Source: Chryseolinea sp. H1M3-3
Lineage (GTDB): Bacteria; Bacteroidota; Bacteroidia; Cytophagales; Cyclobacteriaceae
DNA: 64,000 nucleotides
Direction of reading: 5' to 3'
Assembly: GCF_029360725.1 (NCBI RefSeq)
Contig: NZ_JARKMY010000010.1
Span: forward strand, 186,001-250,000
Shown: piece by piece, positions 1-64,000 of the stretch
Numbering within the stretch: the first letter of the stretch is position 1
How the letters are laid out: each line of letters begins with the position of its first letter
Notes under the pieces: generated by a model
What the model saw: only the letters and a program-made list of their open reading frames with translations
What the model was told of the DNA's origin: nothing
Database searches by the model: none
Position numbers and translations under genes: made by a program

Positions 1-580
1 TAATGATCAATGACGTTCCAATCGCTTTTTTCATAGGAAGACCAGCCATAAAAACCAATGCTGGTATAATGAGAAATCCACCCCCTGCTCCAACTATCCC
101 CGTGATAATTCCAACAATTATACCCAACCCAGTCATCATCACGGATCGATGACGTGTACTGCTACTTTCATGGTTATCTGGTTTCTTATCACGAATCATT
201 CGGACAGCAGCCGCCAGCATGATGATCGAAAAAAATACCATGATCGCAGTATCCTTAGTAACCGCAAAGGAAGATATCGTAAGAATGTTGTCGGGTATGT
301 GCGGTAATACTGTATGACGTGTGAAGTAGACCGCTGCGGTCGACGGGATTGAAAATAATAACGCGCTTTTTACATCCACCGTTTTATTGATGACGTTTCG
401 TACGCCACCCACCAGCGATGTTGTTCCAACAATGAACAAAGAATAAGCAGTGGCCAATGTCGGTTCAATATGGAACAAGTAGACTAGTACAGGTATAGTG
501 ATGATTGAGCCTCCTCCACCGATAAGTCCGAGCGATACTCCAATTAAACCCGACGCCAGATAACCTGCAAAATTTTCCAC
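1..580 (-). CDS. Sulfite exporter TauE/SafE family protein (3' end beyond window)
   Basis: Reading leftwards from a GTG at 578-580, the frame stays open to the window edge (about 193 codons). It shows the two glycine-rich repeats of TauE/SafE permeases: GLIGGGGSIITIPVL near the N-terminus and GIVGAGGGFLIIPAL near residue 165, each starting a hydrophobic half. This family is predicted to move sulfite, sulfoacetate or similar anions across the inner membrane. No in-frame ATG precedes the GTG; a TTG 7 codons upstream is an alternative start. The gene lies 67 bases downstream of a Crp/Fnr regulator on the same strand, so the two are probably co-transcribed. The C-terminal transmembrane helices are outside the window. 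Family assignment is firm; the substrate is unknown. Confidence 0.85.
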   Translation of the reverse strand, partial: MENFAGYLASGLIGVSLGLIGGGGSIITIPVLVYLFHIEPTLATAYSLFIVGTTSLVGGVRNVINKTVDVKSALLFSIPSTAAVYFTRHTVLPHIPDNILTISSFAVTKDTAIMVFFSIIMLAAAVRMIRDKKPDNHESSSTRHRSVMMTGLGIIVGIITGIVGAGGGFLIIPALVFMAGLPMKKAIGTSLII

Positions 581-647
581 TGTCTCTGAATTTCGATACA
601 AAGGTCGAGACAATAGCTTTGGTAGTCGGTGACTACAATCACACACG

Positions 648-1271
648 CTATAAATTTAGCCGGGTTATTTCATTTCTCGAAATCGAAATCCGTTTTTGGG
701 ATTCAAGCTTTTTAAGTAATCTCGAAATTACTTCCCTTGAAGAATTCAAATCATCAGCGATCTCCTGATGGGTAATAGAGATCTTTTTTCCTCCAAAGGA
801 ATCGAACTGACGCTTCAGATAAAACTCTAACTTCTGATCCATCGAATGAAAAACGACTTGATCAATCACTTCCAGCAACTCATTAAAACGTGCACGATAA
901 GTTTCCAAAACAAAATAATACCATTGGCGATAATCCTTCATGAGTCCATCCATGTGTTGTATTGGAATAGCCAACGCTTTTACATGCGACAGCGCCTTGG
1001 CTTTAATGGCACTCGTTTCATTTTTTGTAGCACAGATCATTGAAAGGGCGCATGCATTTCCTTTTTCCAGGTAATACAAAAAGAACTCTTCTCCATCGTC
1101 GCCCTCGCGATATAGTTTTACCATGCCATCCAGAATTATTAAAGAGCTTTTAAAATACTGACCTGGTCGCATCATCATTGCTCCTTCTTCAAACTCGACC
1201 ACCTCGCCTATTTTTTCAAGGTGGGCGATCAGTTCAGGATCGAATTGTGGAAAAATTTGATTGAGTTGCAT
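648..1271 (-). CDS. Crp/Fnr family transcriptional regulator
   Basis: The 207-residue protein has an N-terminal cyclic-nucleotide-binding-type beta-roll (about residues 10-120) and a C-terminal winged helix. The recognition segment is ITHQEIADDLNSSREVISRLLKKLE (written in parts: ITHQEIADDL, then NSSREVISRLLKKLE), the usual Crp/Fnr form. There is no N-terminal cysteine cluster, so it is not a classical Fnr iron-sulfur sensor. It precedes a TauE/SafE exporter on the same strand, an arrangement that suggests control of sulfur-anion export or sulfide detoxification; this is inferred from context only. The effector is unknown. The start ATG at 1269-1271 fits the family length (about 190-230 residues). 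Confidence 0.88.
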   Translation of the reverse strand: MQLNQIFPQFDPELIAHLEKIGEVVEFEEGAMMMRPGQYFKSSLIILDGMVKLYREGDDGEEFFLYYLEKGNACALSMICATKNETSAIKAKALSHVKALAIPIQHMDGLMKDYRQWYYFVLETYRARFNELLEVIDQVVFHSMDQKLEFYLKRQFDSFGGKKISITHQEIADDLNSSREVISRLLKKLESQKRISISRNEITRLNL

Positions 1272-1428
1272 GAATTATATTTTATAACAACGTTGAATTT
1301 AACACCTTATAGGTTAATCCCAAGTTTTGCTCGATGCCGGGTACAAACAGCACTTATGAGCTGCCCAACATCAGTAACACTTCCTGTTGATTCCCGTTCA
1401 GTAAGAATTAAATATATTAATTCAAATC

Positions 1429-1941
1429 ATGGAAAAACATGCTCGCTTTTCATGGGCCGCGAAAATAATGAACATAAAATCTAACGATTATCTTTTGGAA
1501 ATTGGATGCGGCGTTGGAATGGCAATAGAAGAGATTGCACCGCTTCTTAAGCAAGGAAAGATTATCGGTATCGACCGGTCTGATAAAATGATCAAGACTG
1601 CAGAACAACGGAATGGCCGCTACATCGATGAAGGTAATGTTGAGTTATTAAAAACGGATTTGCTCCATTTGCCCATCAGGCAGCAGCAATTTAACAAGGT
1701 ATTTTGTTTTAATATTAATCTCTTCTGGACACAGAAATCAGTCGAAAAAGAGGTTGCCATGATCAAAAGTGTACTTAAAAAAAACGGATCGTTATTTATC
1801 TTCTACGGCCCTATGGTCGCAAGTGGCCTGGGAAAAATCAAGGAACCGATGATTCAGAATTTAAAGAAAGAAAAGATTAAAGTTGAACAAGATTTTTATG
1901 ATAAAGCATTGAATTGTTGTGGTTTCAAATGCGCGATATAA
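1429..1941 (+). CDS. Class I SAM-dependent methyltransferase
   Basis: The 170-residue protein has the Rossmann motif I LEIGCGVG (about residues 24-31), motif II acidic end GIDRSDKM (about 48-55) and a post-II region ending in LKTDLLHLPI. These support S-adenosylmethionine binding. The product is a soluble cytosolic methyltransferase of unknown substrate. It is shorter than typical members (200-260 residues): the sequence stops soon after the sixth strand (SLFIFYGP), so the C-terminal substrate part is reduced. It stands alone, divergent from the Crp/Fnr gene and convergent with the helicase gene. The start MEKHARFSWAAKI fits the family; an upstream frame start would add an unrelated extension. 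Confidence 0.8.
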   Translation: MEKHARFSWAAKIMNIKSNDYLLEIGCGVGMAIEEIAPLLKQGKIIGIDRSDKMIKTAEQRNGRYIDEGNVELLKTDLLHLPIRQQQFNKVFCFNINLFWTQKSVEKEVAMIKSVLKKNGSLFIFYGPMVASGLGKIKEPMIQNLKKEKIKVEQDFYDKALNCCGFKCAI

Positions 1942-2006
1942 GTGCCATTAAAGAAGTACGATCAATTTCCTAACGTTGACGAAATTGACTTAGCGATGTT
2001 AGAATA

Positions 2007-4271
2007 TTATTCTATTACCCCCGAAGCACGAATATGGGTCATCACCGCCCTCAGTTTTCCGTAGCTGAATTTACCTGCTAAAGCTTCGAACAAATCTTTT
2101 GAAGTGAAATCTTCCGGCATTCCTGCTAAAGCTTTCTCAATTGATAAAACTTCTTCCGGTGTAACAAACTTAAAAATGCTGATGCGACCGGACTCCACAG
2201 CTTTAGCAAGATGACCCTCGATTGTACTGGGCACCAATTCTCTTTCCTTTGCAATTTCTTCGATGGTCATTCCAGATTCGAGCATACATAAGGTAACATC
2301 ATATGTGCTAGGCTCATCTTTTTTCTTCTTTCCTTTTTTCTTTTTCTCCGGTGTTACGCCTATTGCATTCTTAATTTCTTCCAGCATCGTCGAGCGTACA
2401 GCAGCACGTTGCTTCGTTAAGGATGAAAAATCAAATTCATGTTTACCATTCAAAATTGATTCAGTGAGGTACAACGACTTATCCAGTTCTTCAAGCTTCT
2501 TGCAAAAAAGCTGATCCAGATCTGATAAACTATTAAGATAGGTTTTCATCCTTTTCTTCTGCTTGGTTTCCTCCATGTGCAATAATAAAACACGGACTTC
2601 CTGCTGAAGAAAATTCCTATAGTATTCACTTCCTTTTTTAATGCGCGCCAGTAACTGTTCAGTATCTTCATGGTCGAGCAATCCCAGCAACTGCCTCCTG
2701 AATTTTTCTGTGTTCTCTTTTTCTTTTAACAACGACTGGCCAACTTGTTCCACTACTGGCTTTGCAACATCCTCTTCAAAGCCAATCAAATCTTTTCGGC
2801 CGCGTTGAATATAAACGCATTCTTTTACAAGGGCTTCCAGGTCAAATGTCTTGCTCACCAACTGCCGGATGTATTCCCGTTGTTTCACTTTCATTTTCTC
2901 CGGCAGTGCTGATGGTAAATTGTTTTCAGACGTGAATGCTACAATTTGTTTGTCTGTACTAATCACCTCCGGATCAATTCTTGTTCGCATGATCAGTCCA
3001 TCAATTGAACGTAAACGTGAAAGTGCCACGTAAACCTGTCCATCAGCGAAGGCTTGCCCTACGTCAATAATGGCTTTGTCAAACGTAAGGCCCTGACTTT
3101 TGTGAACTGTAATAGCCCATGCCAATTTGATAGGGTATTGCTCGAAAGTGCCGATCACTTCATCGTCAATTTCCTGGGTGTCGGCACTGATGGTGTATCG
3201 TTTATTTTCCCAGATTGCTTTCTTCAATGTATAAGGAAGATGTGACTCCGCTAATTCTACTTTAATTTCATCACCGGCAATACTTTTAACCGTAGCAAGC
3301 TTGCCATTAAAAAAAACCTTCTCCTCACTCGTGTCGTTTTTAGTAAACATTATTTGAGCGCCAACCTTAAGCTCCAGATGTTGCTGAACCGGAAACATGC
3401 TTTCGGGAAAATCGCCCTCAATGGTTGCGTGTAAAACATGAGCGGAGCCTTCCAACTGGCTCAGGGCGCGCGCATTTAATTCATCGGCTTTATAATTGTG
3501 TGTAGTCAGGGTGATGACTTCACGAAGACTCCGGATCTCCTCAGCAGATTTATAATGTCTGTTTAATTCTTCAATGTCTGCTTCTGTGGGGTGATTGTTT
3601 CTAAGGTTGTTAAGCAGCCTGATAAAGACATCATCATTCTGTCGAAAAATCTTATCAAGTTCGATGTAAACAAATCCGTCTTGCTTCAATGCCTTCGATT
3701 CAAAGAACCAGGCACTGTTGTAATACCGTTTCACAATCGTCTCTTCGTCACGCTTTACGACGGGAGGCAATTGATACAAATCACCAATCAACAACAGTTG
3801 AACACCACCAAAACTTTGGCTGAAATTTCCACGCGCCGCCTTCATCCTGTAATCAATAGCATCGAGCAAATCGGCACGAAGCATACTTACCTCGTCGATG
3901 ACCAGCAGGTCGATGGAGCGTAACACCTGCTTTCGTAAACTATTCATCGGGTGCTTTTGCGAAAGCGTATGGCCCGTATAAAAATTTCCACCGTGATTTA
4001 AATCGAATGTTGCATTCTTGTCGGGCAGAAACATTCCAAACGGCAAAAGAAACTGTGAGTGTATCGTAACACCTCCGGCATTTAATGCGGCAATACCCGT
4101 GGGAGCCACAATGGTAAGTTGCTTATGTGTACGTGCCGCAAGATTTTTTAGGAAGGTTGTTTTTCCCGTTCCTGCTTTTCCTGTTAGAAAAATGTGACTT
4201 GACGTGCAGTTAATGAACTGGATCGCCGAAGTCATACTGTCTCGTTCTTCTAAAGTATCTGTGGTGTACAT
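2007..4271 (-). CDS. PIF1-like helicase with C-terminal HTH domain
   Basis: About 754 residues from the chosen ATG at 4269-4271. A further in-frame ATG at 4349 would add 26 residues with no family character. The N-terminal half is a PIF1/RecD-type superfamily 1 helicase: Walker A GKAGTGKTT, Walker B LLVIDEVSM, and the late motif TVHKSQGLTFD followed by YVALSRLRS. After a charged central region and a lysine-rich linker (EKKKKGKKKKDE) comes a C-terminal helix-turn-helix (SGMTIEEIAKER, PSTIEGHL) like the HTH_40 domain found at RecQ C-termini. Such proteins unwind DNA in repair or replication-fork maintenance. It is a single gene. Confidence in the helicase assignment is high; its pathway is inferred. 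Confidence 0.9.
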   Translation of the reverse strand: MYTTDTLEERDSMTSAIQFINCTSSHIFLTGKAGTGKTTFLKNLAARTHKQLTIVAPTGIAALNAGGVTIHSQFLLPFGMFLPDKNATFDLNHGGNFYTGHTLSQKHPMNSLRKQVLRSIDLLVIDEVSMLRADLLDAIDYRMKAARGNFSQSFGGVQLLLIGDLYQLPPVVKRDEETIVKRYYNSAWFFESKALKQDGFVYIELDKIFRQNDDVFIRLLNNLRNNHPTEADIEELNRHYKSAEEIRSLREVITLTTHNYKADELNARALSQLEGSAHVLHATIEGDFPESMFPVQQHLELKVGAQIMFTKNDTSEEKVFFNGKLATVKSIAGDEIKVELAESHLPYTLKKAIWENKRYTISADTQEIDDEVIGTFEQYPIKLAWAITVHKSQGLTFDKAIIDVGQAFADGQVYVALSRLRSIDGLIMRTRIDPEVISTDKQIVAFTSENNLPSALPEKMKVKQREYIRQLVSKTFDLEALVKECVYIQRGRKDLIGFEEDVAKPVVEQVGQSLLKEKENTEKFRRQLLGLLDHEDTEQLLARIKKGSEYYRNFLQQEVRVLLLHMEETKQKKRMKTYLNSLSDLDQLFCKKLEELDKSLYLTESILNGKHEFDFSSLTKQRAAVRSTMLEEIKNAIGVTPEKKKKGKKKKDEPSTYDVTLCMLESGMTIEEIAKERELVPSTIEGHLAKAVESGRISIFKFVTPEEVLSIEKALAGMPEDFTSKDLFEALAGKFSYGKLRAVMTHIRASGVIE

Positions 4272-4543
4272 CACGCGTAAAGATACACAGCCCCTCGCAT
4301 AAGACTTCACGAAAGCAATCTGATTTTCCTGATAAATTGCATTGCACAAACCCCAATGAGTTCCAACGGTTATCCATGGACGTTTAAAATCAGGGTACTT
4401 TACGATTTTGAATAGAAAGGCCAGGTCGCGATGTTGCGTCCAGCGTTTCTGTGTTTGAATATAAACTAAACATCCCCCGCTTAAACAGGATGCATTTCTA
4501 CGCTGCTTTTACTTACTTGTGTTGAATACTCAGATTTCAACCC

Positions 4544-6076
4544 ATGAAAAAATTCTTCATCGCACTCGTCAGCTTGGGGTTAATCCTCCAGGCACACGGT
4601 CAGGAAAACCGGCTTGCAAAAAATCCAACCATTCCTTCAACCATCACACTTACCAAAGAGGTATTAAAAGATAAGATTATGGGGGGATGGGCGGGCCAGA
4701 CAATCGGTGTGACCTTTGGAGGACCAACAGAATTCAGATTCAACGGAACAATGATTCAGAACTACCAACCCATTGCATGGTATGATGGATACATCAAACA
4801 TACGATGGAAAACAATCCGGGGCTTTATGATGACATTTATATGGACCTGACGTTTGTAGATATTTTTGAAAAGAAAGGATTAGATGCTCCGATCGAAGAC
4901 TTTGCCAACGCTTACGCTACTGCGGGATATATGCTGTGGCATGCCAACCAGGCAGGACGGTATAACATTCTTCACGGCATACCAGCGCCCCAATCCGGGC
5001 ATTGGATGAACAATCCACATGCGGATTGTATCGACTATCAAATTGAATCTGATTTTGCAGGATTGATGTCCCCCGGTATGCCAAACGTTGCCTCAACGAT
5101 CAGTGACAAAATTGGTCACATCATGAATTATGGAGATGGATGGTACGGAGGCGTTTACATGGGCGCGATGTATACCCTGGCATTCACGTCTGACAATATT
5201 GAATTTATTGTAAATGAAGGTTTGAAGACAATTCCATCACAAAGCAGATTTTATAAGGTGATCCGGGATGTGATCGACTGGCATAAAAAATATCCCAGCG
5301 ATTGGAAACAAACCTGGTTTGAAATTGAACGTAAGTACACGGAAGATATAGGATGTCCTGACGGTGTTTTTGTTCCCTTCAACATTGATGCTACCGTAAA
5401 CGCCGCATACGTGGTGTTAGGCCTTCTTTATGGCAATGCTGATTTCACTAAAACAATGGAGATCACGACGCGTGCGGGGCAGGATTCAGATTGTAATCCA
5501 TCGTCTGCAGGAGGAATTTTAGGAACAATGCTGGGCTACAAAAATATTCCAGCATATTGGAAAATGGGATTAAAAGAAGCTGAACCCCTTGATTTTAAAT
5601 ACACAACGATATCGCTGAACGATGTATATAATTTAGGGCTGAAACATGCCTTGTTGAATATAGAACGGCATGGCGGCAAAATACAGCAAAACAATGTGAT
5701 CATCCCCGTTGAGCAGCCCAAACCAGTAAGATTCGAACAGAGTTTTGAAGGTCACTTTCCTATTGAAAAAAGGCCCGTGAGAAAATCGTTAGCGGATGAA
5801 TTCAGCTTTGATTTCGAAGGAATCGGATTTGTAATTCGTGGACGGGTGGATGAAAAAATTTCTGATTATGTTGGAAAAGCAGAATTGTACATCGATGGAA
5901 AACTTATAGAAACAGCTGAACTCCCTGCCAGCTTTACCACGCGGAGACATGAGTTATTCTGGAAATATCAGCTTACAAATCAAAAGCACACAATACGCAT
6001 CAAACTTTTAAATCCTCATGCTTCCAGCAAAATACAAATTGAAGATATTATCATCTATTCGGATAAGAAAGGTTGA
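4544..6076 (+). CDS. Exported ADP-ribosylglycohydrolase family protein
   Basis: The 510-residue protein begins with a signal peptide (MKKFFIALVSLGLILQAHG-Q), so it acts in the periplasm or outside the cell. It then has an ADP-ribosylglycohydrolase fold: GGWAGQTIGVTFGGPTEF near residue 46, the acidic metal-binding DDIYMD near 100, and the late metal motif AGQDSDCNPSSAGG near 310. This family hydrolyses ADP-ribosyl bonds; the metal ligands appear to be present. Residues about 395-510 form a further, mostly beta region with FEGIGFVIRGRV and AELYIDGKLIE, resembling a carbohydrate-binding or jelly-roll module. It converges with a ribokinase gene 47 bases away, which fits ribose salvage. The true substrate is unknown and may be a nucleoside or glycoside. 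Confidence 0.85.
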   Translation: MKKFFIALVSLGLILQAHGQENRLAKNPTIPSTITLTKEVLKDKIMGGWAGQTIGVTFGGPTEFRFNGTMIQNYQPIAWYDGYIKHTMENNPGLYDDIYMDLTFVDIFEKKGLDAPIEDFANAYATAGYMLWHANQAGRYNILHGIPAPQSGHWMNNPHADCIDYQIESDFAGLMSPGMPNVASTISDKIGHIMNYGDGWYGGVYMGAMYTLAFTSDNIEFIVNEGLKTIPSQSRFYKVIRDVIDWHKKYPSDWKQTWFEIERKYTEDIGCPDGVFVPFNIDATVNAAYVVLGLLYGNADFTKTMEITTRAGQDSDCNPSSAGGILGTMLGYKNIPAYWKMGLKEAEPLDFKYTTISLNDVYNLGLKHALLNIERHGGKIQQNNVIIPVEQPKPVRFEQSFEGHFPIEKRPVRKSLADEFSFDFEGIGFVIRGRVDEKISDYVGKAELYIDGKLIETAELPASFTTRRHELFWKYQLTNQKHTIRIKLLNPHASSKIQIEDIIIYSDKKG

Positions 6077-6123
6077 TAGCAAAATGCAGTAAACAGAGGA
6101 TAATAATGAATAAAAAAACAACA

Positions 6124-7038
6124 TTATCTGCTAGGAGTGCTGACTTCGTGTTTGTAAGGCATCGAAGATTGAGCACCCATCCGGGTCACAGAAATGGAGG
6201 CTGCCGTACATGCGAACTCAACCGCCTTGTCGATGGCTAAGTCCGAGGCTAATGCTACTGCAAGTGCACCATTAAAACAATCACCACCGGCCGTAGTATC
6301 AACAGCCGTTACCGCGGGTGCTAGAATTAATTTATTGAATGACGCTGAATAAAGATATGCTCCTTTGGCACCAAGCGTGATGACTACATTTTTTATACCT
6401 GACTGAAATAAATGTGTAGCCGCTTGCTCTGCAGCAGATAAATTTGTGATGGGAATACCAGTAAGCATTTCAGCTTCCGACTCATTGGGTGTAATCAAGT
6501 ACAAGTGTCCCATCACCTTACCATCAATGGGCTGAACGGGTGCAGGATTAAGAATAACATCACAACCGATTTGCTTACCATACGTGATGGCAAATTCAAC
6601 CGTTTCTATTGGTATCTCTAGCTGTATCAAAATAATGGCGGGCTCTCGAATGGAGGTCAATGCCGTCCTCACATCTTCGACCGATAAATGACGATTTGAT
6701 CCAGGCGCAACAATAATCGTATTTTCGCCATGCGCATCCACGCCTATTAATGCAATACCTGAAGGATGTTCATGGTCTTGCAGGACGAACGTTGTATTTA
6801 TTTTCTCGCGCTGAAATTGTTGAAGCATTTGTTCCCCAAACAGGTCGCTTCCAATTTTACCTACAAAGCTAACCTGACCACCTAGACGCGAAGCGGCTAC
6901 CGCTTGATTCGCGCCCTTTCCCCCAGGGTTCATAAAGAAAGTGCCTCCTATCACCGTCTCACCCGGCATGGGTAATTTTTTTGTCATCACTACCATGTCT
7001 GTGTTGGCGCTGCCGATAACATAAATGGGTTTGTGCAT
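6124..7038 (-). CDS. rbsK: Ribokinase
   Basis: The 304-residue pfkB-family kinase shows the ribokinase start GSANTDMVV, the substrate loop MNPGGKGANQAVAASRLGG (residues about 37-55), the NPAPVQP strand, ITPNESEAEMLTG, and the anion hole plus catalytic base TAGGDCFNGALA with Asp253. It phosphorylates D-ribose to ribose 5-phosphate in the cytosol using ATP. Length matches the family. No ribose transporter is linked; the neighbouring convergent gene is an exported ADP-ribosylglycohydrolase, which suggests use of ribose released from nucleotides or ADP-ribose. Other pfkB sugars such as deoxyribose are possible, but the motif set favours ribokinase. Confidence 0.9.
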   Translation of the reverse strand: MHKPIYVIGSANTDMVVMTKKLPMPGETVIGGTFFMNPGGKGANQAVAASRLGGQVSFVGKIGSDLFGEQMLQQFQREKINTTFVLQDHEHPSGIALIGVDAHGENTIIVAPGSNRHLSVEDVRTALTSIREPAIILIQLEIPIETVEFAITYGKQIGCDVILNPAPVQPIDGKVMGHLYLITPNESEAEMLTGIPITNLSAAEQAATHLFQSGIKNVVITLGAKGAYLYSASFNKLILAPAVTAVDTTAGGDCFNGALAVALASDLAIDKAVEFACTAASISVTRMGAQSSMPYKHEVSTPSR

Positions 7039-7134
7039 TGTCTTTTAGATGGTGATTAATAGATCAGATGTTCAAGTAAACATTATTACCATTAAAAGGA
7101 AACGTATGAATAAAGATAGCTCCTGAAATAAAAA

Positions 7135-7152
7135 AGCCCAGTCACCCGGGCT
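7135..7152 (-). terminator. Putative Rho-independent terminator
   Basis: Read on the minus strand, AGCCC and GGGCT form a short G/C stem followed by a run of T residues (7129-7134 as A on the plus strand). It lies just downstream of the Spy-like gene. Confidence 0.55.
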
Positions 7153-7166
7153 AATTAAGTTTTAGT

Positions 7167-7787
7167 TTAGAGTCTTCTCCGTTTTCGTTCTGCCTTTTGC
7201 TCTTCCCATTTCTTAAACTGTTCTTCTGTCAGAACAGATTTTGTTTTAGAAATGTATTCTTCGCGAAGCTGCTTTGCTTTCTCTCGAGTCACATCGCGCG
7301 CGGTTTCGCTTTCATTTCGCAGTGCACGAAACTTTTCGGCAAACTCTTTGTCAATCGCCTTGATCTTAGACGCCTGGTCATCGCTTAGCGAAAGATTTTT
7401 CTGCATTCGCTGAGCGTGTTCACCGGTATGTTTCGCCATTGATCCTTTGCGTTTCTTAGCATGTTCGGAACGGTGGGTCGCCCATTTCGCTTCTTGCTCG
7501 TCTGTCAGCACCTTTTTTACTGCTTCCTCCCGCTCCTGATGCAAAGCCTTCATTTTTGTTTGCTTTGCTTCACGCGAAATAGCAGAATCGTTTTTCACTT
7601 TGGATAGTCCACTGGCAAAGTCCTCATTAATCGCTCTTATTGCTTTATGCTGAACATCGTCCAGTGACAACTCAGTTTTCATTTTGTCCGCCTGTCTGGC
7701 AGCGCGCTCCATGGCATCACTCTTATGCTGGGCAAAAATGATAGTGCTCACCATCATCAGCCCGAAAATCACTACACTTTTTTTCAT
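7167..7787 (-). CDS. Periplasmic Spy/CpxP-like protein with two LTxxQ-type repeats
   Basis: The 206-residue protein has a signal peptide (MKKSVVIFGLMMVSTIIFA-Q) and is then almost wholly helical and charged. Two similar halves each carry an L-S-L-x-x-x-Q segment (LSLDDVQ, LSLSDDQ) and end in an LTxEQ...KW segment (LTDEQEAKW, LTEEQFKKW). These are the hallmarks of the Spy/CpxP/LTXXQ superfamily of periplasmic stress chaperones; similar Bacteroidota proteins are annotated DUF4890. The internal duplication suggests two fused units. It probably buffers envelope protein damage or metal stress, by family analogy. A terminator follows. It is flanked by ribokinase and an outer-membrane gene pair with no clear operon. 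Confidence 0.75.
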   Translation of the reverse strand: MKKSVVIFGLMMVSTIIFAQHKSDAMERAARQADKMKTELSLDDVQHKAIRAINEDFASGLSKVKNDSAISREAKQTKMKALHQEREEAVKKVLTDEQEAKWATHRSEHAKKRKGSMAKHTGEHAQRMQKNLSLSDDQASKIKAIDKEFAEKFRALRNESETARDVTREKAKQLREEYISKTKSVLTEEQFKKWEEQKAERKRRRL

Positions 7788-7958
7788 AACCTTTTTTATT
7801 TTTCGTCCTTAGACAAACAGAAAGGGTCCAGGATTAATAGCATGTGTGAAAAACCTAAAGAATTAGACTGACTCGTTTTTTTTATCTATCGAACAGAAAT
7901 ATGAGTCGACGAAATCAACACTGACTTACAAATCGCCATTCGATTTTTTTATGAAAGA

Positions 7959-8642
7959 TTATTTAATGCGAAATCCGAATTCAAAAAATAACAGTCCGTA
8001 TGTTTCGGTTTTGTAGTCAGCCAAATCTTTTTTCAATCGGTCAAGCAGCGCATATTCATATCGAAGGTTGACAAAAAACTTTTCCAATTTCACAGTGAAC
8101 TCAATCGGTATTATTGGCATAACTGTTTTATAATATCGGTTCCTGCCTAAATAACCGTTTCCTTCCATTCCTATCGTTTGCGCATTTCGCAAATACAAAT
8201 AGGAACCCAATAACACTTGCGCACCTAGCCCGGTGCCTGCTGCAATGCGTGGCGTAAGGTAATAATGCATTGTACCCGTTAACCCGAATGTATAATCTGC
8301 TGATGATGCAACTGCCTCACCGGTTATGTCTGATGGCAATGGTCCATCATTAAGTAAAAAAGATTCCCAGTAAACAGAACGCGAAAGATTTGTCTGCGCC
8401 TTCATGCCAACTTTCGCGTTCAGCTTTTTCCATGCGGTAAAGCCAGCACCAAATCCGCCAATTAACAGTTTTGGTTTTGTTTCCTTATTAAATCCGACAA
8501 TCGGATACATCCCCTTTTCTGACTTTAATGGGGTGTAAAGGTTGGCGTTAGCAACAATAAAATATTGCCAGGAATCCTGTGCATAACCTGGGGCACAAAA
8601 AAGAAAATAGGCCAACAAAAATTGGATGAATGCACGCTTCAT
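7959..8642 (-). CDS. Predicted outer-membrane beta-barrel protein
   Basis: The 227-residue protein has a signal peptide (MKRAFIQFLLAYFLFCAPGYA-Q). The rest alternates polar and aromatic residues in strands such as KLLIGGFGAGFTAW and FFVNLRYEYALL, and ends in YGLLFFEFGFRIK, a typical C-terminal barrel strand with aromatic residues. It is probably a small outer-membrane or surface-exposed barrel. Its ATG overlaps the TGA of the preceding gene (ATGA at 8639-8642), so the two are translationally coupled and may work together. No specific family was recognised. Confidence 0.7.
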   Translation of the reverse strand: MKRAFIQFLLAYFLFCAPGYAQDSWQYFIVANANLYTPLKSEKGMYPIVGFNKETKPKLLIGGFGAGFTAWKKLNAKVGMKAQTNLSRSVYWESFLLNDGPLPSDITGEAVASSADYTFGLTGTMHYYLTPRIAAGTGLGAQVLLGSYLYLRNAQTIGMEGNGYLGRNRYYKTVMPIIPIEFTVKLEKFFVNLRYEYALLDRLKKDLADYKTETYGLLFFEFGFRIK

Positions 8643-8968
8643 ATCTTTAACAGGTCTTTCGTGTAAGTTGTAGCGCCAACCTTACAGATTATTTGAAATT
8701 TTCCGCCAGGTTTGTTTGTAACATCAATACCCAACTGGTGCGAACCAGGCGGCAAAGTCATGTCTAGGATAACTTCTCCAGCCGGATCAAATACCACTAG
8801 CGTTGCAGACTCACCTGTGGAATTATTAACGTTAATAAGCCCCCGATCTCTCATGGGATTTGGGTAGGCCGCGAGGATATTCGTTTTTGAAATTTCGATT
8901 TCGACCGGGTCACTGCAGCTAAAGATAATTGCTAACCCTAAAACTGCGGGAATAAATATTTTTCTCAT
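8639..8968 (-). CDS. Small lipoprotein with T9SS-like C-terminal sorting fold
   Basis: About 109 residues from the ATG at 8966-8968. An upstream in-frame ATG at 9043 would bury the signal peptide, so the internal start is preferred. The signal peptide MRKIFIPAVLGLAIIFSC ends in a lipobox-like IFSC followed by Ser-Asp. The mature part reads AYPNPMRDRGLINVNNS, then LVVFDPAGEVIL and LGIDVTNKPGGKFQI, the pattern of the Por secretion system type A sorting domain, but with no cargo in front. It is translationally coupled to the downstream barrel gene. It may be a small surface lipoprotein that keeps only the beta-sandwich. The function is unknown. Confidence 0.65.
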   Translation of the reverse strand: MRKIFIPAVLGLAIIFSCSDPVEIEISKTNILAAYPNPMRDRGLINVNNSTGESATLVVFDPAGEVILDMTLPPGSHQLGIDVTNKPGGKFQIICKVGATTYTKDLLKI

Positions 8969-9309
8969 TACAACGTTTGTATTTTTTAAGCTATACAAAT
9001 ACGACATTTTTTTTATTAAATATTGAGTGCCTATTGAAATCATTCCTTCAACAAAAGTGAGAAACTATGCATTTCATGTTACGCTTAATCCATTCCTTCT
9101 TCACAATCTGTTCGATTAAATGGCGCATCTGATAAGACGATACATCACCAGACAGAGGCTTAGGCTTCACCTTGGTCATGCTGCCATTCTTCTATAATCC
9201 GTTCTCCGGGATGACTTTCGTCATGTTGATTTATAAACCTGATTTCTATTTTTAGCAAACGTGCTTGCTGGAATGAAAAAGTATTTAGTGCATATTAAGT
9301 CCTACGGGA
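8969..9309. other. Intergenic region with one doubtful small frame
   Basis: This holds the divergent upstream regions of the lipoprotein gene and the P-type ATPase gene. A 43-codon minus-strand frame (9048-9179, starting MTKVKPKPLSGDVSSYQ) is open, but has no clear ribosome site or recognised family, so it is not called as a gene. No terminator or promoter of confidence was found. Confidence 0.4.
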
Positions 9310-11826
9310 ATGATTGAACCTGATGCTTATTGGGGCGTTCCCGTCAACGAACTATTGATACGCCTGGCGTCTAGTGCTACAGGGCTTACTCAGGCAGAAG
9401 CGCTAAAGCGAAAAAACAAGCCCGGCCGCCAACGGCAGCCAGCCTGGGTAAAAGATTTCTTACTTTTTACCGGGCAGTTTAGAAACCCGCTGATACTTAT
9501 CTTAATCTTTGCTGTTATCCTCTCTGCTATTCTTGGCGAGCATACCAATACCATTATTATCCTAGGCACAATTCTACTAAGTAGTACGCTAGGCTTCTGG
9601 CAAGAAAGAAACGCTGGCCGCGCGGTTGAAAAACTGCGTGCTATCGTGCAAGTGACTGCAACGGTAGTCCGCGAAGGCATCACCATAGACATTCCGGCAG
9701 GAGACGTAGTGCCTGGGGATTTTATCGTATTAAATGCGGGTGATATCATTCCTGGTGATGGCGTGCTCCTCGAGGCTAATGATTTGCATGTCAACGAGGC
9801 CACACTTTCAGGTGAATCATTCCCTGCCGAAAAGCAAACCGCTATCCTGCCGATAGATACACCGTTACCTCATCGCAAGAACTGTATTTTTCAGGGTACA
9901 AGCGTTGTGAACGGCTCCGCCAAAGCGTTGATGGTTATGGTGGGGGAAAATACGGAGTTTGGAAAAATAGCCAAGACACTGGAGGGGCATCTTCCAGAGA
10001 CGGCTTTCGAAAAAGGAATTCGAAAGTTTGGATACATGCTCATGCGCATCACCCTGTTGCTTTCATTATTCATCCTTGTTCTCAATATCTTTCTTGGAAA
10101 GCCGGTCGCGGAATCAATCCTGTTTGCATTGGCCCTTACTGTCGGAATGGCTCCGGAATTATTGCCCGCCATCGTAACCATTACACTATCTGCAGGAGCA
10201 AAAAGAATGGCGGAGAAAAATGTAATTGTTAAAAAGCTTTCATCGATTCAAAATCTGGGTGCTGTAGATGTTTTCTGCTCCGATAAAACGGGGACGCTAA
10301 CAGAAGGGGTTATTGAAGTACAGGAAACCGTTGACATCAGAGGGATTCATAGTGACAAGGTTCGTCAATTTGCTTTTCTCAATGCCAATTTTGAAACAGG
10401 ATACACTAATCCTCTGGATGAGGCTATCCGGAAACTGAAAGACGTTGTAGTTGATGATTATAAAAAATCAGATGAAGTGCCGTATGATTTCATTCGGAAA
10501 AGAATTAGCATCGTGGTGGTTCACAACGGTAAGCACATCATGATTACCAAAGGTGCTGTAAAGACAGTTCTGGATGTGTGCGATACTGCAGAGATAATCG
10601 AAGACAAAATTATTCCACTGGAAGAAATAAGAAAACAAATAGAAGAAAGTCACCAAACCTACAGCACCCAGGGACTTCGGACGTTGGGCGTTTGTTATAA
10701 AGATGTAACAGAAGATCCAATCATTAATAAAGATGATGAGACGGAAATGACATTTATTGGCTTCATAATTCTGACAGATCCGTTAAAGCCAAACATAACG
10801 GAGACACTATCTGACTTAAAGCATCTCGGGATTACCTTAAAATTGATCACGGGTGATAATAAATTGGTAACTACCCACCTAAGTGATCAGATAGGATTAC
10901 GCTCGGACAACATCCTAACAGGGAGCGACCTCAGACAAATGAGTGCTGACGCACTCTCAATAAGAGTTAAAGATACCGAGGTGTTCGCTGAAACAGAACC
11001 GGATCAAAAGGAACGATTAGTAAGAGCACTTCAAAAGAACGGCAATGTGGTTGGATACATCGGCGATGGTATTAACGACGTGACCGCACTGAAAACAGCG
11101 GATGTGGGTATTACCGTCGACTCGGCCGTGGACATCGCTAAAGACACGGCGGATATTGTCTTCCTCCAGAAAGATCTGAATGTACTTAAGGACGGCATTT
11201 TGGAAGGTCGAGAAACTTTCATCAATACCTTGAAGTATATTTATATTACTACAAGTGCCAATTTCGGGAACATGTTTAGTATGGCGGGCACGTCCTTGCT
11301 TTTGCCATTCCTGCCCCTGCTACCCAAACAAATACTACTTACTAATTTGTTGACAGACGTTCCCGCGATGGGCATCGCTTCCGATCGTGTCGACAATGAA
11401 CTCATACAAAAACCACAAAAATGGAATGATAAACTCATCAAGAATTTCATGATCGTTTTCGGTTTACAAAGTTCGATTTTTGATTTTCTCACCTTTGGAA
11501 CCTTGTTATGGTTTTTTGAGGCGGACGCCGGGCTCTTCCGAACGGGCTGGTTTTTGGAATCGGTGCTGACTGAAATCCTGATACTTCTTGTTATTCGAAC
11601 GCAGCGACCGGTATTCAAAAGCCATCCAGGAAAATTTTTGATCGTTGCATCATGTTTTACCGCTGCTATAGTTATAATTCTTCCTTATACTTCATTATCC
11701 AACCCATTAGGATTTGTTCCCATTCCTTTACCTGTCCTAATTGGTATGGCAAGTATCGCACTGATATATGTTCTTGCCACTGACATAACGAAACGAATGT
11801 TTTTTAGGAGCACGATCAAACAATAA
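9310..11826 (+). CDS. mgtA: Mg2+-importing P-type ATPase (P3B, MgtA-like)
   Basis: The 838-residue P-type ATPase has cation-ATPase N-terminal region, the actuator loop TLSGESFPAEK, the membrane motif VGMAPELLPAIVT, and the phosphorylation motif CSDKTGTLTE with Asp325. It also has the hinge GDGINDVTALKTADVGI. The M4 segment PELLP and the following KNVIVKKLSSIQNLGAVDVF match MgtA/MgtB magnesium importers rather than Ca2+ or heavy-metal pumps. No N-terminal metal-binding CxxC is present. It imports Mg2+ into the cytosol, driven by ATP. The gene stands alone; no MgtC or MgtR partner was seen, and no leader structure typical of enterobacterial mgtA was found. The last 120 residues form the closing transmembrane helices. 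Confidence 0.88.
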   Translation: MIEPDAYWGVPVNELLIRLASSATGLTQAEALKRKNKPGRQRQPAWVKDFLLFTGQFRNPLILILIFAVILSAILGEHTNTIIILGTILLSSTLGFWQERNAGRAVEKLRAIVQVTATVVREGITIDIPAGDVVPGDFIVLNAGDIIPGDGVLLEANDLHVNEATLSGESFPAEKQTAILPIDTPLPHRKNCIFQGTSVVNGSAKALMVMVGENTEFGKIAKTLEGHLPETAFEKGIRKFGYMLMRITLLLSLFILVLNIFLGKPVAESILFALALTVGMAPELLPAIVTITLSAGAKRMAEKNVIVKKLSSIQNLGAVDVFCSDKTGTLTEGVIEVQETVDIRGIHSDKVRQFAFLNANFETGYTNPLDEAIRKLKDVVVDDYKKSDEVPYDFIRKRISIVVVHNGKHIMITKGAVKTVLDVCDTAEIIEDKIIPLEEIRKQIEESHQTYSTQGLRTLGVCYKDVTEDPIINKDDETEMTFIGFIILTDPLKPNITETLSDLKHLGITLKLITGDNKLVTTHLSDQIGLRSDNILTGSDLRQMSADALSIRVKDTEVFAETEPDQKERLVRALQKNGNVVGYIGDGINDVTALKTADVGITVDSAVDIAKDTADIVFLQKDLNVLKDGILEGRETFINTLKYIYITTSANFGNMFSMAGTSLLLPFLPLLPKQILLTNLLTDVPAMGIASDRVDNELIQKPQKWNDKLIKNFMIVFGLQSSIFDFLTFGTLLWFFEADAGLFRTGWFLESVLTEILILLVIRTQRPVFKSHPGKFLIVASCFTAAIVIILPYTSLSNPLGFVPIPLPVLIGMASIALIYVLATDITKRMFFRSTIKQ

Positions 11827-12002
11827 GCTGGTCGTTAGCATCAATGGCTGCCGCTGTTATTGTAATTCCTGTGACGTTCTATTTCCCATAGAAGGATGCG
11901 CAGTGTGGCTAAACCAGGACTTCAGAACCGGAGTAAAATAAATTTTCCCGATCCCCTTCCGTCAATCTAGATTACTGGTTAAAAGTGCCTGATACGCTTA
12001 TC

Positions 12003-13928
12003 TTAAGATGCCAGCGGTAACGTAAACGTAAAAATCGTACCCTCATGCTCCTTGCTGTTGACCCAAATGTTCCCACCGTTCTTGGAAATCATTTCTTTGG
12101 TAATGATCAACCCGAGCCCACTTCCCATTTCTTTGTTGGTACCCACTTTTGAAAAATGCTTTCCGGGTTCGAAAAGATTCCGGAGCTCGTCCTCGCGCAT
12201 GCCCAGTCCGTTGTCTTCCACGTAAATCTCAAGACTATCCGCATTTACTTTTCCGGCTATTCTTATCACACCGCCGATAGGGGTAAATTTTACCGCATTA
12301 GCCATCAGGTTACGAAGTATTATTTCCAATTGTATTTTATCACCCAACGCTATCAGGTCAAAATTTAGATCATTTCGAAGTTGGATGCCTTTATCATCTA
12401 AAACGCTCTTCAATTGCAGGGCTACATTGTTAACGAGGTTTGCCATGACCAGCCGTTGCATTTCCACCTTGGTTTGGCTTAATTCAGCTTTTGCCCACTG
12501 CAACAAACTCTCCAAAATATTGTCTGAAACCTCCAGCTGCTGCCGTAGCCCTGAATACAACGCCCGTACATCATCATGCTTTACTTTTCCATCCGCAAGA
12601 AATATAACCATCGATTTTAGGGTAGCGATCGGCGATCGTAAATCATGACTTAAGACGGAGAATAATCTTGCCTTGACACGGTTGAGTCTTTCAAGCTCTG
12701 CATTACTTTCCGATAATTTACTATTAAGTTTTTTGCGTTGAAGACCAGTGTTATACGCGTTCACTGCCCAAATAGTCATTAAAACGATAATGATTCCAAA
12801 GGCAATTGCTATATACCGTTGCTGCTGAATGACCAACACATTCGCTTCATTAATTTTGGTTAACAGCTCGACTTCATGTTGTTTGCGCTCGAAGGTATAA
12901 GTTGATTGCAATTGTTTTAAACTGCGACCATTTAGCTTTAATTGCTTTTGCTGTGCAATCTCATGGAACTTTGTATAATAGTCGAACGCTTTTTTGTGAT
13001 CACCCAATGAGGAATATATCAATGCGTAAGTTTCGTTAATATAATCCATGGGATTAAAAAAGTCGTTAAATCTAATCTGCCTGTCCTCTACGATCTGCGT
13101 GGCGCTGTCCAAATACAACTTTGCGAGTTCGTAGTCTGATTTTGACCAATAGATTTTCCCCAAGTGCGCGTATGTTTCTATCTCATTTTCAAATTCCAGC
13201 GTGTTTTTTACGAATTTTAGGTTCCTGGAATAGTAGTATAAGCTGCTGTCATAGTTTGCCGTCTTCATGTGAATGCTACCAATATTGCCTGCAAGTATTC
13301 CCATCCATACGGTATCCCTATACACTTGGGCGATGCGGTATGCCTTTCTGAATTCTATGGTAGCTTTCGAAAAATTTTCTTTATGTCGCTCAATAAGTGC
13401 GAATCCGTTGTAGCAATTGATCTTCATCCGGTGACTAAGAGAATCACCCCCTAGCGCCAACGTTTGGAGATAAAATGTTTCAGCCTCTTCATAATTTTCA
13501 GCCTTATGATGTATCAGTGCGATCTCAAATGACGCTAGTGCCTGCGCATGCTTTTTATTTTGTTTACCATACAGATCGGCACTTTCCATAAAAAAAAGCA
13601 ACGCCTCATCTACCCTGCCATCACCAAACAGGGTGGCTGCCCATCCATAGACGCCAGGCAAAATGGCGTCGGCATAAGGCTTTGATCGTGCAATTGTAAC
13701 AATGCGCATGACATCTTCGTCCTGAAATGAAATGGGTTTGCCGGATTTGAAATCCTTTACCATTGTACCAAAAATCTGGTCGAATTGCTGAGAGGTCGAA
13801 CTTTCCTTGAGCTTTGAAATGTAATGAGAAACATCCTGCGCGGATACCTGAAATGACGATAAAGCCAGTAGCAGAACAGTTGTGTAGGAATAAATCCAAT
13901 CTCTGTAGGGGATAGAGATACGAAACAT
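12003..13928 (-). CDS. TPR-containing sensor histidine kinase
   Basis: The 641-residue protein has a signal peptide or first membrane segment (residues 12-30). A periplasmic array of tetratricopeptide repeats follows (about 90-340; for example ALASFEIALIHHKAENYEEAETFY), then one transmembrane helix (about 372-392), a short coiled coil, and a cytoplasmic kinase core. The H-box is FSVLSHDLRSP with His428, the N-box NLMANAVKF, G1 VEDNGLGM, F-box LFEPG and G2 GSGLGLIITKEMI. It should autophosphorylate in response to a periplasmic or peptide signal sensed through the TPRs. No receiver domain is fused and no response regulator is nearby, so it is an orphan kinase. All catalytic boxes look intact. 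Confidence 0.9.
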   Translation of the reverse strand: MFRISIPYRDWIYSYTTVLLLALSSFQVSAQDVSHYISKLKESSTSQQFDQIFGTMVKDFKSGKPISFQDEDVMRIVTIARSKPYADAILPGVYGWAATLFGDGRVDEALLFFMESADLYGKQNKKHAQALASFEIALIHHKAENYEEAETFYLQTLALGGDSLSHRMKINCYNGFALIERHKENFSKATIEFRKAYRIAQVYRDTVWMGILAGNIGSIHMKTANYDSSLYYYSRNLKFVKNTLEFENEIETYAHLGKIYWSKSDYELAKLYLDSATQIVEDRQIRFNDFFNPMDYINETYALIYSSLGDHKKAFDYYTKFHEIAQQKQLKLNGRSLKQLQSTYTFERKQHEVELLTKINEANVLVIQQQRYIAIAFGIIIVLMTIWAVNAYNTGLQRKKLNSKLSESNAELERLNRVKARLFSVLSHDLRSPIATLKSMVIFLADGKVKHDDVRALYSGLRQQLEVSDNILESLLQWAKAELSQTKVEMQRLVMANLVNNVALQLKSVLDDKGIQLRNDLNFDLIALGDKIQLEIILRNLMANAVKFTPIGGVIRIAGKVNADSLEIYVEDNGLGMREDELRNLFEPGKHFSKVGTNKEMGSGLGLIITKEMISKNGGNIWVNSKEHEGTIFTFTLPLAS

Positions 13929-13942
13929 GTGAGAGTTTTAAT

Positions 13943-13950
13943 CAAAGTTA
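13943..13950 (-). promoter_or_regulatory. Possible Bacteroidota -7 element for the TPR kinase
   Basis: The minus strand reads TAACTTTG, an exact match to the TAnnTTTG -7 consensus, 14 bases upstream of the kinase start codon. No convincing -33 TTG lies at the usual 19-20 base spacing, so the call is tentative. Confidence 0.35.
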
Positions 13951-14374
13951 AATTTCCACTCAATGGTTTACCGGTGTTTCAATTCGGCTTCCTTAGGCTT
14001 GCAAGATTTTTAACGAATATGTAAGTTTTACTAACGTTAGCAGACCCGCTGTCAGCTCCTCAAAAAGTCATCTTTCTGTATTGAGCGGCAAAGGAATCAT
14101 GCTAACGACTACTGATGTCTACATTTTATACTACATCCTCGGTTCCCCGTTGCCGAGTCCTTCACACGCTACAAGAGGAAAGAAGCATTCGCGAAATTAT
14201 GCTCTCAAACTTCGCCAGTATCTTGGTCTATCAGCTACTTTTGTGGTAAAATGGCCATGATTCTTCAACGATAAGAGCAGCGATTCGAGCGAATCTGATA
14301 TTTAAACACGCAACAAAACCTTATTGAAGATAGGCCAACCGATAATCGATTCATCGAAAATACTATCTTCGATC
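13951..14374. other. Divergent intergenic region, no further feature seen
   Basis: About 420 bases separate the minus-strand kinase from the plus-strand GH2 gene. I see no open frame with gene character, no terminator and no clear repeat in it. Confidence 0.4.
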
Positions 14375-17125
14375 ATGAAAAAATCCCTAACTATCCTATA
14401 TCTATTCGTGTGTTTTTCACACGCTGTTCATGCTCAAACCATTCCGCTACCGGAGCACCCTCGACCCGATTTTGAAAGACCTTTGTGGCAAAATCTAAAT
14501 GGCGCCTGGCAATTCGAATTTGATTCGCTGGATGAAGGTTTAAATAAAAAGTTTCACGAAGGAAATGCATCTTTTACCCACCGGATAACAGTACCTTTTC
14601 CGTGGGGTTCTGCCTTGTCGGGTGTAGCAGATAAATCGGACATCGCCTGGTATAAACGTGAAATCCGTATACAACCGGAATGGCAAAATAAAAGAACCTT
14701 TGTTACCATTGGCGCATCTGACTGGGAAACAACGGTTTGGCTGGATGGAAAATTGCTAGGGAAGCATCAGGGAGGGTACACGCCCTTTTCTTTTGAACTA
14801 ACACCCTTTGTAAAATACGGCCAGGCTCAACAACTAATTATTCGTGTTGACGATAAACGCCGGGAGTTCACATTATACGGCAAACAAGGATATGGAAATG
14901 CAAGAGGCATTTGGCAAACAATATTCCTCGAGGCGCGCGGGAAAGAATTCATCGACGTCATTCATTTCAGACCGGATATTGATAAGGGAAATGTTACGGT
15001 AACTGTGTACGCCCCAGAAGAAACGACAGCAGATCAAAAAATCAATGTTTCTATTCAAACACCAACCTCACCCATTGTAAAAGAAGTCACACTTCCCAAG
15101 GGCAAAGATAAAGTCAGTTTAACCATACCACTTCCGCAGCCACGCCTTTGGTCATTAGAAGATCCTTACCTCTATCAGGCAGAAGTAAAATTGAACGACG
15201 ATGTTGTGAAGACATACTTTGGAATGCGAAAAATTTCCGTAGTCAATCTTCCCGGAACAAATTTCCCCTATGTTGCGCTGAACAATAAACCCGTTTACCT
15301 TCAACTAACACTCGATCAATCCTATCACCCGGAAGGTTTTTATACGTTCCCCAGTGACGCGTTTATGCGGAAGGAAGTCGAGTTAGCGAAGTCCATCGGA
15401 CTGAACGGAATCCGTCCGCACATCAAAGTAGAGATTCCACGAAAATTATATTGGGCCGATAAACTAGGTGTGCTTGTCATGGCTGACTTGCCTAATAGCT
15501 GGGGCGATCCGGATGCAAAGATGCAACACGAAGCAGAACAAACGCTTCGCGAAATGATCAAAAGGGACTTCAATCATCCGGCGATTTTTACATGGACCAT
15601 CTTTAATGAGACCTGGGGACTTCGTACCCGCATGGAGGAAGACGGAAAACGTGTAGAAAAATATTTACCTGAGACGCAACAGTGGGTTGCATCGATGTAT
15701 TATCTAGCCAAGTCGTTAGACCCTACCCGTTTGGCGGAAGACAATTCAATTTGCTGTGGCGCCGGCCACACACAAACTGATATCAATTCTTTTCATGACT
15801 ACCTGCCTGGGTGGGAATGGGAAGATCACTTAAAAGATCTCACAGAGAAATCTTTTGAGGGAAGTACATTTCAGTTTGAAGAAGGATTTAAACAGGGGAA
15901 GCAACCTAAAATTAATTCAGAATGTGGAAATGTGTGGGGATATGAAGGAAGCACCGGCGATGTGGACTGGAGCTGGGACTACCACCGTATGATCAATACC
16001 TTCAGAAAATATCCAGAAATGGCAGGCTGGCTTTATACAGAACATCACGACGTGATCAACGAATGGAATGGCTATTGGAGATTCGACCGTACAAATAAAT
16101 TTACCGGTATCGAAACGCTGTTTCCAGGCATGAAGCTGAACGATTTGCATGCACCCGTATACATTTCCACTGGGAACGAGATCAGCAAAACCGTAAAAGG
16201 AGGAGAACAAATATCTATCCCGTTGTACATTTCTTCCATGACGGAAACTGATTATGGAAGTCAGTTGAACCTTTCGTATCAGCTACAGCTTACCAATGCA
16301 ATAGGCGAAACGATACCTGTTGCAAAGGGATCTCAGGTTGTGAGTTACCAGCCCTACATTCAAAAACAATTAGAGTCACTTTCATTAACAATGCCTGATC
16401 AGCCCGGATTAGCTATACTCACTTTACAACTTGAAGACAAGAATGGTGCGGTGCTTCACCGGAATTTTATGCATCTCGAGATACTTACAGATAAAAAGTT
16501 GCCTAAGACAGAAATCATCACTGTTGCTCCTGGTGCATTCACCAACGCGTCCTTTAGTAAAAAGCAATGGAACATCTTAGAGGGTTTAAAAGTAAATGGC
16601 GCGGGCGAAGGATATTTCGAATACACGATTCCATTGGATAGTAAAATGGATATTGGCGCTGTAAAGGAAGCATACTTTCTGATTGAAATATCTGCCAAAG
16701 AATTGTTTGTGAAAGATCAGGATGTTAAGGAAAGAACCGACGTCAATTTTATGTTAGGCGCAAAGGCATCGCCTAGCGGAAATCCCAATTCCTATCCGAT
16801 GACGGACGAAACATTGTATCCTTCGAAGGTCACTGTTTTAGTTGATGGGAAGACAGCACTCACGACCACATTGCCAGATGATCCAGCTGATCACCGGGGT
16901 GTGTTATCATGGCATTATCAGTTAAAAGACAAAAAATTAAGAGAGGCCGGATCGTATGGATACCTAACAAAAGTGCCGGTCTCGAAGGCGCAATTAAAAA
17001 CTGCTGTTCAAAACGGAAAGCTTGTCATTCAAATTAAAACGGTGGGAGATGGTGGCGTTGCTGTCTACGGTAAGTCCTTCGGTAGGTATCCGGTAGACCC
17101 TTCGTTAGTTCTTAAAAAGCGTTGA
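14375..17125 (+). CDS. Secreted glycoside hydrolase family 2 (beta-galactosidase-like)
   Basis: About 916 residues from the ATG at 14375, chosen because it opens directly into the signal peptide MKKSLTILYLFVCFSHAVHA-Q; an upstream ATG at 14324 adds 17 residues without signal character. The order is sugar-binding jelly roll (about 30-200, with the LNGAWQF signature), immunoglobulin-like domain (about 200-305), TIM barrel (about 305-590), then C-terminal beta domains. The acid/base is in FTWTIFNETWG (Glu412) and the nucleophile in KINSECGN (Glu516). It hydrolyses a beta-linked sugar such as a beta-galactoside, beta-glucuronide or beta-mannoside in the periplasm. No SusCD pair or other glycosidase is adjacent, so the substrate cannot be given. 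Confidence 0.88.
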   Translation: MKKSLTILYLFVCFSHAVHAQTIPLPEHPRPDFERPLWQNLNGAWQFEFDSLDEGLNKKFHEGNASFTHRITVPFPWGSALSGVADKSDIAWYKREIRIQPEWQNKRTFVTIGASDWETTVWLDGKLLGKHQGGYTPFSFELTPFVKYGQAQQLIIRVDDKRREFTLYGKQGYGNARGIWQTIFLEARGKEFIDVIHFRPDIDKGNVTVTVYAPEETTADQKINVSIQTPTSPIVKEVTLPKGKDKVSLTIPLPQPRLWSLEDPYLYQAEVKLNDDVVKTYFGMRKISVVNLPGTNFPYVALNNKPVYLQLTLDQSYHPEGFYTFPSDAFMRKEVELAKSIGLNGIRPHIKVEIPRKLYWADKLGVLVMADLPNSWGDPDAKMQHEAEQTLREMIKRDFNHPAIFTWTIFNETWGLRTRMEEDGKRVEKYLPETQQWVASMYYLAKSLDPTRLAEDNSICCGAGHTQTDINSFHDYLPGWEWEDHLKDLTEKSFEGSTFQFEEGFKQGKQPKINSECGNVWGYEGSTGDVDWSWDYHRMINTFRKYPEMAGWLYTEHHDVINEWNGYWRFDRTNKFTGIETLFPGMKLNDLHAPVYISTGNEISKTVKGGEQISIPLYISSMTETDYGSQLNLSYQLQLTNAIGETIPVAKGSQVVSYQPYIQKQLESLSLTMPDQPGLAILTLQLEDKNGAVLHRNFMHLEILTDKKLPKTEIITVAPGAFTNASFSKKQWNILEGLKVNGAGEGYFEYTIPLDSKMDIGAVKEAYFLIEISAKELFVKDQDVKERTDVNFMLGAKASPSGNPNSYPMTDETLYPSKVTVLVDGKTALTTTLPDDPADHRGVLSWHYQLKDKKLREAGSYGYLTKVPVSKAQLKTAVQNGKLVIQIKTVGDGGVAVYGKSFGRYPVDPSLVLKKR

Positions 17126-17241
17126 CAGTTTATAAATCAGAAATCACAGGTCATTGCAACCATGAAGAGACACAACATTATGCTGGAGAAGTCGACCTTG
17201 ACGCAAAAGCTTATTGTTGTGTCCTTTTGCCTTACAGCTGA

Positions 17242-19323
17242 CTAAGTTTTCTTTAATAAGATCTTCGCCGTATAAAAATCATTGGCGGCTGTCAGGAAAG
17301 GTGTTAGTTGTTTCCATTCCGCCGCTGTGTATGCATTTTTGTTATAGACTTTCTTTGTCTTAATGGTAACAACACCATTGGCAACTGTAGCAGATGAAAT
17401 AAATGCTCCCGTGCTGTTCTCCGTCTTTTTATTCAAGTTCTCAAGACCTTCAACTCGATAACCGGGCGGCACTGTCAGCGTTATCTCATACTGGAACGAG
17501 CGCGCAAACGGCATGTAGATATCCCTGGTTCTGTTTTTCTGATCGTCTTTGATTTCAGTTTGCTTTTCGATAAGTTTTCCGATCTCGATGATCATATTTT
17601 TACCGGCCTTCTTCGTCAGGTTCTCCAATGTAAATTCGTCAGCATATTCCGTATTCGGTTCAGTATCCCACATACCGATGGTCTTGATGTTCAGGTTTTT
17701 GTAGTCAGCTACCTTCACTTCCATCTGGGTTTCCAAATCCTTTTTTATGCGCTCATCTCTATCGTGATAATCCTGCGTCAGTCGTTGCTCGTATTTTGTT
17801 TTCTCTTTATTAAATTCCTTGAGAATACCCTTCATGAGATTTGAGCTCTGTACCTGGTATTTGGGCAGGTCATACGCCTTCATGTAATCATAATTAGTGA
17901 AGATGAGATATTGATGAGACATTTTATTATGTCCCTTCGCAACGACATTTCGTGATACATTTAGCTGACCCATGTCATTGGGATTAAAAGCGAGCTTCAA
18001 CGCGGTGGCTGTGCTATTATCGTCTGCCTGAGATACACCGATCGGGTATTTCGTTGAAACTTTGGAAATGGCTTCACTGCCCTCATAGAGATATGGGATT
18101 TCATTAGGCAAAGAGAATGGCGTTGGCCGCATCATATAAACCGCGGGCGTCGTATTGATACGGATAAAGAATTCGCATGAACTCATGTTCACAAGACTCT
18201 CCCAAGGTGCTAGATCACGTGATGGCGCGATTACAATATCATGCGGTATCTTCGCCTTTTCAAGGTATTTATCTACTAGCAGAAAAAACCGGTTGCCACT
18301 CAACGGTGCGTCTAATGGATTACCTAATTCTATATCGTAATAGGCTTTCATATAGATGGGATTGCGTAGCAGGAAATAAATTTCTTTGAGGATTAGCTGC
18401 GGATCTTTATTCTTCTTGAAATTCCCTTCCATAAAATCGGCCATGTGACCAATGTCAGAAATGTTACGGCCAATGCTGGACAATAAGTTCTTTGCTTCAG
18501 TAGCAACAACAGGTTTTACATCCTCATTTGTTACACGATACCGGAAATGCGGCGCCGACTGATAGGGATAATGCCACAGTAATTCAGGCGTTTTGTCACG
18601 CATGTCATCCTTCATTGTATAAATTACATCCCTGTCTTTTTGTTCCTTTGTAAACGCCGGCGCGCCATTGTAACTATCGTAATAAAAATTCAGCTGATGA
18701 GGAAGTGAGAATGAAATGGTATGGGAAACAACCGGGTATTTTAACTCCAGTAAGTATTCGTCACCAAAATTTGGCATAGTCATGCTTTCATCTCTTATCG
18801 CGACAAAATAATCTACGATATCGCCAGTCTCAAGATTGGGGATCGGAATTTTCAACTCTCTATTGCTTGTAATGTCGGTTTTCACGGCCTGCGACAAATC
18901 AACTTCTTTCGCAGTGCCATCGGGTTTAACGACCTTAATACCGATAACCCTATACGCTGATGCCTTTCCAAACAAATTACTTTTGATCGTTTTACTATTA
19001 AATGACAGTTCCGAAAAATCTGCGATGGCCGCCTTATCAATAAGCTTAATACGGTAATGATAATTCAGCTTCTCAATATAGAACCGGGAGACACTTGTAA
19101 GACCTGTCACCTTTGTTGTGAAATCCATGACGTACTCACGGTGGAAGGCAAGCAATACGGCAGACTCATTCTTCCATTTGTCCGGAATGGTCAGCGATTT
19201 AAATTCCTTCGGACAGTCAACCCAAAGATCTTGTTTAATTTTCTTTTCAATCTCCGACGATTGTGCCAGCGAAATGGCTACTGAAAGCAAAGACAATCCA
19301 ACAGCAAAAAGTATTTTCCTCAT
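17242..19323 (-). CDS. DUF3857 protein with degenerate transglutaminase domain
   Basis: The 693-residue protein has a signal peptide (MRKILFAVGLSLLSVAISLA-Q), a DUF3857 beta-sandwich (about 60-220), a transglutaminase-like region (about 270-420) and a DUF2569/DUF3858-like C-terminus. At the place where family members have G-D-C-K, this protein has S-G-N-R-F-F (residues 342-347), so the catalytic Cys is gone. The expected His and Asp segments (NHM..., LDAT.. in its neighbour) are also not recognisable. It is therefore probably a non-enzymatic binding protein. It lies 34 bases downstream of an intact homologue on the same strand, so the two are likely co-expressed and may form a catalytic/non-catalytic pair. 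The substrate is unknown. Confidence 0.85.
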   Translation of the reverse strand: MRKILFAVGLSLLSVAISLAQSSEIEKKIKQDLWVDCPKEFKSLTIPDKWKNESAVLLAFHREYVMDFTTKVTGLTSVSRFYIEKLNYHYRIKLIDKAAIADFSELSFNSKTIKSNLFGKASAYRVIGIKVVKPDGTAKEVDLSQAVKTDITSNRELKIPIPNLETGDIVDYFVAIRDESMTMPNFGDEYLLELKYPVVSHTISFSLPHQLNFYYDSYNGAPAFTKEQKDRDVIYTMKDDMRDKTPELLWHYPYQSAPHFRYRVTNEDVKPVVATEAKNLLSSIGRNISDIGHMADFMEGNFKKNKDPQLILKEIYFLLRNPIYMKAYYDIELGNPLDAPLSGNRFFLLVDKYLEKAKIPHDIVIAPSRDLAPWESLVNMSSCEFFIRINTTPAVYMMRPTPFSLPNEIPYLYEGSEAISKVSTKYPIGVSQADDNSTATALKLAFNPNDMGQLNVSRNVVAKGHNKMSHQYLIFTNYDYMKAYDLPKYQVQSSNLMKGILKEFNKEKTKYEQRLTQDYHDRDERIKKDLETQMEVKVADYKNLNIKTIGMWDTEPNTEYADEFTLENLTKKAGKNMIIEIGKLIEKQTEIKDDQKNRTRDIYMPFARSFQYEITLTVPPGYRVEGLENLNKKTENSTGAFISSATVANGVVTIKTKKVYNKNAYTAAEWKQLTPFLTAANDFYTAKILLKKT

Positions 19324-19357
19324 AACAGCTGAATAGAAATAGAATTAATAATGACGA

Positions 19358-21247
19358 CTATTTTGATTTAAGAATGATTTGATTCTCGTAGGCAGTAGCC
19401 AATTGCTTTACAGCTTTATTCCATCTTGGAAATGCGTTTTTATTGATAATGCCTTCCGGGATTTTTAATTCTTTCGTATAAATAATATTATTACCTGCCA
19501 GCTTGTACTGAATATTGAATGAAAATTCCGGCTCACTTACGGTAATCTGTTCAGGTAGATGCGCCACTGTAAATCCGGTAGGAATCTGTAATTCAACAGA
19601 AGTCTTTTTATAAATCCGCTCGCCGAAATCAATATCGCTTTGACGGGTATCTGCAATGATCCAGTCTTTAAAGTTTTTTGCCGGATCAATATCAATGTAA
19701 TACTCGTTATTGAAAGAACTTACCGCCCCGGTATAAAGCATATCGCACTCGAGATCCAGTGGACCTCCCCGCTCTTTTAAGTCGGGCATTTTCAGGTTCG
19801 AGGTCTTCACATTTTTATTTCCGTGAGAAATGAAATCTTCCATGAATTCATCTTTACGATCATTCTTGGTGTAGTTATATTCGTAAAGAAAATTTTTCTT
19901 CGCCTCCCCTTTCAGGTTGATAACGTACTTACCGCGCAAGTCTTCACCTTGTATGGATGCTTTGATTTTACGGGAATCGATGTCCCTGTTTTTCTCGGTC
20001 TCCGTGATTTTATCGGCAATAAATTTATCACCATCTTCTATCATCACGGGACGATCTAATATACGCTGTGCGTTCTGTCCGAAAGGAATGTATTTCTCAG
20101 TAGCATCCAGGTAAAACTTTTTTCCATTCAGCAATAGTGTACAAATCATGTGATTGTTAACGGCAAGGCTGGGGATTGATTGATCATACAGGATGCGTCG
20201 CGTACCAATCCAGGTAAGACGAGCGTCGTAGCCCGCTACCTTAAGCATCTCCTTCATCAGATTGGCCATTCCTTTACAATCGCCGTAACGTTTTTCAAAT
20301 ACCGCATGCGCCTCATCAGGTTTGAATGCAGCGATTCCATCCTCAAAGGCAATGTAACGCACGTTGTCCTGCACCCAATAATAAATTGCTTTTACCTTCT
20401 CTTCGTCGGTGGTTTTATCCTTGATCAGTTCTTTAACGGTAGGCGCAAATATTTGTGTGTTTGGTTTTAACTGACGGGTAAGGCTGCTGTACCATGCATA
20501 TAAGTCTTGAGGTGTTGCAAGTACATTGACTTTCTTGTCGGCAACCATCATTGATTTCACTAAAATCAACAGGTGGGGTTCACTGAATTGCATGCCACGA
20601 TCGTATGAATCCTTCTCCAGGCCACGAAGATCCTTTACAACATATTCAATGATTTTTTGGTTAGCTTCTGTTTTCTCAGATTTAGTTATGGAAAATCGAT
20701 CCAGGTTGAACTCCTTGATATCAAGTGTTACCTCGGCGGGAACAACAAAGGAAATTTTCTTTTCCTGTACGGGCAGATTCTCTGAGAAGTAAACAGATGT
20801 GAGATATTTCACATCATCGATTTTCTTGACGTTGGTCACATCCCAGACCTCACCTCGCTCCTTGAGCTTCAATGCGACGGTGCAAAATTTACTATCATCG
20901 TAGAAGAGACCATCCTGCGTGTAGCTGCCACATAACTTTGAATAGTCGGCAACCTTTTGTTTTAGATTACTTTCCGCAAAAAACTTTTCGACCCTCGAGT
21001 TCTGATCGTAATACTGCGTTCGGTAAATAGAAGAGTTGTATCTGAGAGATAGTAGTTTCTCGTTGGTGGACACAGTGATCTTCGCACCGACTTTAGCGTC
21101 TTTAACATACTCGTAGCGAATGTTGGATTGAAGAACCACGGCTTCTTTATCCTTGTATTGCTGTTGATATTTTTCAGCAAGTTTAGGATAATCCTGTGCC
21201 ACTGCAAGGGTGGACAATGTTAGTCCAAGGAAAATAAGAATTTTCAT
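19358..21247 (-). CDS. DUF3857 and transglutaminase-like domain protein
   Basis: About 629 residues from the ATG at 21245-21247, which starts the signal peptide MKILIFLGLTLSTLAVA-Q. An in-frame ATG at 21391 would give an unlikely 48-residue leader. The order is signal peptide, DUF3857 (about 50-210), transglutaminase-like core (about 270-400) and a C-terminal beta domain. The core has an intact Cys in RYGDCKGMANLM (Cys324), with His in NNHMICTLLL and Asp in FYLDATEKY, giving the papain-like triad. It could cleave or cross-link peptides or act on an envelope polymer in the periplasm. It is first in a two-gene unit with the degenerate homologue downstream. Confidence 0.88.
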   Translation of the reverse strand: MKILIFLGLTLSTLAVAQDYPKLAEKYQQQYKDKEAVVLQSNIRYEYVKDAKVGAKITVSTNEKLLSLRYNSSIYRTQYYDQNSRVEKFFAESNLKQKVADYSKLCGSYTQDGLFYDDSKFCTVALKLKERGEVWDVTNVKKIDDVKYLTSVYFSENLPVQEKKISFVVPAEVTLDIKEFNLDRFSITKSEKTEANQKIIEYVVKDLRGLEKDSYDRGMQFSEPHLLILVKSMMVADKKVNVLATPQDLYAWYSSLTRQLKPNTQIFAPTVKELIKDKTTDEEKVKAIYYWVQDNVRYIAFEDGIAAFKPDEAHAVFEKRYGDCKGMANLMKEMLKVAGYDARLTWIGTRRILYDQSIPSLAVNNHMICTLLLNGKKFYLDATEKYIPFGQNAQRILDRPVMIEDGDKFIADKITETEKNRDIDSRKIKASIQGEDLRGKYVINLKGEAKKNFLYEYNYTKNDRKDEFMEDFISHGNKNVKTSNLKMPDLKERGGPLDLECDMLYTGAVSSFNNEYYIDIDPAKNFKDWIIADTRQSDIDFGERIYKKTSVELQIPTGFTVAHLPEQITVSEPEFSFNIQYKLAGNNIIYTKELKIPEGIINKNAFPRWNKAVKQLATAYENQIILKSK

Positions 21248-21581
21248 AAAAAATAATGATGTTAATCCAACGATAAAGCCATCAAAATCAAAAAATGCGT
21301 TCTGTATATACAAATAAGTTAGTAGGAGGAACCGAAAATCGGCGGTACATGTATGATTTTGGCCCAAATAGTAATGGCGTTGGAACCGCAACGATCAGCG
21401 GATTACACACGTTGGGTGTTCCGTGATGTCTAAAGGGCGTTCAGGGCCTCACGACGAAGGATCGTGCTTCGGAATGCAACATGATGGAGCTCCTTCACAC
21501 TTCAAAGTTGCTTCCGAGCAGCATTGTTAGGAAGCTGAATATTTTCTGTAGTTCACAATGGTGTTTCCGTTCTCGCAATTC
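21248..21581. other. Intergenic region between permease and DUF3857 genes
   Basis: Minus-strand genes lie on both sides. Short frames such as one reading MLHSEARSFVVRP are open but not gene-like. No terminator or repeat was confidently identified. Confidence 0.35.
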
Positions 21582-23948
21582 TTACTCGTTTCGCAAAGAT
21601 GTGGCCGGATTAGCATGCGCTGCACGCAGCGCCTGTGTACTCACAATAATCAGTGCAAACGCCAAGGCGATGAAGCCCGTTACAGGAAATACCCACCACG
21701 CAATATCCGTACGAATGGTGTAACGCTCGAGGTATTTTGTTAACAACCACCAGGCTGCCGGCGAAGCGATGACAAACGAAATAATTACCAGCAATGAAAA
21801 GTCTTTGGAGATCAATTGCACGAGGCTTGGAACAGAAGCACCTAGTACCTTTCTGATGCCAATCTCCTTGGTCCGCTGTTCGGCCGTGAAAGCTGCTAAG
21901 CCAAACAAGCCAAGTCCGGTGATGATTATTGTGAGCGTAGCAAACAAACTAGCCAATTGGCTGGTCAGGTTAATCGTCGTGAATTTTTTCTGAAACTCTA
22001 CATCGGCAAAACGATATTCAAACGGGTAAGCTGGAGCATGTTTTTCAAAAATACCTTTTACTGTTGCGACAGATGCTTGCAGATCTTTGGTTTTCTTTAG
22101 CCGTACCGTTACAACATCGATCCACTCTGGATCAAGAACAATAAACATTGGTTTAACCGGATCATAAGGTGAACCCATCAGCACGTTTTCGGTAATACCG
22201 ATCAATTTGCGCTTGCCTCCCCACAGATCCAGCTCTGTGCCGATAGGATCTTTAAGGTTCATCAGTTCGAGTGCCGCTTTGTTAATAATGATAGCCGATG
22301 TATCACTCTTGAAATCTTCAGAGAAATCGCGGCCTTCCAGTAACTTAATCCCCATTGTCTTGATGTAGTCGTATTCTGTGGCAATGGTTGTAAAAATGAC
22401 GCGAAGATCTTCGGGTTTGCCAGGCCATCCTAGAAAATTATTGGAATTGATATCGGTAATCTGGCTATTCGATTTCGTCACAGCCTCGACTACACCAGAC
22501 GCTAGCAAATCTAATTTAATGGGCCTGTAATTCTTTGACACTTCATTCGTGTAATTGACTGCCATGAGATTTTCCTGGTCATATCCAATTTCACGGTTTT
22601 TCACCAGTTGGATTTGCTGATAGATAACAATCGTTCCGATGATGAGAAGAATTGAAAATCCAAACTGAAGTGTAACCAATACCTTTCTTGGCGTGCTGGC
22701 ACCTTTTCCAATGGTTGGTTTTCCCTTCAATACTTTAACTGGCTGAAATGATGATAAATAAAAGGCCGGATAACTTCCCGAGACAAAACCCGTGATAAAT
22801 ATCAATCCAAAAGCAAAAAGCCAAAATTCGCCTGACGTATAATCGATGAAAAGCTTTTTATCGACAAGCTGATTATAGTAAGGTAATACCAATTGTGCTA
22901 CCAATACTGCCACCACAAATGCGAGGAAGGCAATGAATGTTGACTCGCCAATAAATTGCAGGATCAACTCTATTCTTCGGGAACCAACACTCTTTCGAAC
23001 GCCCACTTCACGTGCCCTCCGTTCCGACCGTGCAGTCGCGAGGTTCATAAAGTTAATACAGGCTATTACAATGATGAAAATGGCAATGATCGTAAATAGC
23101 TGAACATAGTCATTCATGCCACCAGTCTCCACGCCATTATCGAAAGATCCATGCAAACGCCAACGTGAGAGTGGATAAAGAAAAAATTCAGGTTTTGTCT
23201 CTGTTTCTCCGTGCTCCTGGAGGAGCATACGGATATTCTTTTCCACCGCCAATTCGTTCTTGGGATCATCTAGCTCCACAAAGACTTGAAAAGAGTAGTT
23301 ACCCCAGTTCGTCGTATTTTTCCTGACCCATTCGCTAACCTGTTCACGAAATTTCCAAGTCATGAGAAAATCAAATTCAAACGATGAGTTGGTGGGGATA
23401 TTCTTTAAGACACCTGTTACTTGTAAATCATTTTCGTTATCGATGCGGATTACTTTGTTGATCGGATCTTCATTACCAAACAACGCCTGGGCTGTTGCTT
23501 CGGTGATAATCACTGATTTTGGATCATCCATTACCTGGGTAGCATTGCCTTTGAGCAATGTGAACTCAAACATTTCCAAGAACTCTTCACTGGCGAAATA
23601 TCCTTTTTTCATCAGTCGGTTATCGCCAACCGTCAATAAATGTGTGCCACCCCAATCGGTCACTGCAGCACGTTTGATGCTTGCATCAGCTGTTTTCATG
23701 GCTTCATAGGTGGGGAGCGGCACGGAAGTCCACGAGCTGATCTTTCCGTCGAACTTGGCGTTCACCCATACCTGGTAAAGGCGATCATACTTCGGGTGAA
23801 ATTTGTTAAAGGAGGTTTCGTCAAACACCCACAACAGTATCAAAATACTACAGGTGATACCGATCGCTAGACCCGTGATATTGATAAAAGAATAAAATCC
23901 ATTCTTGCGCAGGTTCCGGATGGTAACCAGAAAGTAATTTTTGAACAT
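21582..23948 (-). CDS. FtsX-like ABC transporter permease (MacB_PCD type)
   Basis: The 788-residue membrane protein begins KNYFLVTIRNLRKNGFYSFINITGLAIGI, shown here as two pieces of the usual start (YFLVTIRNLRKNGFYSF and INITGLAIGI). It has a first helix, a large MacB-type periplasmic domain (about 50-270), a three-helix FtsX core (about 280-420), a second periplasmic domain (about 440-660), and a second FtsX core ending ALRAAHANPATSLRNE. It carries the conserved segment ARSERRAREVGVRKSVGSRR and its duplicate TAEQRTKEIGIRKVLGAS. The family usually partners an ATPase; none is linked here. It may transmit force across the membrane to export lipoproteins, peptides or antibiotics. A paralogue lies at 38978-41674. 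Confidence 0.87.
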   Translation of the reverse strand: MFKNYFLVTIRNLRKNGFYSFINITGLAIGITCSILILLWVFDETSFNKFHPKYDRLYQVWVNAKFDGKISSWTSVPLPTYEAMKTADASIKRAAVTDWGGTHLLTVGDNRLMKKGYFASEEFLEMFEFTLLKGNATQVMDDPKSVIITEATAQALFGNEDPINKVIRIDNENDLQVTGVLKNIPTNSSFEFDFLMTWKFREQVSEWVRKNTTNWGNYSFQVFVELDDPKNELAVEKNIRMLLQEHGETETKPEFFLYPLSRWRLHGSFDNGVETGGMNDYVQLFTIIAIFIIVIACINFMNLATARSERRAREVGVRKSVGSRRIELILQFIGESTFIAFLAFVVAVLVAQLVLPYYNQLVDKKLFIDYTSGEFWLFAFGLIFITGFVSGSYPAFYLSSFQPVKVLKGKPTIGKGASTPRKVLVTLQFGFSILLIIGTIVIYQQIQLVKNREIGYDQENLMAVNYTNEVSKNYRPIKLDLLASGVVEAVTKSNSQITDINSNNFLGWPGKPEDLRVIFTTIATEYDYIKTMGIKLLEGRDFSEDFKSDTSAIIINKAALELMNLKDPIGTELDLWGGKRKLIGITENVLMGSPYDPVKPMFIVLDPEWIDVVTVRLKKTKDLQASVATVKGIFEKHAPAYPFEYRFADVEFQKKFTTINLTSQLASLFATLTIIITGLGLFGLAAFTAEQRTKEIGIRKVLGASVPSLVQLISKDFSLLVIISFVIASPAAWWLLTKYLERYTIRTDIAWWVFPVTGFIALAFALIIVSTQALRAAHANPATSLRNE

Positions 23949-24124
23949 GAGCTGAGCGTTATTATTAGCTTATACTCATGCCAGGGAAAAAGGTAACAGT
24001 TGGACGCTATTTTTTTCCATAGCAGGTTGAACGGCCGTACTAAACGCTGAGAACATCCCAGCGATCCGGCGCCAAGCCAAGCTTGAAGATGATGATCTGG
24101 CTTAATTAAGTCTCTCAGCAGGCT

Positions 24125-25195
24125 TTATGCGTTGCCTAGCCTTCGCAAATGAACGATGTGGGATACCACTGCTTTGAACATCGAATTGTATTCATTATAA
24201 ACGATATTCGATTCACGGCATGCCTGTTTTACCAGCTTACTTATTGCCGGATAATGAATGTGACTGACCCGTGGAAACAGATGATGCTCAATCTGAAAAT
24301 TCAAACCTCCTAGCAACCAATGCAATGTCTTGCTTGACGTGGCAAAATTCGCCGTGGAGTTGAGTTGATGTATCGCCCATTCCTGCTTGTCATTTTTGTC
24401 CGGACCCTCGACCACATGAAAGTGCGTTCCTTCGATAACATGAGCCAATTGAAATACGACGCTGATAGCCAGTCCACATGTAAAAGTGATAATCAAAAAT
24501 CCGATGAGCCATGGCAGCCATCCTACCATAATAATGGGCACGACCATGTAAACAACGATGAACATGATTTTCGAAAACCAGAAGATGAAATGTTCCCTGG
24601 TAGCTAATTTCTTCCTTTCATTCATGGCAGAAACTTTCCCGGTGAAATATTTTTCAAAATCTTCATAGAAGATCCACGCCAGGTACGAGATGCTGTATAG
24701 TACAACCCAATAAATATGCTGGAAGCGATGATAGGAATGCCGTGGCTGACCTTCGTGCAATCGCATAAACGGTTTCACATCGATATCAGAGTCCATTCCT
24801 TCAATATTGGTATAGGTATGATGGTTGATATTATGTTTAATCTTCCAATAATAAGTGTTGCCACCCAACACATTCAGGAAATAAGCCGATGCCTGATTAA
24901 TCCATGCGTATTTGGAGAAACTTTGGTGACCGCCTTCATGCATCACATTAAAGCCAATGACGGCGAGATTTAACCCTAAAATAACGGAAAGAAAAATCGC
25001 AACAGGCGCAATTGGTGTAAAGAACACCAACACAACATAAAGCGCTGCTGCTGAAAAAATCTGTAAAGCACCTTTGTAATACAATTTTTTGTTTCCTGCC
25101 GGATGTAATTTTCTTTCGGCAAAGTAGTGATCTACTTTTCCTTTAAGGTTTTTAAAAAAAGAACTTTGGCTGTTGTCGAATGTATATTTAATCAT
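24125..25195 (-). CDS. Membrane fatty acid desaturase
   Basis: The 356-residue integral membrane protein contains the three histidine clusters of acyl desaturases: HEGGH (86-90), HNINHH (121-126) and QIEHH (301-305). The last, Q-x-x-H-H, is typical of front-end or linoleoyl-CoA-type desaturases. There is no N-terminal cytochrome b5 domain. It introduces double bonds into membrane acyl chains using a di-iron site, O2 and an electron donor. Hydrophobic segments lie at about 45-80, 165-180 and 205-250. It is monocistronic and divergent from the cold-shock operon at 25617. Desaturases of this type are often cold-induced, which fits the neighbourhood, but no regulatory site was found here. Confidence 0.9.
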   Translation of the reverse strand: MIKYTFDNSQSSFFKNLKGKVDHYFAERKLHPAGNKKLYYKGALQIFSAAALYVVLVFFTPIAPVAIFLSVILGLNLAVIGFNVMHEGGHQSFSKYAWINQASAYFLNVLGGNTYYWKIKHNINHHTYTNIEGMDSDIDVKPFMRLHEGQPRHSYHRFQHIYWVVLYSISYLAWIFYEDFEKYFTGKVSAMNERKKLATREHFIFWFSKIMFIVVYMVVPIIMVGWLPWLIGFLIITFTCGLAISVVFQLAHVIEGTHFHVVEGPDKNDKQEWAIHQLNSTANFATSSKTLHWLLGGLNFQIEHHLFPRVSHIHYPAISKLVKQACRESNIVYNEYNSMFKAVVSHIVHLRRLGNA

Positions 25196-25316
25196 TATTA
25201 AGGGTTACTGTAAAGGTAACGTTATACAGCACATATTTTGTTCATTGCGAAGGCGAATATCTTGCTTTGCAGCCCCCATCACACCATCGCCCGCATTTAA
25301 GCTGACCCGGATGACA

Positions 25317-25346
25317 TTGAGAAACCAATAATAAAGTGTATCTTTG
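25317..25346 (+). promoter_or_regulatory. Predicted Bacteroidota-type promoter for the cold-shock operon
   Basis: TTG at 25317-25319 (-33) and TATCTTTG at 25339-25346 (-7, exact TAnnTTTG) are separated by 19 bases, the spacing typical of housekeeping promoters in this phylum. The first gene downstream starts at 25617, so a transcript from here would have a leader of about 265 bases. Confidence 0.55.
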
Positions 25347-25616
25347 TAGACTTTATTGAACAATCCAATTCATTCGCGATTATCTCCCTTTTTAGGCCTC
25401 CATCCTGAGATAATCATGGTTTTCGAAAGCTTGATAAAGCACTTGACCACTTTGATTTATACCACTATTAAGAGTATGAAAATATTGATGAGAGACTATT
25501 CACTATCCAACGTGCTTTAGAAATCCAGTCTGCATCAACATGAAAAGCTACTTTATATATCAAACTTTGGAAGGCGTATCGTTGGCGACTTTCTCTAAAT
25601 TTTAAATTCACAATCT
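25347..25616 (+). promoter_or_regulatory. Long 5' leader with hairpin upstream of the cold-shock operon
   Basis: No gene is seen in these 270 bases. A perfect 9-base inverted repeat (GATTATCTC at 25378-25386, GAGATAATC at 25407-25415) encloses a 20-base loop near the predicted transcript start. Long structured leaders are typical of cspA-type mRNAs, where they act as thermosensors. That role is inferred here from position and structure. Confidence 0.4.
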
Positions 25617-25973
25617 ATGGACAAAATGAATGGCACGAGTGTAAAAACTTATATTCCTATATGGAGCAAATACCGCCCTGTCATCCTTAAACTGATGCTT
25701 GATTCCGCCGAAGAACCTCAGCATTATCAACTTTCAGGTCATGAATTTAAAGCTATGAATGCAAGACAAAAAGGCGGCTATCATTTTGTATTGCAAGTCA
25801 TGAAAGGAAAAGCCATGAACAACATCAGAGAGTCACAAGCCGCGAAGGAATTACTGGAGATATTGCAACTGTCCCGAAAGGCGACTGAACTCACTGAAGT
25901 TTCACCATACGAGATCACACTCGACAAACAATTTGTTTTACATATTAGCAAAATGAGTCAACCCGCACTCTAA
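25617..25973 (+). CDS. Small conserved-looking protein upstream of cold-shock gene
   Basis: This 118-residue protein was not recognised. It has no signal peptide or membrane segment and is mixed helical and charged (for example NIRESQAAKELLEILQLSRKATEL). The start ATG at 25617 follows a long untranslated leader. Only 19 bases separate its stop from the cold-shock gene, so the two are almost certainly co-transcribed. It may be an RNA- or ribosome-associated accessory factor of the cold response, but this is inference from context alone. Confidence 0.7.
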   Translation: MDKMNGTSVKTYIPIWSKYRPVILKLMLDSAEEPQHYQLSGHEFKAMNARQKGGYHFVLQVMKGKAMNNIRESQAAKELLEILQLSRKATELTEVSPYEITLDKQFVLHISKMSQPAL

Positions 25974-25992
25974 TTAATCAATTCAATACTGC

Positions 25993-26448
25993 ATGGCAAA
26001 ATCACAAAACCGGTCTATTAAAAACGAAAAGGAAAAGAAAAAGCTTCAAAAACGACAAGAGAAAGAGCATCGGAAGGAAGAGCGCAAAGCGAATGCTAGA
26101 GATGGCAATTCCCTGGATGATATGATGGCATATGTTGATGAATATGGTAACATCAGCACCACGCCTCCAGATCCTATGAAGAAGATCAATGTCAAAGCGA
26201 CTGATATTGTTATTGGCGTTCCGACACAAAGCGAAGAAAAAACCAATTCCGTTAGAAAAGGGCAGGTTACATTTTTCAATGCAGCGAAAGGTTACGGGTT
26301 CATTAAAGACAACATGACGGGCGATAGTATTTTTGTCCACGCAAATAGTCTAACGACATCTATTGACAAAGACGATCACGTCGAATTCGAAACACAGCGC
26401 GGTCCTCGCGGACTTTCAGCGATAAACGTTCAGAAAAAGAAAGCCTAA
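25993..26448 (+). CDS. Cold-shock domain protein with basic N-terminal extension
   Basis: The 151-residue protein has a C-terminal cold-shock domain (about residues 87-148) with RNP1-like KGYGFIKD and RNP2-like SIFVHANSL; aromatic residues Phe, Tyr and Phe are in place. In front is an extremely basic lysine/glutamate-rich region (residues 5-35, EKEKKKLQKRQEKEHRKEER) and a linker. Bacteroidota often carry such extended CspA-like proteins. It should bind single-stranded RNA or DNA and melt structures at low temperature. It is second in an operon with the 118-residue protein, and a strong terminator follows. Confidence 0.88.
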   Translation: MAKSQNRSIKNEKEKKKLQKRQEKEHRKEERKANARDGNSLDDMMAYVDEYGNISTTPPDPMKKINVKATDIVIGVPTQSEEKTNSVRKGQVTFFNAAKGYGFIKDNMTGDSIFVHANSLTTSIDKDDHVEFETQRGPRGLSAINVQKKKA

Positions 26449-26464
26449 AGTTATTAAAAGAAGA

Positions 26465-26506
26465 AGCGCAGCCCCTGAAGTATATACTTTGAGCGCTGCG
26501 CTTTTT
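26465..26506 (+). terminator. Rho-independent terminator after cold-shock operon
   Basis: AGCGCAGC (26465-26472) pairs with GCTGCGCT (26495-26502), with an extra AAGTATATACTT palindrome in the loop, followed by TTTTT. Confidence 0.8.
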
Positions 26507-26575
26507 GCTTTTTAGGTTAACTGATTTTTATTTTTTCTTCTGCTGCCATATCTTTCATTTCCTGAAAATAATGGC

Positions 26576-27568
26576 ATGAACCACTTCCCTACTAAAATAA
26601 TGCTTGCTTGCTGCTTAGTCGTTGTGGGCTACGCAGCCGCCTCTCAACAAATACGTAAACCTGTGTCTGTAATCTTCGACACCGACATGGGTCCGGATTA
26701 CGATGACGTCGGCGCGATAGCGATGCTGCATGCCTTTGCCGATAAAGGTGAAGCTAACATCCTGGCTACCATAGCAAGTACCAAATATGAGCATGTCGGT
26801 CCCGTGCTTAGTGTTTTGAATACATATTTCAAAAGATCCATGCTGCCCATCGGTGTTCCTCATGGGGAAGCTTCCGTACTTCGCGACACACAACATTGGA
26901 GTGATTCCCTGGTAGCAAACTATCCGCATCTTTACAGGCGAAACGAAGACCTGATGGATGCTGTCGAACTCTATCGAAAGATACTCTCAGCGCAACCCGA
27001 CAACAGCGTCACCATTATCACGGTAGGTTTCCTTACCAACATTTCGAATTTATTACAATCCAAACCAGATGATTATTCACCCTTGTCGGGTGCAGACCTT
27101 GTGCACAAAAAAGTTCAGAAGATGGTGAGCATGGCAGGGAGATTTCCAAAGGGAAAAGAATTCAATGTGCAAATAGATGCGCCCGCCTCGCGATATGTCT
27201 TCACCAATTTTAAGAAACCGATAATTCTGAGTGGCTTCGAAATTGGAGCCAAAATCAAAACCGGGATACCATTGATCAACAATGCGAATATTACGAATAG
27301 TCCAATAAAAGATGTGTTCCGGATTTCCATTCCATTGGCAAAAGAAGATCAGCAGGGCCGCATGAGCTGGGATGAAACAGCTGTGTTGGTCGCGGTGCGT
27401 GGTGTCGAACCTTACTACAAATTACTCTGCGGCGCCATGGTTGTGGCACCCGATGGCAGTAATACCTGGAATCCCAATGGAAGAGGACACTGCCGGTTAG
27501 TAGAGGTTCAACAACCCCTGGTAGTACAAAAATTGATTGACGATCTGATCATGCATCAACCCAAATAA
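26576..27568 (+). CDS. Exported nucleoside hydrolase-like protein
   Basis: The 330-residue protein has a signal peptide (MNHFPTKIMLACCLVVVGYAAA-S), so it is periplasmic. It then has the metal-binding start of nucleoside hydrolases, FDTDMGPDYDDVGAIAML (Asp residues of the DxD..DD cluster). Further on are VTIITVGFLTNISNLL and the late RMSWDETAVLVAV segment. The family cleaves the N-glycosidic bond of nucleosides to free base plus ribose using Ca2+. Together with the ribokinase and ADP-ribosylglycohydrolase 20 kb away, it hints at scavenging of external nucleosides. It is monocistronic. Substrate preference cannot be judged. Confidence 0.85.
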   Translation: MNHFPTKIMLACCLVVVGYAAASQQIRKPVSVIFDTDMGPDYDDVGAIAMLHAFADKGEANILATIASTKYEHVGPVLSVLNTYFKRSMLPIGVPHGEASVLRDTQHWSDSLVANYPHLYRRNEDLMDAVELYRKILSAQPDNSVTIITVGFLTNISNLLQSKPDDYSPLSGADLVHKKVQKMVSMAGRFPKGKEFNVQIDAPASRYVFTNFKKPIILSGFEIGAKIKTGIPLINNANITNSPIKDVFRISIPLAKEDQQGRMSWDETAVLVAVRGVEPYYKLLCGAMVVAPDGSNTWNPNGRGHCRLVEVQQPLVVQKLIDDLIMHQPK

Positions 27569-27814
27569 ACCTGAGTTCAAGCCTGGACCAGGTAAGTTTG
27601 TCCCGATTCACTTTTTGAAGAAAATTCACGCGTCAGTCCTCGAATAACAAACGTGATTGAGGATCCACAGCATTTATTAATGACTCACATGCTGTTGTTT
27701 TTCGTTATTAACGGGCACCGTCGCCGCGCACAACCTCGAACGTCCTGGTGCAGTATGAAACAATAATATGTGGCATATTTTTCGTTTATAGTTTAACGTT
27801 AAATATAGACGGCC

Positions 27815-29170
27815 ATGAAAAAATTATTGAATAGAGGATGGATGGTGATGTTGGTGGTAATGCTGAGTGCCTTTAGCATTTCGGATACCAAAGCGCAAAG
27901 CAGTGTGTCGCTACAGGTTTTTTATGATGAGCTTCAGCCGTATGGCACGTGGATGGACCATGGCCAACATGGTTATGTTTGGATGCCGCGTGTGGGGCCT
28001 GATTTCGTTCCGTATGCAACCAATGGTTATTGGATTCAAACCGAGTACGGAAATACCTGGGTCTCCGACTATAACTGGGGATGGGCACCGTTTCACTACG
28101 GCCGTTGGTTCTTCGATGACTTTTACGGATGGATGTGGGTACCCGATACAACATGGGGTCCTGCCTGGGTTGCCTGGAGAAGTGGCGGCGGCTATTATGG
28201 ATGGGCACCCCTTATGCCCGGGATCGGTGTACACTTATCGTTTCATTATTACGACCGCATTCCACATCACTATTGGAATTTTGTTCCTTATCAATATGTC
28301 ACATACCGCCACGTACAGAGACATTGTCTGCCACGGCCGCGCGTAGTAAACGTCATTCATCATACTACCATCATTACACACAATCATATTGACAACAGTA
28401 GAAATATTTATTTCACCGGACCGGACAGAAGAGAAATTGAGCGGCATCGCGGGGGAAGAGTTGAGATGCATTCAATAAGTGATCAGAAACGTCCCGGAAG
28501 AACTGAAGTGTCGGAGCGTACTGCTAACTTTTATAGACCAAACATAGACGGTACACGCGAGTCACGTTCAACATCAGTACCGTCTACCTACGTAAGGAAA
28601 GATCGCAGTGGAAATTTGGAACAGATTCATACACGGAACCAAAGGAGCTATGTGTCTCCCGAGAATAAAAATACTGACGCTGTTAATCCTTCACGGACGG
28701 AGCAAAGACAATCCAGCAATGGGTTTCGTTCTTTAGAAAGAGAAAGGTATAATCCCAGCCGCGAATCCGTTCCTACCCGCGACATGCAACGGAATGAATA
28801 CACGCGACAACGGAATCAGGTAACCGAAAATGAAATGCCTGCACGCAACTACCGGCAGGTGGAACGTCAGCCAGAGAATAATGCACGCGACCGTTACGAA
28901 GCACCGCCTATTGAACGTGCTCCGGCGCAACGGCAGCGACAACAGCGAAACTATGAGTCGCAGCAGCAACAATGGCAGCAACCAAGTCAAAGACAAAATA
29001 CCACCAGGCAACGCGAAAATGTAAATATCCAACGAGAACGCTTTCGCGAAAACACATCGCGCAGCCAGATGAATCAATCCCAGGGAACGCGGGAATATCG
29101 TAAAAGTGATTCCGGTAATTCAAACCGGCAGCCCAGCAAAAACACTAATGCAGGCAGGCTAAGGAATTAG
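27815..29170 (+). CDS. DUF6600-type exported protein with W/G/Y-rich repeats and Q/R-rich tail
   Basis: The 451-residue protein has a signal peptide (about residues 1-28, ending KAQ). The N-terminal third carries repeated aromatic W-x-P / W-G-W-A-P-F-x-Y-G-R-W motifs (YGTWMDHGQHGYVWMP, NWGWAPFHYGRW, YGWAPLMPG), the pattern of YXWGXW/DUF6600 proteins. The region from about 200 to the end is basic and rich in Arg, Gln and Asn (for example QRQRQQRNYESQQQQWQQ) and looks disordered. It probably binds the cell envelope or a polymer. No catalytic motif was seen. A terminator follows. Confidence 0.75.
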   Translation: MKKLLNRGWMVMLVVMLSAFSISDTKAQSSVSLQVFYDELQPYGTWMDHGQHGYVWMPRVGPDFVPYATNGYWIQTEYGNTWVSDYNWGWAPFHYGRWFFDDFYGWMWVPDTTWGPAWVAWRSGGGYYGWAPLMPGIGVHLSFHYYDRIPHHYWNFVPYQYVTYRHVQRHCLPRPRVVNVIHHTTIITHNHIDNSRNIYFTGPDRREIERHRGGRVEMHSISDQKRPGRTEVSERTANFYRPNIDGTRESRSTSVPSTYVRKDRSGNLEQIHTRNQRSYVSPENKNTDAVNPSRTEQRQSSNGFRSLERERYNPSRESVPTRDMQRNEYTRQRNQVTENEMPARNYRQVERQPENNARDRYEAPPIERAPAQRQRQQRNYESQQQQWQQPSQRQNTTRQRENVNIQRERFRENTSRSQMNQSQGTREYRKSDSGNSNRQPSKNTNAGRLRN

Positions 29171-29190
29171 AAATTTATCTTCAAATTTTG

Positions 29191-29228
29191 AAATACTACG
29201 AGCGTTTACTTGTGGTATTTTTTTTTTA
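29191..29228 (+). terminator. Rho-independent terminator after DUF6600 gene
   Basis: AAATACTAC (29191-29199) pairs with GTGGTATTT (29212-29220) with one G-T wobble, followed by a run of T. Confidence 0.6.
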
Positions 29229-29300
29229 TTATCCTCATTAATACATCGATCAATAAGAACATGTTAACTAGGGGATCATTCTGAAAATTAACAAGTCGGT

Positions 29301-30164
29301 TTACTTTAAATAAGATCGCAGCGCATTCCCCTTCGTTCGGCGTCGCATTTGATTGATGGCTTTTTCTTTAATTTGCCTTACCCTTTCCTGCGTGATCGAA
29401 AACTGGATCCCGATTTCTTCAAGTCCCATGGCAGCTTTTCCTTTTAATCCATAAAATAACGTAATGATATCTGCTTCTCGACCGGAAAGCGTAGCGAGCA
29501 CACGTTCAATTTCGGTTTGCAAGGAATGATAATTCAGCACACCATCCGGCGCCATGGATGAATCGTTTTGAAGAACGTCAAGCAGTGTAAGATCTTCACT
29601 TTGACGAACAGGCGCATCAATAGAATAATGTCTGCCGACCAAAGAAAGATTCAGGGTAACTTCTTCTTCATTGATATCCAAGGCATCCGCTAATTCCGAA
29701 TCAGACGGTTCACGCTCAAGTCGCTGTTCCAGGACCGCCTGTGTTTTATAAATTTTATTGAATGAGCTTACCCGGTTTAAAGGCAAACGTACCACCCTCG
29801 TTTTTTCAGCGAGCGCCTGAATGATTGACTGACGAATCCACCATACCGCATAGGAAATAAATTTGAAGCCACGGGTTTCATCAAAACGCTGACCGGCCTT
29901 AATTAAACCAACATTCCCTTCGTTGATCAGATCATTCAACGAAAGACCATGGTTCTGATATTGTTTCGCTACTGAAACAACAAATCGCAAGTTTGCTTTC
30001 GTTAACTTCTCCAAAGCAATAGGATCACCAGCCCTGATTTTACGAGCAAGTTCAACTTCAGTGTCCGCACTTATCAAATCTAACTTTCCAATTTCCTGTA
30101 GGTATTTATCCAGTGATTGACTCTCTCTGTTCGTGACTTGTTTTGAGATGGTAAGCTGCCGCAT
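29301..30164 (-). CDS. RpoD-like sigma-70 factor, probable second copy
   Basis: The 287-residue sigma factor has the short architecture usual for Bacteroidota: region 1.2 (about 10-45), region 2 with [16 protein letters not shown] and [11 protein letters not shown] (about 50-120), region 3 (about 125-205), and region 4 with [18 protein letters not shown] (about 240-275). It directs RNA polymerase to promoters. It differs from the typical housekeeping sigma of the phylum (as I recall it) at several places: region 4.2 has T-Q-E-R where T-R-E-R is usual, and regions 2.4-3 read [21 protein letters not shown]. It may therefore be an alternative group 2 factor. It is last in an operon with an RRM protein and a KAS III-like enzyme. 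Confidence 0.85.
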
Positions 30165-30192
30165 GAAATAAAAGTAGTTTTAGAGGTTATGA

Positions 30193-30537
30193 TTATTGAT
30201 TTGATTGATTGCTATAGTCCTTCCACAATGCATACAATTGTTCATCCGCGATCAGATCGATCGCCATCAAATTTTCATTGACAAAAACAACGTTGTGCAT
30301 CACTTGTAGCTGTCCACCACTTTCCCAGCGTACGTCACACGCAGTCTCTTCGCCCAGTATGCGTGTCGGAACAATCAGGGATAAAGCCGCCGGAATCATA
30401 TAATGGTCCACGTATAACTTATATTTATCGGGAACGATCTTATAAGGTTTATTCAATTCCACCTTCGCAGATAGATTTTTTGACGTGTGGTCAGTCCGTC
30501 CAAAAACCAGGTTATTAATATGATAGGATTCCGCCAT
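30193..30537 (-). CDS. Unrecognised small protein in sigma-factor operon
   Basis: The 114-residue protein has no signal peptide or membrane segment. Its sequence is mixed alpha/beta (for example YKIVPDKYKLYVDHYMIPAALS, with the segments given in short form) and ends in NQSNQ. It lies 28 bases before the sigma gene and 53 bases after the 86-residue gene, all on the minus strand. It could bind the sigma factor as a regulator, since small genes next to sigma genes often do. That is only suggested by position; no anti-sigma motif is visible. Confidence 0.6.
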   Translation of the reverse strand: MAESYHINNLVFGRTDHTSKNLSAKVELNKPYKIVPDKYKLYVDHYMIPAALSLIVPTRILGEETACDVRWESGGQLQVMHNVVFVNENLMAIDLIADEQLYALWKDYSNQSNQ

Positions 30538-30590
30538 GACAGTTTATTTGTTTATGCTGATAAATTACTCATTATACAATAGCCATTCCG

Positions 30591-30851
30591 TTAATGGTGA
30601 TCATCGGACTGAAAATTTGTTCTCCACCAGCTGGCAAAGCTGGAAACAGGATACTCTTTTGATAACCGGGAACAAAGATCCGTCACAGCTTCTTCAATGG
30701 TAGTACCCTGCAGCGGGGCATTTTTTTCAGCAAGCCGAATCTTAAAATACCCTCCCTCCGAAAATAAGGTCAGCTGTATATTTAAACCACTTGAATAGAT
30801 GTGCTGCAACACCTCACCCACATTCGTCCTGTCAATAATCCGCTGGGCCAT
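30591..30851 (-). CDS. Unrecognised 86-residue protein in sigma-factor operon
   Basis: A small soluble protein with a helical N-terminus (IIDRTNVGEVLQHIYSSG), a central beta segment (IQLTLFSEGGYFKIRLAE) and a helical C-terminus. No family was recognised. It sits between the KAS III-like gene (44 bases upstream) and the 114-residue gene (53 bases downstream), so it is part of the five-gene unit. Confidence 0.55.
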   Translation of the reverse strand: MAQRIIDRTNVGEVLQHIYSSGLNIQLTLFSEGGYFKIRLAEKNAPLQGTTIEEAVTDLCSRLSKEYPVSSFASWWRTNFQSDDHH

Positions 30852-30895
30852 AGTTAAAGTTGTATACGTTTATATACTTAACACTATTAACGTTA

Positions 30896-31966
30896 TTAAA
30901 ATTGATATACTACTGCATTTATATTCATACCCGCCCCCACCGATGCCATCACAACTGTATCTGGATTCGTAATCGTGTGGCCTTTCAATTTTCCTTTTAA
31001 GATAAGATCCAACAATGTTGGAATTGTTGCAACGGAACTGTTCCCAAGCCACCCGATAGACATGGGCATTATCCCTTGCGGGATGTCGTCCTTCTCATAC
31101 AATTTGAAGAGTCGTTCCAATATTCCGTTATCCAATTTTTCGTTTGCCTGGTGAATTAAAATCTTGCTGACGCTCTCAATTGAGACGCCGGCTTTGTCAA
31201 GCACGCTTTTTATTGCAAACGGCACATGTTTCATTGCAAACTCATATACTTTTCGGCCATTCATTTTAATGAACAAATCATCTTTGTTTGAGTTATAGGG
31301 CGAATAAGAATATGCCATATTTAGCAGTGCGGAGTGTTCTATGGCATGCGTTTGTGTCTTATGGGAAATAATTCCTTTATTATTTTCTAGCGATGCCTGG
31401 AGAATGATAGCGCCGCTCCCGTCACTGTAGATCATGGAATCGAGATCGTGCGTATCGGTAACGCGTGATAATGTTTCGGTGCCGATTACCAAACAACGTT
31501 TGGCATCTCCTGACTTGATGTAGTAATTCGCCTGTATAACACCTTCCAACCATCCCGGACATCCGAATGATAAATCATAGGCAACACAATCCGGGTTTTG
31601 AATGCCGAGCATCGCCTTGACACGTGAACCTAATGAAGGCACAAGACTAACGCGGTTGCTATCGTATGACACATCACCAAAATTATGTGCCACGATAATA
31701 TAATCTAAGGTTTCGCGATCTATACCTGAAGTCTCCAATGCATCGGAGGCGGCAAGAAAAGCAAGGTCGGAGGCATTTTGTTCAGGCCTAGCGTATCGTC
31801 GCTCCTCAATGCCTGTAATTTCCTGAAACTTATCGATGATAGACCTGTTGCTTTTATACATCTTGGTCCCATCTTTTTCAAAAAACTGAACATTGGAGAA
31901 AGCTTCGTTCCTCACCCTTACTTCCGGAATATAACAACCGGTGCCAACTATCGTCGAGTTTATCAT
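30896..31966 (-). CDS. 3-oxoacyl-ACP synthase III (FabH) family enzyme
   Basis: The 356-residue thiolase-fold enzyme has the catalytic triad of KAS III: Cys136 in SFGCPGW, His272 in IHQANEK and Asn309 in WLGNSSVATIP. It condenses an acyl-CoA primer with malonyl-ACP or a related substrate to begin fatty acid or another chain. It differs from standard FabH in having an inserted N-terminal region, and no other fatty acid genes are linked. It therefore could be a secondary FabH or part of a specialised lipid pathway. The ATG overlaps the TAA of the preceding RRM gene by one base (TAATG). FabH-type enzymes can change primer choice and thus membrane fluidity, which fits a cold role by inference. 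Confidence 0.85.
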   Translation of the reverse strand: MINSTIVGTGCYIPEVRVRNEAFSNVQFFEKDGTKMYKSNRSIIDKFQEITGIEERRYARPEQNASDLAFLAASDALETSGIDRETLDYIIVAHNFGDVSYDSNRVSLVPSLGSRVKAMLGIQNPDCVAYDLSFGCPGWLEGVIQANYYIKSGDAKRCLVIGTETLSRVTDTHDLDSMIYSDGSGAIILQASLENNKGIISHKTQTHAIEHSALLNMAYSYSPYNSNKDDLFIKMNGRKVYEFAMKHVPFAIKSVLDKAGVSIESVSKILIHQANEKLDNGILERLFKLYEKDDIPQGIMPMSIGWLGNSSVATIPTLLDLILKGKLKGHTITNPDTVVMASVGAGMNINAVVYQF

Positions 31967-32220
31967 TAATAGCCGCTTGTTCTCTCTCTGGCTTTACTTA
32001 CTACTAACCGTTTGCCGCCAACTTCGGCATTGGTCAATTTCTTAATTGCTTCTAACGCATCGTTGTCGTTGCTCATGTCAACAAAACCAAATCCCCTGGA
32101 CTCGCCAGTGTATTTATCGCCGATGATTTTAACGGAGGTTACATTGCCGATGCCTTGAAACAGTGACCTTAGATCATCTGCTTTGACAGTCTGGCTGATA
32201 TTGGAAACATATAAGTTCAT
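31966..32220 (-). CDS. RRM-type RNA-binding protein
   Basis: The 84-residue protein is a single RNA recognition motif with RNP2 NLYVSNI at the N-terminus and RNP1 RGFGFVDM near residue 45. Such single-RRM proteins (Rbp type) occur in cyanobacteria and Bacteroidota and are often cold-induced RNA chaperones. It is first in a five-gene minus-strand operon and is coupled to the KAS III-like gene by a TAATG overlap. The start ATG at 32218-32220 is the only plausible one. Confidence 0.9.
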   Translation of the reverse strand: MNLYVSNISQTVKADDLRSLFQGIGNVTSVKIIGDKYTGESRGFGFVDMSNDNDALEAIKKLTNAEVGGKRLVVSKARERTSGY

Positions 32221-32580
32221 AATAAATAGTTTTAAGATATTGAATCAGTAGTAAAAGGATCTCGTCTGGTCATTATAAATACTGAACAAGCACATACTAT
32301 GGAACGGCTTACTCCTGATGTTACTACTAATTTTTAAATGCGATGAAAAGAAGCGATAAATGCGTTTAGTCTCCTGAAATAATTGAGGAGAGAATTAAGA
32401 GACTGAGCTTCCAAATGGAAATTAGTGCAGTGTATTAAGTGAATCCGCAATTGATAACTAAAGGTAGTGTTATTTGGGGTGGAAACCTAGTGAACGTAAA
32501 GGTGATCGGTATTCGGTAGTAAGGTAATCAGGTAAAGGGTAATCGGGTGGTCGGTAATGGGCGACGAAACGCGATTGTAG
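32221..32580. other. Intergenic region with GGTAATC-type microrepeat
   Basis: About 360 bases separate the RRM operon from the CxxC/CarboxypepD gene. Near 32503-32565 there is a short degenerate G/T-rich repeat of the form GGTAATCxGG (ggtaatcagg, ggtaatcggg, ggtaatggg). No gene was found. The RRM operon promoter should lie here, but no exact TAnnTTTG was seen. Confidence 0.4.
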
Positions 32581-33306
32581 TTATGAAAATATGTTTTTGA
32601 TCTTCCACCATATTCGCCGGGGACTAAACCGGCGGTAGGATATGGCGCCGACAACTAAACCGCCTAACTGAATGTCTTCCGATAACATCTGCATAGAAAT
32701 TTCCTGATGCTGTTTTGTTATGTCCACAAGGTGTTCGATGCTTTTAAAACCGATAAAGGAAAATAGCAATAGCGGATTTGAAATTGAATCTTTCAACTCA
32801 ATAAAAAACTGTCCTTCGGCGTTTGTTGTCGTGCCATTCACGGTCCCGCTTTGTAACACGTTTACACCCGGCATTACCTGGCCATCCTCTGACGAGCGAA
32901 CGATTCCGGTTATGCGAATAGTTTTAGACAGTACCTGTGCAGGCACCTCACCATTTACAAAGGGTTCATATTGTTCAATCGGTGTTGATAGTTTTTCACT
33001 GACTTGCCCAGTTGCTTGCCGCGAAGAAAACAATAATAGAAAACTTCCGAATAAAACTGATACCCATGTTATTGGTTTCTTTCGGGTGGTATTGTACGTA
33101 TATACTTTTAATTGATCTTGCCTGAAGCGACCACAAGCATTCGTGGGACGTGTTTTGAAATATAACTTAAGCTCGTCTTCTGTCCACTTGGTAAAGTCAA
33201 TGACTTCTTTCTGACACGAAGAACAAAAGCCACCTTTTGCAGTAGTCGTAAATGAACTCCATTTCTCCTGACAAGGCGTTGGAATTTGGATTCGGATATT
33301 TTTCAT
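32581..33306 (-). CDS. CxxC N-terminal, single-TM, CarboxypepD_reg-like protein (copy 1)
   Basis: The 241-residue protein has a conserved cytosolic N-terminus (IPTPCQEKWSSF, then GGFCSSCQKEVIDFT and CGRFRQDQLKVYT) with C...CxxC...C that may bind zinc or form a disulfide. A single transmembrane helix follows (about 81-95, ending near RQATGQ), then a periplasmic CarboxypepD_reg-like beta domain (ITGIVRSSEDGQVMPGVNVL, given in short form). It is one of three paralogues in the window (see 55943 and 58461). No TonB receptor follows, although this domain is usually the N-terminus of one. The function is unknown; the cytosolic cysteine module suggests a sensor or coupling role. Confidence 0.75.
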   Translation of the reverse strand: MKNIRIQIPTPCQEKWSSFTTTAKGGFCSSCQKEVIDFTKWTEDELKLYFKTRPTNACGRFRQDQLKVYTYNTTRKKPITWVSVLFGSFLLLFSSRQATGQVSEKLSTPIEQYEPFVNGEVPAQVLSKTIRITGIVRSSEDGQVMPGVNVLQSGTVNGTTTNAEGQFFIELKDSISNPLLLFSFIGFKSIEHLVDITKQHQEISMQMLSEDIQLGGLVVGAISYRRFSPRRIWWKIKNIFS

Positions 33307-33522
33307 GACCCATGGGGTTTAATATCCTTACGATGTTCCGAAGGTCAATTTTCCATAAACTGTAAGTGCATTTCTGATAACTCGATCCCATAGTCTCAGA
33401 AACGTATCCGATCTTCACGTATGAACTATACTATATGTTGCAACATGAATATTATGTGTAATTCTTTATAAAAAAGTTCGTGTTTGATGGAACGATTCGA
33501 ACAATTTCCAGTTATACTTTTT

Positions 33523-33771
33523 ATGACTACAACTACAACCCAACCAGAAATCGAGCAAATGGAGGCACTTATTGATGAGATGAGCATCACAATAAAGAAC
33601 TTGGCTTCCCTTGCGACTGCGCACGGGCTGATGAGCCCTTACGTCAACCATCATCTTCATGATGTTGTAGACGGTGATCTTTCGACAAAATCTATTGATG
33701 AAACCCTGTCCAATCTAAAAAAAGTGAATGAAGGGTCTATTCCGGAATGGTCTTTTTTAAATGTCGGTTAG
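33523..33771 (+). CDS. Small unrecognised protein
   Basis: About 82 residues from the ATG at 33523, which gives a compact start MTTTTTQPEIEQMEALIDEM; an in-frame ATG at 33484 would add 13 residues. The sequence is helical and acidic (EIEQMEALIDEMSITIKNL) with a HHLHDVVDGDL segment. No family was recognised. A perfect 13-base inverted repeat lies 45 bases downstream. Confidence 0.5.
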   Translation: MTTTTTQPEIEQMEALIDEMSITIKNLASLATAHGLMSPYVNHHLHDVVDGDLSTKSIDETLSNLKKVNEGSIPEWSFLNVG

Positions 33772-33815
33772 TTAAAGGTATAAGGAACGAAGAATAACTA
33801 ACCAGGATTTACCGC

Positions 33816-33859
33816 AGCGGCACGGAACAACAGAGAAAAAATCTGAGTTCCGTGCCGCT
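33816..33859 (+). repeat. Perfect 13-base inverted repeat
   Basis: AGCGGCACGGAAC (33816-33828) and GTTCCGTGCCGCT (33847-33859) are exact complements with an 18-base A-rich loop. No T run follows, so it is either an unusual terminator or a binding or RNA structural element. Confidence 0.5.
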
Positions 33860-34038
33860 TGGTTTATGCGTCAACAGAAAGTGCGGTTTGTACTATGAAC
33901 TTCTAGGCGAATGCCGCAGTGCTTTTTTAACGGCCACGGTTTATATAAAATGCATTCTTCGATATACGCTGACGTTACTTTGATACACAAGTATGCCGCG
34001 CTGACAAGCATGGCACAGGATCAATTTGTTGCATACCA

Positions 34039-34884
34039 CTACCCCAACTTAAACGCTATGGGCAAAACCAATCTCTGAAGAACAGGTTTTCCCTTTACTT
34101 TCGCCGGTGTCCAGGTGGTTTTTGTTCTCAATGCTTCGAGAGCAACTTCATCGCAGCCACCACCAATTCCTTTCAATACCTTGAGATCGCGGAGGGTACC
34201 GGTTTTATCTACTGTGAATTCGATAAAGACTTTTCCTTCAATCCCCGACCTTCGTGCCATTCGGGGATATTTCAAATCTCCTCTGATATCCTGATACAAA
34301 CGTTCCATACCACCCTTATAAGCCGCGATTTCCTGAGCGACCATGTGAATGCTGTCACCGCTTATTTCGTCGATTAAAAAAGAAGCAATTAAAATAGAAT
34401 CCAGGATCTCAACATGTTGTTCGCCATAATCAAACTTTTTCACATACCTGCCTGTACCGTTGACAAGCAATGGGGTTCCTGACTCATCGAATCTTTGATG
34501 GTACAATGTTTTCTCTTTACCATGAAAAACTTCTTCCGCCAATTGCCCATTCTCATAATATTCCTTACAAAGGCCGTTCGCAACCCCCTTAACATAATCA
34601 CCTTCCTCCTTTATCCTACCATTTTCAAAGTACCACCGTACTGTTCCCTCAAATGTTTCACTTGGATATAATGTCGAGCAGACCGCTTCCATTTGAACCT
34701 GATCGTTAGATGCATAATAGTCGCGCACCAGGAAATGTCCATCGGGTTTATTTTCGACAATGCGGTAATACATCGCTCCTTCAGGTCCTGCAATTTTTGA
34801 CCAATGCTCATCCATATATTGCTTTTCCTGCGCAAGCGCTGAACAGGACCATACAACGAAAACAATAACAAATAACTTTTTCAT
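34039..34884 (-). CDS. MORN/YwqK-repeat and TonB C-terminal domain protein (copy 1)
   Basis: The 281-residue protein has a signal peptide (MKKLFVIVFVVWSCSALA-Q). Repeats of the MORN/YwqK type follow (about 80-125; YFENGRIKEEGDY, YYENGQLAEEVFH), and then a TonB C-terminal domain (about 195-281; LKYPRMARRSGIEGKVFIEFTVDKTG, shown here as its two parts LKYPRMARR and GIEGKVFIEFTVDKTG). It ends VKGKPVLQRLVLPIAFKLG. In Bacteroidota such proteins are annotated as energy transducer TonB, but without an N-terminal anchor they may be periplasmic binding proteins. A paralogue lies at 36488-37342, with a Tat aminotransferase between them. Confidence 0.8.
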   Translation of the reverse strand: MKKLFVIVFVVWSCSALAQEKQYMDEHWSKIAGPEGAMYYRIVENKPDGHFLVRDYYASNDQVQMEAVCSTLYPSETFEGTVRWYFENGRIKEEGDYVKGVANGLCKEYYENGQLAEEVFHGKEKTLYHQRFDESGTPLLVNGTGRYVKKFDYGEQHVEILDSILIASFLIDEISGDSIHMVAQEIAAYKGGMERLYQDIRGDLKYPRMARRSGIEGKVFIEFTVDKTGTLRDLKVLKGIGGGCDEVALEALRTKTTWTPAKVKGKPVLQRLVLPIAFKLG

Positions 34885-34998
34885 AGCTAAGGGTATAGGT
34901 TAAATTATAAAAATTCCTGATGTGTAAATTGCTTCTCCGCGAAGATAAGTAACCGGGCATTCATGCATTCTTGTCGCTTGGAGTTACTCACATGACCA

Positions 34999-36288
34999 TC
35001 AACTGTTCGCAATTCTGGTCACTGCTTCTACCAAACGGTCCAGGTCTTTCGTACTGGTATATACATGGGGCGTTACTCTGACACCACTGATATTTTCCCA
35101 TTTAATCGCGGTCGTGTGGATTTGATATTCAGTGAATAATTTGGAAGCAATTGTTTCAGGTTCAATACCATCAATAGAGAAATTACCCAGAGCACAAGCG
35201 TATGTTGGATTGAGTGAAACATTTAGTTTTACACGCGGATGCTTCATCACTTTTTCACACCAATAATTTTTTAAGTAATGAAGGCGTGACGCTTTGCGCT
35301 TGGAGCCGATTGCATGATGAAAATCAATCGCCTGTGCGATCGCTTGTTCAGGTGCAAAGGATCGGGTTCCCAGCGTTTCAAATTTCCGGATATCGGCCGC
35401 TTGAGGTTTATCATTTGGAAATAATGGCCAAAGGGATGCAATGTTTTCCTTCCTGACATACAACATGCCGGTGCCGAATGGTGCACATAACCATTTATGC
35501 AGACTGGTGCCGAAATAATCTGGATTGAAATCTGAGACTTTAAAATCGAGATGTGCAAAAGTATGAGAGCCGTCGACAATAGAAATAATATTTCGCCGCC
35601 GGGCTTCCTCGCATAGTTTTTTCACAGGCAAAATCTGGCCCGTCCAGTTAATCATGTGCGTGATATGCCAGATCCTGGTTTTTGATGTTGTCGCGTCTAC
35701 AAAAGCTTTCACGATTTCATCATCATTCTCTATGGGCAGCTTAAAGTTTAACCATTTGATAACAATTCCATCGCGAAGTTCTTTCTGTTTCCACGCATGG
35801 ATCATGTTGGGATAATCCTGTTTAGTCATCACGATCTCTTCACCTCTTCCTACTGATAGCCCCCACGTTACCGTAGCAAGCGCCTCCGTCGTATTCCTGT
35901 TAATCGCGATTTCTTCCGCAGATGTTCCTGCAAGGTCTGCTAATTTTCTCCGTACCGATTCACGACCTTTATCAAGAATTTGCCACATGTAGTAGGTAGG
36001 CGCTTCATTGCTGAGATGATAGTAACGGTCGACGGCATCTTGAACCACTTTCGGCTGCGGACTCACGCCGCCGTTATTCAAATTTAAAATGGATGAAGAA
36101 ACCGTATACGCCTGTGCGATTCGAGCCCAAAGCTCTTCATCATTGACAGCATGCTCAGATGTCTTTTTACTAAGTTGAAATAAAGCGTCAGAGATATCTT
36201 CTGCCATTGCGCTGGTAGCCATGGATGTCATAGACAATGGCGCAGTCAGACTAAATGCCTTTTTTACGAACGATCTCCTGGTGGACAT
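34999..36288 (-). CDS. Tat-exported class V aminotransferase (isopenicillin N epimerase-like)
   Basis: The 429-residue protein begins with a twin-arginine signal (STRRSFVKKAFSLTAPLSM) and so is predicted to be exported folded with its cofactor. The class V fold is clear: NRNTTEALATVTWGL, SIVDGSHTFAHLDF (pyridoxal-binding Asp) and the Schiff-base lysine SLHKWLCAP (Lys265). It may be a cysteine desulfurase-like or epimerase-like PLP enzyme acting in the periplasm. It lies between two MORN-TonB_C paralogues but is separated from both by over 100 bases, so operon membership is not clear. The substrate is unknown. Confidence 0.82.
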   Translation of the reverse strand: MSTRRSFVKKAFSLTAPLSMTSMATSAMAEDISDALFQLSKKTSEHAVNDEELWARIAQAYTVSSSILNLNNGGVSPQPKVVQDAVDRYYHLSNEAPTYYMWQILDKGRESVRRKLADLAGTSAEEIAINRNTTEALATVTWGLSVGRGEEIVMTKQDYPNMIHAWKQKELRDGIVIKWLNFKLPIENDDEIVKAFVDATTSKTRIWHITHMINWTGQILPVKKLCEEARRRNIISIVDGSHTFAHLDFKVSDFNPDYFGTSLHKWLCAPFGTGMLYVRKENIASLWPLFPNDKPQAADIRKFETLGTRSFAPEQAIAQAIDFHHAIGSKRKASRLHYLKNYWCEKVMKHPRVKLNVSLNPTYACALGNFSIDGIEPETIASKLFTEYQIHTTAIKWENISGVRVTPHVYTSTKDLDRLVEAVTRIANS

Positions 36289-36487
36289 ACGAGGAAAATT
36301 TGTTTGGAGTGGAAATTACGAAAATTGAACCGGGATTTGCTTGATTAACGGATTTTCAGGATTTGGAATTTCACGCAATGCCTTTGCGCGCATTAATTTT
36401 TAAAAAAGTTGTGATTCATCACCTTCAACCCTTGTTCCGATATTGGATACTAGTCCGATTGTCAAATCACTCCACAAGTCACTAACA

Positions 36488-37342
36488 TCACCCCCGCGTC
36501 AACTTAAACGCTATGGGCAGCACCATTTTCTGCAGTACCGGTTTTCCTTTCACCATGGCTGGTTTCCAGTTGTTCTTTGAGATCAACACATTCAACGCTT
36601 CCTCATCACAGCCTGCACCTATCCCTTTTACAATTTTTACATCCCGAAGATCTCCGGATTTGTCCACGATGAATTCAACATATACCTTTCCTTCAATTCC
36701 CATTCGCCTTGCCTTTTTCGGATACGTTAATTCTTCACCGATACCTTTATAAAGAACCTCCATTCCAGGCTTGTACTCAGCACCTTCCTGTACGACCAGG
36801 TAAATACTGTCGCCACTCACCTCATCTATGGTGAATGCAGCAATCAGAATCGAGTCCAGAATTTCAATATATTGTTCGCGTCCCGCCAGACCTTGCAATG
36901 TGTATCTACCCGTACCGTTAATAAGCATCGGATTTCCGGCCACATCCCAATGTTGATATAGTAAAGTTTTATCTTCAAGATGAAATTCTTCATCAGCAAT
37001 TTGTCCATTGTCGTAATACGCTTTCCATAACCCCACCTTCCGACCATTTACATACTCCCCTTCTTGCCTTAACTTACCATTCTCATAAAAGAAAATGAAC
37101 TGCCCTTCTTTTTTCCGGTTTATTCCTTCTCCTACAAAAGTTCCATCCATCTCAAGTTGATCATTGGAAGCATAGAATTGGCGAATCCGGTAGATACCAT
37201 CCCGCAGTTCCATTCTGCTATAATAATAAGCACCTTCCGGGGTTGGAAGTAACCGGCGTTCTTCATCAAAAAAATTCACAGTCTCCTGGGCAAAAACTGA
37301 AAACGACCATCCAACAAACAAAGCGACGAATAATGATCTCAT
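36488..37342 (-). CDS. MORN/YwqK-repeat and TonB C-terminal domain protein (copy 2)
   Basis: About 284 residues from the ATG at 37340-37342 (an in-frame ATG at 37360 would precede the signal peptide MRSLFVALFVGWSFSVFA-Q). It shares the order of the gene at 34039: YwqK-type repeats (FYENGKLRQEGEYV, YYDNGQIADEEFH), an internal acidic segment (EILDSILIAAFTIDE), then TonB_C (LTYPKKARRMGIEGKVYVE, split here for length) and the same end VKGKPVLQKMVLPIAFKL. The two are clear recent paralogues. Function is unknown; see the remnant at 59713. Confidence 0.8.
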   Translation of the reverse strand: MRSLFVALFVGWSFSVFAQETVNFFDEERRLLPTPEGAYYYSRMELRDGIYRIRQFYASNDQLEMDGTFVGEGINRKKEGQFIFFYENGKLRQEGEYVNGRKVGLWKAYYDNGQIADEEFHLEDKTLLYQHWDVAGNPMLINGTGRYTLQGLAGREQYIEILDSILIAAFTIDEVSGDSIYLVVQEGAEYKPGMEVLYKGIGEELTYPKKARRMGIEGKVYVEFIVDKSGDLRDVKIVKGIGAGCDEEALNVLISKNNWKPAMVKGKPVLQKMVLPIAFKLTRG

Positions 37343-37564
37343 GATATCTGTTAAAGTCAAAAATGATTTAGAGCAATATCCTCATAGATACGGAGGATCG
37401 GACGGTTAAAAATGACGGAAGAATGCGCACGTAAGAAAACGTGGATTTACTTCTGTAAACATTGGCTTCCATAGCGGCAGACATGATTTACCCCTTGACG
37501 GCACACCCACGCTTGAAACCTCCTGAATATTCTTCCGTTTAGACCAAATGAAAAACTCACCATC

Positions 37565-37768
37565 ATGAAAAAAATTGATATTCTGAATTTCATTACCGAC
37601 TTCCGGCGAGCGCCAAACAGTATAAAGACACACCGTGATCTTATCAACCATCTTGGCACATCACACGAGCCTTCCATCATCGCCATGCTCGACGAACTTA
37701 CGAAGTCCAAAGTAGTAAAGCAGACAGAATTAAATGGCGAGAAAGCCTACCAGGTAATTTCGAGGTAA
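37565..37768 (+). CDS. Small winged-helix-like protein
   Basis: The 67-residue protein (MKKIDILNFITDFRR start) has helix-helix-beta hairpin order, with LINHLGTSHEPSIIAML and VKQTELNGEKAYQV at the end. This resembles a small winged-helix DNA-binding domain, though no family was recognised. It is on the plus strand between minus-strand genes. Confidence 0.5.
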   Translation: MKKIDILNFITDFRRAPNSIKTHRDLINHLGTSHEPSIIAMLDELTKSKVVKQTELNGEKAYQVISR

Positions 37769-37946
37769 CGCTTGTCCGATTTCGCGCAAAGCCGCCAGGG
37801 CCTTTAGATGCGGCTCTCTTTCTTAAAATTACCACCCCTAAAGAGAACGGGTGAAGAGTTTTTTGGCCCCTGCAGCGATGAGTGTGCGGTTTGCTGAGTC
37901 TAACGATCCGGTAGGCCGGTCGTGCCAATACACCAATGTAGGCCGC

Positions 37947-38336
37947 TCAAGTCGCCTCTTGAAAACTATTTGCAACCCGCCTTAGCCCTGCCATCAATCG
38001 AATGACGTTGAAGTTTATCAGTAACCCCACTCTAACGTCCGAAAGTTTAAGGTGGGTTAGCGTTTGCATAAGATGGATTTCGTTTAATGCTTCAACGGAC
38101 TTTACTTCAACGATTACTTTTCTTTCAATTACCAAGTCTGCTCGATAACCGCAGTCAAGCTTTACTTCTGCATAAATAAGGGGAATGGCTTTTTGACGTT
38201 CAACAAAAAGACCAGTCTGTACAAGCTCATAGTAGAGGCAAGATTCATAAGCCGATTCGAGTAACCCTGGTCCTAGGGTTTTGTGAACTTTTATCGCGGC
38301 ACCGATAATTTGTTCGGTAATTTCATTTTCTAACAC
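37947..38336 (-). CDS. GxxExxY protein (PD-(D/E)XK-like)
   Basis: The 129-residue protein starts at a GTG (38334-38336) and has the family signature G24-L-L-E27-S-A-Y30. Asp67 in YRADLVIE and Glu77-x-Lys79 in VIVEVKS, with Gln91 downstream, form a PD-(D/E)XK nuclease-like active site. The family function is unproven; the fold predicts DNA or RNA cleavage. Directly upstream (to its 5' side) is a palindromic repeat array (38397-38940), linked by a conserved spacer of about 60 bases. The same spacer plus the first 12 codons recur at 50384-50482 next to another array. The gene thus appears to be part of a composite element. Confidence 0.85.
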   Translation of the reverse strand: MLENEITEQIIGAAIKVHKTLGPGLLESAYESCLYYELVQTGLFVERQKAIPLIYAEVKLDCGYRADLVIERKVIVEVKSVEALNEIHLMQTLTHLKLSDVRVGLLINFNVIRLMAGLRRVANSFQEAT

Positions 38337-38396
38337 AACGGATAACTTTAGTTTCTCCCTAAAACTAAAAAATCAAATCAAAAATACCAATAAACG
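38337..38396 (-). other. Conserved spacer between GxxExxY gene and array A
   Basis: This A/T-rich stretch is nearly identical to 50421-50482. It joins the GTG start to the array boundary TAAAGGGTCATC and may hold the promoter of the GxxExxY gene. Confidence 0.5.
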
Positions 38397-38940
38397 TAAA
38401 GGGTCATCTATGTTTCGCCGCGCGCTCAGGAATGCAAATAACCGCTGAGGCGCGCTGAGCTAATACCCGCTGAGAGGCGCAGAGGCTTCATCGCGCTTCC
38501 TCTGCGTGCATTCTCTCTGCGTGTATTCCTCCGCGTTCACTGCGGTAAAAAAAACCCTAAGACGTACGTCAGAACTTTATAGTACCGAACGCCGAGCCAG
38601 CAATGCAAATAACCGCTGAGGACATGACGGAATACCCGCTGAGAGAAGAGCATAGCTCATCCTCTGCGTGCATTCTCTCTGCGTGTATTCCTCCGCGTTC
38701 ACTGCGGTAAAAAAAACTCTAAGACGTACGTCAGAACTTTATAGTACCGAACGCCGAGCCAGCAATGCACATAACCGCTGAGGACACTGACGGAATACCC
38801 GCTGAGAGAAGAGCATAGCTTCTTCCTCTGCGTGCATTCTCTCTGCGTGTATTCCTCCGCGTTCACTGCGGTAAAAAAAACTCTACGACGTACGTCAGAA
38901 CTTTATAGTACCGAACGCCGAGCCAGCAATGCAAATAACC
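38397..38940. repeat. Nested palindromic repeat array A (3 units plus partial)
   Basis: After the boundary TAAAGGGTCATC come units that begin near 38431, 38602, 38764 and 38928 (the last partial), with periods of 171, 162 and 164 bases. Each unit has CGCAGAGG/CCTCTGCG-type inverted repeats, ~15-base subrepeats (CACGCAGAGAGAATG on the minus strand), a T-rich run and the palindrome GACGTACGTC. The right end found in arrays B and C is missing; the array stops at the FtsX-like permease gene. Confidence 0.85.
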
Positions 38941-38977
38941 ATTCATCATGCAGTATATAAACCCTGCCACTACCCGC

Positions 38978-41674
38978 TCACTCCGACCTCAAGCTCTTGA
39001 CAGGATTCGACATCGCTGCCCTAAAGGCCTGGTAGCTTACCGTTAGCCAGGCGATCATCGACGCGAGGATGGCCGCCAACAGAAACACCCACCATTGTAG
39101 TTCAATGTGATATGCATATTCCTGCAGCCACCTGTTCGTGGCCCACCACGCGATGGGAAAAGCTACGGCATTTGCTATTAAAACGAGCTTGATAAAATCC
39201 ATCGAAAGCAGTGACACCAGATTTACCATCGTCGCACCCAAAACCTTGCGCACACCAATTTCCTTTACCCGTTGTTCAGCGGAATATGTCGCGAGGCCAA
39301 AAAGTCCAAGGCAGGCAATAAAAATAGTCGACAGCGCAACCCACCCCAGCAACGTCTGTCGCCGCTCGTCTTCGACATAAAACAATGCAAGCTGATCGTC
39401 GAGAAAATGATATTCGAATGGCTCGCGTTCATCATTTTTAACCATGATGGTTTTTAATTTGTCGAGCGTTCCGGGAATGTCTGTGCTGGCGATTTTTACA
39501 GAATAATAATCAATATCATGAATGGGATTTTCATTGTAGGCAAGAATCAGGGGCTCTATTTTGTTACGCAACGATTGAAAATGAAAATCTTTCACGATAC
39601 CGATCACCCTTGGTTTAAATGGAACATTATTTTCATTCAAGGGAGTAAAAGTTCCTCCAACAGAAACTTGACCGATCTCAACCATTTGTCCGGCAGCTTC
39701 ACTGATGTTCAGCATCTTCGCAGCAGTTTCATTGATAAGAACAGTGGAAGAGTCGGCGCGAGTGTCGAAGTTGCGGCCTTGCAGTAATGCCACTTCATAC
39801 GCCCTCAAAAAATCCTTATCGACTCCAAAGAAATAGGCTGTCCCATAGTCCGAAGCACTGCCTATTGTTTTTAGTTTGACCTGCCGGAATGTTTTCCACT
39901 CACCGGGTACACGCGACGTTACGGAAACATCTTTCACTGCAGGTATCTTCAACATTTCATTTTTCAACACTTCAAAATTCGTCCGCGCTTTACCCACGTT
40001 CACATCGATCACTACCATCAGGTCTTTATTGAAACCGAGGTCGGTATTGTTTAGGTAGTTCACCTGCATGAAAAGCACCATGGTGCCTATGATCATCACC
40101 GTTGATATCGTAAACTGAAAAATCACCAGCCCTTTTCGCACCGACAGATCGCCGCCGTTTCGAATCTTCATTCCTTTCAATAACGTCACCGGCTTTAGGC
40201 GTGATAGCAATAAGGATGCATAACCGCCCGACAGGAATCCCATGAATACTACCAACAAAACAGCGATGAGCCAAAAGCTATAGCCCGTCGTGAAACCCAG
40301 TGAAAGTTGTTTCCCGGCAAATTGATTGAACGGAGGAAGCAGCAGCTTGACAATGATAACGGCCAATACAAAAGAGATCATGGTCGTCAGCAATGATTCA
40401 ATAAGAAATTGTCCGACAAGATTACTTTTAATAGCACCAATCGTTTTACGGACGCCGATTTCCTTGACCCGGCCCGAAGCTCTGGCGGTTGTTAAGTTCG
40501 TATAATTGATGCCTGCAATGAGCAGCGCAAAAATAGCAGCAAAAGAAAATATTTTGATGTACAATGGGTTCCCCTGCGGAATAGCCTCTACGTTAGCGTT
40601 CCTTCCCCCGTCGGTGATGCCTTCCGAGCGCAGGTGCATATCCTTTAAGGGTTGAAGGGTGTAAGCAAGCGTAGTACCTGGTTCGGGTGAGATGTTCGAT
40701 AGCACAAGCCGTGTCATTTTGTGGGCAGCTGAATCTGCGTTTGATCCTGGCCGCAGCAATGCATAAACAGCAAAGGCGTTTGACGCCCAGTCACTCGCCA
40801 TGGTTTCTTTGAAATCATCTCCATTGTAGGCGGTCGCCTCCGACAAGAGAGAATTAAAAGTAAAACTTGAGTTGTACGGATGATTCTTTAAAATGCCGGT
40901 AATCTTTACCGGCGTCTGCATGTGACTGAACTGCAAATTTCTGCCTAACACATCGGTCGTGCTAAAAAGCCTTTTGGCCAGCGCTTCATTGATGATAATG
41001 GTGTTAGGCTCCGTTAAGGCTGTATGTCTGTCGCCTGCGATTAACGGGAAATCGAATATGTCCAAAAAATTTTGATTAGCAAGTGTTACCGTCTCCTGGA
41101 AAGGGACTGGCTTTTCCGGATCCACGAGGTTAGCTCTCCCGATCCGCCATAAGCGCCCTGTATTTTCTACTTCCGGAATAGCATTCTTTGACTCCTCAGC
41201 AAGTTTAAATCCGGCAGCAGCAATAGTAGTTGCTTCACCGTTTACATTTTTATGTTCCACCACACGGTAAATTCTTTCTGCATGGGCATGTTGCCGGTCG
41301 AATGTCAGCTCATCAAAAACGTAAAGGCCGATAAGCAGGAAACAGACGATGCCAAACGTCAGGCCCATAACGTTTAGGGTGGAGTACAATTTATTCCTCC
41401 AAAGATTTCTCCATCCCGTTTTAAAATAACTTTTTATCATACCGTAATTAGTTGCATGTTGATATTCTGATGTCGGCTTAATGATACCGGGCCTGAACAG
41501 CAGCAAGACATCTACCATAAACAGGGTGTCTGCTTTTGCTTTTCCAAATTTCTTGAGACGTCTTTCAAATACCTCCATCAGGTCACCTTCGATGTAGTCG
41601 CGCATGGTGGCATCACAATACCAGCGGAAAAATTTCAAGAACAGGCGAGGCGGATATGGTTTACGTTGTGCCAT
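38978..41674 (-). CDS. FtsX-like ABC permease with permease prefix domain 2
   Basis: About 898 residues from the ATG at 41672-41674, chosen because it starts the prefix domain (MAQRKPYPPRLFLKFFRWYC) just 4 bases after the PadR stop; an earlier ATG at 41734 would overlap PadR by 56 bases. The prefix (about 1-75, DYIEGDLMEVFERRLKKFG) is the permease prefix domain 2 found on transporters paired with PadR regulators. Then come the MacB-type halves with FtsX cores: ARASGRVKEIGVRKTIGA and SAEQRVKEIGVRKVLGAT. It ends YQAFRAAMSNPVKSLRSE. It is a paralogue of 21582-23948, with no ATPase nearby. Regulation by the upstream PadR is likely. Confidence 0.88.
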   Translation of the reverse strand: MAQRKPYPPRLFLKFFRWYCDATMRDYIEGDLMEVFERRLKKFGKAKADTLFMVDVLLLFRPGIIKPTSEYQHATNYGMIKSYFKTGWRNLWRNKLYSTLNVMGLTFGIVCFLLIGLYVFDELTFDRQHAHAERIYRVVEHKNVNGEATTIAAAGFKLAEESKNAIPEVENTGRLWRIGRANLVDPEKPVPFQETVTLANQNFLDIFDFPLIAGDRHTALTEPNTIIINEALAKRLFSTTDVLGRNLQFSHMQTPVKITGILKNHPYNSSFTFNSLLSEATAYNGDDFKETMASDWASNAFAVYALLRPGSNADSAAHKMTRLVLSNISPEPGTTLAYTLQPLKDMHLRSEGITDGGRNANVEAIPQGNPLYIKIFSFAAIFALLIAGINYTNLTTARASGRVKEIGVRKTIGAIKSNLVGQFLIESLLTTMISFVLAVIIVKLLLPPFNQFAGKQLSLGFTTGYSFWLIAVLLVVFMGFLSGGYASLLLSRLKPVTLLKGMKIRNGGDLSVRKGLVIFQFTISTVMIIGTMVLFMQVNYLNNTDLGFNKDLMVVIDVNVGKARTNFEVLKNEMLKIPAVKDVSVTSRVPGEWKTFRQVKLKTIGSASDYGTAYFFGVDKDFLRAYEVALLQGRNFDTRADSSTVLINETAAKMLNISEAAGQMVEIGQVSVGGTFTPLNENNVPFKPRVIGIVKDFHFQSLRNKIEPLILAYNENPIHDIDYYSVKIASTDIPGTLDKLKTIMVKNDEREPFEYHFLDDQLALFYVEDERRQTLLGWVALSTIFIACLGLFGLATYSAEQRVKEIGVRKVLGATMVNLVSLLSMDFIKLVLIANAVAFPIAWWATNRWLQEYAYHIELQWWVFLLAAILASMIAWLTVSYQAFRAAMSNPVKSLRSE

Positions 41675-41678
41675 ACTT

Positions 41679-42023
41679 TCAACGCGACGGTTTAGCATCC
41701 CATACCGTTTTTGGAATTGCCTTCCAAAGCGCATCGCGGGTATCCTTTGTATACTGCATCGCTTTCTTGCCCATAGCAGTGATTTCGAAATAACGCTTCG
41801 GTCTGCCAGCCCTTTCCTCGGTGCCTTCTCCCGCGAATGATTTCAAAAACCCTTTGTCTTCCATCCGCTTCAGCGCAGTATGTAGCGCGCCCATGCTGAC
41901 GGTGCGTGACAGTCGCGATTCAAGCTCATCTTTTATGGAGACGCTGTACGCTTCGTTATTTAAAATTCCGATGGCGAGCATCACCAGCTCTTCAAACTCC
42001 CCGAGGTGGTATTTTTTCATCAA
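41679..42023 (-). CDS. PadR family transcriptional regulator
   Basis: The 114-residue winged-helix repressor has the PadR pattern: LGEFEELVMLAIGILN, AYSVSIKDELESRLSRTVSMGALHTAL (split: AYSVSIKDELES, VSMGALHTALKRMEDKGFL) and RPKRYFEITAMGKKAM. It lies 4 bases upstream of the permease start and is co-transcribed with it. In this arrangement PadR usually represses its own operon until a ligand, often an antibiotic or toxic compound, is sensed. The ligand is unknown. Confidence 0.88.
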   Translation of the reverse strand: MMKKYHLGEFEELVMLAIGILNNEAYSVSIKDELESRLSRTVSMGALHTALKRMEDKGFLKSFAGEGTEERAGRPKRYFEITAMGKKAMQYTKDTRDALWKAIPKTVWDAKPSR

Positions 42024-42649
42024 GTCTAATATAATCTAAATGTAGGAATAATTGTGCCAGAGTGAAAAAGGCGCGTTAGCATGATTAAAATACATCTGAC
42101 GAAAAGCATGCTGTACGAATTCGATCAATGTGCGAACGCGTTCGGTCGGAACAGTGCCTGGAAATAATTGTCAGTTTTAAACTTCAATTATCATCGTCTT
42201 AAGATCCTTCCCCGATAGTTCCGCTTTGTTAAGCTTGCCTGTCGGAAGGCAGGCCGCAGCTCTCTTCCTAAAAGCTCACCCTTTCAGCGAAACAAATCAT
42301 GTGAGAGATTTGAACCATGATTCGCTTGATTATAGGGATCTAAACATATTTATTTACCTATAGCCCCAGCGGGGCGACATATCGGTAGCGCCGGGTGGTA
42401 GCCCGGCGAAATAGCCCATGCACCGGGAGCGCGCCACAGAAAACCTCCATCGAGCTTCACATTTTCTGGCGCGCAACAGATGCACTGTACTCGACCTACC
42501 TTTAGCGTTCATTTCTGTCATCGATTACCTCCTTCAGCCACACACATACCAACAAGCATTTTCCTATTGCGTCTTTCCGCCCTTCGTTGAAAGAAAAGCG
42601 GCGCCGCTGTTGGTGTTGCGGGGAGGCTGCGCGTGAGCTCCACCAACAA
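42024..42649. other. Non-coding region upstream of array B
   Basis: This 626-base stretch has no credible gene. It contains a GCCTG/GCAGGC hairpin near 42236-42256 and the dispersed repeat described at 42361-42486. Small frames on both strands overlap the repeat and are not gene-like. Confidence 0.5.
42361..42486. repeat. Dispersed repeat family 2, copy 1
   Basis: Begins around AGCGGGGCGACAT and GGTAGCGCCGGGTGG and ends in an inverted repeat (GCGCGCCACAGAAAA ... TTTTCTGGCGCGC) followed by CAACAGATGCA. A diverged copy is at 55728-55848. Confidence 0.65.
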
Positions 42650-42671
42650 CTGCACACACTCGGATAACAGG
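42650..42671 (+). repeat. 22-base direct repeat, left of array B
   Basis: Reads ctgcacac...ataacagg and is exactly repeated at 43364-43385, immediately bounding array B. It looks like a target-site duplication or recombination junction. Confidence 0.8.
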
Positions 42672-43363
42672 TAAAGGGTCATCCATGTTTCGCCGCGCGC
42701 GCAGGAATGCAAATAACCGCTGAGGCGCGCTGAGCTAATACCCGCTGAGAGGCGCAGAGACTTCATCGCGCTTCCTCTGCGTGCATTCTCTCTGCGTGTA
42801 TTCCTCCGCGTTCACTGCGGTAAAAAAAAACTCTAAGACGTACGTCAGAACTTTATAGTACCGAACGCCGAGCCAGGAATGCAAATAACCGCTGAGGCGC
42901 GCTGAGCTAATACCCGCTGAGAGGCGCAGAGGCTTCATCGCGCTTCCTCTGCATGCATTCTCTCTGCGTGTATTCCTCCGCGTTCACTGCGGTAAAAAAA
43001 ACCTTTAAGACGTACGTCAGAACTTTATAGTACCGAACGCCGAGCCAGCAACGCAAATAACCGCTGAGGCGCGCTGAACCAATACCCGCTGAGAGGCGCA
43101 GAGGCTTCATCGCGCTTCCTCTGCGTGCATTCTCTCTGCGTGTATTCCTCCGCGTTCACTGCGGTAAAAAAAACCTTTAAGACGTACGTCAGAACTTTAT
43201 AGTACCGAACGCCAAGCCGGCAATGCAAATAAGCGCAGAGGACCTGACGGAATACCCGCTAAGAGAAGAGCATAGCTTCATCCTCTGCGTGCATTCTCTC
43301 CGCGTTGCATTCCTCCGCGTCCACTGCGGTAAAAAAACCGCTCAGCCGCACACCTTTCCTACC
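42672..43363. repeat. Nested palindromic repeat array B (4 units), complete element
   Basis: Left end TAAAGGGTCATCC, then units beginning near 42706, 42878, 43050 and 43222 with an exact 172-base period, and right end CACCTTTCCTACC. The last unit is a variant (GAGGACCTGACGGAATACC) that also ends array C. It is bounded by a 22-base direct repeat. It carries no gene. Confidence 0.85.
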
Positions 43364-43385
43364 CTGCACACACTCGGATAACAGG
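43364..43385 (+). repeat. 22-base direct repeat, right of array B
   Basis: Identical to 42650-42671. Confidence 0.8.
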
Positions 43386-43581
43386 CTTCGGATGCAAACT
43401 GTCCAATTAAAAACTTCTAGGTTCAGACAATTATTATTACTTAAGAAAATCCTTACAACGCAAGAACATTTACAAACAACGCCAGACCTCCTTCTGTGTA
43501 TTTTAAGAAAAAATCTTAAACTTATTCTATGGAATTATTCCGTTATGTGCATCTCAGCAATAGATCCCAACCCTAGAATCT

Positions 43582-46500
43582 ATGAGATACCTATTACTTG
43601 CACTCATCGTTATCGTCACCACTTCAACAGTCTTCCCGCAAAAGAATGACTTTTATTCAAAACACTGGAGCAATGTCTATAAGCACGAGCTAAGAGAGCT
43701 ACCAAAATCTGCGCAGGCCGTTGTCGACTCGATCTATGTCAGAGCCAAGAAAGAAAAGAATACCCAAGAACTGATCAAGGCATTAATTTATCAATCCAAG
43801 TTTGCGGTTCACCTGCAGGAAAACGCAGAAATAAGCATTGTAAAAAAATTCAAAGAAGAAATTTCACAAAGTAAAGGACCGCTTAAAAATCTTCTGGAAT
43901 CAGTGCTGGCTAATATCTACTGGGAATACCTCAAGCAAAATCGCTATAAATATTATGGAAGATCGAGAACGTCAACAGTTGTAAATCAGCAGGATTTCAC
44001 GACATGGGATGCTAATGCCATGTTCAACGAAATTCATCAACGCTTTCAGAACTCGCTGAAAAATCGAAACTCGCTTCAGAATATCCAACTCGAATTCATC
44101 AATGAAATTCTGATCCAGGCAGATGATTCGAAAAAGTACAGGCCCACGTTGTACGATTTTCTTGTTCACAACGCGCTCGACTTCTACAGCACAAACGAAA
44201 GCACAATCATCAAACCTTCGAATGAGTTTAGGATTGACAATGACAAATATTTTTTCGATTTCGAAGAGCTTACAATTGAAAGTGCTGACAGCCTTTCCCC
44301 TTTGCGGCAGACCCTGCTTTTATATCAGGATCTGTTGGCGTTTCATAAACAGCGGCGCGACACGAACGCTTACGTGAACCTGGAAATTCAACGCCTCGCG
44401 TTCGTGGCTGGTCAAAATCATCTAGATAATTCCTCAGCATTACAGAAAGAAGCACTCACAAGGTTAAGAAACAACTTCCTGTCTCACCCGGCTTCCACGT
44501 TAGTTGCCTTTGAGCTTGCAGCATTGCTTAACAAAGACGGCAATGATTTTAACGCAAATAAAAATTCCGATCATCAATTCAAAAAAGCTGAAGCGATCGA
44601 TCTTTGTAATCAGGCCATTGCGGCCTTTCCGAACAGTGACGGTGCAGAAAAGTGTGTGGCACTCAGGGAACTCATCCTTCACCAACAGCTATCCATTACC
44701 GCAGAAAAATACATTCCCGTCAACACCCCAGCTTTTATTTCCATACGCTACGCGAATGTCGACAGTCTGCATTTTACTGTCTGCCGAATTACCAAAGAAC
44801 TTGAGGGTCGGCTGATGGGTGGTGGTCTCACTTTTTCACAAATCTCAGCATTGCCAACTGAAAAAAAATGGAGTGTTCAATTAAAAAACGTCAACGATTA
44901 CCAATTACATAGCACGGAGGTTGTGCTGCCGGGTCTGACCGTCGGAAGATATGTATTGCTGGCTACAACAAAGAACTTGAATGAGTATGACGAGCAGATC
45001 TTCGGTTATGCAACACTACAAGTAACAAATCTTTCCCTATTGGAATTTTCATCCAACGACCAACATCATTACCAGGTTCTCGATAGAAATAGTGGAAAGC
45101 CTCTTGAAGGGGCTAACATTCATCTTGAAAGGTTCAATACAAATTACGGTACGGCTATTGACGAATTTCTTACAACAGGGAAACATGGTGTCGCTATTCT
45201 TAAGCAAAGACCACATCTTTACGCTTACGCGGAGGCTACCGTGCGTTATGGCGGAGACGAGGCTACGTTTGGTGACTACTACATCAATGCACTTTATGAA
45301 AAAACACGTGAGGAAGAAGTTTATACAGCACGTTCTTTTTTATTCACAGACAGAAGTATCTACCGCCCGGGACAGATGGTCTTTTTCAAAGGTATTCTCA
45401 TCCAGACAAAAAACGGTAAAAGCTCCATTGTGCCAGGCGAGTATGTCACTGTTTACCTTGATGATGCAAATGCAAATGAAGTCGGCTCACTGCGCTTGAA
45501 GACCAACACATATGGCTCGTTCAGCGGTGAGTTTAAATTACCTGCTTCGGGACTGACTGGCGAATACGCTTTGTACGCGGAAGAAGATGATGAAGAGGAC
45601 AGCAAATTTTATGATAACCTCGAGGATTTTTATTATGATGAATTAACGATATCCGTGGAGGAATACAAGCGTCCTACCTTCGAAGCGACATTTAAGCCCG
45701 TTAAGGGAACGTTCATACTCAATGACACGGTCGTCATCAAAGGTACTGCAGAAGCGTTCAGTGGTGCGAAACTTTCTAAAGCACAAGTGAAGTACAAGGT
45801 AACGCGCAAAGTACGGTATCCCCGTTGGTACTACTGGTCATTTCGTGAAGATCATTCCAGCGCGGCGGAAATTTCACACGGGGAAACTTTAACTGACGAG
45901 CAGGGCGAATTCACCATCGCCTTTAAATCCATTCCCGATGACAAGGCATCCCCCAAAGATAAACCAGTGTTCATCTATGAAATCACGGCTGATGTAACGG
46001 ATATAAGCGGAGAAACCAGAAGCGCTACAGCTGAAGTTAAAGTTGGTTATCACGCCATCACAGCAACGATCACCGCTCCCGCACGGGTCGACTTATCAAA
46101 ACCGGAAAACGCCATCACGCTCACAACAGAAAATCTGAATGGTCAATTCGTCGGAGTTAGCGGCAAGGTCGAGATCTTCAAACTCAAGGAACCTGATGCA
46201 CCGGTACGCGCGCGGCCATGGGAGGCACCGGATCTTCCAATGTTAACGGAAGCGGAGTTTCGTGAACTGTTCCCGCACGATACATATTCAACCACTACCG
46301 AACCGAAGCACTGGCCAAGACAAAAGCTGATGGTGGAAATACCTTTTAATACCAGGATGTCACGAGAAATTAAATATCGTATTGGCGCGAATTGGCCGGC
46401 CGGCAATTACGTCATGGAGTTGACCGCCCTTGACTCATTGGGTCAAACTGTGAAAGATCTTTATCACTTCACTGTTACGAACGCAAAAAGCAAAGCGGTC

Positions 46501-49500
46501 GCTGACAATGCTTTGCTGGTATTTGAACTGGATAAACCCTCGTACAAGGTTGGTGAAGTGGCAAAGTTGAAAGTAGGATCCGCTTCACCGGATGTTACGT
46601 TTTTCATTCACATTGAGAGAGACCATAAGATCACAAAGACGTACACGGAAAAGCTCTCGGCTAGCACAACGGTGATTTCTATTCCTATAACAGAGGAGCA
46701 GGAAAACGGATTTTCAGTGAGTTGTCGGGGAGTGATGTACAACTCATTTGTATATAAAACCATTAACATTCCTGTGATCTCGCCTTCGAAAGCATTCGAA
46801 ATCGAAACGATTACTTTTAAAGATAAACTGCAGCCTGGAGCGAAAGAAACCTGGAGTTTCTCCATTAAGGGAGATGATGCAGGAACACAACAAGCGGAAG
46901 TCCTCGCATCGATGTACGACGCCTCTCTCGATCAGTTCAAGCCGCACCAATGGCAGTTTGAACCTGTTGTGGAAGAGCCGTATTTCGCTACTGTGATAAT
47001 TAACGGAAATCAAAGTTTTGGCGAAGCACATTTTACTATCAGGAATCTTGCTGGGCAACAACCCTTGGGAAGATTTCAGTACTACGACAAACTAGATTGG
47101 TTCGGATTTACACTTACGCGTAGCTCGTATGTGCAACGGGCTTATCTGAATAGACTGTACTCCACTGGCGCTGCCGCCGATACTCCTTCCAAGGTTATCA
47201 TGCGGAACAACAAGAATGCCAAGGACGGATTCATCTACGGGCAGATTATTGACAACGACGGCCAGCCCATGCCGGGCGTGAATATTATCATCAAAGGAAC
47301 AACCATCGGAACAACCACAGATATGGAGGGAAATTATGTGATAGAAGCCGATAAAGATGATGTACTGATCTATAGCTTCATTGGGTATGCAAGTGCAGAA
47401 ACACATGTGGGACGAAAAAATACAATAGACGTAATCATGGAACCCGACATCACGGAGCTGTCGGAGGTAGTAGTAACGGGCTATGGCGTTCAGACGAAAA
47501 AAATGGCATTGGGCGCGTCTGTTCATTATGTTGTTGCGGATAGTAGTGATAGTGATGTTGAATTTGACCAAGCGCTGGCCGGACGCGTTGCGGGCGTTCA
47601 GATAAAAAGCGATGGCGTGAATTATTTACTGAGGATTCGTGGCGCTAGTTCTTTGTCAGGTGCAGCGACACCGTTGTATGTAGTCGACGGGGTAATCGTT
47701 GAATCATCCCTTATTGACCAGACAGATCTTGCCGACGTTCAGTTGTTGAAAGGCGATGCAGCGGTATCTCTATACGGGGCGAAAGCAGCAAACGGTGCAA
47801 TCATCATCACAACGAAATCCGGCCAGAAGAAATTGGACGAAGCACTGGCGAAAGTTAATGCGCGGAAAAATTTCAATGAGACTGCCTTCTTCTTCCCGCA
47901 TCTGTCGACCAACGCTGACGGCGACATACGCTTTACATTTACAACCCCCGAATCGCTAACCCGCTGGAAACTACAACTGCTGGCGCACACCAAAAATCTG
48001 CTTACCACGACCAAGACATTACAGACTGTCACGCAAAAGCAATTGATGATTACACCAAATGTGCCGCGGTTCGTGAGGACGGGCGACCAGGTTATGTTTA
48101 CAGTCAAAATTACAAACCTCTCGGCAAAGATACTCGACGGCAAGATCGGTCTCCAGCTTACCAATGCTGTTACAGGTACCAATGTCGACGCAGTGTTCGG
48201 CAACGCCATACGCAACAAAACATTCAGGATAAATGCCCGCGAAAACACATCCGTGTCGTGGACATTGAAAGTCCCGGAAGGGGTAGACGCGCTGCAATAT
48301 AAAGTTGTCGCGAAAGCCGGAGCGTTCAGCGATGGCGAACAAAATGCACTGCCCATATTATCAAACCGCATGCTGGTAACGGAGACGATGCCATTATTCG
48401 TACGCTCGTCACAAACCAAAACATTTACACTTGAAAAACTCCGCGATTCCAAATCAACAACATTAAAGCATCATCAGCTTACACTTGAGGTAACATCCAA
48501 TCCCGCTTGGTATGCCGTGCAATCTCTGCCTTACCTCATGGAGTTTCCGCACGAATGCGCCGAACAAATGTTTTCGAGGTACTATGCTAACGCCATGGCT
48601 ACGCACATTATCAAAGCAAATCCAGTGATCTCTCCTGTATTTGAAAAGTGGTCGTCACTCGGAGAACTCGAAAGTAATCTGGATAAGAATCCTGAGTTGA
48701 AATCCATCATCATCGAAGATACGCCCTGGTTGCGTGACGCCCGCGGTGAAGCCGAGCAAAAGAAAAGATTGTCGCTGTTGTTTGACCTGAACACCATGCG
48801 TGATCAGCTCACGTCGGTGTTGAACAAAGTCGAGCAAATGCAATTTCCCGACGGCGGATTCCCCTGGTTTGCAGGAAGCCGTTATCCCAATCGCTACATC
48901 ACACAACATATTGCCTGCACGTACGGGCATCTTAAAAAACTCCAGGTAGCTGATTATGCAAATGAAAAGGAAATGATGACGAAGGCTGTGCGATACCTGG
49001 ATCATGAGTTTTTAAAAAACTATGGCCTGCTATTGAAGAACGCTGCGCAAGCAAACCCAGGTGTAAACGATCAGGATAAGAAACGAACTTCGAATGAATA
49101 TCTTTCAAAGCATCAGCCCAGCGATCATGATGTTCATTATCTCTACATGCGCAGTTTTTATAACGACATTCCCGCAGAAGGACAATTGAAGGAAGCGATC
49201 GACTATTATCAAAAACAGACAGCGAAATTCTGGCAGGATTATAATCTGTACGTTAAAGGAATGATTGCTCTCGTACATCATCGTGATGGAACCATTGCAG
49301 TAGCAAAGGCGATCCTTGCATCCCTCCGCGAAACAGCGATCACCAGCGACGAGCTAGGAATGTATTGGAAAGAAAATACGGGAGGTATGTACTGGAACCA
49401 GGCCGACATTGAAACCCAGTCGTTGCTGATAGAAGCCTTTGCGGAAATTGAACAAAATGACAGCACCAACACTACAACGCAAAAAACCATCGATGAACTA

Positions 49501-50247
49501 CGGTTGTGGCTGCTGAAGAACAAGCAGACCACACAATGGAAAACCACCAAAGCAACAACCGAGGCGATATATGCGCTACTGATGAATGGCACCAATTGGC
49601 TGACACTTGACGACGCAGTCGATGTAACTGTAGGGAAACAACACGTGCTCGCCGATGTAAAACAAAATCCCGAGGTGGCTACCGGCTATTTCAAAACATC
49701 GTGGCAAGGCGAAACCATTACACCCGACATGGCAACCGTCACCTTCACTAAGAAAGGCGAAGGCGTTGCCTGGGGCGGATTATACTGGCAATACTTCGAA
49801 GACCTGGACAAAATCACACCGGCAGAGACGCCGTTAAAACTCACAAAAAAAATCTTTGTTGTGACCAATACTGACCGCGGCGAATTGCTGACCGACATCA
49901 CTACCGTTGCCTTAAAAGGCGGCGACTTACTTCGCGTGCGCATTGAGCTGTCATCCGATCGGGCAATGGAATTTGTACACATGAAAGACATGCGTGCTGC
50001 CGGACTCGAACCTGTCGATGTACTCTCTGAGTACAAGTGGCAGGAAAACCTCGGTTACTACCAAAGCACCCGAGATGCAGCCACGCACTTCTTCTTTGAC
50101 TATCTACCGAAAGGCACCTACGTATTCGAATACGACCTCCGCGTAAACGTCAAAGGAAATTTCTCCAACGGCATCACTAGTATTCAAAACATGTATGCCC
50201 CGGAGTTTGGTAGTCACAGTGAGGGGGTGAGGATCGAAGTTAAGTAA
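43582..50247 (+). CDS. Alpha-2-macroglobulin family protein with inserted CarboxypepD_reg and TonB-receptor plug
   Basis: The 2221-residue exported protein has a signal peptide (MRYLLLALIVIVTTSTVFP-Q). MG domains follow, including the MG2 signature TDRSIYRPGQMVFFKG and EEYKRPTFEATF. At residues about 1216-1415 is an insert: CarboxypepD_reg-like (GQPMPGVNIIIKGTTIGTTT) and a SusC-type plug with VVVTGYG at 1296-1302 and YVVDGVIVE, without any beta-barrel. The A2M/MG7 domain starts near 1430 (NETAFFFPHLST, SLTRWKLQLLAHT). The thioester motif is C-A-E-Q (Cys1659 in FPHECAEQMF), then an alpha-helical thioester domain and receptor-binding-like C-terminus. Bacterial A2Ms trap proteases in the periplasm. 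The insert lies where the bait segment precedes MG7 in animal A2M. No penicillin-binding protein 1C partner is adjacent. Confidence 0.9.
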   Translation: MRYLLLALIVIVTTSTVFPQKNDFYSKHWSNVYKHELRELPKSAQAVVDSIYVRAKKEKNTQELIKALIYQSKFAVHLQENAEISIVKKFKEEISQSKGPLKNLLESVLANIYWEYLKQNRYKYYGRSRTSTVVNQQDFTTWDANAMFNEIHQRFQNSLKNRNSLQNIQLEFINEILIQADDSKKYRPTLYDFLVHNALDFYSTNESTIIKPSNEFRIDNDKYFFDFEELTIESADSLSPLRQTLLLYQDLLAFHKQRRDTNAYVNLEIQRLAFVAGQNHLDNSSALQKEALTRLRNNFLSHPASTLVAFELAALLNKDGNDFNANKNSDHQFKKAEAIDLCNQAIAAFPNSDGAEKCVALRELILHQQLSITAEKYIPVNTPAFISIRYANVDSLHFTVCRITKELEGRLMGGGLTFSQISALPTEKKWSVQLKNVNDYQLHSTEVVLPGLTVGRYVLLATTKNLNEYDEQIFGYATLQVTNLSLLEFSSNDQHHYQVLDRNSGKPLEGANIHLERFNTNYGTAIDEFLTTGKHGVAILKQRPHLYAYAEATVRYGGDEATFGDYYINALYEKTREEEVYTARSFLFTDRSIYRPGQMVFFKGILIQTKNGKSSIVPGEYVTVYLDDANANEVGSLRLKTNTYGSFSGEFKLPASGLTGEYALYAEEDDEEDSKFYDNLEDFYYDELTISVEEYKRPTFEATFKPVKGTFILNDTVVIKGTAEAFSGAKLSKAQVKYKVTRKVRYPRWYYWSFREDHSSAAEISHGETLTDEQGEFTIAFKSIPDDKASPKDKPVFIYEITADVTDISGETRSATAEVKVGYHAITATITAPARVDLSKPENAITLTTENLNGQFVGVSGKVEIFKLKEPDAPVRARPWEAPDLPMLTEAEFRELFPHDTYSTTTEPKHWPRQKLMVEIPFNTRMSREIKYRIGANWPAGNYVMELTALDSLGQTVKDLYHFTVTNAKSKAVADNALLVFELDKPSYKVGEVAKLKVGSASPDVTFFIHIERDHKITKTYTEKLSASTTVISIPITEEQENGFSVSCRGVMYNSFVYKTINIPVISPSKAFEIETITFKDKLQPGAKETWSFSIKGDDAGTQQAEVLASMYDASLDQFKPHQWQFEPVVEEPYFATVIINGNQSFGEAHFTIRNLAGQQPLGRFQYYDKLDWFGFTLTRSSYVQRAYLNRLYSTGAAADTPSKVIMRNNKNAKDGFIYGQIIDNDGQPMPGVNIIIKGTTIGTTTDMEGNYVIEADKDDVLIYSFIGYASAETHVGRKNTIDVIMEPDITELSEVVVTGYGVQTKKMALGASVHYVVADSSDSDVEFDQALAGRVAGVQIKSDGVNYLLRIRGASSLSGAATPLYVVDGVIVESSLIDQTDLADVQLLKGDAAVSLYGAKAANGAIIITTKSGQKKLDEALAKVNARKNFNETAFFFPHLSTNADGDIRFTFTTPESLTRWKLQLLAHTKNLLTTTKTLQTVTQKQLMITPNVPRFVRTGDQVMFTVKITNLSAKILDGKIGLQLTNAVTGTNVDAVFGNAIRNKTFRINARENTSVSWTLKVPEGVDALQYKVVAKAGAFSDGEQNALPILSNRMLVTETMPLFVRSSQTKTFTLEKLRDSKSTTLKHHQLTLEVTSNPAWYAVQSLPYLMEFPHECAEQMFSRYYANAMATHIIKANPVISPVFEKWSSLGELESNLDKNPELKSIIIEDTPWLRDARGEAEQKKRLSLLFDLNTMRDQLTSVLNKVEQMQFPDGGFPWFAGSRYPNRYITQHIACTYGHLKKLQVADYANEKEMMTKAVRYLDHEFLKNYGLLLKNAAQANPGVNDQDKKRTSNEYLSKHQPSDHDVHYLYMRSFYNDIPAEGQLKEAIDYYQKQTAKFWQDYNLYVKGMIALVHHRDGTIAVAKAILASLRETAITSDELGMYWKENTGGMYWNQADIETQSLLIEAFAEIEQNDSTNTTTQKTIDELRLWLLKNKQTTQWKTTKATTEAIYALLMNGTNWLTLDDAVDVTVGKQHVLADVKQNPEVATGYFKTSWQGETITPDMATVTFTKKGEGVAWGGLYWQYFEDLDKITPAETPLKLTKKIFVVTNTDRGELLTDITTVALKGGDLLRVRIELSSDRAMEFVHMKDMRAAGLEPVDVLSEYKWQENLGYYQSTRDAATHFFFDYLPKGTYVFEYDLRVNVKGNFSNGITSIQNMYAPEFGSHSEGVRIEVK

Positions 50248-50383
50248 ACGATATCGCTGTTCGATATTTTGAGCCTATCGGTCGGCTCTCAAATGTTTAA
50301 ACACAGCTTTTCAGCCCTGCACTTTGGTTCGCTTGATTCCTGAGGGAAATGAGGGTTTCCTGTGGTTACAAACGCCTTTTCAC
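50248..50383. other. Short intergenic stretch after A2M gene
   Basis: A weak hairpin (GAGCC/GGCTC near 50270-50287) may act as a terminator; it has no strong T run. No gene is present. Confidence 0.3.
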
Positions 50384-50420
50384 CACCGATAATTTGTTCG
50401 GTAATTTCATTCTCTAACAC
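50384..50420 (-). pseudogene. Truncated GxxExxY gene remnant (first 12 codons)
   Basis: On the minus strand, 50420 down to 50384 encodes VLENEITEQIIG, matching the start of the intact gene at 38336 with GTG start. Homology stops there. It is followed on its 5' side by the same spacer and by array C. Confidence 0.75.
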
Positions 50421-50482
50421 AACGGTTAATTTTAGTTTCTCCCTTAAAACTAAAAAATCAATTCAAAAAATACCAATAAACG
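50421..50482 (-). other. Conserved spacer between GxxExxY remnant and array C
   Basis: Nearly identical to 38337-38396, with a few substitutions. Confidence 0.6.
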
Positions 50483-51029
50483 TAAAGGGTCATCATGTTT
50501 CGCCGCGCGCAGGAATGCAAATAACCGCTGAAGCGCGCTGAGCTAATACCCGCTGAGAGGCGCAGAGGCTTCATCGCGCTTCCTCTGCGTGCATTCTCTC
50601 TGCGTGTATTCTCTCTGCGTGTATTCTCTCTGCGTGTATTCCTCCACGTTCACTGCGGTAAAAAAAACCTTTAAGACGTACGTCAGAACTTTATAGTACC
50701 GAACGCCGAGCCAGAAATGCAAATAACCGCTGAGGCGCGCTGAGCTAATACCCGCTGAGAGGCGCAGAGGCTTCATCGCGCTTCCTCTGCGTGCATTCTC
50801 TCTGCGTGTATTCCTCCGCGTTCACTGCGGTAAAAAAACCTTTAAGACGTACGCCAGAACTTATAGTATCGAACGCCGAGCCAGCAACGCAAATAACCGC
50901 AGAGGACCTGACGGAATACCCGCTGAGAGAATGACATAGCATCATCCTCTGCGTGCATTCTCTCCGCGTTGCATTCCTCCGCGTTCACTGCGGTAAAAAA
51001 AGACCGCTCAGCCGCACACCTCTCCTACC
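50483..51029. repeat. Nested palindromic repeat array C (3 units)
   Basis: Left end TAAAGGGTCATC, units near 50514, 50716 and 50886, and right end CACCTCTCCTACC as in array B. The first unit is 202 bases because a 15-base subrepeat (tgcgtgtattctctc) has two extra copies; the next is 170 bases. The same orientation as array B brackets the A2M gene. Confidence 0.85.
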
Positions 51030-51132
51030 ATACCGACAAGACAAGCACTATTGAAAACGAATGATTATATTTCAACTAAAATAAAATAGCCCATCGCACC
51101 TAACTTTTAATAAGCATTAAAATTCATTCATT

Positions 51133-51960
51133 ATGAAGATCCTTTACGCATGCATCATCCTTTTCTTTTTCCTTGAAAAGAATGCTATAGCACAGGAATA
51201 CGGATTGCAATTGTATTCCCTGCGCGAACAATTTAAGAAAGACGTTCCCGGCACATTGAAACAAATCAGTCAGTGGAACATCCGTGAGATCGAAGGTGGC
51301 GGTACCTACGGACTGCCACTGGAGGAATATAAAAAGATGCTCGCCGATAACAAGCTGGTGATGGTAAGTGTCGGGGCAGACTATGAGACGCTGAAGACCA
51401 ATCCACAGGCCGCGATAGATGAAGCCAAAAGATTCAACGCCAAGTATGTGGTGTGCTTCTGGATTCCGCATGATGGCGATAAGTTCGATATCACCAATAC
51501 CAAAGAAGCGGTTGAAGTTTTCAACGCTGCTGGAAAAAAGCTAAAAGAGAATGGAATTTCCCTTTGCTATCATCCGCATGGATATGAATTCCGTCCATAC
51601 GAAGGGGGAACGTTATTCGACTACATGGTAAAAAATACCAATCCAGACTATTTCAACTTTGAGATGGATGTTTTTTGGGTAAAGCATCCCGGGCAAGATC
51701 CAGTCGCATTATTAAAAAAATATCCAAACAGATTTCTCTTACTGCATTTAAAAGACAGAAAGCCTGGAACACCGGGAAATCAAAATGGTCATGCTGATGT
51801 AGAGTCCAATGTTACATTAGGAGCCGGTGATGTTGGCATTGCAGACATCATCAGACAAGCAAGAAAGATCGGCGTTAAACACTATTTCATCGAAGACGAA
51901 TCTTCCAGGTGTGAGACACAAATACCAGAAAGCCTGAAGTTTTTAAGAGCGATTAAGTAA
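51133..51960 (+). CDS. Exported sugar phosphate isomerase/epimerase-like protein
   Basis: The 275-residue protein has a signal peptide (MKILYACIILFFFLEKNAIA-Q) and a xylose-isomerase-like TIM barrel (AP endonuclease 2 superfamily). Visible segments are EYGLQLYSLREQFKKD, VSVGADYETL, ISLCYHPHGYEF, NFEMDVFWVKHPGQDP and LLLHLKDRKPG, with metal-binding Glu/His/Asp residues in place. Such proteins in Bacteroidota often act in the periplasm on sugars or related compounds, and the substrate is usually unknown. It is monocistronic, after array C. Confidence 0.82.
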   Translation: MKILYACIILFFFLEKNAIAQEYGLQLYSLREQFKKDVPGTLKQISQWNIREIEGGGTYGLPLEEYKKMLADNKLVMVSVGADYETLKTNPQAAIDEAKRFNAKYVVCFWIPHDGDKFDITNTKEAVEVFNAAGKKLKENGISLCYHPHGYEFRPYEGGTLFDYMVKNTNPDYFNFEMDVFWVKHPGQDPVALLKKYPNRFLLLHLKDRKPGTPGNQNGHADVESNVTLGAGDVGIADIIRQARKIGVKHYFIEDESSRCETQIPESLKFLRAIK

Positions 51961-52137
51961 CGGGTTTGATGTTCAAAAAAAAATTGAACACCGAATATCG
52001 AACAAGCCTGCCCGCCGGTAGGCCGGGAGCAGGGAATGATGAAGGTCGGGCTTAACGTTCTGATTTCTGATTTTAGTATACAGGTTTCTCCAGGCAGATC
52101 TAATAAGCACGCCTTCGGCTCGAAGCCTCATTCCTCA
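51961..52137. other. Intergenic region with a common short repeat
   Basis: Contains TTGAACACCGAATATCGAACA and a GC-rich hairpin (CCTGCCCGCCGGTAGGCCGG), both types often dispersed in Bacteroidota genomes. An inverted repeat TGTTCAA/TTGAACA lies just after the stop and may terminate the upstream gene. A frame opens at 52036, but its first 100 bases are unlike any ORF6N N-terminus. Confidence 0.45.
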
Positions 52138-52536
52138 TTTCAGTCCGTGAGGAGAAACCAAAGTAGATTTCCCGAAGATTTTATGTTTGAATTGACGCAA
52201 GAAGAATTCAACAACTTGAGGTCACAAATTGTGACCTCAAGTTGGGGCGGTCAGCGATACCCTCCATTCGCATTCACGGAGCAAGGGGTAGCCATGCTTT
52301 CTGGCATTCTGAACAGTCCACGCGCTATTGAAACCAACATTGCGATTATGAGAACGTTTGTCGCATGACGAAGGATGATGCAGTCACATGAAGAACTCGC
52401 CTCGAGAATACGGAAGCTTGAGAAAAAGTACGATCAACGTTTCAAAATTATTTTCGATACCATTCAACAGTTGATAAACGCGGAAAAGAAAGCACGACCA
52501 ATAGGTTTTGAAATTGGCCAACAAAAGAAAAAATAA
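52138..52536 (+). pseudogene. ORF6N-domain gene, 5' truncated and broken by one stop
   Basis: The residues [38 protein letters not shown] and [14 protein letters not shown] (each in short form) match the middle of ORF6N proteins. The TGA at 52366-52368 interrupts the frame. After it the same frame continues RRMMQSHEELASRIRKLEKK and on to a natural TAA at 52534-52536, as in intact family members. A single change (for example TTA to TGA) explains the stop. The N-terminus is missing. ORF6N proteins are DNA-binding and common in phage and mobile DNA. Confidence 0.8.
52212..52244. repeat. Perfect 33-base palindrome inside the ORF6N pseudogene
   Basis: CAACTTGAGGTCACAA, one central A, and TTGTGACCTCAAGTTG are exact complements (16-base arms, centre 52228). 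It overlaps codons for [12 protein letters not shown]. Confidence 0.75.
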
Positions 52537-52690
52537 TTCGGATTAGACCACCAGCCCGCTCCCAAGCCACTGAAATAATGGCAAATTCAGAATAAGATTT
52601 TTTAATAGCTATTGCAAGGAGGACTTTCCCTTCGCCCCTTCCCTATTTCTAAGGATCTTTTTTTTTCTTCATGGAAAGTTTAACTTCGGG

Positions 52691-52737
52691 AAGCCCATCC
52701 ACTGCTCCTTGAAAAAGGAGATAGCGGTGGGCTTTTT
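52691..52737 (+). terminator. Strong Rho-independent terminator
   Basis: AAGCCCATCCACTGCTCCTT pairs with AAGGAGATAGCGGTGGGCTT around a GAAA loop (minor mismatches), followed by TTTTT. It is downstream of the ORF6N pseudogene and 77 bases before the hydrolase gene. Confidence 0.8.
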
Positions 52738-52814
52738 AATTTTTGTTATTCGATCAAAATTTATTGCTCCCCGCTATAACGGGAATAATTATATTATGAT
52801 AACCTGTTTCAATC

Positions 52815-53615
52815 ATGGCAACTAACCACACCACTTCCATTGCGATCAGGCATGGCTCCAATAGTCAGGGCTTTTTCAGTTACGATCCACCCGATGTCCT
52901 GGTTGTTTTTGTACATGGCTTCGGAGGCAATGCCCTCGGGACATGGACAAACTTCCCTTCCCTCGTTCTCCTCGAAGAAAAGTTCAAACACGCCGACGTC
53001 ATTTTTTATGGCTACGAAACTTTGAAAGGGCAGGCAGGAGATCATGCCGCGATGTTGTACGACTTCCTTGACCTTTGCCAGTCGCCCTTGAAAAACAACA
53101 TCTTGCCACGCGAACAAAACTTACCCGAACGTACATACAAACGAATTTTGTTAGTGGCGCATTCGCTCGGTGCCGTGCTCGTGCGACAGGCACAACTACT
53201 CGCCTTTACCGCGAAAAAGAAGTGGGTAGATAAAACCGAGATGGCTTTGTTTGCGCCTGCGCACAACGGTGCCAATATTGTTCCGCTGGCGATGGCTGCT
53301 CTCCCTGGACTCTACAGCCTAATCGGCGTGATCGCCAAATTTAGATTTCCGATCCTGATCGACCTCGATGCCGACAATTCCAATACCATCTGGAACGCCG
53401 TGAAAACAGAAACTCAAAAACTGCAGGATAAAGGAAAAGGAAATTTCACGAAAGCGAAACTCGTGGTCTCGGCAATGGGTGATAAGGTGATCCGCAGTTA
53501 TCAATATCTCGGCGACGAACCTGCCAAAGTGGTGACCAACACCTCACACATGAAAGTATGCAAGCCCTTAGACGCTGCACACGAATCCATCACCCTTCTC
53601 AAATCCATCCTCTAA
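52815..53615 (+). CDS. Alpha/beta hydrolase (lipase/esterase-like, PGAP1/DUF676 type)
   Basis: The 266-residue protein has no signal peptide. It has the oxyanion segment VFVHGFGGNALGTW, the nucleophile elbow LLVAHSLGAVLV (Ser117), Asp223 in SAMGDKVI and His245 in TSHMKV, forming the Ser-Asp-His triad. The fold matches DUF676/PGAP1-like serine hydrolases, which cleave lipid or protein esters. It precedes an unrecognised helical gene by 11 bases and the two form an operon. It follows a strong terminator and sits among repeats and a pseudogene, so transfer is possible. The substrate is unknown. Confidence 0.82.
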   Translation: MATNHTTSIAIRHGSNSQGFFSYDPPDVLVVFVHGFGGNALGTWTNFPSLVLLEEKFKHADVIFYGYETLKGQAGDHAAMLYDFLDLCQSPLKNNILPREQNLPERTYKRILLVAHSLGAVLVRQAQLLAFTAKKKWVDKTEMALFAPAHNGANIVPLAMAALPGLYSLIGVIAKFRFPILIDLDADNSNTIWNAVKTETQKLQDKGKGNFTKAKLVVSAMGDKVIRSYQYLGDEPAKVVTNTSHMKVCKPLDAAHESITLLKSIL

Positions 53616-53626
53616 CGTTCACTGCT

Positions 53627-54598
53627 ATGGTAAACCTGCAACGAAATCTACATTCACTAAAAGCGGAATTTCACGACAAAGGTGATGCTGCCAAAGGGCA
53701 CAAGACGCTGATGAAATTGATCGAGGCTGACAAGAAAAAAGAACTGGCACATTTACTACGCAACCACGAAGAGGAGGTGGTGTATGGCAGAGAGCTGCAA
53801 CAGCGTTTTGAAGTCGACACCTTGCTCGAGACCTACAATCTATTGTTGATCGCCATTCTTGCAGGTTATGTCCCGCCGGCATTGGATGAGGAACTGTCGG
53901 CAGAGATCCAAAAAATTCTGTCCCATGATTCGGTAAAACCATACTATGAAAAATATTACCGGTACAAGCTCACCGACTACACCCTTCAATATGTGACCGA
54001 GAAAAAATATTTTACCAACATCGAGCCCGATTCCAACATCAGTCCGCTAAATGTTTTTATCGCTCTCAGCCGACTTCTCGATGAAGATGAAGACCTCGAA
54101 GTATTTCTGGCGATGCTCGACTACGTGAAGTACGGCGATATTGGTCTCGACGATGTGATTGAGATTTTGTCATCGTACGAGAAGTTGAACAAAGCATTCA
54201 CCACGAAACGCAAGACCGACGAGATAAAAAGCATCTGGGGATTTTTCAAGTACACTACCTTCTTAAGTCAGCTTCGCGAAGTCATCGAATCCGTTGACAA
54301 CAATCCACTATTACAATCCGCGATGTGGCTCTACCACGGCTACTTCCTCGACCGCATGAACACCCGGATGAAATCCATTTTCGTCACGGCCTTCAAAAAC
54401 CTGAGCCATGTATTGGCTTCCCCCGAGGTCTTCCAAAACCTCACCGCCGATTTCTCCGCCACCGACAAAACCAACGACTACGACGAACAAGAACTAAAAG
54501 ACACCGCCCACCAAATCATGGAAAAGTCAAAAGAAGATGTGCTGTTCATGCTGGATGCAAAATGGAAGAAGCCGATGATGGAGTATTTTGGGAATTAG
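53627..54598 (+). CDS. Unrecognised helical protein coupled to hydrolase
   Basis: About 323 residues from the ATG at 53627, 11 bases after the hydrolase stop; an in-frame ATG at 53558 would overlap the hydrolase gene. No signal peptide. The sequence is nearly all helical, with charged repeats such as LIEADKKKELAHLLRNHEEEV and LLDEDEDLEVFLAMLDYV (split for length) and no recognised domain. Its tight spacing suggests it forms a complex with, or regulates, the hydrolase. The pair could be an effector and partner, but that is an inference. Confidence 0.75.
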   Translation: MVNLQRNLHSLKAEFHDKGDAAKGHKTLMKLIEADKKKELAHLLRNHEEEVVYGRELQQRFEVDTLLETYNLLLIAILAGYVPPALDEELSAEIQKILSHDSVKPYYEKYYRYKLTDYTLQYVTEKKYFTNIEPDSNISPLNVFIALSRLLDEDEDLEVFLAMLDYVKYGDIGLDDVIEILSSYEKLNKAFTTKRKTDEIKSIWGFFKYTTFLSQLREVIESVDNNPLLQSAMWLYHGYFLDRMNTRMKSIFVTAFKNLSHVLASPEVFQNLTADFSATDKTNDYDEQELKDTAHQIMEKSKEDVLFMLDAKWKKPMMEYFGN

Positions 54599-54880
54599 TA
54601 GAAGTACTACCTGAATGTTAATTAGGACGCGCCCCTCCCCTTCGAAGGTGCCCCACTTTCGATCCGATTTGTTGAGCACATGCCGCCCTATTTTTCAACT
54701 TACTCATCACGCCCGCGAAACATCCCGAACATCGACGCACGCTAGTGGCGCTCTGCTCACCCTGTACACTAAAGCAAGTGCTTCAGCTAAAAACAGACAG
54801 ACCTCAGCCTAAATCAAACAGTGTTTAAACGAGTTACTTTCCAATCACCAATTCGTATATATCGAACCTAAATTTTCCCT
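54599..54880. other. Intergenic region with dispersed repeat family 3, copy 1
   Basis: The repeat occupies about 54657-54765 (see that entry). No other gene or terminator was seen. Confidence 0.5.
54657..54765. repeat. Dispersed repeat family 3, copy 1
   Basis: Begins TTTCGATCCGATTTGTTGAGC and includes TCATCACGCCCGCGAAACAT and CGACGCACGCTAGTGG. Other copies: 55477-55568 and 56811-56911. Confidence 0.65.
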
Positions 54881-55426
54881 ATGACCATCAAAACAAATGA
54901 ATACTGGACCGAAGAGTCTTTTGATGAAATAGCCTTAAAAATTAAAATAGATACGCGCCAAGTGAAGTTCGGGATCTTCAATGCCTTCGAGAAGAGCTTT
55001 GAGATGTATCCGCGCCCGTGGATCGGAGAAATCAATCAAGAAAAGAAAACATTCAAATTATTCCGGACGAAAGGAACTGAGAACACGTCTGACCTATCTG
55101 TTACTGGCCAGTATACCATCCGTGGCGCGAAACCGGTAGTGGTGGTAAAACACAAAATACATTTCACCGTTATTTTTGGAGCGGTAGGTTTACTTGTTTT
55201 CGCGATTGCAATATTCTATCTTCTTCGGACAAAAGGAATCATTGTCCCGCCGGTGATACAAGCGGTTGCATTCTCATTGGTGATTCTGTATTACATCTAC
55301 ACCATTGGAAAAGACCTTCGACAGGATGAAAAACAGATAGAGAAAACTTTAACACGCGTGCTCATTGACGAGGAAGAGCTGGACGAAGAAGAAGAAGAGG
55401 AGGTCGAAGATGATGACGAAGGCTAA
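54881..55426 (+). CDS. Membrane protein with acidic C-terminal tail
   Basis: The 181-residue protein has no signal peptide. A cytosolic N-terminal half (about 1-95) is followed by two hydrophobic helices (about 95-117, FTVIFGAVGLLVFAIAIFYLL, and 123-145, PPVIQAVAFSLVILYYIYTI). The last 20 residues are almost all acidic (EEELDEEEEEEVEDDDEG). No family was recognised. It lies between two copies of repeat family 3 and may be a transferred or recently duplicated gene. Confidence 0.65.
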   Translation: MTIKTNEYWTEESFDEIALKIKIDTRQVKFGIFNAFEKSFEMYPRPWIGEINQEKKTFKLFRTKGTENTSDLSVTGQYTIRGAKPVVVVKHKIHFTVIFGAVGLLVFAIAIFYLLRTKGIIVPPVIQAVAFSLVILYYIYTIGKDLRQDEKQIEKTLTRVLIDEEELDEEEEEEVEDDDEG

Positions 55427-55476
55427 CTACAGCCGTCGTTCCTTCCGGTTTGTGCTACCGCCTCACATCATTGTTC

Positions 55477-55568
55477 CGATGTTGATCGCATAGCACTCTA
55501 TCTTCAACGTTCTCATCACACCCGCGAAACATCCCGACCCTCGACGTACACAAGTAAAACACTACACA
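55477..55568. repeat. Dispersed repeat family 3, copy 2
   Basis: Matches copies 1 and 3 from about TTGATCGCATAG through CTATCTTCAACGTT and CACCCGCGAAACATCCCGAC. Slightly more diverged at its left end. Confidence 0.6.
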
Positions 55569-55727
55569 CCATGTTAGCCGTCAGCTCAAACGATTAAACC
55601 TTTCTGTGTGGATGTACTGGGATTAGAAAAGATCAAATGATTTTCATGATTCTTGCTATCGCAATTCACCACATTTATTCCGACTCATCCATCTACAAAC
55701 GGACACCACTTTACCTGCACATAGTCC

Positions 55728-55848
55728 GCCAGTGGCGGACGACATTTTGGTAGGCGGGTTCCAACCCGCCGTATGCAAGATCAACATACACGCGCGCCAC
55801 AGAAAATCTAAATCGATCTTCGCATTTTTTGGCGCGGAACAGATGCAT
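55728..55848. repeat. Dispersed repeat family 2, copy 2
   Basis: Contains GGCGGACGACATTTTGGTAG, an inverted repeat GGCGGGTT/AACCCGCC, and GCGCGCCACAGAAAA ... TTTTTTGGCGCGG, followed by AACAGATGCAT, as in copy 1. Confidence 0.65.
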
Positions 55849-55942
55849 TTCCAATCGTCCGCATTCGACGACGTAAAAAGTATGAAAACGCGCCGCTTTT
55901 TTTAAGGGGCACTTGCCCTATTTGATACACCCACTTTAACAT

Positions 55943-56671
55943 CTAAAACAAACTCTTAATTTTCAACCACCACGTCCGCGGATGATACCACCTCATTGCA
56001 TAACATCCACCGACAACAATCTTTTCGTTTAACGCTTCCTGGTCCATCAACATCTCGACATACACTGGCTGTCCCATCACTACCGTCGAAACTGGTACCT
56101 CTACATCTTTAAACCCAATAAAGGAAAAACTAATGACAGCAGACGGTCCTGGATTTGTCAACGTGATCGAAAACTTTCCATCACCATCAGTTACCGTACC
56201 CTTGTTTGTACCCTTAAGGATCACATTAACACCTGGCATTGACATGCCTTCTTCCGGTGACGTCACGATACCCTTGATCTCCAATATCGATGGAACGCTG
56301 ATAACACTTTCGGTGCTGTCGGCCTGATCATGTCTTTCGGTTGGATGATGGGCAAAATCATGTCGCTGTTGCCCGAGAGTTTGGCGGGCAGAAAACAATA
56401 ACAGACCACTTGCAAAGAAAACCGGCAACCAACCATACGGCTTTTTTGAATCGTCGAACGTATATACTTTAAGTTGATCCTGCCGGAAGCGACCACAAGT
56501 ATTTCCCGTCACGTTTTTGAAATACGATTTAATGCGTTCGTCACTCCACGATGTAAAATCAATGACTTCCTTTTGGCACGACGAGCAGAACCTACCATTG
56601 GAGGTTTTGGCAAACGATCCCCATTTTTCATGACAGGGCTTTGGGATAGCGATCTCGATATTCTTTTTCAT
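55943..56671 (-). CDS. CxxC N-terminal, single-TM, CarboxypepD_reg-like protein (copy 2)
   Basis: The 242-residue paralogue of 32581-33306 has IPKPCHEKWGSF, FCSSCQKEVIDFT and CGRFRQDQLKVYT, then a transmembrane helix (about 79-95) and CarboxypepD_reg-like domain (ITLTNPGPSAVISFSFIGF). It shares the cysteine module and one membrane helix with copies 1 and 3. No receptor or protease follows directly. It is separated from copy 3 (58461) by the M50-TPR gene, and both are on the minus strand. Confidence 0.75.
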   Translation of the reverse strand: MKKNIEIAIPKPCHEKWGSFAKTSNGRFCSSCQKEVIDFTSWSDERIKSYFKNVTGNTCGRFRQDQLKVYTFDDSKKPYGWLPVFFASGLLLFSARQTLGQQRHDFAHHPTERHDQADSTESVISVPSILEIKGIVTSPEEGMSMPGVNVILKGTNKGTVTDGDGKFSITLTNPGPSAVISFSFIGFKDVEVPVSTVVMGQPVYVEMLMDQEALNEKIVVGGCYAMRWYHPRTWWLKIKSLF

Positions 56672-57191
56672 AGAAATATGGTATATCCCTGAGATGCACC
56701 AAACACATCTTTTCCATATTAATTATTGAAAATTAATCTTGATTTGTAAGATTAAAGGATTGTCTTAATTGTTGTTTTAGTTCGATGGCTGCCTCCCTTA
56801 TGCCTCCCCCCTTTCGATCCGATTTGTTGAGCGCGTATCACCTATCTTCAACGTTATCATCACGCCCGCGAAACATCCCCAGCCTCGACGTACCGCCAGT
56901 AAAGCACTGCTTACAACTGTTTAATCTTACATCAAACTTTCACTTGGGTAATACATTTTACTTTTCATTAAAATATTGGCGACCCGCTTGACAACAAGCG
57001 GAAGGGCGCAATGTAAAATTACTGCAACAAGAAATTGTTTCATGCTATTTTTTAAACCTCAAATAGAATAGTAAACAAGATATTCAAATATCTATTGTCG
57101 TATAAAGTCTACGTGCCATTTCCATAAACTATTCAATTTTTTTCAGAAGTACACTTTTTATCTTTAGCGATTAGCCGCTTGCCGCATAGCA
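56672..57191. other. Non-coding region with repeat family 3, copy 3
   Basis: The repeat spans 56811-56911. An AT-rich stretch near 57130-57175 contains TATCTTTA, one base off the TAnnTTTG -7 consensus, and may hold the promoter of the M50 gene. No gene was seen. Confidence 0.4.
56811..56911. repeat. Dispersed repeat family 3, copy 3
   Basis: Begins CTTTCGATCCGATTTGTTGAGC (22 bases, start only given: CTTTCGATCCGATTTG) and contains CACGCCCGCGAAACATCCCC and CTCGACGTACCGCCAG. A shorter left-end match also occurs at 59463-59499. Confidence 0.65.
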
Positions 57192-58430
57192 ATGCAATCG
57201 TTACGCTTTATGCAAAAAATGAAAATATTTTTCCGTTTCTATCATCCTTGCTGGTGGGTATTAATTCTATTGGCTGCCATCCTTCGTATAGCAGTTCCTG
57301 ACGCTTTCAAAACTTCTGGCTTCGTTATCAATTTAGCCTCGACTGTCCTCTTATTCAAATTAGCTACTCTCATTCATGAATGCGGCCATCTGCTTGTAGC
57401 CAAAATGTGTGGTGCCATTCCTAAGAGAATGATACTTGGAATTGGTTACGAGATATTCAGGACACACGTGCATGGCGTTAGAGTGGTAATAAATTCTCTC
57501 CCAGTCGGCGGACAAGCTTGGGCCGACTTTGCGAATAAAGATTTTACAAAGTGGAAGTTTGGAGCGTATGTTGCCGGAGGCGTAATATTCAATGTGCTTG
57601 TAGCATGCATCGTTTATTTGTCGTTCGGGTTTAATCCATATTTTTTAACGGGCAGCTCTGGAATAGACATTCCTTCTGCGATCATTGCTACCAATATGTT
57701 TGGTGTCATTAGCCTTATCCCATTTTATACCAAGAGTTATGGGAGTCGCGGTGCCACCGATGGAATGATCCTTTTAAAGTTGTTGTTCGATTTTAAAGGA
57801 GAATTTAGAAAACATGCGTCGACGATCGATATTCATGAAGCCGTCGAGTGTTATGAAAGGCGTGACTATGACAAAGCCTATACAATTTTCCAGCAATACC
57901 ACGAAACGTTTCCGAGTGATACCACCTCATTGTTAAACATGGCTTCCATTCACATTCGGCGTGGCGAAATCGACGAAGCGTTGAACATACTACAGGCGCT
58001 GGAAAAGGATGTTCATACACAAAGGTTTAAAGGTTATAGAGAATATTTCTACAGCGGCATGGCATCGATTTACCTTATTAAGAACGATATCGATGTCGCG
58101 TTTCACTATGCCTCATTGGCGCTCAAGGAATCACCCCGAAGCAACTACATCTGGGTCATCTATGGTGCTGTGTTAATTGAGAAAGGAGATGTTAAAAATG
58201 GAATGAGGTGGTTATTCAAGATCATGGACTTTGAATATCCAAACCCGCTGGCAGTGGGTGCCTCTATGTATCTAATGGTTGCTTTTCACCAGCGCGGGGA
58301 TATGCGATCGCGCGAATTGCATTTGAATTTTGTAAAAAGAAACATCGGGTTGCTAGACGCGGACGGTCGGATAATTTTAACCCGGAACCTGGAAAAGATT
58401 GGCGAGCCGGCGATGATCGGCAACATGTAG
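57192..58430 (+). CDS. M50 (site-2 protease) metalloprotease fused to TPR domain
   Basis: The 412-residue membrane protein has the zinc motif HECGH (62-66) on the second helix and a later metal ligand in GATDGMILL (Asp190), the S2P/M50 signature. Four or more hydrophobic segments lie at about 22-38, 50-62, 128-145 and 160-180. From about 215 to the end are TPR-like helical repeats (ALNILQALEKDV, AFHYASLALKESP). M50 proteases cleave transmembrane proteins such as anti-sigma factors. The start ATG at 57192 is followed by two more possible ATGs; the first is used here. Its neighbours on both sides are the CxxC/CarboxypepD paralogues, which are possible substrates. Confidence 0.82.
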   Translation: MQSLRFMQKMKIFFRFYHPCWWVLILLAAILRIAVPDAFKTSGFVINLASTVLLFKLATLIHECGHLLVAKMCGAIPKRMILGIGYEIFRTHVHGVRVVINSLPVGGQAWADFANKDFTKWKFGAYVAGGVIFNVLVACIVYLSFGFNPYFLTGSSGIDIPSAIIATNMFGVISLIPFYTKSYGSRGATDGMILLKLLFDFKGEFRKHASTIDIHEAVECYERRDYDKAYTIFQQYHETFPSDTTSLLNMASIHIRRGEIDEALNILQALEKDVHTQRFKGYREYFYSGMASIYLIKNDIDVAFHYASLALKESPRSNYIWVIYGAVLIEKGDVKNGMRWLFKIMDFEYPNPLAVGASMYLMVAFHQRGDMRSRELHLNFVKRNIGLLDADGRIILTRNLEKIGEPAMIGNM

Positions 58431-58460
58431 TATTTCGCAATATCGTGACCTTCTCGCACC

Positions 58461-59204
58461 TTACCTTCCCGTCAACCACCACCACAGATCCCTTGCACTT
58501 ACTTTCGGTTCATACCGCCTACCCACTACAACTCCTCCAATGGTTCCGCCTAAAATATGTTGAACGTTCATCACCTCGTTTCGCGTCATGTCAACTGCAA
58601 TCTCGCGCCCTGGTCGCATGGTGTTGTGCATATATTCTTTAATTTTAAATCCCTGCAGCGAGAAAACAATGAACTGTGATGAATCCTTATTCGGCATATC
58701 CAGTGAAAATTTGCCGACGGCATCTGTGACGGTTTCGATGGATGTCCCTTTCAAAATTACACTAACGCCGGGCATCGCTTGTCCATCTTCTGTGGATGTA
58801 ACCGTTCCTATTATTGTCACAGTGGCCGATGGATCCCTCGGAATAATTTCTTTCCGATGATCAGTCATATAGTGCTCCGTTGTTTGCTGCGGTGTATTCT
58901 GCGCAGCCACCTGGCGTGAGCTAAACAATAGGAGGAAGGCAGCAAACACAAAAGAGATCCAACTCGCTTCAGGACGACCGGGCTCGCAATAAATATTTAC
59001 ATTCAATTGATCCTGCCGGAAGCGACCGCAGGTATTACCCTTTAGATTCCTAAAGTACGATTGAATACGCTCATCACTCCACGATGTAAAATCAATGACT
59101 TCCTTCTGGCAGGAACCACAAAACCCTCCATCAGTAGTTTTGGTAAACGAACTCCACTTTTCATGACAAGGTTTTGGTACAGCTATTTGGATAATTCTTT
59201 TCAT
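58461..59204 (-). CDS. CxxC N-terminal, single-TM, CarboxypepD_reg-like protein (copy 3)
   Basis: The 247-residue paralogue of 32581 and 55943 has VPKPCHEKWSSF, FCGSCQKEVIDFT and CGRFRQDQLNV, a transmembrane helix (about 81-95), then the beta domain (VSVILKGTSIETVTDAVGKF). It is convergent with the M50-TPR gene, 30 bases away. Confidence 0.75.
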   Translation of the reverse strand: MKRIIQIAVPKPCHEKWSSFTKTTDGGFCGSCQKEVIDFTSWSDERIQSYFRNLKGNTCGRFRQDQLNVNIYCEPGRPEASWISFVFAAFLLLFSSRQVAAQNTPQQTTEHYMTDHRKEIIPRDPSATVTIIGTVTSTEDGQAMPGVSVILKGTSIETVTDAVGKFSLDMPNKDSSQFIVFSLQGFKIKEYMHNTMRPGREIAVDMTRNEVMNVQHILGGTIGGVVVGRRYEPKVSARDLWWWLTGR

Positions 59205-59478
59205 AGGGCTTCAGGTTTTGATACACCCATGATGCATCGAGCTGACATTTTCCATAAGGCTTTTAAAATTGTTCTTATGGATGGTGTAAATCCCTAATAA
59301 GCTCAACCTCCGATCCGCCGCTGGCGGATACAAGTCCTGCCACGGACAAAGCTATCGCGCTTTCCATCACTATCCCTCACGCGCGCGTTTAAGAAAGGGC
59401 GTGGGTAGATATCTGAACTGTGATTAAAGGGATTAAGGGATTGGGTTGACTGTGTTTTAGTTCGATGGCTTCCTCCCC
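59205..59478. other. Intergenic region with a partial repeat
   Basis: A short copy of the left end of repeat family 3 begins near 59463 (ttagttcgatggcttcctcc). No gene was seen in the remaining bases. Confidence 0.35.
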
Positions 59479-59712
59479 TTATGCCTCCCCTCTTTCGAAA
59501 TGGTAATGATTGGTTCGCACATGAATGCCTACTAGAAAATCTGGTAGAGCATCTTTCAAATTATTTCCAAGTGTCTCTCGATAACTCGTGATGTTTTTGC
59601 CGAAGATCAATTGTAGTTTTTTCTCTCGAGGAATACACTTGATCTCTTCAATGGAAGGAATTGAATCAAGGGTTTTACATTTCAGTGTTTCTGTAAATCT
59701 TTCGTCTTTCAT
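59479..59712 (-). CDS. Doubtful small ORF next to TonB remnant
   Basis: The 77-residue frame (MKDERFTETLKCKTL start) is of unknown type. Its ATG overlaps the TGA of the TonB remnant (ATGA at 59709-59712), which could mean a true gene pair or chance. No family was recognised and its upper half runs into repeat family 3, so it is doubtful. Confidence 0.25.
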   Translation of the reverse strand: MKDERFTETLKCKTLDSIPSIEEIKCIPREKKLQLIFGKNITSYRETLGNNLKDALPDFLVGIHVRTNHYHFERGEA

Positions 59713-59828
59713 CCCAACCTAAAGGGAATAACTATCCGCTGTGTAACCGGCTTTCCTTTTACTTTTCCGGGAATCCACGTGTCCATCATCTTCACGACCC
59801 CGTTCCGCCTCTTCGTTCCAACCGCCCT
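59709..59828 (-). pseudogene. TonB C-terminal domain remnant
   Basis: On the minus strand the frame ending at 59709 reads GVVKMMDTWIPGKVKGKPVTQ and then RIVIPFRLG, matching the last 30 residues of TonB_C proteins (compare VKGKPVLQRLVLPIAFKLG at 34039). A stop codon lies about 20 codons upstream, so the N-terminus is gone. It may derive from a third MORN-TonB_C copy. Confidence 0.65.
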
Positions 59829-60109
59829 TCAATTATAGATATAATGAACACGATATTCAGGTCAAGACTGTTAACTTGAATTCGAATTGGAAAATAATTT
59901 CTGCGCGTTTGAAAGAAAGGTCGGGCTTCAGACCTAACATGATAGCTATGATCTTTTCCATTACCATACGAAAGGTAGACCCTGCAGCCTGACTAGCACA
60001 CCCTGCTGTTTACCATGCCATAGAAACGAATTCCAAGAAAATTAATATAAAATTAGTACAGCACCCCAGTCTTGAGAATCACTTTCATGTGCCTTATCCA
60101 ACTTGCAGT
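59829..60109. other. Upstream region of AraC-type gene
   Basis: No gene or strong signal was seen. The stretch is AT-rich near 60040-60060. Confidence 0.3.
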
Positions 60110-61141
60110 ATGGACATAAAACTTCAAATCCTCTTAATCACCAGCACCTTCGGTGCTCTCCAAAGTTTCTTCTTCGGCATCTATCTGTTCACGATCAAAA
60201 AAGGAAAAAGTCTGGCAAATGTTTTCCTCGCGCTGCTGCTTGTCGTGTTTGCTGCGCGGATTATTAAGTCGGTGGGGTATTATTTTGCCAGCGGGCATGT
60301 TATTCCGGATCTGTTGATGAACATCGGGTTCGGCTGCAACCTTGCCATTTTTCCGCTGCTGTGGCTTTACCTGAATGCATTCCTTAGAAAAGATTATCAA
60401 TTCGATTGGAGATGGGAATGGGTTCATTTGCTTCCGGCGGCCGCGGCGTTGATGTTAAGCACCGTTCTAACGGATGAATTTTGGATAAGGCAGTGGGGTT
60501 ATACGGTCTCGCTGCTATGCATGCTGATCTATCTCCCGTTTTGCATTCGCGTTGCTGTAAAACATTTTGGCTCGCTTGGCACCATCAGGAGGGTTTGGGT
60601 AATAAGCCTCATCGGCGGAATCGCCGCGGTCTGGATGGGTTATCTGGCGAATTATATTTTTGGTCTGGTTCCTTATATCACCGGCCCGGTACTTTTTTCA
60701 ATCCTTGTCTTCCTGCTTAGTTTTTTGGGTTTGAAGCGGTCGTCGTTATTCACCAGCAATATCGAGCAACATCGGTCATCGTACCGACCGGTCCAGGTGG
60801 AAAGTTGTTACAAGCAATTGATCCATGCCCTGGAGACATCCAAGGTTTTCAAGGATGCATCTTTAACCTTGCCAAAGCTGGCGAAAATATTGAATGCTTC
60901 TCCAAACCTGCTTTCTGAGGCAATAAACCGGAAAGGGGGTTTAAACTTCTCCGACTTCATTAATTCTTACCGCATCAAGGAAACGCAACGCTTGCTTCAG
61001 TCGCCCGAATGGCAGGATCAAAAGATAGCAGCTATCGCTTACGAAGTTGGGTTCAATAGCCTATCGGTATTCAACACCGCATTCAAAAAGTTTACGGGCC
61101 AGACGCCTTCCGCTTATCGCAAGAACATCCTGAGCGCTTAG
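60110..61141 (+). CDS. AraC family regulator with N-terminal membrane domain
   Basis: About 343 residues from the ATG at 60110 (MDIKLQILL); an in-frame ATG at 60089 is possible but gives a non-hydrophobic leader. Residues about 5-215 form seven or so transmembrane helices (for example LLITSTFGALQSFFFGIYLF). The C-terminal 110 residues carry an AraC HTH pair (LTLPKLAKILNASPNLLSEAI and IAAIAYEVGFNSLSVFNTAF; both shown in part). Such 7TM-AraC proteins sense a signal at or in the membrane. It is 118 bases upstream of the iron-sulfur subunit gene on the same strand, so it likely regulates the oxidoreductase pair. Confidence 0.85.
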   Translation: MDIKLQILLITSTFGALQSFFFGIYLFTIKKGKSLANVFLALLLVVFAARIIKSVGYYFASGHVIPDLLMNIGFGCNLAIFPLLWLYLNAFLRKDYQFDWRWEWVHLLPAAAALMLSTVLTDEFWIRQWGYTVSLLCMLIYLPFCIRVAVKHFGSLGTIRRVWVISLIGGIAAVWMGYLANYIFGLVPYITGPVLFSILVFLLSFLGLKRSSLFTSNIEQHRSSYRPVQVESCYKQLIHALETSKVFKDASLTLPKLAKILNASPNLLSEAINRKGGLNFSDFINSYRIKETQRLLQSPEWQDQKIAAIAYEVGFNSLSVFNTAFKKFTGQTPSAYRKNILSA

Positions 61142-61259
61142 TGCTGTTTTTCGCTTTCTGATTTACACTTCCGTCACTCTTAAAGTGATATCCGGTAGAA
61201 TTCTGTCTGGTCTTTCCAGATTTTGTGCGCTGATTATTGATAACGTCAACGACTAAAAT

Positions 61260-61748
61260 ATGGCAAGCTATAAGATCAACGTAAACCAGAAGGTGTACAA
61301 TCTGAAAGCGGACCCGGATGTTCCGCTGGTCTGGATTCTCAGGGACTACGTAGGATTAAAAGGCACCAAGTTCGGATGCGGTATTGCAACGTGTGGCGCC
61401 TGCACGGTTCACCTGAATGGGAAACCGGTGCGCTCGTGTCAGCTTCGCATATCGGCCGTTCCGGCCAATGCGGAATTCACGACGATTGAAGGTATCGGAG
61501 AAAAATCGTTGCATGCGATCCAGCGCGCGTGGAACGAACTACAGGTTCCGCAATGCGGATATTGTCAATCAGGACAGATCATGTCGGCGGTGGCGTTGCT
61601 AAAAAAGAGTCCCGATCCCTCGGACGAAGAAATCGACGCAGCCATGAACGGAAACCTTTGCCGCTGCGGAACATATGATCGCATCAGGAAGGCCATTCAT
61701 CTGGCTGCCAAACTTGAAAACAATCTGCAATCCTCCATTAAAAAATAG
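61260..61748 (+). CDS. iorA: (2Fe-2S) iron-sulfur subunit of isoquinoline 1-oxidoreductase-type enzyme
   Basis: The 162-residue protein has the plant-type ferredoxin cluster [15 protein letters not shown]...SC and the second cluster [10 protein letters not shown]...NLCRCGTY of COG2080-family small subunits. It passes electrons from the molybdenum subunit. It is 3 bases before the large-subunit gene. By family it should be part of an aldehyde/N-heterocycle oxidoreductase. No third subunit (cytochrome c) was seen within the window; the substrate is unknown. The symbol follows the family name and is not proof of isoquinoline use. Confidence 0.85.
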
Positions 61749-61751
61749 TTT

Positions 61752-63926
61752 ATGTCAGTACCCACCATTAAAACAGGACGCCGCGATTTTCTCAAGACTT
61801 CCGGACTGGCAACGTTGGGCTTGCTGATCGGTCTGGATGCCGAGGCAAAACCAAAGAATCTGTCCAGGTCAAAGGCGATCCCTTCTGATATCGAGATCAA
61901 CACGTTCATCCTTATCCGGCCGGACAACTCCATCACGATCATCAACCCCAGACCGTGTATGGGTCAAGGTACCATTCAATCTGTGCCCGCGATGATTGCC
62001 GAGGAATTGGAAATTGATCTTGCCAGCGTAAAAATTATTCAAAGCGACGGGAAGCGTAAATACGGCGCACAGACTTCCGGTGGAAGCACATCCATCAGAA
62101 ATCTCTGGCTGCCTTTAAGAAAAGCGGGAGCAGCTACAAAGGAAATGCTTGTCCGGGCCGCGGCTAACCGGTGGAATATTGCGATAGACCTCTGCTACGC
62201 ATCCAATGCAAAAGTATTTAGGAAAGACACCAACGCAAGTCTCACGTATGGCGAACTGGTAGAAGATGCGTCGAAACTTGATATGCCAACGGAACCCATA
62301 CTGAAGAAAAAACACGAATTCAAAATCCTGGGCAAGACAACAAAGCGATCGGATCTCGCCGAGAGAACAACGGGCAAAGCTGTATACGGACTGGACGTCG
62401 AGGTTCCCGGAATGGTTTACGCCTGTATTTTACATAGTCCAATGATTTTCGGGAAGCTCATTTCCTTTGATGACTCGGAGACGAAGAAAATCCCTGGTGT
62501 TCTTCATGTACTTCGATGCGAGCGAGCGATGATCTACCGGACTACTGATTCCGTGGCGGTCATCGCATCCAATTGGTGGGCTGCAAAAAAAGGGCGCGAT
62601 GTACTCAAGGCGACATGGGATCATTCGGGGTTGGATAAAACACTTCACAACGAAGAATACTTCGGCCGCTGTTACAAGGCCGCACAATCTGAGGGGATTC
62701 GATTTGAAGAATCAAACGACTTCAGTGCAAAGTTCAATGCAGCAACGCAAAAGCTAGACGTCAGTTATGAAACACCGTTTTTGTCGCACGTGCCGACAGA
62801 ACCCGAGAACGCTACCGCACATGTAAAACCAGATGGCACCGTAGAACTATGGGCGCCACTGCAAGGTCCGGGCGAGACCTTGGAGGAAGTTTCAAAGTAC
62901 CTCGGTATCCCAACGGTGAAGATAAAAATTCATGTTGTGTTGATGGGCGGATCTTTCGGAAGGAAAGCGTACATGGATTTTATTAAGGAGGCTTGTTTCC
63001 TGTCCAATAAAATCAAATTGCCCGTCAAAGTAATCTGGACGCGGGAGGATCATATCCGGCAGGGTCCATATCGCCCGGGAATGGTGAGTCATATGCAAGG
63101 GTTTGTCGAGGAGGGAAAGATCGTGGGTTATCATCATCATGTGATCGGTGAGTCGATCCTGGGCCAGGTGTTCCAGGGACTTGAAGACGATCAGCCTGAG
63201 CCGTGGATAGGCGGTGAAGCCAGTGTCCAAACCAATAAGTATCGATTCAAGGAGGCGCATAAAGTAAGTTGGACGAACGTGAAGACTGAAATACCAATCA
63301 TGTGGTGGCGATCTGTGAACGCTTCAAACCTGGGTTGGGGACAGGAGTGCTTTATTGATGAGCTTGCTCATCTGGCAGGGAAAGATCCGTTGCAGGCAAG
63401 AATGGAGATCATCGAGGATGAACGTTTCCGGAAAGTTTTAAATACACTTGCTGAGAAGACGAACTATGATCAGAAACTTCCGGAGGGAAGCGGGCGAGGG
63501 ATAGCTATAGTGAACTCTTTCGGATCTACCGTTGCATGTAGCATCACCGTTTCAAAATTCGGGACGGGTGTGAAGATTGATAAGGCAGTCGCCGTGATCG
63601 ACTGTGGGATGTATGTCAATGCAGATACGGTGAAAGCGCAGACGGAAGGAAACATCATCATGGGGATAACAGCAGCCATCAAGCCGGGGATTGTTTTTAA
63701 GAACGGTGTATGCCAGCAAAGCAACTATGACAACTATCCGATCATGAGAATAAGCGAGGCGCCCGAAATAGAAGTTTTTGTTATGGAAAATGAGGAGGCT
63801 CCGGGTGGCGTAGGTGAGGCAGGCCTTCCTCCGGTAGCGCCTGCGTTGGGCAATGCTATTTTTGCAGCGACGGGAGTAAGGGTGAGGAAGCTGCCGGTGA
63901 ATATTGGTGATGTGAACAGTAGGTGA
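61752..63926 (+). CDS. iorB: Molybdopterin-binding large subunit of isoquinoline 1-oxidoreductase-type enzyme
   Basis: The 724-residue protein has a twin-arginine signal (TGRRDFLKTSGLATLGLL), so the complex is likely assembled in the cytosol and exported. It has the xanthine-oxidoreductase-type molybdenum fold: GQGTIQSVPAMIAEEL, TSGGSTSIRNLW, a central VLMGGSFGRKAYMDF and WWRSVNASNLGWGQE, and the late GGVGEAGLPPVAPAL with the catalytic Glu. It binds molybdopterin cytosine dinucleotide and hydroxylates an N-heterocycle or aldehyde with water. It is 3 bases downstream of the iron-sulfur subunit and they form one operon, likely under the AraC-type regulator upstream. The substrate is unknown. 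Confidence 0.87.
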   Translation: MSVPTIKTGRRDFLKTSGLATLGLLIGLDAEAKPKNLSRSKAIPSDIEINTFILIRPDNSITIINPRPCMGQGTIQSVPAMIAEELEIDLASVKIIQSDGKRKYGAQTSGGSTSIRNLWLPLRKAGAATKEMLVRAAANRWNIAIDLCYASNAKVFRKDTNASLTYGELVEDASKLDMPTEPILKKKHEFKILGKTTKRSDLAERTTGKAVYGLDVEVPGMVYACILHSPMIFGKLISFDDSETKKIPGVLHVLRCERAMIYRTTDSVAVIASNWWAAKKGRDVLKATWDHSGLDKTLHNEEYFGRCYKAAQSEGIRFEESNDFSAKFNAATQKLDVSYETPFLSHVPTEPENATAHVKPDGTVELWAPLQGPGETLEEVSKYLGIPTVKIKIHVVLMGGSFGRKAYMDFIKEACFLSNKIKLPVKVIWTREDHIRQGPYRPGMVSHMQGFVEEGKIVGYHHHVIGESILGQVFQGLEDDQPEPWIGGEASVQTNKYRFKEAHKVSWTNVKTEIPIMWWRSVNASNLGWGQECFIDELAHLAGKDPLQARMEIIEDERFRKVLNTLAEKTNYDQKLPEGSGRGIAIVNSFGSTVACSITVSKFGTGVKIDKAVAVIDCGMYVNADTVKAQTEGNIIMGITAAIKPGIVFKNGVCQQSNYDNYPIMRISEAPEIEVFVMENEEAPGGVGEAGLPPVAPALGNAIFAATGVRVRKLPVNIGDVNSR

Positions 63927-63927
63927 A

Positions 63928-63998
63928 ATTTCGCATGAATGCCCAACGCTGCGAAATGGCGCAAGTCTTCCTACGTGGGCCTAGTGGTGCAAGACTTG
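63928..63998. repeat. Two short inverted repeats after iorB
   Basis: ATTTCGCA (63928-63935) pairs with TGCGAAAT (63950-63957), and CAAGTCTT (63962-63969) with AAGACTTG (63991-63998). Either could help end transcription of the iorAB operon; no long T run is visible before the window ends. Confidence 0.45.
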
Positions 63999-64000
63999 TG

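What the first reader, a model, noticed from the sequence alone, without database searches (positions are those of the whole stretch)
43582..50247. Alpha-2-macroglobulin with a TonB-receptor plug in the bait position
Residues about 1216-1415 of this 2221-residue A2M are a CarboxypepD_reg-like domain plus a SusC-type plug (VVVTGYG, YVVDGVIVE). The plug ends about 15 residues before the MG7/A2M start (NETAFFFPHLST), which is where the bait region lies in animal A2M. A plug normally fills an outer-membrane barrel and contacts TonB; no barrel is present. The C-A-E-Q thioester (Cys1659) is intact. Inferred: the plug could serve as bait, could dock on TonB-dependent receptors or SusD, or could couple trapping of a protease to transport.
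Basis: partly seen in the sequence, partly recalled or inferred. Interest (0 to 1): 0.75.

Follow-up and report, generated by a model that had tools for sequence, protein, structure and literature searches.

The report
Protease trap baited with transporter pieces
A bacterial protein of the family that traps proteases carries, in its bait loop, a piece that looks like the cell's own nutrient-import receptors, and related bacteria keep swapping such pieces in and out, which suggests that the trap lures proteases by imitating what they attack.

Summary
Confirmed. Window 43582-50247 (+) is one open frame of 2221 aa: an alpha-2-macroglobulin (A2M) with a CAEQ thioester motif. Between its bait-region domain and its A2M domain it holds the soluble N-terminus of a SusC-type TonB receptor (NTE, Ton box, plug) without a barrel. 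It is no one-off. In 108 bait segments, the window's included, the stretch ranges from NTE+plug to 61-119-aa loops. Of 48 such loops 26 hold a Ton-box match and 13 an IRG match; same-length control segments hold 0 of 48. Motif order is reversed in 15 baits. Sister proteins with 92-95% identical cores carry different baits. Two baits clearly match receptors of their own genome, one outside the window's class carries another receptor type, and a few carry pieces of the gliding lipoprotein GldJ. The window's own plug is NOT especially close to its genome's receptors. Best reading: a fast-exchanged decoy bait made from periplasm-facing parts of envelope proteins, luring proteases into the thioester trap. 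The decoy step is inferred; neutral filler and docking on TonB are rivals.

The parts
43582..50247 (+). A2M gene, 2221 aa, signal peptide without a lipobox at its start
   Evidence: signal peptide read from sequence, not predicted by a tool
45334..45609 (+). MG2 domain, residues 585-676
   Evidence: PF01835, E 4e-18
46522..46929 (+). A2M bait-region domain, residues 981-1116
   Evidence: PF07703, E 6e-6, 27.1 bits over cut-off 22.7
47110..47862 (+). Bait-position segment, residues 1177-1427, from after KLDWFGF to before RKNFNETAFF
   Evidence: anchors; segment used
47233..47475 (+). SusC N-terminal extension (CarboxypepD_reg-like), residues 1218-1298
   Evidence: PF13715, E 1e-21
47461..47481 (+). 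Ton box SEVVVTG, residues 1294-1300 (SusC Bt1763 Ton box is DEVVVTG, PMC7782687)
47488..47829 (+). SusC-type plug, residues about 1303-1416, no barrel after it
   Evidence: TIGR04056; SusC chains in PDB; Plug 32.1 bits on the segment
47725..47817 (+). SusC/RagA signature, residues 1382-1412
   Evidence: TIGR04057, 38.8 bits, below cut-off 46.2
47881..48144 (+). A2M domain, residues 1434-1521
   Evidence: PF00207, E 6e-16
48556..48567 (+). Thioester motif C-A-E-Q, residues 1659-1662
   Evidence: sequence
49837..50205 (+). bMG10 domain, residues 2086-2208
   Evidence: PF17973, E 3e-33

Best explanation
A thioester A2M whose bait is a decoy cassette. Shown: the bait position holds the N-terminal module of a TonB receptor (NTE, Ton box, plug), the part that faces the periplasm in SusC; among the Bacteroidota relatives examined this cassette is present, absent, permuted or replaced much more variably than the scaffold, and it resembles TonB receptors and, in a few, a loop of GldJ. 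Inferred: the protein is exported to the periplasm; a protease that attacks exposed Ton box or plug chains of working receptors cuts the look-alike bait, which releases the A2M conformational change, exposes the thioester and traps the protease. The bait thus samples what a periplasmic protease would damage. Copying by recombination from the cell's own receptor genes is likely in some lineages and not seen in the window's own gene.
For: Bait position by domain order. Ton box match in 26 of 48 short baits, IRG in 13, GRVAGV in 6, against 0 of 48 control segments for each; Ton box in 36 of 40 long baits. 65 of 106 baits match the SusC family at E <= 0.1 and 3 match GldJ (best 6e-6), in a library of 18950 families. 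L105, outside the window's class, carries the Ton box/plug start of a different receptor type. L016 bait: own-genome SusC 61%, E 4e-45, far above the A2M plug of L017 (46%, E 7e-15) although the two cores are 95% identical. L113 bait: own SusC-size frames 57 and 60%, no match in 5 other genomes. L017 bait is SusC-GldJ-SusC; 70 bases match gldJ DNA, 73% in its own genome and 77% in that of L016. Bait state needs 39 changes on the core tree; bait less conserved than the upstream 170 aa in 71 of 72 close pairs; dS of the bait departs from its flanks in L053/L055 and L010/L034, so it was probably exchanged; dN/dS 0.12-0.57 in 12 chosen pairs says it is not free of constraint. Published: proteolytic cleavage of the SusC plug was seen in an earlier crystal structure, which the authors explain by ejected plugs (PMC7782687, passages); cleavage of a disordered bait activates E. 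coli A2M (PMC4498604, passages).
Against: No protease, cleavage or localisation was tested. The window's plug is nearest to other A2M plugs (53, 49, 47%), and its own SusCs (best 46%) are no closer than foreign ones (47%). Of 8 bait queries only L016 and L113 gave a clear own-genome receptor match; L017 and L105 were marginal; the L042 piece and L086 gave no donor in their own genome; L065 gave only a weak GldJ match; the window none that stands out. 22 of 48 short baits lack a Ton-box match. NTE and a folded plug are not obviously good protease bait. In L010/L034 the bait is more conserved than the core (94 against 88%). Baits of kin are not independent, so the counts overstate the number of events.
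Confidence: 0.45

Rival explanations
1. Neutral, insertion-tolerant loop. The bait accepts any in-frame piece, and SusC genes are simply the commonest donors by copy number.
For: 37 frames of 994-1208 aa in the own genome match the insert at 34-46%, and Pfam Plug has 75 matches there; high turnover; a GldJ piece shows that other donors occur; dN/dS of the bait is above that of the core in 12 of 12 chosen pairs.
Against: A Ton box match is in 26 of 48 short baits while the VDG and YG..ANG motifs, also strong in SusC, are in 0 of 48 (the VDG matrix found 5 of 48 control segments, so it is not blind); dN/dS 0.12-0.57, always below 1; a different receptor type in L105; GldJ, with one match in each of the 5 genomes, appears in 3-4 baits.
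Confidence: 0.27
2. TonB docking. The Ton box in the bait binds the TonB C-terminal domain, which holds the A2M near the energised envelope machinery or pulls the bait open.
For: The Ton box is the only run of majority residues over 106 aligned baits (LxEVVVxxxG); it is like the tested Ton box of SusC; a TonB_C protein is coded 6.2 kb upstream in the window.
Against: GldJ pieces and the IRG and GRVAGV motifs have no known role in TonB binding; 22 of 48 short baits have no Ton box match; order and context vary.
Confidence: 0.15
3. Spare plug or receptor docking. The folded plug enters or caps SusC barrels and couples trapping to transport.
For: 30 of 108 baits, the window's among them, score as NTE plus late plug.
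Against: Close relatives with the same scaffold have only loops of 61-119 aa, some with permuted motifs; none of the 8 neighbours scanned is SusD-like.
Confidence: 0.06
4. Released signal. Cleavage frees the NTE-plug as a messenger, as complement C3 frees its anaphylatoxin from the same place.
For: Domains in place of the bait are known in animal thioester proteins: anaphylatoxin, LDLa in MCR (PMC7016707, passages).
Against: No receptor known; the cassette is absent in many relatives.
Confidence: 0.05

Closest known systems
Bacterial type I A2M (E. coli YfhM/ECAM, Salmonella SaA2M)
   Same: MG2, bait-region domain, A2M domain, CxEQ thioester, MG10 domain; bait between the same two domains
   Different: No lipobox; bait of about 60-270 aa with TonB-receptor pieces, where cleaved E. 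coli A2M lacks density for 20 bait residues; no pbpC among the 8 neighbours scanned
SusC/RagA TonB-dependent transporters
   Same: NTE, Ton box and plug, 34-46% identical to 37 SusC-size frames of the own genome
   Different: No beta barrel (profile 4-220 of 981)
Animal thioester proteins with a domain or alternative exons at the bait (C3 anaphylatoxin, MCR LDLa, Drosophila TEP2, BgTEP2)
   Same: A foreign domain or a varied stretch at the bait position; variety may widen the range of proteases (PMC7016707, passages)
   Different: There the variety comes from alternative splicing; here the stretch resembles unrelated envelope proteins and seems exchanged in frame
Anopheles TEP1
   Same: Chimera by gene conversion (PMC2576239, abstract)
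   Different: Donors are other TEP genes, not receptor genes
935-aa protein L095 of the same genome (NTE, weak MG2 match, plug, short tail)
   Same: Plug in a protein with an MG2-like part; tail aligns weakly to the A2M-domain start (hhalign E 0.013, probability 3%)
   Different: No A2M or thioester domain found

Membership tests
Thioester A2M | MG2, PF07703 and PF00207 in order | tested here: met
Thioester A2M | CxEQ thioester motif | tested here: met
   CAEQ at 1659
Thioester A2M | Bait between PF07703 and PF00207 cut by proteases, with trapping | not testable with these tools
   position met; cleavage needs an experiment
Type I bacterial A2M (YfhM) | Lipoprotein signal peptide | tested here: not met
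   pattern search of the first 90 residues: none in the window protein; among relatives one hit, L030, too far in to be a signal peptide's (about ten relatives are fragments or cut frames whose true start is missing)
Type I bacterial A2M (YfhM) | pbpC neighbour | tested here: not met
   not among the 8 neighbours scanned; beside the other A2M of the genome, L090, a neighbour was named PbpC-like by reading its sequence only
SusC/RagA TonB-dependent transporter | NTE, Ton box, plug | tested here: met
SusC/RagA TonB-dependent transporter | Barrel | tested here: not met
   TIGR04056 match stops at profile position 220 of 981, 206.9 bits against cut-off 368

The most novel reading that the evidence does not exclude
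Bacteroidota A2Ms renew their bait by recombination with the cell's own envelope genes, chiefly SusC-type receptors and at times gldJ, so that the trap always offers a current likeness of the cell's most exposed protease targets: a self-templated decoy, comparable in logic to variable bait exons of invertebrate thioester proteins.
Probability: 0.35. Interest if true: 0.9.

Novelty: new variant of a known kind. Interest (0 to 1): 0.74.

Why it matters
How an A2M bait gets its sequence is an open question. Here the bait records, in readable form, which proteins it resembles, so bait specificity can be tested directly with peptides, swaps and proteases. It would also point to the Ton box and plug as protease targets in living Bacteroidota, show a bacterial route to bait diversity, and warn that plug and CarboxypepD_reg annotations in long Bacteroidota proteins need not mean transport.

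Tried and rejected
Profile comparison with the canonical A2M L090 aligned only the domain before the bait, and the global pairwise alignment is poor; the position rests on Pfam order and on the YfhM alignment of L090. A source for the WNPKN stretch in the L042 bait was sought in four genomes and not found. A plain motif count by patterns written by eye was replaced by position matrices made from 27 own-genome SusCs. The idea that the window's plug was copied recently from a SusC of its own genome was tested and rejected. A shared neighbour: a divergent MurC/Mpl-like ligase, in 62 of 77 relatives and not among the window's scanned neighbours. Literature for a prior report (listings only, save the papers named) gave none; the library holds open-licence papers only, and 'susc' matched other words, so it says little. 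A search for isolated plug domains found no paper.

Dropped rows: of 114 proteins 6 had no end anchor (fragments L078_0 and L080_0, and L118, L120, L124, L125) and are in no bait count; by eye L124 holds a full NTE-plug, L125 an NTE-like part, L118 and L120 no plug motif. L098 repeats L037 and L123 repeats L121; both are left out but are. Searches also leave out L045, a cut frame. Sequences are related, so counts are not independent events. The 12 dN/dS pairs were chosen by me; short baits give only 58-78 codons each.
Full report
WHAT IS THERE. Window 43582-50247 (+) codes for one uninterrupted protein of 2221 aa. Pfam finds MG2 (585-676), the A2M bait-region domain PF07703 (981-1116), CarbopepD_reg_2 (1218-1298), A2M PF00207 (1434-1521) and bMG10 (2086-2208). 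NCBIfam finds the SusC family TIGR04056 at 1219-1432, profile positions 4-220 of 981, E 6e-61, and the SusC signature at 1382-1412, both below their whole-protein cut-offs. Solved SusC structures match 1217-1421 (8aa4, E 8.5e-28). The thioester motif CAEQ is at 1659. The own genome (6.9 Mb, 19 contigs) has one full-length copy; of 62 matches, 37 are frames of 994-1208 aa that match the insert at 34-46%.

POSITION. In the canonical A2M of the same genome (L090, CVEQ, 1878 aa) PF07703 ends at 1148 and PF00207 begins at 1217. L090 aligns with E. coli YfhM through this interval (E 5e-23); in cleaved E. coli A2M the bait residues Arg923-Leu942 lack density (PMC4498604, passages). In the window protein the same interval is 1117-1433 and holds the NTE, Ton box and plug. 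I could not confirm this with a model.

RELATIVES. A scan of genome contigs gave 346 confirmed relatives, of which the best 80 were kept. A sample of 148 genomes over the phylum found the class in 26. I extracted 108 bait segments, the window's included (6 proteins dropped). They form a series: NTE plus late plug (30), NTE without late plug (21), late plug without NTE (6), Ton box without these (28), none of these (23). Position matrices made from 27 SusCs of the own genome gave, at p <= 0.01 against 300 shuffles of each bait: 40 long baits - NTE 39, Ton box 36, GRVAGV 24, IRG 29, VDG 29, YG..ANG 30; 18 middle baits - 12, 12, 10, 5, 5, 5; 50 short baits - 2, 27, 8, 15, 1, 0. After removing a repeat and a cut frame, 48 short baits gave NTE 2, Ton box 26, GRVAGV 6, IRG 13, VDG 0, YG..ANG 0; control segments of equal length from the same proteins, downstream of the bait, gave 0, 0, 0, 0, 5, 0. 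The canonical bait of L090 has no such match. Where Ton box and IRG or GRVAGV occur together, 57 pairs keep the SusC order and 16, in 15 baits, are reversed. Of the short baits with both, 12 of 12 are reversed (L121/L123 as one), 7 of them in one clade of 14 rows. Reversed order is not what a simple trimming of a plug would give. Over 106 aligned baits the only run of majority residues is LxEVVVxxxG, the Ton box: DEVVVTG in SusC Bt1763 (PMC7782687, passages).

DONORS. Of 106 baits, 65 match the SusC family, 43 BamP (in the window's bait at the NTE), 36 the SusC signature and 3 GldJ (best 6e-6), at E <= 0.1, in a library of 18950 families of which 57 matched any bait. Pfam gives CarbopepD_reg_2 in 52, Plug in 34. 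L105, outside the window's class, has the Ton box and plug start of a different receptor type (SLDEVIVVSERPLIEKSS...LPVRGG); it matches receptor-size frames in its own genome (best 49%, E 1e-6) and in four other genomes outside the window's class (best 38%, E 6e-7), and none in nine genomes of the window's class, the own one included. L017 is a chimera: SusC start, then 31 residues 61% identical to a GldJ loop, then SusC end; the GldJ protein was confirmed by TIGR03524 (938 bits). In a shuffle test of 108 baits against GldJ, L017 and L065 reached p 0.0025 (the floor), L086 0.005, L019 0.0075 and L110 0.04; with 108 tests the last ones are leads only. GldJ is an outer-membrane-anchored lipoprotein of the gliding track (PMC12635249, passages).

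OWN-GENOME LIKENESS. Eight baits or bait pieces were searched. Clear: L016 (own SusC 61%, E 4e-45; next best 3e-30) and L113 (two own frames, 57 and 60%, sharing the unusual Ton box DEVTVYG; no match in five other genomes). Marginal: L017 (own SusC 61%, a Lacinutrix SusC 59%) and L105 (own 49%, E 1e-6; a foreign receptor 38%, E 6e-7). GldJ only, weak: L065 (own genome E 0.002). No donor in the own genome: the L042 piece and L086, which met GldJ only in another genome, E 0.009. Against: the window's plug, whose nearest matches are A2M plugs of G118 (53%), L031 (47%) and L009 (49%), with own SusC (best 46%) no closer than a foreign SusC (47%).

TEMPO. On a tree of 106 cores the five bait states need 39 changes (shuffled mean 60.8, least 4); NTE alone 23, late plug alone 18 (a quick tree with long branches, so the counts are rough, and they cannot tell gain from loss). 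In 72 pairs with cores at least 85% identical the median identity is 89% core, 82% upstream, 55% bait; the bait is lower than upstream in 71; lengths differ by 40 aa or more in 16 (pairs overlap, L045 left out). L016/L017: core 95%, bait 56%; L028/L042: core 92%, baits of 225 and 89 aa; L011/L041 share the plug's second half but differ after the Ton box; L010/L034 go the other way, bait 94%, core 88%. In 12 chosen pairs dN/dS of the bait is 0.12-0.57 against 0.03-0.14 for the core; dS of the bait is 0.54 against 0.06 upstream and 0.16 core in L053/L055, and 0.21 against 0.57 and 0.68 in L010/L034, which points to exchange of the segment.

HOW IT PROBABLY WORKS. No lipobox was found, so I infer a soluble periplasmic protein. 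A plug outside its barrel is exposed; cleavage of the SusC plug was seen in a crystal structure (PMC7782687, passages). A bait that resembles Ton boxes and plugs would be cut by whatever protease attacks working receptors; the A2M then closes and its thioester binds the protease, as in E. coli. That motif pieces recur in changed order, that GldJ pieces occur, and that the receptor type differs between lineages fit a decoy of peptides better than a folded docking domain. The Ton box is the most persistent part, so binding of TonB cannot be excluded, and a tolerant loop fed by the commonest gene family is the main sober rival; the bias towards the Ton box and dN/dS below 1 speak against pure neutrality.

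NOVELTY. Domains or varied exons at the bait are known in animals (PMC7016707, passages). My searches listed no report of TonB-receptor pieces in bacterial baits, within an open-licence library. I rate it a new variant of a known kind.

Noticed in passing
window 36488-37360 (-): Protein with a MORN repeat and a TonB C-terminal domain (PF03544, E 1.5e-19), 6.2 kb before the A2M gene; of interest for the TonB-docking rival.
   Followed up: partly
L095 (G000:C2 near 923154): 935-aa protein of the same genome: NTE, weak MG2 match, plug, then a tail that may be the start of an A2M domain; no thioester domain found.
   Followed up: partly
L042, L047, L068, L078: Two A2M genes in tandem; in L042 and L068 one has a full plug and the other a short bait, in L047 the other has an NTE without late plug; L078 holds only part of the first.
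   Followed up: no
L171:17292-18665 (-) and flanks of 62 loci: A MurC/Mpl-like ligase (below both family cut-offs) lies upstream on the other strand in 62 of 77 relatives with flanks, and not among the window's scanned neighbours.
   Followed up: partly
L103, L108, L109, L112: Baits with an NTE-like domain in which I see no SusC Ton box by eye.
   Followed up: no
L030, L042, L100 baits: A recurrent stretch like W(S/N/A)PKN of unknown source; no donor found in the four genomes searched.
   Followed up: partly
window 55943-56671 (-): Small protein with a CarboxypepD_reg-like domain, 5.7 kb after the A2M gene.
   Followed up: no
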